From: Actinomycetales bacterium
GTDB taxonomy: Bacteria > Actinomycetota > Actinomycetes > Nanopelagicales > Nanopelagicaceae
Assembly: GCA_018969355.1 (NCBI GenBank)
Contig: JAGWYO010000012.1
Span: 1 to 43,165, forward strand
Direction of reading: 5' to 3'
DNA: 43,165 bases
Shown here: piece by piece, positions 1 to 43,165 of the stretch
Layout: every line of letters starts with the position of its first letter
Position numbering within the stretch: position 1 is the first letter of the stretch
Made by a program: the position numbers and the translations under genes
The notes under the pieces: model-generated
What the model was told of the DNA's origin: nothing
The model's database searches: none
Seen by the model: only the letters and a program-made list of their open reading frames with translations

Positions 1-724
1 CCGGACTCATTGCACCCATCAAAAGGAAGGGAGTAACTACAACGGGTTGACCTGCAAGAACATATTCACGCAATGAATCCAGCATGCGATCATCCCAGCG
101 AAGAGGTGAGTTGCAGTTCACAAGAGAAATCAACGCTGGTGTTTCTTCGATTGCTGTGCGACCACCATGAATAATCTCAGCCATTGCAATGACATCTTTT
201 GCATTCTGCGCCGTTACAACGTTACCCATAAAGAACTTATCGGTCAGAGTCGCCGCCGCATATGCCATATCTAAGTGACGTGAATCAAGTGAGAGATCAT
301 TCGGCTCACAGACAACTCCGCCAACGCTATCGAGGGCGTCATAGCTTTGAGCTAACTTACAAAAATTCTCATAATCTTTAAAAGTCGCATCACGACGAAC
401 ATCGCCTTCACGAACAAATGGTGGGCCATACACACCACCAAAGACCATGGAGTCTCCACCGATGTGAACATTGTTCTTGGGATTTCGTGCACGCAAGTTG
501 AACTCACTTGGCGCTTTAGCAACTTGCTTCAAGATCCATTCAGGATCAAATTTCACGTTATCGCCTTCTACAGTCTGGCCGTTTTCGCGCAAGAGATCGA
601 TTGCCCAAGGGCTCATGAACTCGATACCTATTTCAGAGACAATGCGTTTCCAACCCAGGGTCAGCGTTGCCATCGATTCTTGGCTCAAGATTTCATAGCG
701 GGGCATCTTGTTAATAAAACTCAC
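1..724 (-). CDS. MttB-family corrinoid methyltransferase, N-terminal part (cut by window edge)
   Basis: This protein would transfer a methyl group from a methylated amine to a cognate corrinoid protein in the cytoplasm. About 241 codons are visible; the C-terminal half lies beyond the left edge. The residues resemble the trimethylamine/glycine-betaine methyltransferase (MttB/MtgB) superfamily: an N-terminal helical part (IVSEIGIEFMSPWAIDLL), then FGGVYGPPFVREGDVR, SVGGVVCEPNDL and ETPALISLVNCNSPLRWDD. I start at GTG 724, which has AAGGAA about 7 nt upstream; an in-frame ATG lies at 706. The site where true MttB carries pyrrolysine is outside the window, so substrate and Pyl status cannot be read. 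It is divergent from the iclR-corrinoid operon, with 134 bp between. Because a dimethylglycine dehydrogenase-like gene lies nearby, I infer a quaternary amine such as glycine betaine as substrate. The family call is firm; the substrate is a guess. Confidence 0.85.
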   Translation of the reverse strand, partial: MSFINKMPRYEILSQESMATLTLGWKRIVSEIGIEFMSPWAIDLLRENGQTVEGDNVKFDPEWILKQVAKAPSEFNLRARNPKNNVHIGGDSMVFGGVYGPPFVREGDVRRDATFKDYENFCKLAQSYDALDSVGGVVCEPNDLSLDSRHLDMAYAAATLTDKFFMGNVVTAQNAKDVIAMAEIIHGGRTAIEETPALISLVNCNSPLRWDDRMLDSLREYVLAGQPVVVTPFLLMGAMSP

Positions 725-777
725 GGTTAATTCCTTACCTTGTGTAGTAGTTCGATAGTAATAGCGTGGTGGCGCTA

Positions 778-831
778 TTGACCTTGAACACGCACGAGAA
801 TACTCTTAAGTTATGGAACTATGGTTCCATA
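778..831 (+). promoter_or_regulatory. Promoter and palindromic operator before the iclR-corrinoid operon
   Basis: A -35-like TTGACC (778-783) and a -10-like TACTCT (801-806) are separated by 17 nt. Just downstream, over the expected transcription start, is a perfect inverted repeat with 8-bp arms, TATGGAAC-N4-GTTCCATA (812-831). IclR proteins commonly bind palindromes with GGAAN-type arms at their own promoters, so autoregulation by repression is likely. The site also lies between the divergent methyltransferase gene (start 724) and iclR, so it could control both. A possible -10 for the minus-strand gene is TACTAT at 760-755. The spacing and palindrome are seen directly; the protein-site match is inferred. 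Confidence 0.65.
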
Positions 832-858
832 TAGTGAAACCTTCTAAGGGGGTGTGAG

Positions 859-1620
859 ATGGCCGAACTCCAAAGCGGCACGCAAGCAATCGATCGCGCA
901 TCTGCACTTTTAATTCACATTTTGGAATCTGAGTCACCTCCACTTCTTACTGAACTTGCCCGCATTTATGGATTGCCGAAAAGCACCACCTCTCGAATCT
1001 TGAGTGCACTTGAGCGCCAAGGATTATTACTGCGCGATCGCAACGGTGCCTATATCGCAGGGTCAGTTCTCACACAATTTGCACGTGGGCAAAACCACGA
1101 CTCGATTCTGGTTGCGCGTATGCACTCAATTTTGGAAGTTCTAGCTAATAGAACTGGTGAGACAGCTAACTTGGCAGTTCCTGGCAATGGTGACCTTAAG
1201 CTAATTGATCAAGTAGATGGACAATACCTCTTATCTGCAACTAATTGGATTGGAAAATCTGTTCCTTATCACGCATCAGCACTTGGAAAAGTGCTCCTTG
1301 CCTATGCAGCTGTGACTATTCCTGCAGGACGCTTAGAAAAGCGCACATCAAAGACGATTACATCTCGCACCAAGCTTCTAGAAGAGTTAGAGGTTGTGCG
1401 CAAAAAAGGTTACGCTCTCATCATTGATGAGTTGGAAGAAGGTTTAGTAGCGGTAGCAGCACCAATTCGCGAGCACGATGGCCGTGTGGTTGGTGCAATT
1501 TCAGTTTCTGGTCCATCAACCCGATTGACTCAGAAAGATCTCATCAAGATCGGTGACATGATCATTGATGAAATCGCAACACTTCAAGCAAACCACGATG
1601 GAAAGATAGGTGCGGCATGA
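859..1620 (+). CDS. IclR-family transcriptional regulator
   Basis: This is a DNA-binding regulator of 253 residues, the usual length for IclR proteins. The N-terminal winged helix spans about residues 8-65 (LLTELARIYGLPKSTTSRILSALERQGLL). It is followed by a GAF-like effector domain containing the family segment YHASALGKVLLAY and a C-terminal VAAPIREHDGRVVGAISVSGP. The ATG at 859 has a strong AAGGGGG ribosome site. Its stop overlaps the next start (ATGA), so it is translated together with the corrinoid protein and heads the methyl-transfer operon. A perfect palindrome over its promoter suggests autoregulation. The effector is unknown; a methylated amine or a degradation product is the natural guess from the neighbours. 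Confidence 0.93.
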   Translation: MAELQSGTQAIDRASALLIHILESESPPLLTELARIYGLPKSTTSRILSALERQGLLLRDRNGAYIAGSVLTQFARGQNHDSILVARMHSILEVLANRTGETANLAVPGNGDLKLIDQVDGQYLLSATNWIGKSVPYHASALGKVLLAYAAVTIPAGRLEKRTSKTITSRTKLLEELEVVRKKGYALIIDELEEGLVAVAAPIREHDGRVVGAISVSGPSTRLTQKDLIKIGDMIIDEIATLQANHDGKIGAA

Positions 1621-2282
1621 CACATGACGAGATTATCAAAGCTCTCTTTGACGAAACCCTTGTCGGAAATGCTCCAGCAGTTCTCGAACTGACCAACCAA
1701 GGCATTGCAGATGGAATGACGCCTGGCGCTATCCTCTTTGATGCACTTATTCCAGCCTTGGAAGAAGTAGGTGCACGTTTTGAGCGCGGAGATTTCTTTG
1801 TTCCAGAGATGCTTATTTCAGGCAAGGCGATGTCAGGGGCACTAAACGTACTGCGCCCATTGCTTGCCGAAACTGGTGCTGAGACTGTTGGAACATTCTT
1901 GATGGGCACAGTAAAGGGCGATGTGCACGATATTGGTAAGAACCTTGTCAATATCATGCTCGAAGGAGCTGGTTTTGAAGTTATTGATCTAGGCGTTCAA
2001 GTGCCACCTGAGAAGTTTGTTGCCGCAATTATTGAGCACAAGCCAGACATTGTGGGTATGTCAGCGTTCTTAACTACAACAATGCCAATGTTTAAGGTCA
2101 ACATTCATGAAATTACCAAGGCTGGTCTGCGTGACCAAGTAATCATCATGGTAGGTGGCGCTCCAGTTACTCAGGAATATGCCGATGTTGTTGGAGCCGA
2201 TGGCTTTGCAGCTGATGCTTCCACTGCAGTGCGTGTTGCTAAAGATCTTATTTCACAAAGACGCGCAACGGTTAACGCTTAA
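1617..2282 (+). CDS. Corrinoid (B12-binding) methyl-carrier protein
   Basis: This 221-residue protein carries a methyl group on cobalt between methyltransferases. It has the two-part layout of MtbC/MttC/MtgC proteins: an N-terminal four-helix cap (about 1-88) and a Rossmann B12-binding domain (about 90-215). The base-off signature GDVHDIGKN places the cobalt-ligating His at residue 104, and VQVPPEKFV and the glycine-rich VGGAPVTQEYAD follow as in the family. The length and architecture fit a stand-alone methylamine- or betaine-type carrier, not MetH. It starts at ATG 1617, overlapping the iclR stop, and is followed 9 nt later by the MetV-like gene. Likely partners are the MttB-family protein at the left edge as donor and the pterin-dependent methyltransferase at 3580 as acceptor. 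Confidence 0.93.
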   Translation: MTHDEIIKALFDETLVGNAPAVLELTNQGIADGMTPGAILFDALIPALEEVGARFERGDFFVPEMLISGKAMSGALNVLRPLLAETGAETVGTFLMGTVKGDVHDIGKNLVNIMLEGAGFEVIDLGVQVPPEKFVAAIIEHKPDIVGMSAFLTTTMPMFKVNIHEITKAGLRDQVIIMVGGAPVTQEYADVVGADGFAADASTAVRVAKDLISQRRATVNA

Positions 2283-2291
2283 GGCTCACTT

Positions 2292-2672
2292 GTGTTAAAA
2301 AAACTTCTGCCTTTTGTTGAGCACGTTATCAAGAAACCCGTGTGGGATTGCCGCATGTGTGGACAGTGCGTGCTGCACTCAACAGGTATGACATGTCCGA
2401 TGACATGTCCAAAAACTCTTCGTAACGGACCTTGTGGTGGTGTTCGCGAAAACGGTAATTGTGAAGTTATCCCAGATATGCAATGTGTGTGGCTTAAAGC
2501 ATATGACCGCAAAGTCTTTTTGCCGCTACCAACTGTATGGAAAGAGCACTTCAACGAACTACGTCCTCCAGTAGATATGCGCCTGCAAGGATCTTCATCG
2601 TGGATTAACTTGGTGACAAAGCGCGATCAGCAAACACCTGCTGGATGGTCCACCACAGATGGCGCGCACTAA
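2292..2672 (+). CDS. metV: MetV-like methylenetetrahydrofolate reductase C-terminal family protein
   Basis: This small 126-residue protein is rich in cysteine, with Cys at 20, 23, 26, 35, 39, 48, 57 and 65, including CRMCGQC and NGPCGG. That pattern is typical of the MTHFR_C family. In acetogens the MetV subunit pairs with MetF and carries an Fe-S cluster and zinc, helping MetF exchange electrons with a partner other than NAD(P)H. It starts at GTG 2292 behind AAGG, and its TAA overlaps the metF ATG (TAATG), so the two are tightly coupled. Together they would oxidise methyl-THF to methylene-THF here. The family call is good; the electron acceptor is unknown. Confidence 0.82.
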   Translation: MLKKLLPFVEHVIKKPVWDCRMCGQCVLHSTGMTCPMTCPKTLRNGPCGGVRENGNCEVIPDMQCVWLKAYDRKVFLPLPTVWKEHFNELRPPVDMRLQGSSSWINLVTKRDQQTPAGWSTTDGAH

Positions 2673-3571
2673 TGTCACAGATGCGCCAGAAGTTAGAAAA
2701 TACTTACGAAGCTGTCTTCACATCTGAATTCCCAGCACTCGACGGTGGCGGAATGGCTAAGGTTGAAAAGAACGCTGCCCGATTAGCACCGTGGTTTGTT
2801 GGCGTGAATGCGACAGATAATCCAGCAGCCCATGCCCATGCATCTAATACTGCATCTGCTATTGCCATGAAAATGCATGGGATCGAACCCATCATGCAGA
2901 TTGTCTGCCGCGATAAAAACCGTCTTGCTATTCAAGCCGACATGATGGGCGCTGCCTTGCATGGCATTGAAAACATCTCACTTCTCACCGGTGATGATGT
3001 AACAGCTGGAGATGAACCAGAGACACGCAGAGTCTTTGATATCGACAGCACCCAAGCGATCAATATCGCCCGAATTATCACTACAGGCACATACCTTTCA
3101 GGGCGCGCAATCAAGCCTGCCCCAGATTTCTATATCAGCGCGGTTGAAAACCCAGCTGCTCCCCCATTTGATTATCGAATTGAGCGCGCGCTTAAGAAGT
3201 ATCGCGCTGGTGCCAAGTATCTTCAGCTTCAGATTTGTTATCACCCAGATCGCCTTGAAAAGTTCTGCGCAGGAGTTGCCAAGATCGCTCCTGATTTAAA
3301 GTTGATTCCAACAATTGTTTTAGTGAAAAGTGCTAAACCAATGTCGTTTATGAATGACAAGGTCCCAGGAATCGATATCCCGTTGGACACAATAAATCGA
3401 GTCTCATCAGCTGCCGATCAGACTGAAGAGGCATATAAGTTGACTGTGGAACTAGCAAAGCATGCAATGACTTTGCCTTCAGTTCGTGGATTGCACGTTA
3501 CAGATTTTAGACATGATGATTCATTAGATCGCTTGATGTATGAACTCGGACAGAAACCAAAAACTAACTAG
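2672..3571 (+). CDS. metF: Methylenetetrahydrofolate reductase (MetF)
   Basis: This TIM-barrel flavoprotein of 299 residues interconverts methyl-THF and methylene-THF. Family features include the N-terminal TSEFPALDGGG, the segment MKMHGIEPIMQIVCRDKNRLAIQADMMGA, NISLLTGDDV, YLQLQICYHPDRLEKF and the C-terminal RGLHVTDFRHDDSLDRLMYELG. I start at ATG 2672, inside the overlap with the metV stop; an in-frame upstream start at 2645 would intrude into metV. In this operon it sits between a corrinoid carrier and a methyl-THF:corrinoid methyltransferase. That suggests it runs in the oxidative direction, feeding methyl groups into C1 oxidation, as MetF2 does in chloromethane-using methylotrophs. A biosynthetic role for methionine is the alternative. 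Confidence 0.88.
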   Translation: MSQMRQKLENTYEAVFTSEFPALDGGGMAKVEKNAARLAPWFVGVNATDNPAAHAHASNTASAIAMKMHGIEPIMQIVCRDKNRLAIQADMMGAALHGIENISLLTGDDVTAGDEPETRRVFDIDSTQAINIARIITTGTYLSGRAIKPAPDFYISAVENPAAPPFDYRIERALKKYRAGAKYLQLQICYHPDRLEKFCAGVAKIAPDLKLIPTIVLVKSAKPMSFMNDKVPGIDIPLDTINRVSSAADQTEEAYKLTVELAKHAMTLPSVRGLHVTDFRHDDSLDRLMYELGQKPKTN

Positions 3572-3579
3572 GAGCCCCT

Positions 3580-4449
3580 ATGCACACAACCCTGACCTCA
3601 CCTGGTAAAACCGTAACTATTGGCCATGATCAGCCATTTTGTATTATCGGTGAGCGCATCAACCCAACAGGGCGTAAGAAATTTCAAGAACAACTTCGTG
3701 CTGGTGATCTCTCCGCAATTGAAAAAGATGTTGCAGCTCAAGTTGCCGGTGGCGCTGATGTATTAGATGTGAACATGGGTGTTCCGCTCACCGATGAGCC
3801 TTTGTTGCTGACCAAGGCAATCACTTTGGTTCAGTCATTAACTGACCTTCCTATCTGTATTGATTCATCAGTCATCGAAGCCCTTCAGGCTGGCCTTGAG
3901 ACCTACCAAGGTAAAGCGTTAGTTAATAGCGTTACTGGTGAAGATGATCGTATGGAGCTCGTGCTTCCTTTAATTAAGAAGCATGGCGCAGCCATTATTG
4001 CCTTGCCTAATGATGAAACAGGCATTCCACAAACTGCTGCAGAGCGCATGATTATCGTTGAGAAGATTGTTCGCACTGTTGAAAAGCACGGCATCCCCCT
4101 AGAAGATCTTGTGATTGATCCACTTGCAATGACTGTGGGCGCTGATCCTGATGCGGTGAAGAACACGCTAGAAACTATCTATTTAATCCGCGAAAAGTAC
4201 GGCCTCAATATGACTCTCGGTGCATCGAACATCTCATTTGGTCTTCCTCATCGCCATGCCCTCAATGCCGCCTTTTTGCCAGCAGCAATGGCAATGGGAT
4301 TAACAAGTGCTGTTATGGATTCTCGTACTCCTGCAATCGTTGAATCTGTTCGTGCTGCAGATTTACTCCTTGGGCTAGATCCTTGGGGTACAAACTGGAT
4401 CATGCGCTATCGCGCATTGGAGGCAGCAAAAGCTGCTGAAGGGAACTAG
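3580..4449 (+). CDS. Methyltetrahydrofolate:corrinoid methyltransferase (pterin-binding, DHPS-like)
   Basis: This 289-residue enzyme moves a methyl group between a corrinoid protein and tetrahydrofolate. The whole chain is one pterin-binding TIM barrel: IIGERINPTGRKKF at residues 21-34, GGADVLDVNMGVP, ICIDSSVIEAL, LVNSVTGEDDRMELVLPL, DPLAMTVGAD and TLGASNISFGLPHR, as in AcsE/MtvA/MtgA-type proteins. AGGAG lies about 5 nt before ATG 3580. It follows metF by 8 nt and precedes the corrinoid activator. With the upstream methyltransferase and corrinoid protein it completes a three-component methyl-transfer set. It could equally provide the folate half of a split methionine synthase using the homocysteine methyltransferase at 26014. 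Confidence 0.92.
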   Translation: MHTTLTSPGKTVTIGHDQPFCIIGERINPTGRKKFQEQLRAGDLSAIEKDVAAQVAGGADVLDVNMGVPLTDEPLLLTKAITLVQSLTDLPICIDSSVIEALQAGLETYQGKALVNSVTGEDDRMELVLPLIKKHGAAIIALPNDETGIPQTAAERMIIVEKIVRTVEKHGIPLEDLVIDPLAMTVGADPDAVKNTLETIYLIREKYGLNMTLGASNISFGLPHRHALNAAFLPAAMAMGLTSAVMDSRTPAIVESVRAADLLLGLDPWGTNWIMRYRALEAAKAAEGN

Positions 4450-4478
4450 TTATCAGTAAAAAGGAGTTAGACCCATCC

Positions 4479-6356
4479 CTGATACCAACCCATGACGGTA
4501 CTGGGCGAGTCAAGCTTGCCTTCACCTCGCTTGAAAAAGATGGTTCTATCGGTTCTCAAAAGATAATTACCGTTCCAACAGGAGTAAGTGCATTTGATGC
4601 TGCTTCATGGAATGGAATTGCAATTGATTCAACATGTGGCGGCTATGGCACATGCAAGAAATGTCGTATCAAAATAACTGATGGCGATGTTGAACCCTCT
4701 AAGTTAGATTTTCGCGCATTTACTGAAAGTGAAATCAAAGATGGTTGGCGCCTGGCATGTCTTGTGCGCACTGCAAAAGATATTTCAGTAGATGTTCCAG
4801 CCCTGACGACTCGTCCTAAAGCTGCAACTGTGGGTGTGGGCCGCCAAGTTATTTTGCGTCCAGCAGTTCAAAAGCGCTACATCGAATTAAAAGAGCCATC
4901 TCTATCAGATCAACGCACCGACATTGTGCGCATCTTTGATGCTATTGATGACATTGAGGCTGATGCAAGCCTTGCAGCGATGCGAGAGCTTCCCAGTATT
5001 TTGCGTGCAGCTCATTACAAAGTAACTGCAGTCTTTGTGGATCAAGAGTTTTTGGGTATTGAAGCGGGCGATACAACTAATGTGCGCTATGGCATCGCTT
5101 ATGACTTAGGCACAACAACTGTTGTGGCAACTCTGCTTGATCTCAATTCTGGAACTCCGGTGGCAGTTAAATCAATGCTCAATAGGCAGCAACCTTTTGG
5201 CGCAGATGTCATCACTCGCATCAGCGCAACAATGCTTGATCCTGATGCATTACCCAAATTAAGTGGATTAGCCCAAGAAACCTTGAATCAATTAACTCAA
5301 GAGGTCTGTCTTGAAGCCGGTGTTAGTCCTTTGCATGTGTATGAATTAGCAATTGCAGGCAATGCCACTATGACCCAGCTTCTCCTTGGCATTAATCCAG
5401 AGCCGTTGGGAGTTGCCCCGTTTATTATGGCAAGTGCTGATTATCCAAACATTGATGTGAAAGAGATTGGCATTGCAGTTCATCCACGTGCAAAGGCTGT
5501 GATCATGCCATCCCTTGGTGCATATGTTGGTGGTGACATCATTGCTGGCGCACTTGCCTCTGGAATGGATCGTGATAAGCGCCTGCGCTTGTTTATCGAT
5601 GTTGGCACAAACTGTGAAATTGTTTTAGGTGATGGCGACAAAATTCTCGCAACTGCCGCCCCAGCTGGTCCTGCCTTTGAAGCTGCCAGTATTAAGTGTG
5701 GTGTGAGGGCGGCATCGGGTGCGATTGAAACAATCAAGGTTGTAGATGGTGAGTTAGAAATTGGAACTATTGATGATGCCCCAGCTATTGGTATCTGTGG
5801 TTCAGGCCTCGTTGATGCATGTGCATCTCTCGTTCAAGTGGGCTTACTTGATCACTCAGGCAAGTTTGTAACTGATGACGTCGCATTAGCTATTTCACCA
5901 AAGCTTGCCAGCCGTTTAGTAACACGTGAAGGTGAGCGCGTCTTTGTCCTTACATGGAGCAAAGAAGTCGGCGATTTATCTGATTGCGTCTTTTTAACAC
6001 AACGCGATGTGCGCGAACTCCAATTTGCAAAGGCAGCTATTGCCACAGGATGGGCGCTTCTCTTGGAGGAGTTTGGTGTGAAGGAATCAGAAATCCAGCA
6101 GGTACTACTTGCTGGCTCCTTTGGTTCATACCTCTCCCCTTCTTCTGCGGTAAAAATTGGTTTAGTACCCAAGCTTTCAGTCATGCGCATTATGTCTGCG
6201 GGTAACGTTGCAGGAGAAGGTGCCAAGATGGTTTTACTCTCTGCCCAAGAGCGCCATGGTGCACAAGCCCTCCTTGAAGAGATTGACTACATCGAACTAT
6301 CTGATCGCGAAGATTTCAACGATAAGTTCGTTGAACGTCTCGCTTTTCCTGCATGA
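4479..6356 (+). CDS. RACE protein: ferredoxin-ASKHA reductive activator of corrinoid proteins (non-AUG start)
   Basis: This protein reduces inactive Co(II) corrinoid back to Co(I) with ATP. It has an N-terminal [2Fe-2S] domain, with Cys ligands in STCGGYGTCKKC (C-x5-C-x2-C, codons 4635, 4653 and 4662) and a fourth in LACLV (4758). A linker and a DUF4445/ASKHA ATPase domain follow, with YDLGTTTVVATLLDL, AIAGNATMTQLLLG, FIDVGTNCEIVLG, GICGSGLVDA and LLAGSFGSYLSP. The frame is open from 4440, but no ATG, GTG or TTG occurs until GTG 4764, which would delete the whole ferredoxin domain. CTG 4479 (625 aa; AAGGAG at 4461-4466, a long 12-nt spacing) or ATC 4452 (634 aa) are candidates; I chose CTG with low certainty. 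The stop overlaps the DUF1638 ATG (ATGA). The family call is secure. Confidence 0.88.
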   Translation: MIPTHDGTGRVKLAFTSLEKDGSIGSQKIITVPTGVSAFDAASWNGIAIDSTCGGYGTCKKCRIKITDGDVEPSKLDFRAFTESEIKDGWRLACLVRTAKDISVDVPALTTRPKAATVGVGRQVILRPAVQKRYIELKEPSLSDQRTDIVRIFDAIDDIEADASLAAMRELPSILRAAHYKVTAVFVDQEFLGIEAGDTTNVRYGIAYDLGTTTVVATLLDLNSGTPVAVKSMLNRQQPFGADVITRISATMLDPDALPKLSGLAQETLNQLTQEVCLEAGVSPLHVYELAIAGNATMTQLLLGINPEPLGVAPFIMASADYPNIDVKEIGIAVHPRAKAVIMPSLGAYVGGDIIAGALASGMDRDKRLRLFIDVGTNCEIVLGDGDKILATAAPAGPAFEAASIKCGVRAASGAIETIKVVDGELEIGTIDDAPAIGICGSGLVDACASLVQVGLLDHSGKFVTDDVALAISPKLASRLVTREGERVFVLTWSKEVGDLSDCVFLTQRDVRELQFAKAAIATGWALLLEEFGVKESEIQQVLLAGSFGSYLSPSSAVKIGLVPKLSVMRIMSAGNVAGEGAKMVLLSAQERHGAQALLEEIDYIELSDREDFNDKFVERLAFPA

Positions 6357-6937
6357 GCGTTGGCGTAGTTGCCTGCGGGGCACTAGCTACCCATATTGCT
6401 GATATCGCAGCCACAGAATCACTCGATATCACTATCTATCCCCTTCCTCCACTGCTTCATAACCGTCCAGAAAAGATCGCTGGTGAAGTTGATTCACTCT
6501 TACATGAGATTAAAGACAAGCATTCAAAGTGCGCAGTGGCATATGCTGACTGTGGGACATATGGCGCGCTCGATGAGGTCATTGCAACCCATGGTGTGGA
6601 GCGATTGGGTGGAAACCATTGCTATGACATCTTTGCAGGTACAAAGAAAATTGAAGAAATCATGGATTCTGATGCTGGCACATACTTCTTAACTGATTTC
6701 CTCGTGAAATCTTTTCAACGAAGTGTCATGGTTGAACTAGGTTTAGATAAACGGCCTGAGCTTCGCGATGATTACTTTAAGAACTACTCACGAGTGATCT
6801 GGTTGGCTCAGCAACCGAATAAGGAGTTGGAAGAGTTAGCCAAGCAAGCAGGCGCAAGTATTGGGTTACCACTTGAGATTCAAAAGGTGGGATATGGTCA
6901 GCTAGCTGCGCAGGTTAAGGAATTACTGAGTAACTAG
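6353..6937 (+). CDS. DUF1638 family protein of corrinoid methyltransferase operons
   Basis: This 194-residue protein matches the DUF1638 family: an N-terminal VGVVACGALATHI, a central AYADCGTYGALDEVI, and GGNHCYDIFAG with conserved Cys and His, then YFLTDFLVKSF. The recurring Cys/His pairs could hold a metal or bind a thiol or corrinoid, but the function is unknown. From memory, members sit beside corrinoid methyltransferases and RACE proteins, as here. It begins inside the RACE stop (ATGA overlap), so it is the last gene of the methyl-transfer operon. Its 3' end overlaps the end of the convergent formate dehydrogenase gene by 15 bp. Confidence 0.82.
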   Translation: MSVGVVACGALATHIADIAATESLDITIYPLPPLLHNRPEKIAGEVDSLLHEIKDKHSKCAVAYADCGTYGALDEVIATHGVERLGGNHCYDIFAGTKKIEEIMDSDAGTYFLTDFLVKSFQRSVMVELGLDKRPELRDDYFKNYSRVIWLAQQPNKELEELAKQAGASIGLPLEIQKVGYGQLAAQVKELLSN

Positions 6938-9916
6938 CATGACATCAATTGCCTTTAGAACAATTGGTGATAACAAAGACTTATCAACATCATTGCGTAG
7001 TCGTTCAATCATCACTGGAGTCCAGAACTGCACGATGTGGTGGGCAACTTTAATTTCAGGGGCATCTGATGCAGGAATATTGGCTGCTATTTGATTAGCC
7101 ATTCTCACAATCGATGCTAACTGCACATCTCCATCAATATGAGTCTCAACCATGGCACCTGGACCTTGGGCACTAGGAGTAATTTCAACAGCAGTTACCT
7201 TGTATTCAGGACAATTCGTTGCCCAGTCGGAGAAATCAGTAGTGATGACGTTCGCCCCACTTTCTGGGAAGTGGAAAGTTGTGTACACAACCCCGGCTGG
7301 AACTTCATCTGTAATTCGAGCACGCATAATGGTCTCACCCACGCGAGATGAAAGTTTGACCCACGAACCATCGGTTACACCTCGTAGCTGCGCATCTGAT
7401 TCGTGCAGATCCAAAATATCTTCGGTATGCCAGATGTTATTTGCCGTGCGACGTGTTTGTGCTCCCACGTTGTACTGGCTCAATACTCGACCAGTAGTGA
7501 GCAAGAGTGGGAATTTACGTGTGGCTTTTTCATCAGTTGCAACATAGGGAGTGCGCATGAACTGACCTAAGCCGCGCATAAAGGTTTCTAAATGCATCGT
7601 TGGAGTTCCATCTGGATTTGCCTCATTGCATGGCCACTGCACACTACCCACTTCATCAAGTTTTTTGAAAGATACTCCAGCAAAAGTTGGTGTCGTAGCC
7701 GCGATCTCTTCCATGATTTCAGCTCCGCTGCCATAGGACATGGGATAGCCCATAGCAGTAGCAAGATCACACGTAACTTCGTATTCACTCTTTCCTGTTG
7801 GAGATTTCATCACTGGGCGAACACGGTTAATGCGGCGCTCAGCATTAGTGAAAGTTCCATCTTTTTCTAGAAATGATGTACCTGGCAAGAAGACATGAGC
7901 AAACTTAGAAGTCTCATTAAGGAATAGATCCTGCACAATAACCATATCCATGGCGCGAAGTGCTGCGTGAACGTGAGAGGTATTGGGATCTGATTGGGCA
8001 ATATCTTCACCTTGAACATAGAGTCCACGGTAGTTACCGGCAAGGGCAGCATCAAACATATTAGGAATTCGCATTCCAGGCTCTGAATCTAATGTGACGC
8101 CCCACTTGTCATTAAAAATCTTGCGGGTATCAGCATTTGAAATATGGCGATAGCCAGGTAGCTCATGGGGGAATGAACCCATATCGCAAGAGCCTTGAAC
8201 GTTGTTCTGTCCGCGCAGTGGATTAACTCCCACGCCTTTGCGTCCAATGTTTCCTGTGACCATTGCAAGGTTTGCAATACCCATCACCATCGTTGAACCT
8301 TGGCTGTGCTCTGTTACACCAAGACCGTAATAGATAGAACCATTGGGTGCTGATGCAAACAACCTGGCAGCTTTACGGATTTCTTCTGCTGGAACACGAG
8401 ATGATGCTTCCAAAACTTCTGGTGAGTTTTCAGGAAGTGAAATAAAGGCTTCCCACTCCTTAAATGACTTCTCTTCACATCGTGCATCAATAAAGTCACT
8501 CTTTGCTAGACCTTCAGTCACAATTACATGTGCCAATGCATTAATGACTGCAACATTTGTCCCTGGCATCAACTGCAGGTGGTGGGCTGCAACTACTCCA
8601 GGTGTGCGAACAAGTGGAATTACACGAGGGTCAATGACAATGAGCTTGGCACCTTTACGCAGGGCTTTCTTCATGCGTGAGGCAAATACTGGGTGGGCAG
8701 AAGTCGGGTTGGCACCAATCAACATAATGACATCGCTGTGCTCAACAGACTCAAAATCCTGTGTTCCAGCAGATGTTCCAAAGGTCTGGCCAAGTCCATA
8801 CCCTGTTGGTGAGTGACACACTCGAGCACATGTATCAACATTGTTATTGGCAAATGCTGCTCGGACCATCTTTTGCACTACGAATACTTCTTCGTTAGTG
8901 CAACGTGAAGAGGTAATTCCGCCAATGGCATTTCGTCCTGACTCTGCTTGAATCTTCTTTAAGCCATCTGCTGCAAAAGAGATAGCCTCTTGCCATGAAA
9001 CTTCTTTCCAGGCATCGGTGATTGCATTGCGAATCATTGGCTTTGTAATGCGATCTGAGTGAGTGGCATAGCCATAAGCAAAGCGGCCCTTGACGCATGA
9101 GTGTCCCTCATTAGCACCGCCATCTTTGAGTGGAACCATGCGCACTAACTTGTCCCCGCGCATTTCTGCTTTGAAGGAACAGCCAACACCGCAGTAAGCA
9201 CAGGTTGTAATGACAGAGGATGTTGGTGCACCGATAGTCAGCAAAGTCTTTTCAGTTAAGGCACCTGTTGGACAAGCTTGAACACATGCACCACAGGAGA
9301 CACATTCACTTTCAATAAAGGATGTGCCAGAAGAAGAGACACGTGCTTCAAAACCACGGTTCTCAATAGTTAGTGCAAAGGTTCCTTGGACTTCATCACA
9401 TGCTCGAACACATCGATTACAAACAATGCACTCAGTTGAATCAAAAGTGAAATATGGATTCGACTCATCTTTCTTTAAATCTAAATGTGTAGATTGAGCT
9501 GCATAGCGACTCTGCGCAATTCCAACTTTTTTTGCAACTCCATGGACTTCGCACTCATCGCCTGTTGCACACTCTGCGGGGTGATCAGAGAGATAGAGCT
9601 CCATGACACCTTTGCGTAGACGATCTAACTTTTCAGATTGGGTAACAACTTTCATTCCATCTGCAACTGGAGTAGTGCATGATGAAGGTGTGCCATTGCG
9701 CCCATCTATTTGGATGACACATAAGCGACATGAACCAAAAGCTTTAAGGCGATCAGTTGAACACAGCTTTGGAATATCTATGCCCGCCATTGATGCAGCG
9801 CGCATGATGGAGGTATCTGCTGGAACTGTTAGTGATTTCCCGTCGATTTCAAGGCTGACTTGTTGGGCTTTATTGCTAGCCGGCGTACCAAAGTCATGCT
9901 CGTGGATCATTGTCAT
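6923..9916 (-). CDS. fdsA: NAD-dependent formate dehydrogenase alpha subunit with fused FdsD-like tail
   Basis: This is the catalytic molybdenum subunit oxidising formate to CO2, 997 residues. Order: [2Fe-2S] domain (Cys 52, 63, 66, 80), a His-Cys cluster region (H112, C116, C122), two [4Fe-4S] ferredoxin motifs (C163/166/169/173 and C205/208/211/215), an Fe4S4 motif CAYCGVGC with C274, then the bis-MGD domains. The active site is Cys367-His368 (ARVCHSP), so it is a cysteine enzyme, not selenocysteine. After the molybdopterin-binding C-terminal domain, residues from about 934 (VRMANQIAANIP to HHIVQFWTPVM) resemble the separate delta subunit FdsD, apparently fused here. It starts at ATG 9916, overlapping the fdsB stop, and is last in its operon. 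Confidence 0.95.
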   Translation of the reverse strand: MTMIHEHDFGTPASNKAQQVSLEIDGKSLTVPADTSIMRAASMAGIDIPKLCSTDRLKAFGSCRLCVIQIDGRNGTPSSCTTPVADGMKVVTQSEKLDRLRKGVMELYLSDHPAECATGDECEVHGVAKKVGIAQSRYAAQSTHLDLKKDESNPYFTFDSTECIVCNRCVRACDEVQGTFALTIENRGFEARVSSSGTSFIESECVSCGACVQACPTGALTEKTLLTIGAPTSSVITTCAYCGVGCSFKAEMRGDKLVRMVPLKDGGANEGHSCVKGRFAYGYATHSDRITKPMIRNAITDAWKEVSWQEAISFAADGLKKIQAESGRNAIGGITSSRCTNEEVFVVQKMVRAAFANNNVDTCARVCHSPTGYGLGQTFGTSAGTQDFESVEHSDVIMLIGANPTSAHPVFASRMKKALRKGAKLIVIDPRVIPLVRTPGVVAAHHLQLMPGTNVAVINALAHVIVTEGLAKSDFIDARCEEKSFKEWEAFISLPENSPEVLEASSRVPAEEIRKAARLFASAPNGSIYYGLGVTEHSQGSTMVMGIANLAMVTGNIGRKGVGVNPLRGQNNVQGSCDMGSFPHELPGYRHISNADTRKIFNDKWGVTLDSEPGMRIPNMFDAALAGNYRGLYVQGEDIAQSDPNTSHVHAALRAMDMVIVQDLFLNETSKFAHVFLPGTSFLEKDGTFTNAERRINRVRPVMKSPTGKSEYEVTCDLATAMGYPMSYGSGAEIMEEIAATTPTFAGVSFKKLDEVGSVQWPCNEANPDGTPTMHLETFMRGLGQFMRTPYVATDEKATRKFPLLLTTGRVLSQYNVGAQTRRTANNIWHTEDILDLHESDAQLRGVTDGSWVKLSSRVGETIMRARITDEVPAGVVYTTFHFPESGANVITTDFSDWATNCPEYKVTAVEITPSAQGPGAMVETHIDGDVQLASIVRMANQIAANIPASDAPEIKVAHHIVQFWTPVMIERLRNDVDKSLLSPIVLKAIDVMLVTQ

Positions 9917-11442
9917 CGTCGACTCACCTCTCCAGTGAAATCTTCGGGGAAGTTAATCATTGCACTTTTTACTGGCATTGGGGTTAAACCGCCCATGGCA
10001 CACAATGATCCATCGGTCATAACCTCGCACAAATCCAAGAGAAGCTTCTTGTTCTCATCCACCTTCACGCCTTGAATAATTAAATCGATTGTCTCAACAC
10101 CGCGCGTGGAACCGATTCTGCATGGTGTGCACTTACCGCAGGACTCAAGAGCACAAAATGCCATTGCAAAGCGGGCTTGCTGCGCCAAATCCACTGATTC
10201 ATCAAATACAACTATTCCCCCATGACCCAGCATTCCGCCGGCTGCCAACATGGATTCATAATCTAAAGAAGTTTCAAATTTATCTCTTCCAAAGTAAGCA
10301 CCTAACGGTCCACCGACTTGAACAGCGCGCAGCGGTGCACCGCTCAATGTTCCCCCACCATAGCCATTGACGATTTCCTCGATCGAAATACCAAAAGGCT
10401 TTTCAACAATTCCTCCGCGTTTGATGTTACCGGCAAGTTGGAAAACTTGTGTGCCAAGTGATCTAGCAACACCACGTGCTTTATATGCCGGTGCTCCATC
10501 TGCCAATACTGCAGGAATTGTTGAAAGTGTTAATACGTTATTGATCACTGTGGGTTGACCAAATAATCCTTCAAGGGCAGGAAGTGGTGGCTTGGCACGA
10601 ACTACTCCACGCTTTCCTTCAATACTCTCCAACATGGCAGTTTCTTCACCGCACACATAGGAACCAGCGCCCACGCGAATCTTTAATTCAAAGGCATGCT
10701 TGCTTCCAAGAACTGAACTACCAAGCCAGCCAAAAGCATGAGCAATATCGATAGCCTTTTGCAAAGTTTTGATTGCATAGGGATATTCAGAACGTAGGTA
10801 GACAATGCCTTCTGTGGCACCCACTGCAATAGCTGCAATCGTCATACCTTCAATAAGAGTGAATGGATCTCCTTCAATAAGCATGCGATCGGCAAAAGTT
10901 CCGCTATCGCCTTCATCTGCATTACAACAAATATATTTCTGATCGCTCACTGCATCAGCAACTGTCTTCCACTTGATGCCGGCTGGAAATCCTGCTCCGC
11001 CACGTCCGCGCACACCTGATTCTTTTACTTCGTCAATAATTGCCTCTGAACTTAGAGAAATAGCACGGCGCAAGCCCACTAATCCCCCATGGGCTTCATA
11101 GTCTGTGAGTGAAAGGGGATCAATGATTCCAACACGTTTGAAGGTCACGCGATCTTGACTAGCTAACCATTCAATCTTTTCACTCTCACCTAGAGCTAAG
11201 GCGTGAGCACCACCATGCATGAAATCTGCAGCAATCAAAGAGTCAATATCTTCAACAGATACCGGTCCATATGCAACACGGCCCTTTTCCGTTTCAACTT
11301 CCACCATTGGCTCTAACCACAGTGCACCACGTGAACCGTTACGAATAATTGTTGCGCCACTGACCTTATGTGCAATTGCTGCAGCAACATCATCTGCGCC
11401 AACTGAAATTGCGGCACTATCGCCTGGAACATAGATTTTCAT
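9913..11442 (-). CDS. fdsB: Formate dehydrogenase beta subunit (NuoF-like, NAD/FMN)
   Basis: This 509-residue subunit passes electrons from the FdsA clusters to NAD+. It carries the NuoF signatures: GRGGAGFPAGIKWK (NADH site), CNADEGDSGTFADR (FMN site), CGEETAMLESIEGKRG, and the C-terminal [4Fe-4S] motif ESCGKCTPCRIGSTRG, whose fourth ligand is probably the Cys in GSLCAMGG. The roughly 110-residue N-terminal part corresponds to the thioredoxin-like domain of FdsB proteins but has no Cys, so no cluster is expected there. Both ends overlap neighbours by ATGA (fdsG before, fdsA after). FdsG-FdsB-FdsA forms a soluble oxygen-tolerant type of NAD-linked formate dehydrogenase, suited to an aerobe. 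Confidence 0.95.
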   Translation of the reverse strand: MKIYVPGDSAAISVGADDVAAAIAHKVSGATIIRNGSRGALWLEPMVEVETEKGRVAYGPVSVEDIDSLIAADFMHGGAHALALGESEKIEWLASQDRVTFKRVGIIDPLSLTDYEAHGGLVGLRRAISLSSEAIIDEVKESGVRGRGGAGFPAGIKWKTVADAVSDQKYICCNADEGDSGTFADRMLIEGDPFTLIEGMTIAAIAVGATEGIVYLRSEYPYAIKTLQKAIDIAHAFGWLGSSVLGSKHAFELKIRVGAGSYVCGEETAMLESIEGKRGVVRAKPPLPALEGLFGQPTVINNVLTLSTIPAVLADGAPAYKARGVARSLGTQVFQLAGNIKRGGIVEKPFGISIEEIVNGYGGGTLSGAPLRAVQVGGPLGAYFGRDKFETSLDYESMLAAGGMLGHGGIVVFDESVDLAQQARFAMAFCALESCGKCTPCRIGSTRGVETIDLIIQGVKVDENKKLLLDLCEVMTDGSLCAMGGLTPMPVKSAMINFPEDFTGEVSRR

Positions 11443-11864
11443 ATGCGTACCTGAGCAATCTTTTCAACGCTGGCGCGTCCAATAATTGCCCCATTCACCA
11501 TGGCGCTAGGTCCCAACGCACAGTTACCAAAGCAGTATCCATCATGGACTTCTTTACCAAACTTGGCTTTCACATCTTTTTCTAATTGACGTGAACCCAC
11601 AGCTTGACATGCCTCTGCCACACAGATGGAGATCTGGTTATCAGCGGGAGCTTCTGTAAGTAGATCATGGTAAAAAGTTAAGACACCATGAACATCTGCC
11701 CGAGACTTGTTGAAAAAGTTAGCAACTAATGTGACATCTTCCTTATGAACATAACCAAACTCTTTTTGCAGAGCTTGCAGAGCCACAAGGACAGCTCCTT
11801 TTTCTTCGCGCAGAGTCGCAAGAACAGCTAACGCTGCCTCTTGTGACCAAGTCGAATATTTCAT
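11439..11864 (-). CDS. fdsG: Formate dehydrogenase gamma subunit (NuoE-like, 2Fe-2S)
   Basis: This 141-residue NuoE/FdsG protein holds one [2Fe-2S] cluster in the diaphorase part of formate dehydrogenase. Ligands are visible as CVAEAC (C-x4-C) and YCFGNC (C-x3-C), followed by ALGPSAMVNG as in the family. The N-terminal helical part contains ALQALQKEFGYVHKEDV, also typical. It starts at ATG 11864, sharing one base with the fhs stop, and its own stop overlaps the fdsB start. This places the formate dehydrogenase directly behind the enzyme that releases formate, indicating one functional unit. Confidence 0.93.
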   Translation of the reverse strand: MKYSTWSQEAALAVLATLREEKGAVLVALQALQKEFGYVHKEDVTLVANFFNKSRADVHGVLTFYHDLLTEAPADNQISICVAEACQAVGSRQLEKDVKAKFGKEVHDGYCFGNCALGPSAMVNGAIIGRASVEKIAQVRI

Positions 11865-13528
11865 TAAAACAGCCCAACAACCTTTCCATCAACATAATCA
11901 ATACGCTCTGCTGCGGGCAGTTTTGGCAGACCCGGCATTGTCATAATTTCTCCGCAGATCATCACGATAAATTCAGCACCTGCTGAAAGTTTCACTTCGC
12001 GCACATTAATCGAATGTCCACTGGGTGCTCCTCGCAAAGCAGCATCAGTTGAGAAGGAGTACTGCGTCTTTGCCACACAGATGGGGAAATTTCCATATCC
12101 TGATGCTTCAAGCTCTTTGAGTTTGAGGCGCACCTTGGCGTCGGCAGTTACTTCCTTCGCACCATATATCTTCGTGGCGACTTTAGTGATTTTCTCCCAT
12201 AAAGGATCACTATCGTCATAGACAAAACTCATTGTGTTTGGCTTTTCACAAAGTTCAACAACAGCATGTGCTAAATCAGCAGCACCTTTGCCGCCATCGG
12301 CCCAGTGAGTTGCAAGAACAATCTTCACGCCTAGCTTTTCAACACGAGAGCGTAGAAGGTCAACTTCAGCCTTCGTATCACTAGTGAAGTTGTTGATTGA
12401 AACAACTAATGGCAGATTATAGACCTGAGTGATGTTATTGATGTGACGCTCAAGGTTGACAAGGCCTGCTTCAAGAGCTGGCAAATTCTCCTCTGTAATT
12501 GTCTTGAGATCTGCCCCACCGTGGTATTTGATTGCACGAATCGTGGCAACCAATACGCAAGCAGAAGGACGTAAACCTGATTTTCGGCACTTAATGTCAA
12601 TAAACTTCTCAGCACCAAGGTCTGCGCCAAAACCAGCCTCTGTTACAACATAGTCGGCTAGCTTCATCGCTGATGTTGTAGCAACAACTGAGTTACAGCC
12701 ATGTGCGATGTTGGCAAATGGTCCACCATGAATAAAGGCTGGAGTATTTTCTAATGTTTGCACCAAGTTCGGCTGGAAAGCATCCTTTAAGATCACTGTC
12801 ATTGCACCTTGTGCATTGAGCTCAGAGGCTAGAACCGGAGTCTTATCGCGCTTGTAGCCAACAACAATCTTGCCGATTTTCTCTTTCAAATCCTCTATTG
12901 AGGTTGCTAGGCAGAAGATAGCCATAATTTCAGAGGCAACAACGATGTCGAAACCATCACTGCGTGGATATCCATTTCCAACTCCGCCGATAGATTGAAT
13001 GATTTCGCGCAATGCGCGGTCATTCATATCCACAACACGCTTCCAAGTGACACGGCGAATATCAATAGCTAACTCATTGCCATGGTGGATGTGATTATCA
13101 ATCAGGGCTGCAAGTAAGTTGTTTGCAAGGGCTATAGCGTTGAAGTCCCCAGTAAAGTGCAGATTGATATCTTCCATAGGAACAACTTGGGCGTACCCGC
13201 CCCCTGCTGCTCCACCCTTCATTCCAAAGACTGGACCTAGAGATGGTTCACGCAGAGCAATCATTGCGTTTTTACCAATATGGCGAAGTGCATCACCTAG
13301 ACCAACAGTTGTCGTTGTCTTTCCTTCACCTGCAGGTGTCGGGCTAATGGCAGTTACCAAAATCAACTTTGAACTATCGCGCTTTGGAAGTGCGGTCAAG
13401 TACTTAAGGTTCACCTTCGCCTTGTACTTTCCATAAGCCTCTAAGTTCTCTGCATCGATTCCTATGCTGGCACCAATTTCGGTGACTGGCTTCATCGTTG
13501 CAGCTTGTGCAATTTCGATATCTGACAT
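11864..13528 (-). CDS. fhs: Formate-tetrahydrofolate ligase
   Basis: This enzyme interconverts formate + ATP + THF and 10-formyl-THF. The protein is 554 residues, full length for the family, with the P-loop [19 protein letters not shown] (about residues 62-80), [36 protein letters not shown] split over residues 93-130, and the C-terminal [17 protein letters not shown]. In many bacteria it assimilates formate. Placed between a demethylating flavoprotein/ETF set and formate dehydrogenase, it more likely runs backwards, making ATP while releasing formate for oxidation. It lies 4 nt downstream of etfA and overlaps fdsG by one base. Confidence 0.97.
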
Positions 13529-13532
13529 TTTT

Positions 13533-14492
13533 TTATCCCTTAGCTTGACGTATGGCGCTTGTTAGCGCGGGTATTACTTGGTGCAGGTCACCGATAATTG
13601 CGTAATCTGCATAGCTGAGAATTGGAGCTTCTGGATCTGTATTAATTACAACGATTGTTTTGCTGTTCTTCATACCTGCGATGTGCTGCATCGCACCTGA
13701 GATACCAGCTGCGATATAGAGATCTGGTGCAACCTTTGTTCCTGTCTGCCCCACTTGCTCAGCGTGTGGACGCCATCCTGAACTTGTTACGACGCGAGAA
13801 CAACCAACTGTTCCACCAAGTAAATTGGCAAGTTCTTCGATTTGTCCAAAGCCTTCAGGTCCACCAACACCACGTCCACCAGAAACGATTACTTTGGCAT
13901 CAACAAGTGTTACGCCACCCTTTGATTCACCAGCATCACGACTCAATACTTTTACTGCATAATCTTGTGGCTCTAGTGCAGGCTCAAACTCTGCAACAGT
14001 TGCAGCGCCGCCATTTACAGATTCTGGCTCTGTTGAAAACGCTAGTACGGTTGCAATTAAAAGATCTGCGTGAACATGTGCAGATTCAATGAGATTTCCT
14101 GCCCATCGAGCACGCAGCACATGGTGAGGTGCACCTAAAGTAATCTCTGAGCACTCAGCAGCCATTGGAAGATCTAGAAATGCAGCTAAATGCGCTAATT
14201 GCTCATTTCCGCGAGGACTTCCAGCAGCTAACACCGCTGCAGGCTTGAGCTTTTCAACTAAGTCTTTGAGTGCACGCCCTGAAGCCATAGGTGTGTAGTC
14301 GGTGATATTGGCATGGGATGCAACGTGTAAAACCTTTGCACCGTACTCACCAACGATGCCAGCAAGTGCTGCGCCTTCTTTACCAATAACAATTGCTTCT
14401 ACATCTTGGCCTAACGTGCGGGCTGCAGTGAGTGCACGAAGTGAGAGTTGATCTAGTTCACCACGATCGTGATCTACGAGTACAAGAATCAT
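13533..14492 (-). CDS. etfA: Electron transfer flavoprotein alpha subunit
   Basis: This 319-residue FAD-binding ETF subunit accepts electrons from a dehydrogenase. The C-terminal FAD domain is recognised by [48 protein letters not shown] split at residues about 245-268, and [28 protein letters not shown]. It overlaps etfB (ATG in the stop) and is followed closely by fhs. Its position behind the dimethylglycine dehydrogenase-like gene argues that it is that enzyme's dedicated acceptor. The downstream partner, normally ETF:quinone oxidoreductase, is not in the window. Confidence 0.95.
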
Positions 14493-15247
14493 TAGAAAGC
14501 TCCAATCTTCTTGAGGACTTCGACTAGTGCAGGAACGGCATCTGCCCCATTACCTAACACTTCAGCGCCTTTTGCCTTAGATGGTGCAAGAGCTAAATTA
14601 ACTTTTTCCAATTTAGGAACTCGTGGCTGCGCCTTCTTCATATCAACTGGCTTCTTGCGAGCTTGCATACGACCCGGCACTGATGGATAGCGTGGAATGT
14701 TTAAACCATCGCGCACTGTGACAATTGCAGGAAGAGCAACTTCATAATGCTCACGTCCAGCTGCAACTACTCGATCACACACAGCAACGCCATTTTCAAC
14801 TTTCATTGATTTAACGTTGGTGATAATCGGACGGTTGAGTGCATGGGCCACACGAATATGGATTTGATACCCTGCACTATCTGCAGATTCAGCGCCAAAT
14901 ATGATTAAGTCAAACTTGGTCTCTTCAGCATTGATGGCATCAACGAGTGCTGCGGCAGTTCCTTGTGGATCCCACTCTTGTCCATCGGTCTCAATCAACA
15001 CGGCGCGAGTTGCACCAATAGCTAGCTGTGAACGCAGTTGTTCTTCAGCATCACTTGGTCCAAGAGTAAGCAGAGTCAACGTTCCACCCATTTGTTCAAC
15101 GAGTTGAACACCAGCTTCTACAGCATTTTCCTCATGGGGACTGATACCAAAACCTAAATGCTTAGTTTCGATATCGCGAGAATCTGGAGTCAGAATCAGC
15201 GTTCCACCAGCTAATGGAACACGCTTGAGGCAGACAAGTACATCCAT
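14492..15247 (-). CDS. etfB: Electron transfer flavoprotein beta subunit
   Basis: This 251-residue partner of EtfA normally holds AMP. Family features: N-terminal MDVLVCLKRVP, GISPHEENAVEAGVQL, FDLIIFGAESADSAGYQIHIRVAHAL, and the ETF beta signature region VAAGREHYEVALPAIVTVRDGLNIPRYPS. The C-terminal recognition loop that contacts dehydrogenases is represented by the Lys/Pro-rich stretch near residues 190-215. Its start and stop overlap the flavoprotein gene upstream and etfA downstream, so all three should be made in step. Confidence 0.95.
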   Translation of the reverse strand: MDVLVCLKRVPLAGGTLILTPDSRDIETKHLGFGISPHEENAVEAGVQLVEQMGGTLTLLTLGPSDAEEQLRSQLAIGATRAVLIETDGQEWDPQGTAAALVDAINAEETKFDLIIFGAESADSAGYQIHIRVAHALNRPIITNVKSMKVENGVAVCDRVVAAGREHYEVALPAIVTVRDGLNIPRYPSVPGRMQARKKPVDMKKAQPRVPKLEKVNLALAPSKAKGAEVLGNGADAVPALVEVLKKIGAF

Positions 15248-17766
15248 TATGCAAGGATCCGTTCATTTGATGGGTCAAATACTGATGTAGCACCAACTTC
15301 AGCGATTGAACATGGATAGTGCTCACCAAGATATTCAACAAGGAACTTGTTTCCGGCAACAGCTAACTCGGTTGGAAGGTAAGACATAAGGATGTGCTTA
15401 CCAAGAGATGGAGCAGAACCAGCACTTGTTACATAGGAGCGTCGGCCATGTGCATCTGTAATGGGCTTCTTATCCAAAGTAAGGATTGGTTCATTACCCA
15501 TCATGTAGCGCTTGACGCCAGTAGATGATGTGTGGTCATCAACAAAGAGTGTGCACAGCATTGCAACTGGTTTTTGCGCACGGTGCTTCACGTGTGCCTC
15601 TTTGCCAACAAAATCTTGTTCTTTGAGTTTAGGAGTTTGCATTCCCGCTTCAACTACGGTGTATTCAGTTTCAAGCTCTGGTCCATATGCGCGGTAGCAC
15701 TTCTCTAGACGACCAGTAGTTCCATACACACCAATTCCAACTGGAATTAATCCGTGGTTCTTTCCAGCCTCCCATAACGCATCCCACAGAGCTGGACCAT
15801 CAGCCATAGGAACATAGAACTCCCAACCAAGATCGCCAACGTATGAAATACGAGATGCAAGAACTTTCACTCCCTTGATATCGATTTCTTTACATGTGCT
15901 GAACTTAAATGCTTCATGACTCATATCGGTTGAAGTAACTTCTTGAACAATCTTTCTAGCATTTGGACCCCACACACCTAAAGTTGTGTAGTCAGAAGTA
16001 ATGTCTTTGATTTTTGCAGAGCCATCGGCTGGCAATAGATCAGCAAACCACTTCTTATCTGCCATACCGTGTGCACCGCCAGTAACAACGCGGAAGTGAT
16101 CGGTATCTAGGCGCATGATTGTTAAATCAGATTTAAATCCACCATTTGGACCAAGTACAGGTGTGTACACAACACGGCCAATAGCAACATCCATCTGGCG
16201 CAGGGCAGCCTTTTGTACAACAGCCAAAGCTGATGGGCCAGTGATATCAAAGTATGCAAAGGCGGTTAAATCAACGATTCCTGCGCTCTCGCGCATTTGT
16301 AAGTGCTCTGCATTGATAATCGGTGACCACCACCGTGATTCCCATTCAGCAGCACGGGGCATTACTTTGTCGCCAAACTTTGCAACTAAATCCTTATTGG
16401 ATTCATACCAGAACGGACGTTCCCATCCAGCAGTCTCATAGAAGACTGCGCCAAGGGCTGCTTCGCGCTCATAGTAAGGAGACAGGCGAACTTTACGATT
16501 TGATTCATACTGCTCAAGTGGGTGAACGATTCCATAAGTCTTGTTAAAGGATTCAGCCACACGAGACTTAATGTGCTTCTCTTCCTTGTGGTGCTCATGG
16601 AAGCGCGCAATGTTTGATGCATGAAGATCAATATGTGAATCTCCCAGAACCATCCATTCAGCTACAGACTTTGCAGTTCCTGGGCCTTCTTTGATCCAGA
16701 CTGCAGCTACCGACCACAGATTCTTCACTTCTGGAGTTTCGCCAAGAATTGGCATTCCATCTGGTGTGTAAGAAAGGATTCCGTTACATGCATACTTCTC
16801 GCGAACAGATTCATCTCCAACAATAGATGGCATTAGTTCGTAAGCATGCTCATCTTGAATATCAAAATCTGCCTGAGTAAATGCGAACTCTGTAGGAGAT
16901 AGAGCTGCAGTTGCATTCGAAGGAATGTCATCTGGTGTGTAGAGAATTGGACGGTGAGCATACGAACCAATTTCAAGTCCAGTTCCATGTTGGCGCTCAT
17001 ACATGAACACATCCATGTCACGGATGATTGGCCATTCAATATCACCCTTGGTGTCTTTAAAGAATGGGACAGGTCCGATGTCTTTCATCTGGTGAACTGC
17101 AGGTGTTAGTGGAATGTGTGCTCCAGCCATTGCAGCAAGCTTGGGAGACCAGCAACCGGTTGCAATAACAACGTATTCGGCTTCAATTGTTCCTTGATCG
17201 GTAACAACTGCCTTTACAACTGCGTTTTCAACTTTAATGTCTTGCACTTCAACGTTGGCAAATGATTGAGCAGCGCCCATCTCTTGTGCTTTCTCGCGCA
17301 TGATTGTTCCTGTGCGAAGTGAGTCAACGACGCCCACAGTTGGCTGGTAATACCCGCCTAAAATGATGCTTTCATCGATGTATGGCACTAATTGCTTTAC
17401 TTCTGCAGGAGTCAGGATTCGACCACCATCGATTCCCCAAGACTTTGCAGATGTAATACGCCGTGCCAGCTCTTGCATACGCTCTTCTGAACGTGCAACT
17501 TCAATTCCACCAGTTTGCGTAAAAGTTCCAAACTCTTTGTATTGGCGCATACTTTCAGCAGTAATTGCGCTCATCTCTTTTGAGTGATCCACTGGGAAGA
17601 TGAAGTTAGATGCGTGACCAGTTGATCCACCAGGGTTAGGAAGAGGTCCCTTATCAATCTGGACTATGTCTTTCCAACCCAGTTTTGCAAGGTGATAGAC
17701 CATTCCGTTGCCGACGATTCCAGCGCCGATAACAACGCACTTTGCCTTTGCAGGTAACTTACTCAT
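15247..17766 (-). CDS. Dimethylglycine/sarcosine dehydrogenase-like flavoprotein (FAD domain + GcvT domain)
   Basis: This 839-residue enzyme is predicted to oxidise an N-methyl group of an amine and hand the C1 unit to tetrahydrofolate as methylene-THF. Residues 1-390 form a DAO-type FAD domain: VVIGAGIVGNGMVYHLAKLGW at residues 11-31, and GSTGHASNF with His51 where related enzymes bind FAD covalently. Residues about 420-839 form the linker and GcvT-type folate domain (YDLT-like IVDLTAFAYFDITGP, LTIMRLDTDHFRVVTGG, RISYVGDLGWEFYVP). The whole chain resembles dimethylglycine oxidase/dehydrogenase; dedicated ETF genes favour a dehydrogenase. ATG 17766 has AAAGGAA upstream. Dimethylglycine or sarcosine is the likely substrate, linking to betaine demethylation, but the exact amine is unproven. 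Confidence 0.88.
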   Translation of the reverse strand: MSKLPAKAKCVVIGAGIVGNGMVYHLAKLGWKDIVQIDKGPLPNPGGSTGHASNFIFPVDHSKEMSAITAESMRQYKEFGTFTQTGGIEVARSEERMQELARRITSAKSWGIDGGRILTPAEVKQLVPYIDESIILGGYYQPTVGVVDSLRTGTIMREKAQEMGAAQSFANVEVQDIKVENAVVKAVVTDQGTIEAEYVVIATGCWSPKLAAMAGAHIPLTPAVHQMKDIGPVPFFKDTKGDIEWPIIRDMDVFMYERQHGTGLEIGSYAHRPILYTPDDIPSNATAALSPTEFAFTQADFDIQDEHAYELMPSIVGDESVREKYACNGILSYTPDGMPILGETPEVKNLWSVAAVWIKEGPGTAKSVAEWMVLGDSHIDLHASNIARFHEHHKEEKHIKSRVAESFNKTYGIVHPLEQYESNRKVRLSPYYEREAALGAVFYETAGWERPFWYESNKDLVAKFGDKVMPRAAEWESRWWSPIINAEHLQMRESAGIVDLTAFAYFDITGPSALAVVQKAALRQMDVAIGRVVYTPVLGPNGGFKSDLTIMRLDTDHFRVVTGGAHGMADKKWFADLLPADGSAKIKDITSDYTTLGVWGPNARKIVQEVTSTDMSHEAFKFSTCKEIDIKGVKVLASRISYVGDLGWEFYVPMADGPALWDALWEAGKNHGLIPVGIGVYGTTGRLEKCYRAYGPELETEYTVVEAGMQTPKLKEQDFVGKEAHVKHRAQKPVAMLCTLFVDDHTSSTGVKRYMMGNEPILTLDKKPITDAHGRRSYVTSAGSAPSLGKHILMSYLPTELAVAGNKFLVEYLGEHYPCSIAEVGATSVFDPSNERILA

Positions 17767-17796
17767 AGCTTCATTTCCTTTTTCTGTGGGTGGTAG

Positions 17797-18459
17797 TTAT
17801 AAAGACTTACGGATTTCTGATTCAAAACCTTCAACATGCTCTTTCATTGCCTTTGATGCTGCTTTTGAATCATTACTTGCAATTGCTTCTAATAAAGCTC
17901 GATGTTCAATAATTGCATCAGCTAAATGCTCCACTCGATCAAGGGCTAAGAACCAGATGCGAAGAGCGTGGGCGTAGTAGTTATCGAGGGCTGCTGCCAG
18001 AAATTCATTGTGCGTGCATTGATAGATGTGATGGTGAATTCGCTGGTCTAACCCGATCAATGTTGGCATATCCAAATCGCCTTTGATTGCCTTTATTTCC
18101 TTAATCAATGCCTTTGTAATCTCTTGGTCAGCAGCAGTTGATCGTGTGGCAGCAAGTTCTGCCGCCTTTATCTCAAGTACAGCTCGTGTTTCAGAGAGTT
18201 GTGAAAGATTGGCAACATCAACGCGGGAGACAAACATGCCACGACGTGGATACACCTCAACGAGTTTTTCATTTGCTAGCGAGCGCAGAGCTTCACGGAT
18301 GGGTGTGCGACCCATCTTTAAGCTGCTCATCAATGCACTCTCGCTAATGAGTGATCCTGGTTCTAGTTCTAACGTAATAATCATGGAGCGAATACGGCTA
18401 TAGGCCGCCTCCGATAGCGAGGAGCTCTGCCTAGAGAGAATATGGATAGCTTGGCTCAC
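17797..18459 (-). CDS. GntR-family (FCD-type) transcriptional regulator
   Basis: This 220-residue regulator has an N-terminal winged helix (about 12-80: LSEAAYSRIRSMIITLELEPGSLISESALMSSLKMGRTPIREALRSLANEKLVEVYPRRGMFVS) and a C-terminal helical FCD domain (about 90-215) containing a likely metal-binding set such as DQRIHHHIY and IIEHRALLEAI. It begins with GTG 18459, 7 nt after a TATCAT hexamer, suggesting a leaderless mRNA. Two operator-like repeats lie over that -10. It is 30 bp before the dimethylglycine dehydrogenase-like gene on the same strand and probably controls the whole demethylase-formate dehydrogenase operon. The ligand is unknown. Confidence 0.92.
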   Translation of the reverse strand: MSQAIHILSRQSSSLSEAAYSRIRSMIITLELEPGSLISESALMSSLKMGRTPIREALRSLANEKLVEVYPRRGMFVSRVDVANLSQLSETRAVLEIKAAELAATRSTAADQEITKALIKEIKAIKGDLDMPTLIGLDQRIHHHIYQCTHNEFLAAALDNYYAHALRIWFLALDRVEHLADAIIEHRALLEAIASNDSKAASKAMKEHVEGFESEIRKSL

Positions 18460-18466
18460 ATCGGCG

Positions 18467-18488
18467 ATGATATATCAGTGATATACCA
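18467..18488 (-). promoter_or_regulatory. Leaderless promoter with tandem GntR-type operators
   Basis: Two copies of TGATATAYCA start at 18468 and 18479, exactly 11 bp apart, one helical turn. The first is a perfect 10-bp palindrome; the second reads TGGTATATCA on the coding strand, close to FCD-type GntR sites. The presumed -10 TATCAT of the regulator gene (18472-18467) overlaps the first copy, and the GTG start follows 7 nt later. Binding here would block RNA polymerase directly. Nothing else is visible in the 60 bp between the permease gene and the regulator. Confidence 0.6.
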
Positions 18489-18519
18489 ATGAAAAGAGGC
18501 GCGAGGGGTGGTTTCAGGC

Positions 18520-19248
18520 TTAGTAGTACTTGGTAATGAGCCAGGCTGAGGCTCCAAAGCCCACGGTGAGGATGAGCGCCCTGTAGACAAAGGCAGGCAT
18601 CTTTGCGGCATATCGTCCGCCATAGGTTCCCCCGATGCTGGCGCCAATAAGTAGAGCGATGACCACCCCCCAATGGGCTTTGCCGCTGAAGATATAGATG
18701 ATGTTGGAGATCAAGGATGTCCAGCCAACGATTAAATTCTTCGCAGTATTGAGAGTCTTAGGGTCGCGCCTGATGTCGCGAGCTAGGACAGCAATCACCA
18801 TCACACCTTGGCCCGGACCGAAGTAGCCGCAGTACAACCCGCTTCCCGCAATGCCTATTTTTTCAACGAGTTCGTGACGAGCCCCACGATCAGGCTTTGG
18901 TTTGATTAAAAATGACAGACTCGCGAAAAGGAGTAGAAAAGGAACCATTTTCTCAAATACACCAGGTGGCACGGTGAGCAACATAATTGCCCCGGTACTT
19001 GAACCGATGATTGAAATGTAGATAAGGAGTTTGTATTCCTGAAAGTAAGCACGCATCTGATCACGCACGGCAATGAGGGCAAAGAAGTTTGCTGGCGTGA
19101 CACCTAAGGCATTTGAAATTGCCGCACTGACGGGCGACATTCCTGTTGCAAGTAAGACTGGGTAAGAGATAACTGATGCTCCCCCAGCCATTCCATTAAT
19201 TCCGCCGACAAGAATGCCGACGAGGAAAATAATGATGTACTCGAGCAT
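18520..19248 (-). CDS. TauE/SafE (TSUP) family membrane permease
   Basis: This hydrophobic protein of 242 residues has about seven or eight membrane segments. It has the family start MLEYIIIFLVGILVGGINGMAGGASVISYPVLL, with the repeated glycine-rich motif, and a second-half counterpart GSGLYCGYFGPGQGVMVIAVLA. TSUP proteins move anions such as sulfite, sulfonates or organic acids. ATG 19248 is chosen because TATGGT lies 6 nt upstream, a leaderless arrangement; a TTG at 19263 would sit inside that element. It lies 60 bp before the GntR gene on the same strand, so it may belong to the methyl-group oxidation regulon, but its substrate cannot be read. Confidence 0.85.
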   Translation of the reverse strand: MLEYIIIFLVGILVGGINGMAGGASVISYPVLLATGMSPVSAAISNALGVTPANFFALIAVRDQMRAYFQEYKLLIYISIIGSSTGAIMLLTVPPGVFEKMVPFLLLFASLSFLIKPKPDRGARHELVEKIGIAGSGLYCGYFGPGQGVMVIAVLARDIRRDPKTLNTAKNLIVGWTSLISNIIYIFSGKAHWGVVIALLIGASIGGTYGGRYAAKMPAFVYRALILTVGFGASAWLITKYY

Positions 19249-19270
19249 TGGGTAACCATACAATGCGACT
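19249..19270. promoter_or_regulatory. Interlocked divergent leaderless promoters, permease / moaD
   Basis: Only 22 bp separate two divergent ATG codons. On the plus strand TACAAT (19259-19264) is 6 nt before the moaD ATG (19271). On the minus strand TATGGT (19260-19255) is 6 nt before the permease ATG (19248). The two -10-like hexamers overlap by the two bases TA at 19259-19260. Both mRNAs would begin at or next to the start codon. Simultaneous use seems impossible, so the two directions should compete. Confidence 0.6.
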
Positions 19271-19516
19271 ATGGCTATGGATATAGAGATTCGCTACTTT
19301 GCAGCTGCGCGAGCCGCGGCGGGAGTAAGCATTCAGCGCGTTGAACCAGCCTCGCTCACGCAGATTCTGGCCACAGTAAGTGCAGATAACACCCAACTAG
19401 CTCATGTCATTGAGCAGTGCTCATTTCTAGTTGATTCAGTAGCAGTCAACGATATGGATATAGATATTCATGCTGGCAGCTTTATTGATGTCCTGCCACG
19501 TTTTGCTGGTGGCTAA
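19271..19516 (+). CDS. moaD: MoaD/ThiS-family sulfur carrier (molybdopterin synthase small subunit)
   Basis: This ubiquitin-fold protein of 81 residues ends in Gly-Gly (RFAGG), the C-terminus that is adenylated and thiocarboxylated to donate sulfur to precursor Z. The N-terminal IEIRYFAAARAAAGV and the later INDMDIDIHAGSFIDVLPRFAGG-type ending match MoaD. It starts at ATG 19271 with a TACAAT hexamer 6 nt upstream. It faces the moaA-mobA operon and its stop codon overlaps that of moaA by 4 bp. Context favours MoaD over ThiS. No MoeB-type activating enzyme is in the window. Confidence 0.88.
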   Translation: MAMDIEIRYFAAARAAAGVSIQRVEPASLTQILATVSADNTQLAHVIEQCSFLVDSVAVNDMDIDIHAGSFIDVLPRFAGG

Positions 19517-20514
19517 CCACCTATTGCAGACATCGGTCTGGCTGGTGCAATAAAAGAGGGGTCATTAATCCCGTGACCAGGCAGCTTATTAATGACGGTT
19601 TTCTGGAAGCGGGCCGCTATTTCCAATCGCTTTGCTGCGTCATCCTTGTTCTCATCCCGCAGTACTTTTCTCACATCTACTTCCTCATTTGAAAATAAAC
19701 ATGAGCGCAGCTGGCCATCTGACGTTAAACGTAAGCGATCACATGCCCCACAAAATGGTCGTGTCACGCTACCGATAATGCCAACGGTTGCTTGTGTTCC
19801 ATTGATAGAGAACTCTTCAGCAGGAGATGATCCTCGGCCATCAATAGGAGTTAATTCATAATGAATTGATAAGTCTGCATAAATCTGATCTGCGCTCACC
19901 ATCGTTGCTCTATCCCAAATTCCACCGGCATCTAGGGGCATCTGCTCAATAAAGCGTAATGCGTATTCATTCTTAAGCGCCCATTCCAACAGCGCTGGTG
20001 CTTCATCATCATTTATCCCTTGAAGCAAAACCGTATTTACTTTAATAGGAAAGAGCCCAGCAGCTTTAGCGGCAGCTAATCCTTCAATAACATCATCAAA
20101 GCGATCTCTGTAGGTCAGTTTCTTAAATCGCTCGCGGCTTAAAGTATCTAGGCTGACATTAATCCGATTTAACCCAGCTTTTGCTAATGGTTGTGCTAAC
20201 TCCTTTAACTTCAGACCGTTAGTAGTCAAAGTCAATCGAGGCGCATTAGCAAGACCTGCTATGCGATCAACGATTTCAACAATATCTGGTCGAAGCAAAG
20301 GCTCACCACCAGTTAGGCGAACCTCATTAATTCCTTGTTCAACTGCTACTTCAATTACTGTGAGAAGTTCATTAGTTGTCAGTAAATCATCATGAGGAAT
20401 CCATGCCGCAAAATCATTGGGCATGCAGTAGGTGCAGCGCAGTGAACAACGATCAGTCAGTGAAACGCGAAGATTGCGGTGTTGACGGCCATAGGTATCA
20501 ATGAGTTTGCTCAT
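19513..20514 (-). CDS. moaA: GTP 3',8-cyclase (radical SAM)
   Basis: This enzyme carries out the first step of molybdenum cofactor synthesis on GTP. The protein is 333 residues from ATG 20514, which overlaps the moaE stop (ATGA); an upstream in-frame start at 20529 is less likely. The N-terminal radical-SAM motif is CSLRCTYC (Cys 23, 27, 30), followed by VRLTGGEPLLR and RINVSLDTLSRERF. The second cluster lies in PFCGACDRLRLTSDGQLRSCLF. The chain ends in Gly-Gly (SAIGG), needed for activity in MoaA. It is the last gene of the moeA-containing operon. Confidence 0.96.
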   Translation of the reverse strand: MSKLIDTYGRQHRNLRVSLTDRCSLRCTYCMPNDFAAWIPHDDLLTTNELLTVIEVAVEQGINEVRLTGGEPLLRPDIVEIVDRIAGLANAPRLTLTTNGLKLKELAQPLAKAGLNRINVSLDTLSRERFKKLTYRDRFDDVIEGLAAAKAAGLFPIKVNTVLLQGINDDEAPALLEWALKNEYALRFIEQMPLDAGGIWDRATMVSADQIYADLSIHYELTPIDGRGSSPAEEFSINGTQATVGIIGSVTRPFCGACDRLRLTSDGQLRSCLFSNEEVDVRKVLRDENKDDAAKRLEIAARFQKTVINKLPGHGINDPSFIAPARPMSAIGG

Positions 20515-20933
20515 GCGCAATTCACCCACTCATCGCTGCCATCGGTGAACTTTTGATGTTTCCAGATAGGCAATTTTTCTTTAACCGCATTCACAATCGC
20601 AGCACAGGCATCAAAGGCAGCTTGGCGATGGGCAGCAGAAACTGCCACAGCAAATGCAGTTTCACCGATAGGAATCTGGCCAAAGCGATGAGCCAGAGCT
20701 ACTTTTTCAATCTCACATCTACCTATGACTGAGAGTGTTATCAGCTTTATCTGCTCTGGAGCGCTTGGATGAATCTCATAAAGAAGTGAGGCAACTTCTT
20801 TGCCACCATCATGATTTCGAACGTCTCCGCAAAACGTGATAACAGCACCGCTGTGTGGATTGGCAACGAGTTTGGATAGTTCTTGAATCTGAATAGGTGT
20901 ATCAGTGACAACTGCATAGACAAGCTCGGGCAT
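20511..20933 (-). CDS. moaE: Molybdopterin synthase catalytic subunit
   Basis: This 140-residue subunit inserts the dithiolene sulfurs with MoaD. Recognisable parts are GAVITFCGDVRNHDGGKEVASLLYEIH, VALAHRFGQIPIGETAFAVAVSAAHRQAAFDAC and the C-terminal PIWKHQKFTDGSDEWV containing the conserved Lys residues. The length is normal. It lies between mog and moaA with overlapping ends. Its partner MoaD is encoded separately on the opposite strand at 19271. Confidence 0.95.
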   Translation of the reverse strand: MPELVYAVVTDTPIQIQELSKLVANPHSGAVITFCGDVRNHDGGKEVASLLYEIHPSAPEQIKLITLSVIGRCEIEKVALAHRFGQIPIGETAFAVAVSAAHRQAAFDACAAIVNAVKEKLPIWKHQKFTDGSDEWVNCA

Positions 20934-21412
20934 TAGTGATCCTTGCCATCGAGTTGATCAAGAATGTGTCCGGCTAAACGTTCAATGATTACTAGGCCAT
21001 CTTTGATTGCACCCTGGGAGCCTGGCAGATTAATAATTATTGATGTGCCATGTGTTCCCACTAAACCTCTTGTTAAATCAGAGGTTGGAACTTTTTCTCG
21101 TGAATAAGCACGCAAAGCCTCTGAAAAACCTGGGATGAGTTTTTCCATAAATGGAGCAGTTGCTTCCGGTGTTACATCGTTAGGTGAAACACCTGTGCCA
21201 CCTGTTGTGACGATAAGACGTGTTTTATTAGCTATAGCCAAAGTAAGTTGCTCTGAGATTAGATCGATTGAGTCTGCAACGAGATGCGGACCTGATACTG
21301 CATAACCTAGATCAGTGAGTCCTTGTGCAAGTGATGCCCCACTTAAATCTGCATACTCACCACGAGATGCACGATTACTTGCAGTTATAACTACCGCGGT
21401 GCGCATACTCAC
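20933..21412 (-). CDS. mog: Molybdopterin adenylyltransferase (MogA/MoaB family)
   Basis: This protein of about 159 residues would adenylate molybdopterin before metal insertion. It shows the signature [18 protein letters not shown] and the C-terminal [17 protein letters not shown] start at GTG 21412, which overlaps the moaC stop (GTGA) and has GGAAG 5 nt upstream. ATG 21406 and TTG 21424 are other in-frame options. It is translationally linked to moaC before it and moaE after it. Confidence 0.9.
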
Positions 21413-21882
21413 GTGCGCTTCCAATCGCCATTCTTTCCACCAGATTTTGAATCAATGTGAATAGCGCTAATTTCTGCAGCTGGATCTAGCGCTTTAATCA
21501 TGTCAATAATCGTTAAGCCTGCAACGCTCACGGCAGTTAGCGCCTCCATCTCAACGCCAGTGCGATCTGAAGTAATGACATGGGATGTGATTTCTACACC
21601 AAGTTCTGTAATAGCTAAATCTATTGAAATCTTATTTAAAGCAATGGGATGACAGAGGGGAATGAGCTCACTTGTCTTCTTGGCTGCCATGATTCCAGCG
21701 ATGCGAGCAGTAGATAAAACATCACCTTTGGGTGTTGTGCCATCACGAAGAAGTGCAACAACTTCACTCGATAAGTTCACTCGCCCTGATGCAATGGCCT
21801 GGCGCACAGTAACATCGCGCCCAGTTACATCCACCATGTTGGCTTCACCTGAACTATTGAGGTGGGTTAATCCATCGCTCAT
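21409..21882 (-). CDS. moaC: Cyclic pyranopterin monophosphate synthase
   Basis: This 157-residue enzyme acts after MoaA to make cyclic pyranopterin monophosphate. Family segments are MVDVTGRDVTVRQAIASGRV, GIMAAKKTSELIPLCHPIAL and GVEMEALTAVSVAGLTIIDMIKAL. Length and motifs are complete. The ATG overlaps the moeA stop (ATGA), and its stop overlaps mog. Confidence 0.96.
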   Translation of the reverse strand: MSDGLTHLNSSGEANMVDVTGRDVTVRQAIASGRVNLSSEVVALLRDGTTPKGDVLSTARIAGIMAAKKTSELIPLCHPIALNKISIDLAITELGVEITSHVITSDRTGVEMEALTAVSVAGLTIIDMIKALDPAAEISAIHIDSKSGGKNGDWKRT

Positions 21883-23042
21883 GCCGGTAAGTCTAACCAG
21901 CGCACCTGCTCGCCAACACCAGTCACAGCTTTGGTAACTATGGCAAAGCCATCTGAATGCGCTAATCCACGCAGCATTGCAGAGCCTAGATACGGTGCAA
22001 CATGAAATTGGCCGTCAATGAGGTTGCCAATGATCAAACGAGTGAAATCTTGCGGTGCGGTTAATTCACTAGCTGTTACGGCTTTTGCGAGCTTCTTATG
22101 AGTCTGACCGAGCTTTGATGCAATGACTGGTTGGCCAAGGGATGCAAGTGCAACGATTGCAGATTGCGGATTACCAGGCAGACCAAGAATTGCCACGTCA
22201 CCTTTGCGTGCTAACAACATCGGATGTCCTGGCCGAACTTTGACGGTGTCTACCAAAATCTCTGCACCGATTGCATCGAGTGCACCGTGTAGATAATCGC
22301 GTGGTCCTTGTGCTGTGCCACCTGTTGTAATGACAATGTCTGCCTTGTCACAAGCATCTTTTAGGGCAGCGACAACTAGATCTAATTGATCTGAGATGTA
22401 TTGAGTACTAATTATTTGGGCTCCCATGGCATGTAACCAACCGGGCAATTGAGGACCTAAGGCATCTCGCACTAATCCATCGCGTGGTATGCCTGTATGT
22501 TGAATTTCATCACCGAGCAAAACAAGTGCGACTTTCGGTTGTGTAACAACATCTACTTCATCAAATCCTGCGGCTGCAAGTAATCCAATCATCGCTGGGT
22601 TTAATACGCTTCCTTTACTGACAATGACATCTCCTGCCTTGCATTCATGAGCCGGTGGTCGAATATCTTGATCTTTTACCACTTCGCCCTTCAACTCTCT
22701 TCCTTCTACTTGTGCTGATTCCCAACGAATGATTCCAAACGTTCCTTTGGGAATAACTGCACCAGTTGCAATACCAACAGCTTGACATGATGCAAGTGGA
22801 CCTTTCATCGGTAATCCTGCTTTTACTTCACCAATAATTGTCCATGGACCAGGTCCACTGACTGCATATCCATCCATTGCAGAGGTTGCATAGGTTGGAA
22901 GATCAACTAAAGACTTAGCATCCACGGCCACAGTTCTGTTTACACATTGTGCAACGGGCAAGGATTCTGATTTCAACGCTTTGAAAGTAGATTGTGCTAT
23001 CGCACGAGCCCCATCCCAACTTCCTTCAATAAGTGCGCTCAT
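21879..23042 (-). CDS. moeA: Molybdopterin molybdenumtransferase
   Basis: This 387-residue protein inserts molybdate into adenylated molybdopterin. It has the MoeA layout: N-terminal ALVDLPTYATSAMDGYAV-type segment (residues about 55-72), a beta-barrel insert, the MoCF-binding domain with TTGGTAQGPRDYLHGAL and LGLPGNPQSAIVALASLGQPVI, and a C-terminal barrel. The start overlaps the mobA stop. MoeA here serves the nearby formate dehydrogenase, the only molybdoenzyme in the window. Confidence 0.95.
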   Translation of the reverse strand: MSALIEGSWDGARAIAQSTFKALKSESLPVAQCVNRTVAVDAKSLVDLPTYATSAMDGYAVSGPGPWTIIGEVKAGLPMKGPLASCQAVGIATGAVIPKGTFGIIRWESAQVEGRELKGEVVKDQDIRPPAHECKAGDVIVSKGSVLNPAMIGLLAAAGFDEVDVVTQPKVALVLLGDEIQHTGIPRDGLVRDALGPQLPGWLHAMGAQIISTQYISDQLDLVVAALKDACDKADIVITTGGTAQGPRDYLHGALDAIGAEILVDTVKVRPGHPMLLARKGDVAILGLPGNPQSAIVALASLGQPVIASKLGQTHKKLAKAVTASELTAPQDFTRLIIGNLIDGQFHVAPYLGSAMLRGLAHSDGFAIVTKAVTGVGEQVRWLDLPA

Positions 23043-23623
23043 TTCTTTGCCAGATATTCCATAGCAACGACAAGGTCATGTGGCGTATCAACATCAATCA
23101 TGGCCTTTTCAATCTCTGGGCTCATATGTATTTCATGGATAGTTAGGTGTGCAATTAAAGTGCGCATAGAGGCTCCATGAGGGTCTCCAATTGCGGATAG
23201 AGCGTTTTCTAAAGATTCGCGGCGATAGAGCCCAGCTAGTGGTTGTTTGTAACCCTGTGAATCAACATACATAATCGCATCATCGTGTGATGTCATTGCA
23301 CTTAACAAATGAATCATATGAGCACCTGCAAATGGCATATCGGTGGCTAGAACACCAACAATCTCACTCTCGCAGAATTCCAAAGCAGCAGCGATGCCCG
23401 CTACTGGGCCACCACCAACTGGATTTTCTTGGACACAACGATAAGAAGCACCATCAAATAATGGATCTGCTCCCACGATGATAATTTCAAATTCTTGAGG
23501 AATGCTTGTAAGAATGTGATGAATCAACACCTGGTGACCCAAAATCGCTTGGGATTTATCTGCCCCAAAGCGAGAGCTGGTGCCGCCACTTAAGACGATG
23601 ATGCTTCCGGCTTTGGATTTCAT
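23039..23623 (-). CDS. mobA: Molybdenum cofactor guanylyltransferase
   Basis: This 194-residue GTP-transferase converts Mo-molybdopterin to the MGD cofactor. N-terminal signature is VLSGGTSSRFGADKSQAIL; ENPVGGGPVAGIAAAL and GVLATDMPFAGAHMIHLL follow, with the metal-binding Asp. Bis-MGD is what FdsA needs, so this gene ties the cofactor operon to formate dehydrogenase. It is first in the mobA-moaA operon. A TATCCT hexamer 6 nt before ATG 23623 suggests a leaderless mRNA. Confidence 0.93.
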   Translation of the reverse strand: MKSKAGSIIVLSGGTSSRFGADKSQAILGHQVLIHHILTSIPQEFEIIIVGADPLFDGASYRCVQENPVGGGPVAGIAAALEFCESEIVGVLATDMPFAGAHMIHLLSAMTSHDDAIMYVDSQGYKQPLAGLYRRESLENALSAIGDPHGASMRTLIAHLTIHEIHMSPEIEKAMIDVDTPHDLVVAMEYLAKK

Positions 23624-23641
23624 TTGGCTAGGATACTGACT
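23624..23641. promoter_or_regulatory. Shared symmetric -10 element between mobA and a metallophosphoesterase
   Basis: The 18 bp between two divergent ATG codons hold TAGGATA (23629-23635). Read forward, TAGGAT (23629-23634) lies 7 nt before ATG 23642. Read in reverse, TATCCT (23635-23630) lies 6 nt before ATG 23623. One near-palindromic heptamer can thus act as the -10 box for both genes, each giving a leaderless transcript. Any -35 elements would lie inside the opposite coding regions. Confidence 0.6.
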
Positions 23642-25198
23642 ATGGCATTTGCGCGTGGTGAAGCAAACGAGTTGGGCTGGCGCAACCTTGTCAAGGTGCC
23701 ATCAGAGGCACATTGTGGGCATGCATTTCCCAGCACTAGCACTCCTGTTTTATTGCTTCACCATCTTTCCGACCTTCATGTCTGTGATGCGCAATCACCC
23801 ACTCGCCCTGAATATTTAGATCGCAATGCCGATCCGGATAGCCCCATTCGTGAACAAGTTGGAACCATTGGCACATACCGTGCACATTCCATGCTCTCTC
23901 CCCATGTTGTTGAATCTATGGTGCAGTCCCTCAACTCAATTACAAAGGGACCACTTTCAGGACATGAAATTGCAGGCGCAATTATTACCGGTGATACAAC
24001 AGATAATGCACAAAAAAACGAAGTCGACTGGTACTTGGCACTTCTAGATGGTTTAGAGATACGTCCTGATTCAGGAGATTTTTCTCATTACGAAGGTGTA
24101 ATTGATGATGAGGCCCAACACTATGACGTTCGGTATTGGCACCCACATGGAACACCGGTGGGCAAAGAAGATGATCTTCCCCGGGCAAAATATGGATTCC
24201 CCATTGTTGCTAATCTTTTAAACACTTGTCGCGCACCATTTAAGGCAACGGGATTAAATTTTCCTTGGTTTGCCGTTCACGGAAATCACGATGGACTTTT
24301 GCAAGGAACCGTTGCACCAACGGATGCTGTCAATAAGGAAATGGTCGGCGGTAAGCGGTATATAGGTTTGCCATCAACGACAAATCTCTTTGAGGTATTA
24401 ATGCAGTTTAGGGAAGTTGGCCCAGCTGGATATCCTCCCGCAGATGATGCCCCATTTATTGAAGTCGCTGCAGATGTGCAGCGACGAGCAATAGAGCGGG
24501 GCGAATATGCACAACTACACCTTGATTCTCCAGGGTTACCACGTGGTCATGGATTTACCGAAGAAAATGCCCGCACTAAGACGATGTATTACTCAACCTA
24601 TATTCAAGCCGTGAAATTAATTGTGATAGATAGTGTTAATCAATACGGTGGTTGGCAAGGCTCAATCGACGAAGAGCAGTTCCAATGGCTGGAAAAAGAA
24701 GTAGCTGAATCTGGTATACCCGTTGTTTTAGCCTCTCATCACCCTTTGAGCAAAATGTTTAATGACTTTGCACCAACTGGACGCCGTGTTTGTGTAGATG
24801 AAATTCGCCACATGTTACTGAAATATCCAAAAGTCATTGCCTGGCTTGCCGGGCATGAACACCGACACCATGTTGAGTGGATTGGCGATGTGGAAGAAGT
24901 TAATGGTTTCTGGCAGATAGAAACTGCATCTCATGCTGATTGGCCACAACAATCTCGCACAGTTGAAATAGTCACCGATGAATCTGGAGATTATTACTTG
25001 GGTTTAACTGTTATTGACCATGCTGCTGGAATTGACTATGGCGCTGCCATTACTCCCCTAGAAATTGCTGCACTCTCTCGAACAATTAGCGCAAATGTGT
25101 GGCAGAAGCGTCCTGAACTTGGTGCAAAGCATGGAATTGATTGGTGGTTAGGTAGAGCTACGGATCGAAATGTGGTCTTAAAGATTAATAAGCGCTAA
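23642..25198 (+). CDS. Large calcineurin-like metallophosphoesterase
   Basis: This is a 518-residue member of an actinobacterial metallophosphoesterase family. The dimetal motifs are in order: HHLSDLHVCDAQ (D-x-H), ITGDTTDN (GD), WFAVHGNHDGL (GNHD), VLASHHPL (H) and LAGHEHRHHVEW (GHxH). No signal peptide is visible, so it is probably cytoplasmic. I start at ATG 23642; the upstream TTG 23624 would overlap the promoter element. The substrate is unknown; a phosphoester or cyclic nucleotide is possible. Its stop overlaps that of the convergent MgtC-family gene by 4 bp. Confidence 0.85.
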   Translation: MAFARGEANELGWRNLVKVPSEAHCGHAFPSTSTPVLLLHHLSDLHVCDAQSPTRPEYLDRNADPDSPIREQVGTIGTYRAHSMLSPHVVESMVQSLNSITKGPLSGHEIAGAIITGDTTDNAQKNEVDWYLALLDGLEIRPDSGDFSHYEGVIDDEAQHYDVRYWHPHGTPVGKEDDLPRAKYGFPIVANLLNTCRAPFKATGLNFPWFAVHGNHDGLLQGTVAPTDAVNKEMVGGKRYIGLPSTTNLFEVLMQFREVGPAGYPPADDAPFIEVAADVQRRAIERGEYAQLHLDSPGLPRGHGFTEENARTKTMYYSTYIQAVKLIVIDSVNQYGGWQGSIDEEQFQWLEKEVAESGIPVVLASHHPLSKMFNDFAPTGRRVCVDEIRHMLLKYPKVIAWLAGHEHRHHVEWIGDVEEVNGFWQIETASHADWPQQSRTVEIVTDESGDYYLGLTVIDHAAGIDYGAAITPLEIAALSRTISANVWQKRPELGAKHGIDWWLGRATDRNVVLKINKR

Positions 25199-25656
25199 TC
25201 GTGGCGGTTTGTTGTTTTCTCAATCACCTGAGTTGATCGCAAAATAATTAAGATAATGAGAGTCAAACCCGCACCTGCCATTTGAAATCCAAGTCCAACT
25301 GCAACACCCACTGCTGCTGTTGCAAACACAGTTGCAGCAGTAGTGACTCCGCCAATTCCCGATGATCCGGCGCGAGTATTTGTAAAAATAAGTCCAGCCC
25401 CCAGGAAGCCGATACCTGTTATTACTGCATGCATAGCACGTGTTGGGTCACCATATTGAGCTGCAATATCTATAACAGCTCCTATTGCCACAATGACAGC
25501 TGCTGATGCACACACCAGGGCCATAGTTCTGGGCCCTGCAGATTTACCAGCTCGATCGCGCTCCCAACCAATAAGTGAGCCAAGCACCGCGGCGATGACT
25601 GCATCGATAACTACCCCGGCTTGCTGCCATAAATCAACTGAATTGAGATCAATCAT
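25195..25656 (-). CDS. MgtC/SapB family membrane protein
   Basis: This hydrophobic protein of 153 residues has four or five membrane segments. The MgtC signature GSLIGWERDRAGKSAGPRTMALVC near residues 27-50 is clear, as are GIGFLGAGLIF and GVTTAATVFATAAVGVAVGLG. MgtC proteins affect magnesium or membrane-potential homeostasis, but many members are uncharacterised. I choose ATG 25656, which has TAACCT (25669-25664) 7 nt before it; the longer form from ATG 25677 would include that hexamer. It is divergent from the virulence-factor gene at 25718, with 61 bp between. Confidence 0.87.
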   Translation of the reverse strand: MIDLNSVDLWQQAGVVIDAVIAAVLGSLIGWERDRAGKSAGPRTMALVCASAAVIVAIGAVIDIAAQYGDPTRAMHAVITGIGFLGAGLIFTNTRAGSSGIGGVTTAATVFATAAVGVAVGLGFQMAGAGLTLIILIILRSTQVIEKTTNRHD

Positions 25657-25663
25657 GCGTTCA

Positions 25664-25711
25664 AGGTTACTGCACATACGAGGTAAAGCCTAGGAAGTCA
25701 GAGTATAGAAT
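25664..25711. promoter_or_regulatory. Divergent leaderless promoters, MgtC-family gene / virulence-factor-family gene
   Basis: On the plus strand TAGAAT (25706-25711) is 6 nt before ATG 25718. On the minus strand TAACCT (25669-25664) is 7 nt before ATG 25656. No convincing ribosome-binding site is seen for either gene. No clear -35 boxes are evident. The elements are separate, unlike those at 19.26 and 23.63 kb. Confidence 0.5.
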
Positions 25712-25717
25712 TGCCAC

Positions 25718-26014
25718 ATGAGTGAATACCAAATCATGCGCTGGCGAGAAATTCCATCCATGGTTGTTGCCCGCTCTGGAGAAACAACAATCAAAATCAT
25801 GTTGGCTTCTCGTTTCCAAGAAGCTATCGATGAGGCAGCGATGCGCCTAGGTGAGATTGATGCAGATGCATATACCGCGGGCTGGAATAGAGATCCTTGG
25901 GTTGCAACAGATGGAACACCTGACGGTGTTGCTGCACGAATAGTTGAAGGCCTTGAAAAAGAATTCAGTGAAGAGAAAATCTCTGCGCTATTAGATTCCT
26001 TAGGAGAGAAATAA
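25718..26014 (+). CDS. Virulence-factor family small protein (PF13769-like), linked to C1 methyl transfer
   Basis: This 98-residue soluble protein begins MSEYQIMRWREIPSMVVARSGETTIKIML and later has DAYTAGWNRDPW, matching a small conserved family labelled virulence factor. The name is historical and no role in virulence is implied. From memory, homologues often sit beside homocysteine methyltransferase, MetF and corrinoid genes in marine bacteria. Here its TAA overlaps the start of the homocysteine methyltransferase (TAATG), so the pair is an operon. A folate- or methyl-transfer-related role is inferred from context only. Confidence 0.78.
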   Translation: MSEYQIMRWREIPSMVVARSGETTIKIMLASRFQEAIDEAAMRLGEIDADAYTAGWNRDPWVATDGTPDGVAARIVEGLEKEFSEEKISALLDSLGEK

Positions 26015-26892
26015 TGTCTGCGATTTATGATGCGTTAGAAAAGGCAACCCTGGTTTCTGATGGAGCGATGGGAACTATGTTACAAGAGCGTGGCCTTACT
26101 GATGGCGGTGCCCCCGAACTATGGAATGTTGAAAAGCCAGAGGTAATCGAATCTGTTTTGGAAGCCTATGCTGCAGCTGGTGCTAATTTCATTACTACTA
26201 ATACATTTGGTGGAACTGCTGGCCGTCTTGCCATGCACGGACTTGAAGATCGACTCGCTGAGCTCAATAAAGCAGGAGCGGCAATTGCACGCAAGGTTGC
26301 TGATCGCCATCCTGGGTGTTTTGTTATGGGAGATATCGGGCCATCGGGTGAATTAATGGAGCCTATGGGAACTCTTACACTTGAATCAGGTAAGGCTTTA
26401 TTTGCAGCACAAATCAGCGCACTAGTTGCAGGTGGCGTGGATGCAATTCTTATAGAAACTATGTCAGATCTTAGCGAAGTTGAAGCAGCAGTTTCTGCAG
26501 CCCAGGAAGTTGCACCTGGCATGCCAATAATTGTGACGATGAGTTTTGATACAAATCTTCGAACAATGATGGGCGTAAAGCCAGCAATGGCTATCAAACA
26601 TTTAGCTGCGCTAGGCGTGCGTATCGTTGGAGCTAACTGCGGCCGTGGAACCGATGAAATGTCACAAATAGCTAAGGAGTTAGTAGAAGCCCGCCCTGAT
26701 GGTGTTTTTGTTATTACACAATCAAATGCCGGACTTCCAAAACTTCAAGGTGATGTCTTTATTTATGATGGCACGCCAGAAGAAATGGCACGGTATGCCA
26801 AGGAGATGAAGGATCTTGGCGTCAATATTGTTGGCTCTTGCTGTGGTTCATCCCCAGCTCATACCAAGTCAATTTCATCTGCAATTGTTTAA
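26014..26892 (+). CDS. Homocysteine S-methyltransferase domain protein
   Basis: This 292-residue TIM-barrel protein would methylate homocysteine to methionine with zinc. N-terminal LVSDGAMGTMLQERGL, then ITTNTFGGTAGRLAMHGL, ILIETMSDLSEVEAAV, and the zinc ligands Cys209 (GANCGRG) and Cys276-Cys277 (GSCCGSSP) are all present. The length is that of the isolated MetH homocysteine domain; there is no folate or B12 domain. GGAGA precedes ATG 26014. The methyl donor could be the corrinoid protein encoded at 1617 (a split methionine synthase) or a betaine-type donor as in BHMT. It is followed immediately by a phosphodiesterase gene (TAA-ATG). Confidence 0.9.
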   Translation: MSAIYDALEKATLVSDGAMGTMLQERGLTDGGAPELWNVEKPEVIESVLEAYAAAGANFITTNTFGGTAGRLAMHGLEDRLAELNKAGAAIARKVADRHPGCFVMGDIGPSGELMEPMGTLTLESGKALFAAQISALVAGGVDAILIETMSDLSEVEAAVSAAQEVAPGMPIIVTMSFDTNLRTMMGVKPAMAIKHLAALGVRIVGANCGRGTDEMSQIAKELVEARPDGVFVITQSNAGLPKLQGDVFIYDGTPEEMARYAKEMKDLGVNIVGSCCGSSPAHTKSISSAIV

Positions 26893-27690
26893 ATGAAAAG
26901 TAAAATCCTTCTCATTGGTATTGATGGACTGAATTTAGATACCGGCCTTGAAAACGCTCCCACATTGGTGGCGTTAAAAGAAAAAGGATTTTTCACACCA
27001 ATAACAATTGAGCCTCCAACCTGGTCTGGGCCTAGTTGGTCAACGATTCTCACTGGCGCAAAACACTCACAGCATGGAGTATTTGATAACTCTTTCACTG
27101 GGCACAAACTTCTTCACCATCCAGATCTTTTATCTCGTGCCTATTATCAAGATCAAAGCACGACAACATTTGCTGCAGCAGGGTGGCCACCATTGGTTGA
27201 TCCCATAGGTCATGGACCGATAATTCACGAACGACGTGAACAAGCAAAAGCTCTGCGCCATCGTGTATTAGTTAGAGATGGTGAAACATATGGATATACC
27301 CACGTAGATGCTGAGATTGCTGCAGCAGCTCAGTATGCGATTTCCCACCATGGACCTGATGTTTCCTTTGTTTACTTTTGTGGTGTTGATGAAGCTGGTC
27401 ATGCTTTTGGCTCAATTGGCGATGAATATAGGGGCGCAATTGCGCGAATTGATGCTTACTTGGATAATTTACTTCAAGCAGTACAGGCCCGAGCTAGTCA
27501 AGAAGAACCATGGTTAATTGTTGTGACGACAGATCATGGCCATATTGATGAAGGCGGACATGGCGGAGATAGTGCTAAAGAACGTGCCTCATTTGTTGTC
27601 GCCCATGGTGTTGGTCGAAAAAACCCACTGTGGCCCCAATCTTTTGAGCCACACCAATTAGTTGATTTACTTTTAGCAGAAAGGGCGTAG
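26893..27690 (+). CDS. Alkaline-phosphatase-superfamily phosphodiesterase (type I NPP-like)
   Basis: This 265-residue hydrolase resembles the nucleotide pyrophosphatase/phosphodiesterase branch. Metal and nucleophile residues are visible in IGIDGLNLD, PTWSGPSWSTILTGAKHSQHG (the nucleophile probably a Ser/Thr here), GVDEAGHAFG and TTDHGHIDEGGHGGDS. It is shorter than exported NPPs and lacks a signal peptide, so it is probably cytoplasmic. ATG follows directly on the stop of the homocysteine methyltransferase, implying cotranslation. The substrate cannot be told. Confidence 0.85.
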   Translation: MKSKILLIGIDGLNLDTGLENAPTLVALKEKGFFTPITIEPPTWSGPSWSTILTGAKHSQHGVFDNSFTGHKLLHHPDLLSRAYYQDQSTTTFAAAGWPPLVDPIGHGPIIHERREQAKALRHRVLVRDGETYGYTHVDAEIAAAAQYAISHHGPDVSFVYFCGVDEAGHAFGSIGDEYRGAIARIDAYLDNLLQAVQARASQEEPWLIVVTTDHGHIDEGGHGGDSAKERASFVVAHGVGRKNPLWPQSFEPHQLVDLLLAERA

Positions 27691-27694
27691 TTGC

Positions 27695-28603
27695 ATGAAT
27701 TTTAATAAAGTCATTCTCTACTACGGCTTTGCACCTATCGCCGATCCAGAGGCAGTAAAGCTGTGGCAGAAAACTTTGTGTGAATCCCTCAATATCAAGG
27801 GGCGCATTCTTATTTCTCCCCATGGAATTAATGGCACTCTTGGTGGACATATGAATGATGTAAAGAAATACATCAAAGCCACCCGACAATATCCAGGCTT
27901 TAAGAAGATTGATTTCAAATGGTCTGAAGGTACGGGCAGTGATTTTCCAAGGCTCAAGATAAAAGTCAAAGATGAGCTGGTCGCCTTTGGTAATCCTGGT
28001 GAGATCAAAGTCGATGAAAATGGTGTCATTGGTGGTGGAGTACATCTGCGTCCTGAAGAAGTCAATAAACTAGTTGAAGAGCGCGGGGATGAGGTAGTTT
28101 TCTTTGATGGCCGTAATGCTTTCGAAGCCAAGGTGGGAAAGTTTAAAGATGCCATCGTGCCAGATGTGACCACATCTCATGATTTTGTGAAAGAGATTGA
28201 AAGCGGTAAGTACGACCACATGAAGGAAAAGCCAGTCGTTACGTACTGCACAGGTGGAATCCGCTGTGAAATTCTTTCAGTGGTGATGAAAAACCGTGGA
28301 TTTAAAGAGGTCTATCAAATTAAGGGCGGAATCGTTCGCTATGGGAATGCTTTTGGTGATGATGGTCTCTGGGAAGGTTCTCTCTACACTTTTGATGATC
28401 GTCTCACTATTGATTTCAGCGACCACACTAAGTTGATTGGCACATGCGCCCACTGTGGTGGTGCAACAAAGGAGTTTAGAAACTGCCAAAAGCCACAGTG
28501 CCATCAACTCGTATTGCTCTGTGATCCATGTTATGACAAGCATTTAGATATGCCGTGTAAACATGATCGTGAAATTAAGCGCAACCGCGATCTAGTCGGT
28601 TAG
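27695..28603 (+). CDS. trhO: tRNA uridine hydroxylase / rhodanese-family protein
   Basis: This 302-residue protein resembles TrhO (YceA), which makes 5-hydroxyuridine in tRNA wobble positions with oxygen. It has an N-terminal acylphosphatase-like part (about 1-95), a rhodanese domain with active-site loop YCTGGIRCE near residue 185, and a C-terminal Cys-rich tail (CAHCGG, CQKPQCHQLVLLCDPCYDKH). AAAGGG lies about 9 nt before ATG 27695. Use of molecular oxygen fits an aerobic host. Confidence 0.93.
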   Translation: MNFNKVILYYGFAPIADPEAVKLWQKTLCESLNIKGRILISPHGINGTLGGHMNDVKKYIKATRQYPGFKKIDFKWSEGTGSDFPRLKIKVKDELVAFGNPGEIKVDENGVIGGGVHLRPEEVNKLVEERGDEVVFFDGRNAFEAKVGKFKDAIVPDVTTSHDFVKEIESGKYDHMKEKPVVTYCTGGIRCEILSVVMKNRGFKEVYQIKGGIVRYGNAFGDDGLWEGSLYTFDDRLTIDFSDHTKLIGTCAHCGGATKEFRNCQKPQCHQLVLLCDPCYDKHLDMPCKHDREIKRNRDLVG

Positions 28604-28606
28604 ATC

Positions 28607-29704
28607 GTGATTATTCAAGCCCATTCGGCAGTAGTTGCTGGAGCCCTAGTTGGCGATACGTGGGTTGAAGTATCTGACAATCTGATTCGCTCGGTTAATC
28701 AGGGTATGCACTCATCCCCTGATCAGATCATTGACGGAACATTAATCCCTGGCTTTATTGACATCCACTGCCATGGTGGTGGTGGAAAATACTTCTCCGC
28801 TCTTTCCGTTGGTGAAATTCACTCTGTTATCCAAACTCACCGGGGACATGGCACAACATCACTATTGGCATCATTAGTGAGTGAACCAATTCAAACTCTT
28901 AAAGAGCAGATTGTGCGCCTCAAACCACTGTATAAGAGCGGACAGATTGTTGGCATTCACCTAGAGGGTCCCTATCTTTCACACGCTAGATGCGGGGCTC
29001 ATGATCCTAAAGTACTAGTAACTCCTGATCTAGCAGAAATAAAAGAGCTACTTGAGTTGGCTGATGGTGCAATAAAGATGATCACCATTGCTCCGGAGCT
29101 ACCAGGTGCTATTGAGGCAATTAAATATCTATCTGCTTCCGGAATAACTGTTGCAATTGGTCATAGCGATGGTGGATTTATTGATGCTGCCGCAGGCACA
29201 AATGCCGGTGCCAGTGTTGTTACACACTTTATGAATGGAATGGATAAATCCTTAACCGAAGGCTCATTTGCTTCATTTGTTGTTGCTGATGAGAGATTAT
29301 CGGTGGAGCTCATTATTGATGGTCATCACATCCCAATTGCCACAGCCCGTGAAATCTACACAGCCCTTGGTTCACGCATCATATTTATAACTGATGCAAT
29401 GGCAGCGGCTGGTTCTATCGATGGCACATACTCAATTGGAAAACTACCTGTAGTTGTTAAAGAAGGTGTGGCCAGACTCGAAAGCAATGGCGCTCTTGCC
29501 GGAAGCACGTTAACCATGGATACAGTCTTCATTAATGCTGTTAATTCTCTAGGTTTATCAGTCAAAGAAGCAGTAGCTGCGACATCCACACGGGCTGCCA
29601 AGCGATTAGGGTTTAAAGATCGCGGCGAGATTGCAGTTGGTATGCGTGCAGATTTACTGAGCTATAACTCAAGCAACAGCAGCATTACTTTAATTAGTGA
29701 GTAA
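28607..29704 (+). CDS. nagA: N-acetylglucosamine-6-phosphate deacetylase
   Basis: This 365-residue amidohydrolase removes acetate from GlcNAc-6-phosphate. Typical segments are GFIDIHCHGGGG (metal-binding H-x-H), GIHLEGPYLSHARCGAHDPK (catalytic Glu), VTHFMNGMD and FITDAMAAAGSIDGTYSIG (catalytic Asp). I take the GTG at 28607, three bases after the trhO stop. The 3' end overlaps the convergent SIS-domain gene by 11 bp. With that gene and the kinase at 30769 it forms an amino-sugar catabolism group. Confidence 0.93.
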   Translation: MIIQAHSAVVAGALVGDTWVEVSDNLIRSVNQGMHSSPDQIIDGTLIPGFIDIHCHGGGGKYFSALSVGEIHSVIQTHRGHGTTSLLASLVSEPIQTLKEQIVRLKPLYKSGQIVGIHLEGPYLSHARCGAHDPKVLVTPDLAEIKELLELADGAIKMITIAPELPGAIEAIKYLSASGITVAIGHSDGGFIDAAAGTNAGASVVTHFMNGMDKSLTEGSFASFVVADERLSVELIIDGHHIPIATAREIYTALGSRIIFITDAMAAAGSIDGTYSIGKLPVVVKEGVARLESNGALAGSTLTMDTVFINAVNSLGLSVKEAVAATSTRAAKRLGFKDRGEIAVGMRADLLSYNSSNSSITLISE

Positions 29705-30728
29705 GGGTCACCTTAGATAAACCTTCTGGTGCATCTGGATCAAAGCCAGAAGCAACAGCAAATTCCAAAGCAAAGCGTTGCAAAACCATGGCATCAACTA
29801 GCGTTGAGGTAATTTCATCATCACAGTTCGAACCAGCCAAAATAATGTCACTTCCAGTTGGGGTTCCGCCATTTCCAATCCAGAAAATGCGTGGAGAAGT
29901 CTTTCGAATCTTTGTTGTTGCTTCAACGATTGATTCGGCAGGCATATGTTTTGGGGCAACGATAAAAACTTGAGTATCAGCCGTAAGCGCTGAAATTGGA
30001 CCATGGAGATAATCAGCAGTTGAAAGACCTTGAACTGAGATTTTGCAAGTCTCTTGAATCTTCAGCGCTGCTTCCCGGGCATTGGGATAGGCAAAGCCGC
30101 GACCTAAAATCACAATTTCATGGGCTCGAGTTGTATTCACAACTGCCTTTGCCACAAGATCAGAGTCAGATGCAATGCGTTTTGCCTCTTCAACAATCTT
30201 TACTCCATGTACTTCTTTGCTAGTCCAAGCACATACAAGGAGGTAGGAAACGAGAAGCTGCGCGTTATAAGACTTAGTTGCTGCCACGGCAAGCTCTGGA
30301 CCGGCCATTAGAGAAAAATGATTGTGCGCGATCTTGGCAAGTGGTGATGAGTCATCGTTAGTCATGGAAATGATGTAGGCGCTAGCTTCACGCGCAGCAG
30401 TTGCAAAATGAACTAGATCAGGAGATTGCCCACTCTGGCTAATAGCAATGACAAGAGTGTTCTTATATTTGAGTTCTGATTTATAGACAGTGACGGAGGA
30501 AGGTGAAGTTAAACCAACAGGTAAGCCAATCTGAGTCTCAATTAAGTACTTCAAATAATGTGCTGCATTATCAGAAGTTCCTCTAGCTAGGATTAAAACA
30601 GATTGAATCTTTTGCTCAGTCAGTACATCTTTAACTGAATTGAAAGCGTTGGGATTATTCAGAATTGCTGAAAAGACTTGTGGAGTCTGCGCAATCTCCG
30701 ATGACATAATCGCGCCTAGTTGCTTCAT
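29694..30728 (-). CDS. SIS-domain sugar isomerase (GlmS-like / glucosamine-6-phosphate deaminase candidate)
   Basis: This 344-residue protein has two SIS domains (ILARGTSDNAAHYLKYLIE, AISQSGQSPDLVHFATAAREA; then VILGRGFAYPNAREAALKIQETC) like the isomerase half of GlmS but without the glutamine amidotransferase domain. No classical NagB is nearby, so it may deaminate glucosamine-6-phosphate. I start at ATG 30728 (GGAAG 8 nt upstream) because longer forms run into the divergent kinase gene. The C-terminal PEGLSKVTLTH matches the family ending. Confidence 0.87.
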   Translation of the reverse strand: MKQLGAIMSSEIAQTPQVFSAILNNPNAFNSVKDVLTEQKIQSVLILARGTSDNAAHYLKYLIETQIGLPVGLTSPSSVTVYKSELKYKNTLVIAISQSGQSPDLVHFATAAREASAYIISMTNDDSSPLAKIAHNHFSLMAGPELAVAATKSYNAQLLVSYLLVCAWTSKEVHGVKIVEEAKRIASDSDLVAKAVVNTTRAHEIVILGRGFAYPNAREAALKIQETCKISVQGLSTADYLHGPISALTADTQVFIVAPKHMPAESIVEATTKIRKTSPRIFWIGNGGTPTGSDIILAGSNCDDEITSTLVDAMVLQRFALEFAVASGFDPDAPEGLSKVTLTH

Positions 30729-30755
30729 AGGGTTATCTTCCCATACCTCTTCCAC

Positions 30756-30761
30756 TATTAT
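30756..30761 (+). promoter_or_regulatory. Leaderless -10 before the N-acetylglucosamine kinase-like gene
   Basis: TATTAT lies 7 nt before ATG 30769, inside the 40-bp gap to the divergent SIS-domain gene. No ribosome-binding site is seen. The opposite gene instead has a GGAAG site, so the two transcripts appear to differ in initiation mode. Confidence 0.45.
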
Positions 30762-30768
30762 TGAATCC

Positions 30769-31662
30769 ATGACACTCATAGTCGATTTAGGCCAGTCTGG
30801 CTCCAGAGTGCGAATTGATGGTAAGCAGATTGATTCAAATCGAGGCAAACTCAACGGTGAGTCAGTTATTGATTCTCTTCGGGCGATATTTCAACAACTG
30901 CCTAAAACTCATCTAGATATCGCAGCTCTTGCCTGCACAGGCTTTAATGGTGACGTTAGTGATCCACAACCCTTTCTTAGGCTATGTAATGAGTTCTTTG
31001 GAACAACAAAAGTTGCGCTAATTGACGATGGCTTAGCTGGATTTGTTGGTGCTCTTGGTGGCAGTAACGGCGTAGTGCTCTCAATTGGTGGCGGCGTTGT
31101 GAGTGTAGGTGGAAAGAATTCGCACTTTGCACATCGCGATGGACTAGGCAGCACCTTTGGTGATGAAGGTGGCGGTTTTTGGCTGGGAAAATTGGGACTT
31201 ACGAGAGCATTAGGAGTTCGCCAAGGCCGTGGGAATGATCAAGTTTTACTCAATGCATTTAAGGAGCAAGTCGCTGCATTTGATGCACTTAAGGTGAAGA
31301 ATGCATCCGATGCTTCTACTCTTGCAATCAAATCAGCACAGGTTCTTCTTGCCGCAGCAGATGCTGGAAGCCCCACTGCAATTGCAATTCGCAACGAAGG
31401 AGCAGCGTTATTAGCCCAGACGGTTATTGCAACATGGTTAGGTGCTGGTGGATCTCTAGAGGATTCGCCAGAGATTGCAATTCAAGGTGGTCCATCTAAG
31501 AATTCTGCGTACGTGAGCGCCATACAGAGCAATATTTCTCATTCACTTACTGAAGCCAAGTTCGTAAGTGCACGTGGTGATAATTTAGATGGAGCGCTCT
31601 GGATTGCACATCACATGCCTCATGATGCCGAGCCATTACTGCGCTGGGCTAGTAAATCCTAA
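30769..31662 (+). CDS. BadF/BadG-type ATPase: N-acetylglucosamine kinase candidate
   Basis: This 297-residue ASKHA-fold kinase has a phosphate-1 loop IVDLGQSGSRVRIDG, LACTGFNGDV, GVVLSIGGGVVSVGG, GDEGGGFWLGKLGL and the adenosine part IAIQGGPSKNSAYVSAI. It is the right length for GlcNAc kinases of the BadF family. I start at ATG 30769, where the catalytic fold begins. The longer frame from 30640 would overlap the divergent SIS gene. With nagA and the SIS protein it would take GlcNAc to fructose-6-phosphate. It is followed 2 nt later by a small membrane-anchored protein gene. Confidence 0.87.
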   Translation: MTLIVDLGQSGSRVRIDGKQIDSNRGKLNGESVIDSLRAIFQQLPKTHLDIAALACTGFNGDVSDPQPFLRLCNEFFGTTKVALIDDGLAGFVGALGGSNGVVLSIGGGVVSVGGKNSHFAHRDGLGSTFGDEGGGFWLGKLGLTRALGVRQGRGNDQVLLNAFKEQVAAFDALKVKNASDASTLAIKSAQVLLAAADAGSPTAIAIRNEGAALLAQTVIATWLGAGGSLEDSPEIAIQGGPSKNSAYVSAIQSNISHSLTEAKFVSARGDNLDGALWIAHHMPHDAEPLLRWASKS

Positions 31663-31664
31663 TC

Positions 31665-32111
31665 ATGAAGAATTTTCGACACTATCGATCCTCAAAAGGC
31701 TGGATCGTCCTGCTTGCAACAGTAGTTGGACTTAGTTATGGAGGTTACACATTCATACATCGCGCCGTCACATCTCAGGTGTATGTAACAAATTGCGGGA
31801 TTCAAGACTATAAGCCCACAACAATCATCAAATTCTGCGCAGATGCTGGTGTTGGAATCGGTGCAATTAAGTGGAATTCTTGGAATACTGACGGCGCAAC
31901 AGGCGAAGGCACCTATCAAATTAATGATTGTTCACCGAGCTGCGTTGAGGGTAAGCAACATTATGCCAATGTCACCATTGAGTTGAGCAAATCCAAGATA
32001 ATTAATGGAAAGCCCACACTTACCTATGTAAAAGTCATAACTAAAGATGGCAAGAATCTACCTTTAAGTGATTCACCTACTGATTCTTGGCCGATGGAAC
32101 TGGCCGGTTAA
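31665..32111 (+). CDS. Small membrane-anchored or secreted protein of unknown function
   Basis: I do not recognise this 148-residue protein. A basic N-terminus (KNFRHYRSSKG) is followed by one hydrophobic segment (about residues 12-32, WIVLLATVVGLSYGGYTFI), consistent with a signal anchor. The outer part contains four Cys (TNCGIQ, IKFCADAGVGIG, INDCSPSC), likely forming disulfides outside the cell, and the segment IKWNSWNTDGATGEGTY. It starts 2 nt after the kinase stop, so it is cotranscribed with GlcNAc metabolism. Its stop shares TTAA with the convergent CoA-transferase gene. Confidence 0.75.
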   Translation: MKNFRHYRSSKGWIVLLATVVGLSYGGYTFIHRAVTSQVYVTNCGIQDYKPTTIIKFCADAGVGIGAIKWNSWNTDGATGEGTYQINDCSPSCVEGKQHYANVTIELSKSKIINGKPTLTYVKVITKDGKNLPLSDSPTDSWPMELAG

Positions 32112-33337
32112 AGCAGTCCGAATTCCCCAGCTTTGGAAATTAACTCTTCTCTCACACTTGGGTGAGCAGCATTGTGAATAATATTTATGGCTTGATCATT
32201 TTGTGAGTGACCAAAGCAAGCAGCAACTCCTTGTTCGGTGACCACGTAAGAGTGTTGAAAATGCGTGATATTGCTTTGAAGCCTAGGGACAATTGTTGAA
32301 AGATTAGCCTTGGGATGCCAAGAAGGTAGTGCAACAAAAGATTGACCACCACGGCTATGCAGGGCACCCACTATGAAATCTGTTGAGCCACCAAAACCAC
32401 TATAGATTTTTCCCCTCACGTGGCTGGCATTTGCTTGATCGAAAAGATCTACTTCTAGAGCACTGTTTATCGATGTCATCTGTGCCTGACGTGCAATTTG
32501 TGAAGGATCATTAGTTCTCTCAGTCCGCAGCATGCGCACTTTCTTATTCAAGTTCAACCACTCATAGAGCTCTTGACTACCAAAAATGAATGATGCTGTT
32601 ATTAGAATCTCATCATCAAGACAACCTGCTTTTGAAAGTTCTAGAACTCCGTCAGAGAACATCTCAGTCCAAATGCGCAGCCCTTTGCGATCTTTCAATG
32701 CCATCAGGACAGCATCAGGTACTCCCCCAATGCCTAACTGCAATGTCGAATTATCTGAAATCAAACTAGCAATCCGGTTGCCGATTTCTGCTTGGATATC
32801 AGTGACGGGCGTGAGAGGTTTTTCTTGTAGAGGCTCATCTACTTCCACTAAATAATCTATTTCACTCTCATAAATCTGCGCATCACCATAGGTGTAAGGC
32901 ATCTGCTTATTGGCTTGGGCTATTACTAGTCCACCATGTGCACGTGCCGTTTCAATAGCCCGAGGCAAGATGTTTACCTCAGTACCTAGGCTTACGGTGT
33001 CAAAACGCGGTTGCGAAGTATGCAAAAGCACAACATCTGGACGATAAAAATTGCGGATTAATACCGGTAACAATGATAAGCGGCACGGTATGTATTCAAG
33101 TCTTGGATGATTTCGCATCGCAGGACCAACAAATGCTGTTTCATAAGTAACTCCTTCGCGATCAGGAATTCCTGTTCCGTGTGCATTGAGCATATGGAGT
33201 TTAAACTCTGGAATAACTACATCGGCAACCTTTAGAAGGGTCCGAGGTGATGAGAAATTACCTGATGCGATAATTCGAGGATTACTCGGGAGTGCGGCGA
33301 GAATGCTTTTAAGTTGCTCAGTATTAATTACTCGCAT
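32108..33337 (-). CDS. Acetyl-CoA hydrolase/transferase family CoA-transferase
   Basis: This 409-residue enzyme resembles 4-hydroxybutyrate/acetate CoA-transferases. Family segments are LHMLNAHGTGIPDREG, VLLHTSQPRFDTVSLGTEVN, LQLGIGGVPDAVLMAL, MFSDGVLELSKAG (region of the catalytic Glu), IYSGFGGSTDFIVGA and YVVTEQGVAACFGHSQNDQA. The acyl substrate cannot be told. TAGAAT (33349-33344) lies 6 nt before ATG 33337, a leaderless promoter that sits across the end of the upstream exporter gene. Confidence 0.87.
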   Translation of the reverse strand: MRVINTEQLKSILAALPSNPRIIASGNFSSPRTLLKVADVVIPEFKLHMLNAHGTGIPDREGVTYETAFVGPAMRNHPRLEYIPCRLSLLPVLIRNFYRPDVVLLHTSQPRFDTVSLGTEVNILPRAIETARAHGGLVIAQANKQMPYTYGDAQIYESEIDYLVEVDEPLQEKPLTPVTDIQAEIGNRIASLISDNSTLQLGIGGVPDAVLMALKDRKGLRIWTEMFSDGVLELSKAGCLDDEILITASFIFGSQELYEWLNLNKKVRMLRTERTNDPSQIARQAQMTSINSALEVDLFDQANASHVRGKIYSGFGGSTDFIVGALHSRGGQSFVALPSWHPKANLSTIVPRLQSNITHFQHSYVVTEQGVAACFGHSQNDQAINIIHNAAHPSVREELISKAGEFGLL

Positions 33338-33343
33338 GCATAC

Positions 33344-33349
33344 ATTCTA
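33344..33349 (-). promoter_or_regulatory. Leaderless -10 before the CoA-transferase gene
   Basis: TAGAAT on the minus strand is followed by 6 nt and ATG 33337. It lies just past the stop of the LysE-family gene (33355), so any -35 would be inside that gene. Confidence 0.45.
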
Positions 33350-33354
33350 TTGTA

Positions 33355-33990
33355 TTAGCGCGGTGAAGTAAGCAAGAGTGTTGCTGCTAGAAATAGAATC
33401 CCAAACGCTGAAAATGCAGTTAAGCCTCTGCGCACCTTTGGTCTAGCCAAAATAGTGGTAGCCCTCCCGATTATTGAAATGAGAAATGAATACCATGATG
33501 CAGATGTGATGGCTTGCACAATAGAAAGTAGAAAAATTCCCCATCCTAAAGTGAAATCTTGAGGCACAAATTGCGGGATAAATGCCACGGCAAACACTGC
33601 TGCTTTAACATTTGTCAGATTAGTTAAAAGTCCCAACCGAAATGCTGGACCTAAACCAGTCTTTGCTGATCCTTCATAGTCAAATTTCCCGAATTCATGG
33701 CGCAATGTCCAAAGAGTTTGCAGAGAAAGAAAAGTTAAAAATCCAACTCCTGTGTATTTAAGTACCGTATACGCTGTGTGGGAATGGGCAAAGATTTGAG
33801 ATAAACCAATTGCAGATGCAGCCCCCCAGAAAATTAATGCGGTACTTGTGCCAAGCAGAGTTGTGTATGCAGTTTTAGTGCCACCAATGATTGCTTGCCG
33901 CAAAATCATGGCAACGGTTTGGCCTGGAACGATTGCCAGTAAAAGAGCGGTCAGCACAAAGGCTGGAAGGACATGCGCAAAATTAACCAT
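33355..33990 (-). CDS. LysE/RhtB family amino-acid exporter
   Basis: This 211-residue membrane protein has about six membrane segments and the family start FVLTALLLAIVPGQTVAMILRQAIIGG, followed by LGLLTNLTNVKAAVFAVAFIPQFV. It would export an amino acid or related compound. The ATG at 33990 is only 3 nt after the mature 3' end of tRNA-Glu on the same strand. Separate promoter signals are not visible, so it probably relies on transcription through the tRNA. Internal GTG codons in the first segment are possible alternatives. Confidence 0.88.
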   Translation of the reverse strand: MVNFAHVLPAFVLTALLLAIVPGQTVAMILRQAIIGGTKTAYTTLLGTSTALIFWGAASAIGLSQIFAHSHTAYTVLKYTGVGFLTFLSLQTLWTLRHEFGKFDYEGSAKTGLGPAFRLGLLTNLTNVKAAVFAVAFIPQFVPQDFTLGWGIFLLSIVQAITSASWYSFLISIIGRATTILARPKVRRGLTAFSAFGILFLAATLLLTSPR

Positions 33991-33993
33991 ACG

Positions 33994-34066
33994 TAGCCCC
34001 GACGGGATTCGAACCCGCGTAGCTGGCTTGAGAAGCCAGAGTCCTAGGCCGCTAGACGACGGGGCC
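33994..34066 (-). tRNA. tRNA-Glu (anticodon CTC)
   Basis: A 73-nt cloverleaf on the minus strand: acceptor GGCCCCG paired with CGGGGCT (a G-U first pair, as in other actinobacterial tRNA-Glu), anticodon stem CTGGC/GCCAG with loop TTCTCAA (CTC), and T-arm GCGGG-TTCGAAT-CCCGT. CCA is not encoded. It lies 29 nt behind tRNA-Gln and directly before a LysE-family gene. Confidence 0.95.
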
Positions 34067-34095
34067 CTAGTGTTTGCAAATAAATCTTTACATCG

Positions 34096-34167
34096 CTGGG
34101 GTACCAGGACTCGAACCTAGACTTACTGAACCAGAATCAGCAGGGCTGCCAATTACCCCATACCCCA
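34096..34167 (-). tRNA. tRNA-Gln (anticodon CTG)
   Basis: A 72-nt cloverleaf on the minus strand: acceptor TGGGGTA paired with TACCCCA, discriminator G, anticodon stem GCTGA/TCAGT with loop TTCTGGT (CTG), and T-arm CTAGG-TTCGAGT-CCTGG. CCA is not encoded. It is 31 nt downstream of gltX, whose product, if non-discriminating, would charge this tRNA with glutamate. Confidence 0.95.
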
Positions 34168-34198
34168 AAAACAGCAGGAGCAAAGAATACCAAAGGAT

Positions 34199-35656
34199 TT
34201 AGAGATCTAACCCCGCGCGAATACGGGCCAATGAAGCCTCTTTGCCAAGTAATTCCATAGATTCAAATAACGGTGGTGAAATCGTGCTCCCTGTTGTTGC
34301 AATGCGTACTGCACCAAATGCAATACGTGGTTTCAATCCCAACTCTTGAATCAAAGATGAACGCAGTGCAGCCTCAATACTCTCATGTGTCCAGGTTGCT
34401 AACGGTTCTAACTCTTTAAGTGAGCGCTGTAATACCTGCTTTGAGGCATCATCAGTAATCTTTGCAACACTATCTGCCTCAACAGCAAAGTTTTTAACAA
34501 AAAGGAATCTCAGCATTGCTGGGACTTCACTGAGCATGATGATTCGCTCCTGGATTAATGGCAGAGCTTGCTTAACAAGTGCTATTTCATCCGCACTTCC
34601 TGAAATAACTCCGGCCTTAGTCAAAAATGGTAGTGACCAATCTAGGAATTCATCAATAGTCAAGGCGCGGATCTTGTCACCATTGATTGCTTCTAGCTTT
34701 TTCATATCAAAGCGAGCAGGTGAGGAGTGAACCTTCTCAACAGCGAAAAGCTCAGTGAGCTCCTTCATTGTTACATTCTCACGATCATCCCCCGGTGACC
34801 AACCTAGTAGGGCTAGGTAATTACAGATAGCCTCAGGCAAGAAGCCTTTATCTCGATACCACGCAATCGATACTTCACCATTTCGCTTTGAAAGCTTTGC
34901 ATTGTCTTGGCCCATCACAAATGGCAAGTGAGCAAAAACTGGATAATCCTCTAGGGATAAGCCCATTGCTTGATACACACGGATCTGACGTGGTGTGGAA
35001 GAGAGTAGATCTTCACCGCGCAAGATATGTGTGACTTTCATTAATACATCATCTACTGCAACGGCTAATGTGTAGAGAGGTGAGCCATCTGCGCGTGCTA
35101 AGACAAAGTCAGGGACGAATTTGTGGTCAAAGGAGACATCTCCGCGGATTAAGTCATTAAAAGTTGTGCTTCCATCAGGCATGCGCATACGCACCACAGG
35201 CAAGCGTCCTTCTGCCTTATATGCAGCAATTTGATCTGGTGTTAAATCACGGCAGTGACCGTTATAGCCCGGTGCAACATTTGCTGCGCGCTGTGCTTCA
35301 CGTACTGCTTCTAACTCATCAGCTGAGCAGTAGCAGTGATAGGCATCCTTTTGATCCAGAAACTTCTGTGCCCACTCAGCATAAATGCCTAAACGCTGTG
35401 ACTGTAAGTAAGGGCCATTATCGCCACCCACCTCAGGACCCTCATCCCAGTTCAGTCCAAGCCATTTCAACGTCTCGATGGCAGCTTGAATATATTCATC
35501 TGTAACGCGGGTGGTGTCCGTATCTTCAATTCTAAATAGGAATGTTCCACCTGTGTGGCGGGCATAGGCCCAGTCAAAGAGTGCAGTGCGGATATTGCCC
35601 ACATGCAAATCACCAGTTGGAGATGGTGCGAAACGGACCTTTACTTTTTTATTCAA
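34199..35656 (-). CDS. gltX: Glutamate-tRNA ligase
   Basis: This class I synthetase is 485 residues. The HIGH-type motif appears as PSPTGDLHVGNIRTALFDW (residues 11-29) and the KMSKS-type motif as KLSKRNG, with RIEDTDTTR and ILRGEDLLSSTPRQ between. The C-terminal anticodon-binding helices are present. Its ATG overlaps the stop of the FAH-family gene. Two of the tRNAs it may charge lie directly downstream on the same strand, a common actinobacterial arrangement. Without seeing GatCAB I cannot say whether it is discriminating. Confidence 0.97.
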   Translation of the reverse strand: MNKKVKVRFAPSPTGDLHVGNIRTALFDWAYARHTGGTFLFRIEDTDTTRVTDEYIQAAIETLKWLGLNWDEGPEVGGDNGPYLQSQRLGIYAEWAQKFLDQKDAYHCYCSADELEAVREAQRAANVAPGYNGHCRDLTPDQIAAYKAEGRLPVVRMRMPDGSTTFNDLIRGDVSFDHKFVPDFVLARADGSPLYTLAVAVDDVLMKVTHILRGEDLLSSTPRQIRVYQAMGLSLEDYPVFAHLPFVMGQDNAKLSKRNGEVSIAWYRDKGFLPEAICNYLALLGWSPGDDRENVTMKELTELFAVEKVHSSPARFDMKKLEAINGDKIRALTIDEFLDWSLPFLTKAGVISGSADEIALVKQALPLIQERIIMLSEVPAMLRFLFVKNFAVEADSVAKITDDASKQVLQRSLKELEPLATWTHESIEAALRSSLIQELGLKPRIAFGAVRIATTGSTISPPLFESMELLGKEASLARIRAGLDL

Positions 35657-36438
35657 TTCTTTCTCACTTTGTTAGTTAGTTCGCCTAAACCCTCAATAGC
35701 CATCGTTGCATCTGCCCCAGCAACCATGGGGCCAATTCCGGCTGGTGTGCCAGTCAAAATAATGTCACCTGGAAGCAAGGTCATAACACGTGAGACAAAG
35801 TTAATAATCTCTGGAGTTTTAAACATCATGTCACTCAATTGAGCTGACTGCTTCATCTCACCATTGACTGTTGCAGTAATCTTCTGAGTGCCGGGCATAA
35901 AATCAGTATCAATCCATGGGCCCAGTGGGCAGAAAGTGTCAAAGCCTTTTGCACGAGTCCACTGGCCATCTTTTTTCTGCAAATCTCGGGCAGTCACATC
36001 ATTTGCAATGGTGTAACCAAAGATCACATCATTCACGCGCTCTATAGGAACATCCTTACAAATGCGACCGATGACAATGGCTAACTCTGCCTCATGATCA
36101 ACTCGCTCTGACATCTCTGGCCAAATAATGGTGTCATGTGGACCTATGACAGAAGTGTTAGGTTTTAAAAAGATGATTGGTTCATCTGGCACAACCCCAC
36201 CCATTTCAGCTGCGTGATCGGCGTAGTTCTTGCCGATGCAAACAACCTTAGAGCGAGGAATAACTGGTGCCAAGAGCCGCACTTTCGAAACTGGAACTGT
36301 AGCTGCAGTCTTTTGAATCCCTGAATAAATGGGATCTCCGGTAATTACTGTGATTGTGGCATCATCTTCTAAAACACCAAAGAGCGGGTCGGTTCCCATC
36401 CCTGAGTCAGGACCTGGAGAAAAGCGGACAATGCGCAT
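35653..36438 (-). CDS. Fumarylacetoacetate hydrolase-family protein
   Basis: This 261-residue enzyme has the FAH fold signature KVVCIGKNYADHAAEMG, PIIFLKPNTSVIGPHD, ERVDHEAELAIVIGR (metal-binding Glu residues), GYTIANDVTARDLQ and the C-terminal LLPGDIILTGTPAGIGPM. Such proteins hydrolyse acylpyruvates or decarboxylate oxaloacetate. TAGAAT (36450-36445) lies 6 nt before ATG 36438, so the mRNA is probably leaderless. This gene then heads an operon with gltX and the tRNAs. Confidence 0.92.
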   Translation of the reverse strand: MRIVRFSPGPDSGMGTDPLFGVLEDDATITVITGDPIYSGIQKTAATVPVSKVRLLAPVIPRSKVVCIGKNYADHAAEMGGVVPDEPIIFLKPNTSVIGPHDTIIWPEMSERVDHEAELAIVIGRICKDVPIERVNDVIFGYTIANDVTARDLQKKDGQWTRAKGFDTFCPLGPWIDTDFMPGTQKITATVNGEMKQSAQLSDMMFKTPEIINFVSRVMTLLPGDIILTGTPAGIGPMVAGADATMAIEGLGELTNKVRKN

Positions 36439-36444
36439 TGGGAG

Positions 36445-36450
36445 ATTCTA
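36445..36450 (-). promoter_or_regulatory. Leaderless -10 before the FAH-family gene and gltX
   Basis: TAGAAT on the minus strand is followed by 6 nt and ATG 36438, with no ribosome site. It lies within 5 nt of the corC stop (36455), so promoter and preceding gene are nearly contiguous. Confidence 0.5.
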
Positions 36451-36454
36451 TCTC

Positions 36455-37732
36455 TTACTCGTGGTCTTCAATCTCTTTCTCAAGACGCTCGATTAACACG
36501 CTACTAATTCTTCGACGGCGGCCCAATGGGCGCTCTGAAGTGATGGACCAACCATGGAGTGAAACTGTTGATCCAGCAATTGGCACACGTCCAAGTTTTT
36601 GTGCCATTAATCCACCAATGGTATCTACATCCTCAAAATCAGATTCATTGATTTCAATCTTTAACTCATCTGCTAAATCTTCAATGTGAAGCGAGGCATT
36701 AGCGCGCGCTTTATCTGGTGTTAGCCAAGCAAAGGCATCTTCTCCGTCATCAAACTCATCTTCAATCTCACCCACGATTTCCTCGATGATGTCTTCAATG
36801 GTGATGATTCCAGCGGTTCCGCCGTATTCATCCACCACAACGGCTAAGTGAATCTGATTGCGCTGCATCTCTTTTAAGAGCTCATCTGCCATCTTGATTT
36901 CAGGAACAAAGGTGGCTGGGCGCATATGTTGTTCAATGTTCTCACTTTGTTCTGCCTCATGGTGATCAAGTGCGCGACGGGCTAAATCTTTAACGTAGAC
37001 AATTCCAATAATATTATCTGGACCAGTTCCGACTACGGGAATTCGTGAGAAACCAGAACGAAGGGCAAGAGAAAGACCTTGTCGCAAACTCTTATCTTTT
37101 TCAATCCAAACCATCTCTGTGCGAGGAACCATAAGTTCGCGTACCAATGTATCGCCCAGTTCAAATACTGAGTGAATCATTTCATGCTCATCAGATTCCA
37201 CAAGGCCGCGCTCATGAGCTTGATCTACTAGGTCGCGAAGCTCTGCCTCTGATGTAAATGGACCTGAACGAAAGCCTTTACCTGGAGTCAGCGCATTTCC
37301 AACCGCAATAAGAATCTTCGTTACTGGACCGAGGGCGAATGCAAGGCCATAGGCCACGATAATTCCATATCGCGCGTACTTATGAGGCTGTTGTTTGCCA
37401 AGAGTTCGAGGCCCAACACCCACTACCACATAAGAGAGCACAACCATGATTGCAACAGTTAATGCCATGGCTTGGGCGGATGAGTAATTGCGCAGCAAAA
37501 TAACAGCTAATAAAACTGTGGCAGTAAATTCACAGAGCTTTCGCACAAGAAGAATCACGTTGAGATATCTAGCTGGCTGAGCGCTGTATTTGCGCAGCAG
37601 CATTCCCCCACGTTTGCCTTCTAACTCTTCAACAACAATGCGAGAAATAGATGTAAGAGCAGATTCAGATGCAGCTAAAAATCCTGCAAAAGCCAACAAT
37701 ACAACGATGCTAGCAATAGTTATCGGACTCAT
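36455..37732 (-). CDS. CNNM/CorC-type transmembrane protein with CBS domains
   Basis: This 425-residue protein belongs to the HlyC/CorC-like family, linked to magnesium or cobalt efflux. Order: membrane DUF21 domain (residues 1-180, about four segments), a CBS pair (PRTEMVWIEKDKSLRQGLSLALRSGFSRIPVVG; ELLKEMQRNQIHLAVVVDEYGGTAGIITIEDIIEEIVGEIEDE) and a C-terminal CorC domain. I start at ATG 37732, overlapping the ybeY stop (ATGA). It follows phoH and ybeY as in many actinobacteria. Confidence 0.93.
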   Translation of the reverse strand: MSPITIASIVVLLAFAGFLAASESALTSISRIVVEELEGKRGGMLLRKYSAQPARYLNVILLVRKLCEFTATVLLAVILLRNYSSAQAMALTVAIMVVLSYVVVGVGPRTLGKQQPHKYARYGIIVAYGLAFALGPVTKILIAVGNALTPGKGFRSGPFTSEAELRDLVDQAHERGLVESDEHEMIHSVFELGDTLVRELMVPRTEMVWIEKDKSLRQGLSLALRSGFSRIPVVGTGPDNIIGIVYVKDLARRALDHHEAEQSENIEQHMRPATFVPEIKMADELLKEMQRNQIHLAVVVDEYGGTAGIITIEDIIEEIVGEIEDEFDDGEDAFAWLTPDKARANASLHIEDLADELKIEINESDFEDVDTIGGLMAQKLGRVPIAGSTVSLHGWSITSERPLGRRRRISSVLIERLEKEIEDHE

Positions 37733-38166
37733 TGAGTTTGCTTCCACTTTTCTACGATTTGTTCTTGCAGGGCAAACATAATCTTTTCTTCTTCTGGTTG
37801 TGCATGGTCGTAGCCAATTATATGCAATAAACCATGTGTGGCGAGAATGTAAATCTCATGCTCAGTCGAATGTCCAGCAGCTAACGCTTGCGCTGCCGCA
37901 AAAGTTGGACTCATCATGATGTCGCCAAGTGTGACGATTTCACCTTCATTTTCTGGCATATCCATGGGGAATGAGAGAACATCTGTGCTTCCAGGTTCAT
38001 CCATCCATTTCATATGAAGCTCAGTCATGAACTCATCATCAATAAAGCCAAGGTTGAGATCGCACTCAGGATTGAGTTTTAACTCACCCATGGCAAAAGT
38101 TAGCAATGAGATTACCTCTGCCGTTGGGACTAACTGCCCCGAACTATTTGTAACTTCGATTGTCAT
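37729..38166 (-). CDS. ybeY: Endoribonuclease YbeY (rRNA maturation)
   Basis: This 145-residue zinc protein has the signature HGLLHIIGYDHAQPEEEKIMF with three His metal ligands, plus DVLSFPMDMPENEGE and LGDIMMSP. It acts in 16S rRNA processing and ribosome quality control. Its ATG directly follows the phoH stop and its stop overlaps corC. Confidence 0.95.
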   Translation of the reverse strand: MTIEVTNSSGQLVPTAEVISLLTFAMGELKLNPECDLNLGFIDDEFMTELHMKWMDEPGSTDVLSFPMDMPENEGEIVTLGDIMMSPTFAAAQALAAGHSTEHEIYILATHGLLHIIGYDHAQPEEEKIMFALQEQIVEKWKQTQ

Positions 38167-39147
38167 CTATTTGCGAATCGGACGAAGGGCTTGCTTGGCC
38201 TCATCGAAATTATCATACGCCTTTACGATGTCGCCAATTAAGCGGTGTCGAACAACATCTTCTGCTGTGAGTTCCAAGAAGGCTATGTCATCAATACCTT
38301 TCAAGATATCTCTAACAATTCGAAGGCCTGAATGCTGACCATGAGGGAGATCAATCTGAGTAACATCACCAGTAATAACCATCTTTGAACCAAAGCCAAG
38401 GCGCGTTAAGAACATCTTCATCTGCTCAGGAGTTGTGTTTTGTGCTTCATCTAAAATGATAAAAGCATCGTTGAGTGTGCGACCACGCATATAAGCAAGA
38501 GGTGCTACTTCAATGATTCCGTTCGACATCATGCGTGGAATAGATTCAATATCAATCATGTCGTGAAGTGCGTCAAAGAGAGGGCGTAAATACGGGTCAA
38601 TTTTCTCATTGAGAGTTCCTGGCAAGAAACCTAGGTGCTCGCCTGCTTCAACCGCAGGGCGCGTAAGAATGATGCGATTAACTTTCTTAGCTTGCAGCGC
38701 AGAAACCGCCTTTGCCATCGCTAGATAAGTCTTACCTGTTCCAGCTGGACCAATACCAAAAGTGATTGTGTGATCTTCAATTGCATCCACATAACGCTTT
38801 TGATTAGCAGTCTTAGGTCGAATGGAGCGGCCACGGTTACTAACAATGTTGAGAGATAAAACTTCTGCTGGGTGATCCACTGGCTTGCTCTCAAGCATTG
38901 CAATTGAGCGTGTAACAGAGTCAACGGTGAGGACATTTCCTGAGCGGATAACAACCATGAGTTCGCCGAAGAGATTTTCAAGGGTAAGGCAATCAATATG
39001 TGGGCCGCGCAAAGTAATTTCATTACCGCGAACGGTGATATTTACTGAAGGAAAGGCTGCTTCAACAATGCGAAGGTTGTCATCATGTGGTCCGATCAGA
39101 GCAACCATGGGAATAGCCGTTGGGACTGTGATGAGTATGCGTTCCAT
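38167..39147 (-). CDS. phoH: PhoH-family ATPase
   Basis: This 326-residue P-loop protein has FGIGPAGTGKTYLAMAKAVSAL (Walker A), AFIILDEAQNTTPEQMKMFLTRLGFGSKMVITGDVTQIDLP split across residues about 225-270 (Walker B and following helicase-like part), and an N-terminal KH-like region. PhoH proteins are linked to RNA metabolism. ATG 39147 is chosen; TTG 39156 is an alternative. A TAGATT hexamer is 8 nt before the ATG, so the start may be leaderless, but it lies only a few bases after the HIT stop. Confidence 0.93.
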   Translation of the reverse strand: MERILITVPTAIPMVALIGPHDDNLRIVEAAFPSVNITVRGNEITLRGPHIDCLTLENLFGELMVVIRSGNVLTVDSVTRSIAMLESKPVDHPAEVLSLNIVSNRGRSIRPKTANQKRYVDAIEDHTITFGIGPAGTGKTYLAMAKAVSALQAKKVNRIILTRPAVEAGEHLGFLPGTLNEKIDPYLRPLFDALHDMIDIESIPRMMSNGIIEVAPLAYMRGRTLNDAFIILDEAQNTTPEQMKMFLTRLGFGSKMVITGDVTQIDLPHGQHSGLRIVRDILKGIDDIAFLELTAEDVVRHRLIGDIVKAYDNFDEAKQALRPIRK

Positions 39148-39164
39148 TAATGCCAAATCTATCT

Positions 39165-39512
39165 TTAACCTGGGGGCCAGGCCAGTCCACGCCCACCAAG
39201 AAGATGTAGATGAGCGTGAAAAACTGATTGTCCGGCCTCTGCGCCAGTATTAAAGACGGTTCTGTAACCAGTTAAGCCGTTAGTTGCAGCAATCTCCCCC
39301 GCTGCAACGAAAAGGTCGGCAGTCAGAGTGGGAGAGAGCTTGGCTAAACCCGCAGCGTTTTCAACATGCAGCGTGGGAACAATTAAGACATGTGTGGGGG
39401 CTTGTGGGTCAATGTCATTAAATGCCACAACATTGTCATTGCGATAAATAATCTGTGCAGGAATATCCCCGTTAATGATTTTACAAAACAAGCAGTTGGG
39501 ATCTAGCGCCAC
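39165..39512 (-). CDS. HIT-family nucleotide hydrolase/transferase
   Basis: This 115-residue protein has the histidine-triad motif QSVFHAHLHLLGGR near the C-terminus and an N-terminal zinc pair CLFCKIINGDIPA. It resembles HinT-type nucleoside phosphoramidases. I start at GTG 39512, 4 nt after the rsmE stop, giving the normal HIT length. A longer frame from 39569 would overlap rsmE and add an unrelated N-terminus. Confidence 0.93.
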   Translation of the reverse strand: MALDPNCLFCKIINGDIPAQIIYRNDNVVAFNDIDPQAPTHVLIVPTLHVENAAGLAKLSPTLTADLFVAAGEIAATNGLTGYRTVFNTGAEAGQSVFHAHLHLLGGRGLAWPPG

Positions 39513-39516
39513 GTCA

Positions 39517-40227
39517 TTACCATACCTTGAGCAGGGCTGAAATAGCCGCCACTGCCGCAATACCTGCATGTGCCGAGCGCAAGATTGGTCGACCCATCAA
39601 TGCAACCTTAGCCCCAGCTTCAACAAATTGATCAAGCTCTGTTGGTGTTATTCCGCCCTCAGGACCAATAATGATAAGAAGATGTGCAACGTTATGTGAT
39701 GAGATTGCATCACTGAGCTTTGTCGTTGTGCTTTCATGAAAAACTACCGCTAAGTCACTTAACTTAATTGCTTCACAAATCTGCTGCGTAGTTGCAATAT
39801 CAGTAACTTCTGGGATTCGCAGTCTGCGCGATTGTTTGCTTGCTTCGCGGGCGGTGACTGAGAACTTTTCAGAGACTTTACCGATACTGCGAGATGCATG
39901 CCATGGAACAATGCGATCAACACCAGCTTCAGTTAATAGCTCAATAGCCTCTTTAGCTCTATCGCTCTTTGGCAACGCCTGAACGACTGTAATTGTCGTT
40001 GGCAGGGCCTCTTGAAAACCAGATGCGATTACCTCAACTTCAAGGGACTTCTTCTTCACTGCAAAGGCTTTGACCTGACTCCAGCTGCCTTGCCCATCAC
40101 TGAGCATGAACAGATCCCCTGCTTTCATGCGCAATACCCGCACAGCATGGTGAGCATCTTCATTATCAAATTCATAAATCTGCCCTACTGTTGTTGGCAG
40201 ATCATCGACAAAAAATAGAGTCAACAT
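39517..40227 (-). CDS. rsmE: 16S rRNA (uracil1498-N3)-methyltransferase
   Basis: This 236-residue SPOUT-family methyltransferase has an N-terminal PUA-like part (HHAVRVLRMKAGDLFMLSDGQG), then VVQALPKSDRAKEAIELLTEAGVDRIVPW, LLIIIGPEGGITPTELD and the knot segment MGRPILRSAHAGIAAVAA. The usual LGxRILR motif reads MGRPILR here. Its ATG shares a base with the dnaJ stop. The dnaJ-rsmE-HIT order is widely conserved. Confidence 0.94.
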   Translation of the reverse strand: MLTLFFVDDLPTTVGQIYEFDNEDAHHAVRVLRMKAGDLFMLSDGQGSWSQVKAFAVKKKSLEVEVIASGFQEALPTTITVVQALPKSDRAKEAIELLTEAGVDRIVPWHASRSIGKVSEKFSVTAREASKQSRRLRIPEVTDIATTQQICEAIKLSDLAVVFHESTTTKLSDAISSHNVAHLLIIIGPEGGITPTELDQFVEAGAKVALMGRPILRSAHAGIAAVAAISALLKVW

Positions 40228-41327
40228 TATTTGGTAAACGCACCTTTGATCTTGGAAAATATTCCACCATCAGGATTTTTCACGTGGGCATCACCTGATT
40301 TTTCCCCTCGCAAATCAGCAAACTTCTTCAGTAGCTCTTCCTCTTCACGGCTAAGTTTTGTGGGGGTTTGAACTTCGACGTGGACCACTAAGTCTCCACG
40401 CCCGCCATGGCGTAAACGGGTCATGCCTTTGCCCTTAATGGAAATTGGTGTTCCACTTTGCGTTCCAGCTTTCACATGAACGTCAACTGGGCCATCTAGT
40501 GATTCAACTGTGACAGTGGCACCTATCGCTGCAGCGCTCATGGAGACAGAGAGTGACATATGCAAAGTGTCGCCTTCGCGAATTAAATAATCATGATCTG
40601 TCTCAACTATTTCAACATATAAATCTCCTGCTGGTCCTCCGCCGTGTCCTACTTCGCCGCGGCCAGATAGTTGAATGCGATTTCCTGTTTCAACTCCAGC
40701 TGGGATCTTTACTTGGATATTTTGTCGAGATCGAACACGACCTTCACCCGCACACTCACGGCATGGGTTTTGAATAACACTTCCATAACCACCGCAGGCA
40801 TTACATGGGCGTGATGTCATTACTTGACCAATAACTGAGCGAACTACTTGCTGAGTTTCTCCACGTCCCTTACACACAGCGCAAGTGCTTGGTTGTCCAC
40901 CATCAATCGAACCGCTACCTGTGCACTTAGGGCATACAACTGCACTATCAACAGTTATCTCGCGCTCTGTTCCAAAACAAGCTTCATGTAAATCTACTTG
41001 CACACGAATGAGTGAATCTTGCCCTGCGCGCATACGTGGACGTGGCCCACGTGATCCACCGCCACCAAAGAATGCATCCATGATGTCGCTAAAGCCACCA
41101 CCAAAACCACCGCCACCAAATGCACTGCCGCCCATGTCATATGACTGGCGCTTTTGTGAATCACTTAGTACTTCATAGGCAGCGGTAATTTCCTTAAATT
41201 TATCCTGCACGGCAGGATCTGGATTCACATCTGGATGTAGTTCACGGGCTAACTTGCGATAAGCCTTTTTGATCTCATCAGCTGAAGCATCGCGCGTGAC
41301 ACCCAGCGTTTGGTAATGATCGCTCAA
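40227..41327 (-). CDS. dnaJ: Chaperone DnaJ
   Basis: This 366-residue type I Hsp40 has a J domain (residues 1-66, HPD in LHPDVNPDP), a Gly-rich linker with FGGGGFGGGFSDIMDAFFGGGG-type repeats, four CxxCxGxG zinc motifs (CPKCTGSG, CAVCKGRG, CNACGGYG, CRECAGEG) and a C-terminal substrate domain. I start at TTG 41327, just after the hrcA stop, with AAGGTG about 6 nt upstream. Earlier in-frame starts (41342, 41387) would overlap hrcA. Coupling to hrcA gives control by HrcA if that repressor still works. Confidence 0.95.
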   Translation of the reverse strand: MSDHYQTLGVTRDASADEIKKAYRKLARELHPDVNPDPAVQDKFKEITAAYEVLSDSQKRQSYDMGGSAFGGGGFGGGFSDIMDAFFGGGGSRGPRPRMRAGQDSLIRVQVDLHEACFGTEREITVDSAVVCPKCTGSGSIDGGQPSTCAVCKGRGETQQVVRSVIGQVMTSRPCNACGGYGSVIQNPCRECAGEGRVRSRQNIQVKIPAGVETGNRIQLSGRGEVGHGGGPAGDLYVEIVETDHDYLIREGDTLHMSLSVSMSAAAIGATVTVESLDGPVDVHVKAGTQSGTPISIKGKGMTRLRHGGRGDLVVHVEVQTPTKLSREEEELLKKFADLRGEKSGDAHVKNPDGGIFSKIKGAFTK

Positions 41328-41328
41328 C

Positions 41329-42057
41329 TTAAGCACCTTCATCAATGAAGCGGCCGACATAGCGAGCAACTGCAGAAACTGCAGCAATCGAACCTGCGTA
41401 ATCCATACGAGTTGGACCTAAGACACCCACTGCGCCATGTTGGGCCGACTCCACGCCATAGCCAACTGTGACCAATGATGTTGATTGCAAGTTTGTCTCG
41501 TTCTGCTCACTCCCTATTCGAACGTGCACCGTTGAACGCGCCTCATCAAGCAAGCGCAAAATCACAACTTGTTCTTCAAGTGCTTCAAGAATGGGTGAAA
41601 GAGTAAGACCTAAATCATCACCAGATCGAGCCAAGTTTGCTGTTCCTGAGATTGCCATCTTCTCCCGGCTTTCTCCAATAATCGGGAATGTAACAACAGC
41701 AACTTGTTTTGTAATATCGGCCAACAACTTGGCTGATCTTTTCAATAACTCTTCTAGATCATGAGAGCCCTGAAGAAATGTTTCAATCGCTCGGCGCTCA
41801 GCTGCAGATAATGGCTTAACTGTTGCTAACTTATCAACGAAGACTCGATAACCAAGATCAGTTGGAATTCGGCCAGCACTTGTGTGTGGTTGCGTGATTA
41901 AGCCTTCATCTTCTAGCACAGCCATTTCATTTCGGATTGTGGCAGGTGAAATTCCGAGTCCATGGTGATCGGCAATTGATTTAGAGCCAACTGGTTCCTG
42001 GGTCGAAACATACTCATCGACGATTGCTCGTAGGATTTCAAGGCGACGTGATGACAT
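41329..42057 (-). CDS. hrcA: Heat-inducible repressor HrcA with an internal deletion
   Basis: This 242-residue protein is about 100 residues shorter than usual (around 340). The winged helix (residues 1-75: VGSKSIADHHGLGISPATIRNEMAVLEDEGLITQPHTSAGRIP) and the C-terminal part (ISGTANLARSGDDLG to GPTRMDYAGSIAAVSAVARYVG) match normal actinobacterial HrcA closely. At about residues 124-130 (near 41670-41690) the usual long middle region, including the inserted dimerisation domain, is absent and the reading frame continues cleanly. No CIRCE inverted repeat is visible before this gene or elsewhere in the window. It may still bind DNA, but its target and regulation are uncertain. Confidence 0.9.
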   Translation of the reverse strand: MSSRRLEILRAIVDEYVSTQEPVGSKSIADHHGLGISPATIRNEMAVLEDEGLITQPHTSAGRIPTDLGYRVFVDKLATVKPLSAAERRAIETFLQGSHDLEELLKRSAKLLADITKQVAVVTFPIIGESREKMAISGTANLARSGDDLGLTLSPILEALEEQVVILRLLDEARSTVHVRIGSEQNETNLQSTSLVTVGYGVESAQHGAVGVLGPTRMDYAGSIAAVSAVARYVGRFIDEGA

Positions 42058-42072
42058 AGTGGGCCTAGGTTA

Positions 42073-43165
42073 CTAGAAAGTTATTTCTCGCACGATTCGA
42101 TCTGCAATCAAGCGCCCCACCGGAGTCAACAAGACGCGATCATCAAGCAGTTCGATATATCCATTTTCACGATAAGTGCCCAGAATCTCAAGCTGATGCG
42201 GCCCCAGCACTGAAATCTGTAAACCATCTCGCATGCGAATTCCCAGCATGATTGATTCACGAGCTTTTTGTTCTGAGGTTAAATCTTCACTTTCATGAAT
42301 GGGCGATAGTGAAGAAAAGAGCTTTTCTTTATAGGCATTTGGGTGCTTCACATTCCAAAAACGCTTTCCATTCACGTGAGAATGTGCTCCTGGCCCGAGT
42401 CCCCACCAGTTTCTATTTTCCCAATAAGCGATGTTGTGGCGACATTCATGAGAAGGCTTTGACCAGTTAGAGAGTTCATACCAACTAAGCCCACGTGCCT
42501 CACACATCTGATCCACTAGTAGATACATATCAGCCATCAAGTCATCATCGGGCATTGATAGATCACCACGTTTAATTTGAGTTGCTAACTTTGTGCCAGT
42601 TTCAACAATGAGTGCATATGCACTGATGTGATCGATATCTAGATCAAGGGCTGCTTGAACGCTCTCTTGCCAATCATCTAATGACTCTCCTGGCGTTCCA
42701 TAAATCAAATCAACGCTAATACTTTTAAATCCCACAGCGCGTGCCATATCAACTGCGCGCTTTACGTTCTCGGGGTTGTGTGTACGATCAAGGACTGCCA
42801 ATACATGAGCTTTTGCCGATTGCATTCCAAATGAGATGCGATTAAATCCCACTTCTAGGTAGCGCTGTAACTTCTCTTTCGTCACTGAATCTGGATTGGC
42901 TTCAAGAGTTATTTCACAATCTGGACTCAAACCATTGCGCGCTTTAATCGCAGTAATCACTCGCCCTAGATCATCTGCTGGCAAAAGTGAAGGTGTTCCT
43001 CCACCAAAGAAGATTGTGGGAACGAGATCTCTTGGCGCCGCTTCTAACTCTTTTAAAACGGCATCAATGTAGTCATTGCTAACGATTTCTAGCGTTGCAC
43101 CATCTTGGAGTTCTGATGGGGTGTAAGTATTGAAATCACAGTAGCCGCAGCGCTTTATGCAGTAC
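42073..43165 (-). CDS. hemW: HemW-like radical SAM heme chaperone (N-terminus cut by window edge)
   Basis: About 364 codons are visible and the 5' end lies beyond the right edge. The radical-SAM motif starts at the edge (CIKRCGYCDFNTYTP, C-x3-C-x2-C), followed by PTIFFGGGTPSLLPADD, NRISFGMQSA, SVDLIYGTPGES and WGLGPGAHSHVNGKRFWN. HemW proteins lack coproporphyrinogen oxidase activity and carry heme. The stop is 15 nt before the hrcA start. The hemW-hrcA-dnaJ order is the standard actinobacterial one. Confidence 0.94.
   Translation of the reverse strand, partial: YCIKRCGYCDFNTYTPSELQDGATLEIVSNDYIDAVLKELEAAPRDLVPTIFFGGGTPSLLPADDLGRVITAIKARNGLSPDCEITLEANPDSVTKEKLQRYLEVGFNRISFGMQSAKAHVLAVLDRTHNPENVKRAVDMARAVGFKSISVDLIYGTPGESLDDWQESVQAALDLDIDHISAYALIVETGTKLATQIKRGDLSMPDDDLMADMYLLVDQMCEARGLSWYELSNWSKPSHECRHNIAYWENRNWWGLGPGAHSHVNGKRFWNVKHPNAYKEKLFSSLSPIHESEDLTSEQKARESIMLGIRMRDGLQISVLGPHQLEILGTYRENGYIELLDDRVLLTPVGRLIADRIVREITF

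Follow-up and report, generated by a model that had tools for sequence, protein, structure and literature searches.

The window, by which we mean the whole stretch of 43,165 nucleotides that was analysed, comes as one contig from a genome of 1.40 Mb. It contains a gene for a TSUP permease and a moaD gene that diverge from a gap of 22 bp (19249-19270), the permease gene being read on the minus strand, where its ATG appears as CAT at 19246-19248. The NCBIfam MoaD models match moaD at E 7e-4, which is under the cut-offs of these models. At its 3' end, moaD overlaps by 4 bp with the 3' end of moaA. The Moco genes, which from their orientation and overlap appear to form one operon, sit between the 22-bp gap and a second gap of 18 bp that separates mobA from a metallophosphoesterase gene; both gaps are predicted bidirectional promoters (Table 1). 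Beside the Moco genes, the minus strand from 6923 to 17766 encodes formate dehydrogenase alpha, NuoF-like and gamma/NuoE-like subunits and formate-THF ligase, as well as ETF subunits and a DAO/GcvT-type protein. This is perhaps a cluster for the oxidation of methyl groups to formate, which would need Moco.

Table 1. Features of the two divergent gene pairs and of the genes between them.
Feature	Position	Strand	Basis
TSUP permease gene	18520..19248	-	PF01925 TauE/SafE, Pfam E 6.6e-33
Bidirectional promoter, predicted	19249..19270	.	intergenic TSUP/moaD; constant 22-bp gap in 37/37 distinct sequences
TSUP -10 box TATGGT	19260-19255	-	ends 6 nt upstream of ATG 19248; T, A, T = gap columns 12, 11, 7, constant in 37/37
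moaD -10 box TACAAT	19259..19264	+	ends 6 nt upstream of ATG 19271; T, A, T constant in 37/37
TA common to both -10 boxes	19259..19260	.	constant in 37/37 distinct sequences
moaD (ThiS/MoaD family)	19271..19516	+	PF02597 23.4 bits, cut-off 22.5
Moco genes mobA-moeA-moaC-(mogA/moaB-like)-moaE-moaA	19513..23623	-	Pfam families and gene calls
Second interlocked leaderless promoter, predicted, TANNNTA register (TAGGATA)	23624..23641	.	mobA (-) / metallophosphoesterase (+), 18-bp gap
mobA -10 box TATCCT	23630..23635	-	6 nt upstream of ATG 23623
Metallophosphoesterase -10 box TAGGAT	23629..23634	+	7 nt upstream of ATG 23642
Metallophosphoesterase, TIGR03767 family	23642..25198	+	NCBIfam 340.5 bits, cut-off 330.75

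The opposed -10 elements of the 22-bp gap overlap in a symmetric register, with the pattern ANNNTANNNT of two boxes interlocked on opposite strands around one TA. Since TA is self-complementary, two boxes can have it in common for one extra letter. The initial annotation had placed TACAAT (plus strand) and TATGGT (minus strand) with a two-base overlap, each 6 nt upstream of an ATG, and its coordinates proved correct. The positions of the two ATGs point to a distance of 23 bp between start sites; a gap of 22 bp between start codons is what 23 bp between starts would produce if both mRNAs were leaderless. The second divergent leaderless case that the initial annotation had counted in the window is most likely the one at 23624-23641, for which the corresponding spacing would be 19 bp.

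Conservation of the 22-bp site

A protein search and fetched DNA stretches provided 74 TSUP loci for comparison. A moaD match was found in 46 of them and was missing from seven loci of the genus (L004, L176, L010, L011, L234, L229 and L230); one locus (L009) was cut, and 20 loci of other genera (L236-L255), without a moaD match, were set aside. Another 19 TSUP loci, more distant or paralogous (L013-L031), lie outside this set. Among the named relatives matched via moaD are actinobacterium SCGC AAA044-N04 and Actinobacteria bacterium IMCC19121 (L033), whose 22-bp sequence is identical to that of the window. One contig with an alphaproteobacterial label (L041) bears the terminal part of a moaD of actinobacterial type, with 86% identity across 28 residues; this is perhaps a binning error.

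The 46 loci with both genes represent 37 distinct sequences, when the gap and 120 nt on each side are considered. The gap is exactly 22 bp in all 46 loci and thus in 37/37 distinct sequences, and ANNNTANNNT is present in every one of the 37. The start codon is ATG in 33 and GTG in four of them for moaD, and ATG in 35 and GTG in two for TSUP. Five of the 22 gap columns are invariant (7A, 11T, 12A, 14A and 16T), the outer columns being variable. Four of the five (7, 11, 12 and 16) hold the letters demanded by ANNNTANNNT, and 14A is additional. The odds that five random columns of 22 contain the four box columns are 18/26334, a figure that the kinship of the sequences makes a guide only. Six versions of the core were found, all with intact geometry: ACCATACAAT in 30 sequences, ACCCTATACT in three, and AGCCTATACT, ACCCTACAAT, ACAATACAAT and ACTCTATACT in one each.

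The identity of the 10-bp core in 30/37 sequences is what would be expected if it were the operator of a transcription factor rather than two -10 boxes. Yet the core is not palindromic beyond the common TA, the diverged cores retain the TANNNT letters on each strand, and the identical geometry precedes other gene pairs, which makes an operator extremely improbable. We also considered codon 3 of moaD, in the window a further in-frame ATG (19277), the use of which would mean a 6-nt leader. A leadered moaD starting there was rejected, as this ATG is found in only 14 of the 37 distinct sequences, the window included, whereas the first ATG/GTG stands at 22 bp in all of them.

We also considered the possibility that the permease box alone works, the TACAAT on the moaD side having arisen incidentally from the self-complementary TA plus a chance T, and moaD being transcribed from elsewhere. 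With two letters in common, a box on the second strand needs just T19264. However, this letter (column 16) is constant in all 37 moaD-bearing sequences though columns 18-22 vary, the start codon of moaD keeps its exact 22-bp distance in each of them, and in the window the sole gene upstream of moaD is the permease gene, in the opposite orientation.

Natural losses of the Moco genes

Two relatives (L229 and L230) lack the Moco genes that otherwise separate both promoter sites, and in them TSUP directly faces the metallophosphoesterase gene. Their sequences, AGTATACGTG and AGCATACGTG, retain the permease box (TATACT and TATGCT), and the moaD box is broken, reading TACGTG after a change of its last T to G. 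Similarly, the phosphoesterase box is retained (TAGACT and TAGAAT, 7 nt upstream of the start) and the mobA box is broken. The replacement of T16 by G in the two loci without moaD argues against the permease box acting alone. The intergenic DNA of L229 and L230 aligns with a similarity score of 22, compared with a maximum of 9 in 500 shuffles. Because this similarity is well beyond that of shuffled versions, we counted them as one deletion, from which both probably descend, so that the test of the moaD arm amounts to about one event. On the TSUP tree, the moaD-bearing L228 groups with L230 (98/84) and L229 stands outside (95/79), a placement at odds with a single deletion, unless the tree is led astray by the long branch of L230. 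This conflict is a point in favour of a working permease box and a fortuitous second one.

Two other relatives (L004 and L176) have also been deprived of most of the Moco cluster; what is left is a short piece of moaD and a stretch that matches the N-terminal 80 residues of MobA. Both promoter cores are intact in these despite the loss of moaD, and the retention of T19264 without a working moaD is again as expected if the moaD-side box were a by-product. It counts against a strict tracking of the gene by its box; the deletion is assumed to be recent, which would account for the intact cores. Weighing these points, we regard a single functional box as very unlikely. On the TSUP tree, L004 and L176 adjoin AAA044-N04, apart from L229 and L230, and the Moco cluster has seemingly gone missing between both promoters in these four relatives through at least two deletions. 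Three further loci (L010, L011 and L234) first resembled one-armed promoters. Because in these an ORF reading as mobA ends 3 bp upstream of TSUP on the same strand, without moaD, they were taken as operonic and were not counted as tests.

The second interlocked site was followed in 44 metallophosphoesterase loci, after 13 matches with identities of 39-44% and a further, split one had been left out; L263 and L270 in this set are the L004 and L176 genomes, entered at the second site. TANNNTA is kept in all 35 loci with adjacent mobA sequence, which in two is the 80-residue remnant only, and in none of the nine loci without a mobA match in the fetched DNA. These nine all keep the phosphoesterase box (seven at 6 nt and two at 7 nt), and none keeps the A required by the mobA box. 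They look like two groups (L295-L301, and L281 with L285), so that they provide about two contrasts, and the seven loci L295-L301 may reflect either a loss of mobA or its original absence.

Recurrence of two-sided boxes

The initial annotation had taken the repeated occurrence of such sites as suggesting a recurring design instead of chance and had proposed a comparison with shuffled sequence. Our gene-aware scan was limited to parts of four genomes: 800 kb from G015 together with the window, and 400 kb from each of G014, G060 and G120. Genes were called with a simple caller of our own, in which starts are chosen by coding potential and start-codon type, blind to the upstream sequence. TANNNT was found 6 or 7 nt before 168 of the 430 divergent genes in the four samples, other offsets averaging about 1.4% each. 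Boxes were present on both sides in 42 of the 215 divergent pairs, on one side in 84 and on neither in 89; with respect to the pairs with a gap of at least 12 bp, two-sided TANNNT at 6 or 7 nt was found in 42 of 206. In 500 dinucleotide-preserving shuffles, two-sided boxes numbered 0.47 on average (maximum 4), and overlapping boxes, of which six were observed, 0.17 (maximum 2).

Three of the six overlapping pairs have the TANNNTA register (18-bp gaps) and three the ANNNTANNNT register (22-bp gaps). These registers are the cheapest to make because their two boxes have two letters in common. Two of the six are the sites of the window, and the overlapping TANNNTA sites of L044 and L113 are one orthologous pair. 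The sampled stretches hold 17 divergent pairs with a gap under 30 bp. The divergent genes at L044 (17437/17456) and L113 (13280/13299) appear, from translations read by eye, to be CRP-like and Nth-like; their 18-bp interlocked sites have the identical core TACTTTA and changed flanks.

When compared with independence within each gap class, two-sided boxes showed no excess among the 206 pairs of the sampled stretches. We observed 15 against 14.1 expected for gaps of 12-40 bp, 22 against 23.3 for 40-100 bp, and 5 against 4.2 for gaps of at least 100 bp; with all gaps pooled, the figures were 42 and 31.8.

Pattern scans, whose matches include orthologous copies and hence are not independent events, extended the comparison to more genomes. 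The 22-bp pattern CATN6ANNNTANNNTN6ATG was found 133 times, against 41 for a backward control, in 121 genomes of the family, 40 times against 4 among 15 of them from the genus itself, and 56 times against 18 in 135 genomes that share the class but not the family. The effect was weaker for the 18-bp pattern (136 against 93 for the control; 24 against 9 in the genus) and there was no excess of the 17-bp pattern (58 against 65; 8 against 8 in the genus). With eight matches to the 22-bp pattern, G167 ranked first among the 121 genomes searched.

Recurrence exceeds that in shuffled sequence and, for the 22-bp register, that of the backward pattern; the absence of enrichment that the initial annotation had named as a refutation was not seen in the stretches scanned. 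An excess of pairing that would speak for design is not supported, since the pairing of boxes is at the level of independence within gap classes, and the 17-bp register is without excess. Overall, the interpretation given in the initial annotation is partly supported.

These numbers also bear on the possibility that each site is a mutually exclusive switch coupling moaD with the permease and mobA with the metallophosphoesterase, a layer that could be added to a bidirectional promoter and is compatible with it. In its favour, the geometry would, if E. coli is a guide (PMC12825309), keep polymerase from binding both ways at once, and both interlocked sites are conserved. Yet the frequency of two-sided boxes within gap classes is about that predicted by independence, which gives no support to a regulatory switch. 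Competition between orientations is moreover described for E. coli as having little effect at low basal activity (PMC12825309), and a functional link between permease and moaD would be hypothetical. We therefore consider such coupling unlikely.

Promoter class and proposed mechanism

At the TSUP/moaD gaps, TANNNT precedes the start codon by about 12 bp, a position at which it is enriched over other offsets in the sampled genomes, and the Shine-Dalgarno sequence is lacking. AGGAGG, GGAGG, AGGAG, GAGG, GGAG and AGGA were absent from both strands in 36 of the 37 distinct gaps; the sole such word among the 37 is a GGAG 2 nt upstream of moaD in L006. Among the TSUP loci of other genera, 9/20 have AGGAG or GGAGG within 16 nt before the aligned start. 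A TANNNT about 12 bp upstream is described as the mark of leaderless genes (PMC3160421), and the present sites are like the TA-led leaderless genes of Actinobacteria reported there in this position and in being without Shine-Dalgarno. They are unlike these genes, as that source presents them, in that two signals are interlocked on opposite strands.

A -35 TTGACA at a spacing of 16-19 bp was not found in the window, where the best match on each side has 3/6 letters, a level common at random positions; among the 37 sequences, the best match is likewise at most 3/6 letters in 33 on the moaD side and in 36 on the TSUP side. In 117 leaderless divergent promoters, columns -38 to -30 carry at most 0.05 bits each. 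Matches of at least four letters to TTGACA occur in 29% of the 117 as against about 17% at random positions, and in view of this rise a weak -35 may exist in leaderless promoters. We rejected a -35 hidden in the neighbouring coding sequence, since only TSUP codon 4 stands out (third-position conservation of 0.73, 0.92 and 0.65 for codons 3, 4 and 5) and the best TTGACA matches in nearly all of the 37 sequences are as low as stated above. The scarcity of -35 signal is compatible with sigma-70-type recognition, for which this element is not obligatory, and both promoters can fit in 22 bp because there is little or no -35.

Bidirectional promoters are defined by starts on opposite strands 7-25 bp apart (PMC10268837); a spacing of 18 bp is given as the commonest, 10 and 23 bp being also common (PMC12825309, PMC10268837). 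The bacterial class described by Warman et al. 2021 (via PMC10268837 and PMC12825309) likewise has opposed -10 boxes with common letters, and the spacings deduced here, 23 bp at the first site and 19 bp at the second, would correspond to its 23-bp class and lie near its 18-bp class, respectively. Unlike that class as these sources present it, both RNAs would here be leaderless mRNAs, the promoter would take up all of the space between the genes, and the distance from one start codon to the other would mirror the spacing of start sites.

Our literature search retrieved nothing on leaderless genes in Nanopelagicales or freshwater actinobacteria, and leaderless bidirectional promoters may already be in print. 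Overlapping divergent leaderless promoters near ermE are said to figure in older Streptomyces work, and a study of M. tuberculosis reportedly dealt with TA-led leaderless genes.

Taken together, these findings suggest that 19249-19270 is very probably a bidirectional promoter of minimal size with -10 boxes of the housekeeping type, belonging to the known class of about 23 bp and giving two leaderless mRNAs. The sequence comparisons behind this conclusion are the positions of the boxes, the constant gap, the invariance of the box letters, the breakage of boxes facing lost genes in one genome group and the enrichment in sampled genomes; from them we infer the start sites, leaderless translation and the type of sigma factor. 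The -10 boxes on opposite strands would use one TA (ANNNTANNNT), each 6 nt from an ATG, and RNA polymerase bound either way would begin transcription on the A of the respective start codon, the rightward leaderless transcript being that of moaD and the leftward one that of the TSUP permease. With so little of a -35, a leaderless promoter would be reducible almost to its -10 box. The two orientations would be mutually exclusive, the polymerase presumably occupying one at a time, as it does at bidirectional promoters of E. coli (PMC12825309). The most likely outcome would be a low, constitutive expression both ways from one cheap site, rather than a switch. Such sites may have arisen through compaction by way of the cheapest symmetric registers, followed by selection retaining both arms.

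A broader and rather doubtful proposition is that, in leaderless streamlined genomes, the distance between divergent start codons directly records, in readable DNA, the geometry of bidirectional promoters, the Moco genes being a cassette that is bracketed by two such promoters and whose inner arms decay upon its loss. If competition for polymerase at these sites matters, moaD would be linked with the permease, and mobA with the phosphoesterase, no regulator being needed. The comparison alone indicates that the whole space between divergent genes can be pared down to two interlocked -10 boxes and be maintained so under selection, and the gene losses in relatives amount to natural experiments on the direction that each letter serves. 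A rule that may be suggested for annotating starts in genomes of this kind is the presence of paired TANNNT boxes at 6-7 nt upstream.

Follow-up and report, generated by a model that had tools for sequence, protein, structure and literature searches.

A predicted bidirectional core promoter with one shared -10 element between divergent mobA and phosphoesterase genes in an actinobacterial genome

How might two divergent genes be transcribed from an intergenic region of 18 bp? The question is raised by positions 23624-23641 (TTGGCTAGGATACTGACT) of a 43,165-nucleotide stretch of actinobacterial DNA (hereafter, the window), which make up the entire gap between mobA, on the reverse strand, and a phosphoesterase gene on the forward strand. 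The original prediction was that a single heptamer, TAGGATA, may act as -10 element for both genes, and that both products would be leaderless. Comparing this locus with its relatives, we find it very probable that the 18 bp constitute a bidirectional core promoter, with one shared -10 and two leaderless or near-leaderless messages. The features are collected in Table 1.

Anatomy and context of the 18-bp gap

The gap is bordered by CAT at 23621-23623 (the mobA ATG on the reverse strand) and by the phosphoesterase ATG at 23642-23644. Direct reading bore out the placement of TAGGAT and TATCCT, 7 nt and 6 nt before their respective ATGs, and the 18-bp spacing announced between two real genes was confirmed by the coordinates and by Pfam matches for both reading frames. 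The heptamer had been described as symmetric, which is true of TA-N3-TA, the portion relevant to a TANNNT -10, but not of the sequence as a full palindrome, the reverse complement of TAGGATA being TATCCTA. The site thus carries overlapping -10 elements on both strands (TANNNTA), as in bidirectional promoters based on -10 symmetry, and in both genes a TANNNT precedes the start codon by about 12-13 bp, as in leaderless (TA-led) genes. A generic sigma-70 scan gave no match at 23624-23641, as expected of a scan that demands a -35.

Table 1. Coordinates of the genes and predicted promoter features in the window
Feature	Position	Strand	Evidence
Bidirectional core promoter (predicted)	23624..23641	.	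Length and register kept in 32/32 relatives with adjacent mobA
Heptamer TAGGATA (TA-N3-TA), common to both directions	23629..23635	.	TAGGATA in 31/32, TAGAATA in 1/32
Predicted -10 TAGGAT, phosphoesterase	23629..23634	+	Ends 7 nt before ATG; orthologue and genome-wide signal
Predicted -10 TATCCT, mobA	23630..23635	-	Ends 6 nt before ATG; kept in 32/32 with adjacent mobA, lost in 9/9 without
Predicted phosphoesterase transcription start	23642 (or 23641)	+	Inferred from -10 spacing
Predicted mobA transcription start	23623 (or 23624)	-	Inferred from -10 spacing
Calcineurin-like phosphoesterase, 518 aa	23642..25198	+	Pfam, E 5e-07
mobA, 194 aa	23039..23623	-	Pfam MobA-like NTP transferase, E 8e-25
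Six-gene run mobA-moeA-moaC-mog-moaE-moaA	19513..23623	-	Overlapping reading frames on one strand
Second bidirectional candidate, 22 bp	19249..19270	.	Overlapping predicted -10s; same layout in the relative G015

The six genes led by mobA, of which mobA, moeA and moaC were named by Pfam, and mog, moaE and moaA putatively by sequence and cluster, probably form one molybdenum-cofactor operon driven from the 23624-23641 promoter. The contig belongs to a 1.4 Mb genome with a GC content of ~46%, and for the phosphoesterase locus, named relatives come from uncultured actinobacteria and from strain IMCC19121. This suggests that the host is a streamlined, freshwater-type actinobacterium, presumably of the acI group (Planktophila-like).

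We propose that the sigma factor of the housekeeping RNA polymerase would read TAGGATA on either strand, as TAGGAT rightward and as TATCCT leftward. The phosphoesterase message would begin at the A of ATG or one base earlier, and the mobA-led molybdenum-cofactor message likewise at its ATG or one base earlier, both being translated without a Shine-Dalgarno site. With one polymerase fitting at a time, the two directions would be mutually exclusive at binding. The start sites, the promoter activity and this exclusion at 23624-23641 are predictions from sequence, and they build on the observed anatomy, conservation, genome-wide leaderless signal and neighbour-gene effect. The expectation that both products are leaderless fits the genome-wide placement of TANNNT, but could be wrong by a single base: with a 6-nt spacing, the forward start would fall on 23641 (T) and not on 23642 (A), and position 23624 is an A on the reverse strand, which makes a one-base mobA leader possible.

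Conservation of the heptamer and its dependence on the neighbouring gene

The comparison set comprised 32 distinct relatives in which mobA is adjacent to the phosphoesterase gene, and nine phosphoesterase orthologues without mobA at that place. Wherever mobA is adjacent, both -10 spacings are invariant (32/32): 7 nt to the phosphoesterase ATG, and 6 nt to the mobA start, which is ATG in 27 relatives and GTG in 5. All 41 orthologues retain the phosphoesterase TANNNT at 6-7 nt, whereas the seventh heptamer position (A 23635), which only the mobA -10 needs, is A in 32/32 relatives with mobA and in 0/9 of those without, where T or C is found. This neighbour dependence gives a Fisher value of 3e-9, which overstates the independent evidence because the nine loci without mobA represent perhaps three lineages and hence not nine independent cases. 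Pairwise identity is highest in the heptamer (0.99), followed by the phosphoesterase-side spacer (0.91) and the mobA-side spacer (0.76), against 0.53 at third codon positions.

Part of this pattern could be taken to mean that the phosphoesterase gene alone uses the -10, with a mobA promoter located within the phosphoesterase gene and a TATCCT that occurs on the reverse strand by coincidence. The better conservation of the phosphoesterase-side spacer is in line with this, as is the base preceding the start codon: T or C precedes the phosphoesterase ATG in 32/32 relatives, as at most 7-nt-spaced starts, and mobA departs from the rule, with a purine before its ATG in most relatives, unlike most leaderless starts in the genomes G015 and G014 surveyed below. 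We nevertheless hold this explanation to be unlikely, since it accounts neither for the mobA-specific A 23635, invariant beside mobA and missing elsewhere, nor for a mobA start codon fixed at exactly 6 nt, and since the gap offers no Shine-Dalgarno site for mobA.

The behaviour of mobA at other places is mixed. Such mobA genes have TATTAT 6 nt before ATG at two loci (L009 and L010), and no clear TANNNT at 6-7 nt was found at two others (L008 and L011). We count the latter, together with the purine before the mobA ATG, against a shared promoter. At these same two loci, an apparent tRNA gene was seen by eye a few tens of bases upstream of mobA.

Conservation of GGATACTGACT extends past the TANNNT positions and the frame is open from an upstream TTG at 23624, so that the block might be mainly a regulator binding site, or coding sequence, and not a shared -10. 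In several relatives the TTG position does not hold a start codon, T-to-C and other changes would alter residues, and orthologues without an adjacent mobA do not retain GGATACTGACT, all of which makes such a reading extremely unlikely. The in-frame TTG as phosphoesterase start was itself rejected, as it is not conserved in relatives. An extra operator may overlap the predicted shared promoter.

Leaderless starts and compact divergent pairs in relatives

We surveyed 2.56 Mb from two related genomes, one complete (G015, 1.36 Mb) and the other covered in stretches (1.2 Mb of G014), with genes called by a simple hexamer-based caller. In 21% of G015 and 20% of G014 genes, TANNNT precedes the start codon by 6 or 7 nt (beginning 12 or 13 bases before it), against ~1% at every other position in each, and a Shine-Dalgarno core precedes 2% of these genes vs 26-28% of the remaining ones. 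Leaderless promoters are thus common in both genomes. TAGGCT and TAGACT are the commonest forms, TAGGAT and TATCCT rank within the top eight at 6-nt spacing, and the -35 region has only a trace of signal (T at one position in 46%). In position, in share of genes and in the lack of a conserved -35, this class resembles the TA-led genes described in Actinobacteria, where TANNNT lies ~12 bp before the start codon of about a fifth of genes (PMC3160421), and the M. tuberculosis start-site map, in which a -35 motif was not found (PMC3898074).

The rarity of Shine-Dalgarno cores in genes with such a TANNNT also bears on the possibility of a leadered phosphoesterase message, with AGGA (23630-23633) as ribosome site and a promoter inside mobA. 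The 8 nt between AGGA and ATG would be workable; the motif overlaps the -10, though, and is not kept in orthologues, some of which carry TAGACT, TAGAAT or TAGAATA and lack AGGA while retaining the TANNNT (41/41). We regard this as very unlikely.

Among 301 divergent pairs in the two genomes, six are spaced by exactly 18 bp, and five of the six have a shared TANNNTA in the same 5/6 register, where ~0.2 would be expected from the local pair density and the fraction of pairs with both motifs. These five cases correspond to four gene pairs, whose names were assigned by sequence: crp-like/nth (in both genomes), mobA/phosphoesterase, birA/accD and nucleoside hydrolase/ribokinase. No pair shorter than 18 bp with both motifs occurred among the 301. 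A random 18-mer would contain TANNNTA in either of two workable registers in ~1% of cases; the 32/32 conservation and the recurrence at exactly 18 bp in relatives show that the site is not due to chance. Heptamer conservation, the neighbour-dependent loss of one half and the excess of 18-bp pairs support the proposal that a single -10 may serve both genes.

In 45 genus genomes, the in-register pattern was counted 83 times (counts added by hand) against 43 for a shifted control, so that about half of the raw matches arise by chance and a site has to be judged by its gene context. The shared 18-bp birA/accD layout is kept in the five genus members examined; outside the genus, none of the 25 loci examined showed an 18-bp layout, birA not being found upstream or its aligned end lying 92-375 bp off. 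Many relatives carry two CAT-N5-TANNNTA-N6-ATG sites ~10.7 kb apart (e.g. G000:C13:52714 and 63427), whose G015 counterparts are nucleoside hydrolase/ribokinase and birA/accD.

Other spacings were also considered. The 17-bp and 19-bp heptamer versions were rejected as classes because they occur at 24 and 12 places, respectively, across the 45 genomes, about or below the ~21 that the shifted control predicts for each orientation. A conserved 17-bp family (CATCACAGTAGG...; CATCACAGTAGGSTARSCNNATG-like) was seen in many genus genomes. In G014 (L163-L222), several divergent pairs spaced by 25-26 bp show their -10s back to back as AGNCTAATAGACT, with TAGGCT or TAGACT on one strand and TAGACT on the other. 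This may be a third recurring spacing.

The window itself contains the second compact candidate of Table 1, flanked by a TSUP/TauE-like membrane protein gene and a moaD-like gene. There, TATGGT (reverse strand, 19260-19255) and TACAAT (forward strand, 19259-19264) overlap in TA, each 6 nt from its ATG, and the predicted start sites are 23 bp apart, a distance that matches one published bidirectional class. The molybdenum-cofactor region is thus bounded by such compact sites at both ends.

Relation to known promoters and biological meaning

Bidirectional promoters based on -10 symmetry had been cited as a known phenomenon, which the published E. coli and Salmonella cases match. They are defined by divergent start sites 7-25 bp apart, most commonly 18 bp, since at this distance -11A on one strand falls opposite -7T on the other (PMC10268837). 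From sequence, the predicted starts at 23624-23641 would be 18-19 bp apart: 19 if both lie at the A of ATG, one above the published optimum, which we count against a shared promoter, and 18 if one lies a base earlier. The enterobacterial cases resemble our site in their near-symmetric -10 for both strands, their TA-N3-TA core and their starts ~18 bp apart; by contrast, in the accessible parts of these reports, their messages have leaders and the second RNA is in many cases antisense or noncoding (PMC12825309, PMC10268837). Here both start codons coincide with the predicted start sites, so that the intergenic region would be the core and nothing else. Opposing polymerases cannot bind together, and competition matters mainly if one direction is strong (PMC12825309).

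Unlike the TA-led genes of Actinobacteria (PMC3160421), two divergent genes of this kind have one TANNNT in common at 23624-23641. In M. tuberculosis, divergent promoters lying close together are reported, among them the leaderless prpD/Rv1129c pair, and the accessible part of the source does not state that one -10 is shared (PMC3898074). The combination of leaderless with bidirectional or divergent promoters was not described in the literature searched, which is weak evidence as subscription papers fell mostly outside the search. Our results support the view that the site would combine known bidirectional and actinobacterial leaderless mechanisms in an unusually compact arrangement, recurrent in the lineage. 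It is new in form only, both start codons directly flanking one -10.

Tentatively, shared-core leaderless promoters could form a recurring class in streamlined actinobacteria, with fixed divergent spacing (18 bp for TANNNTA, 22 bp for TA), pairs mutually exclusive at polymerase binding and, at 23624-23641, a molybdenum-cofactor operon tied to the phosphoesterase gene, which we consider possible rather than probable. The predicted control region illustrates how little sequence two genes may need, namely 18 bp with no space for a leader or ribosome site, kept across many species. Furthermore, mobA/phosphoesterase, birA/accD, crp-like/nth and nucleoside hydrolase/ribokinase would offer natural test sites for two-direction competition, and the spacing signature may be used to find leaderless pairs in uncultured, genome-reduced lineages.
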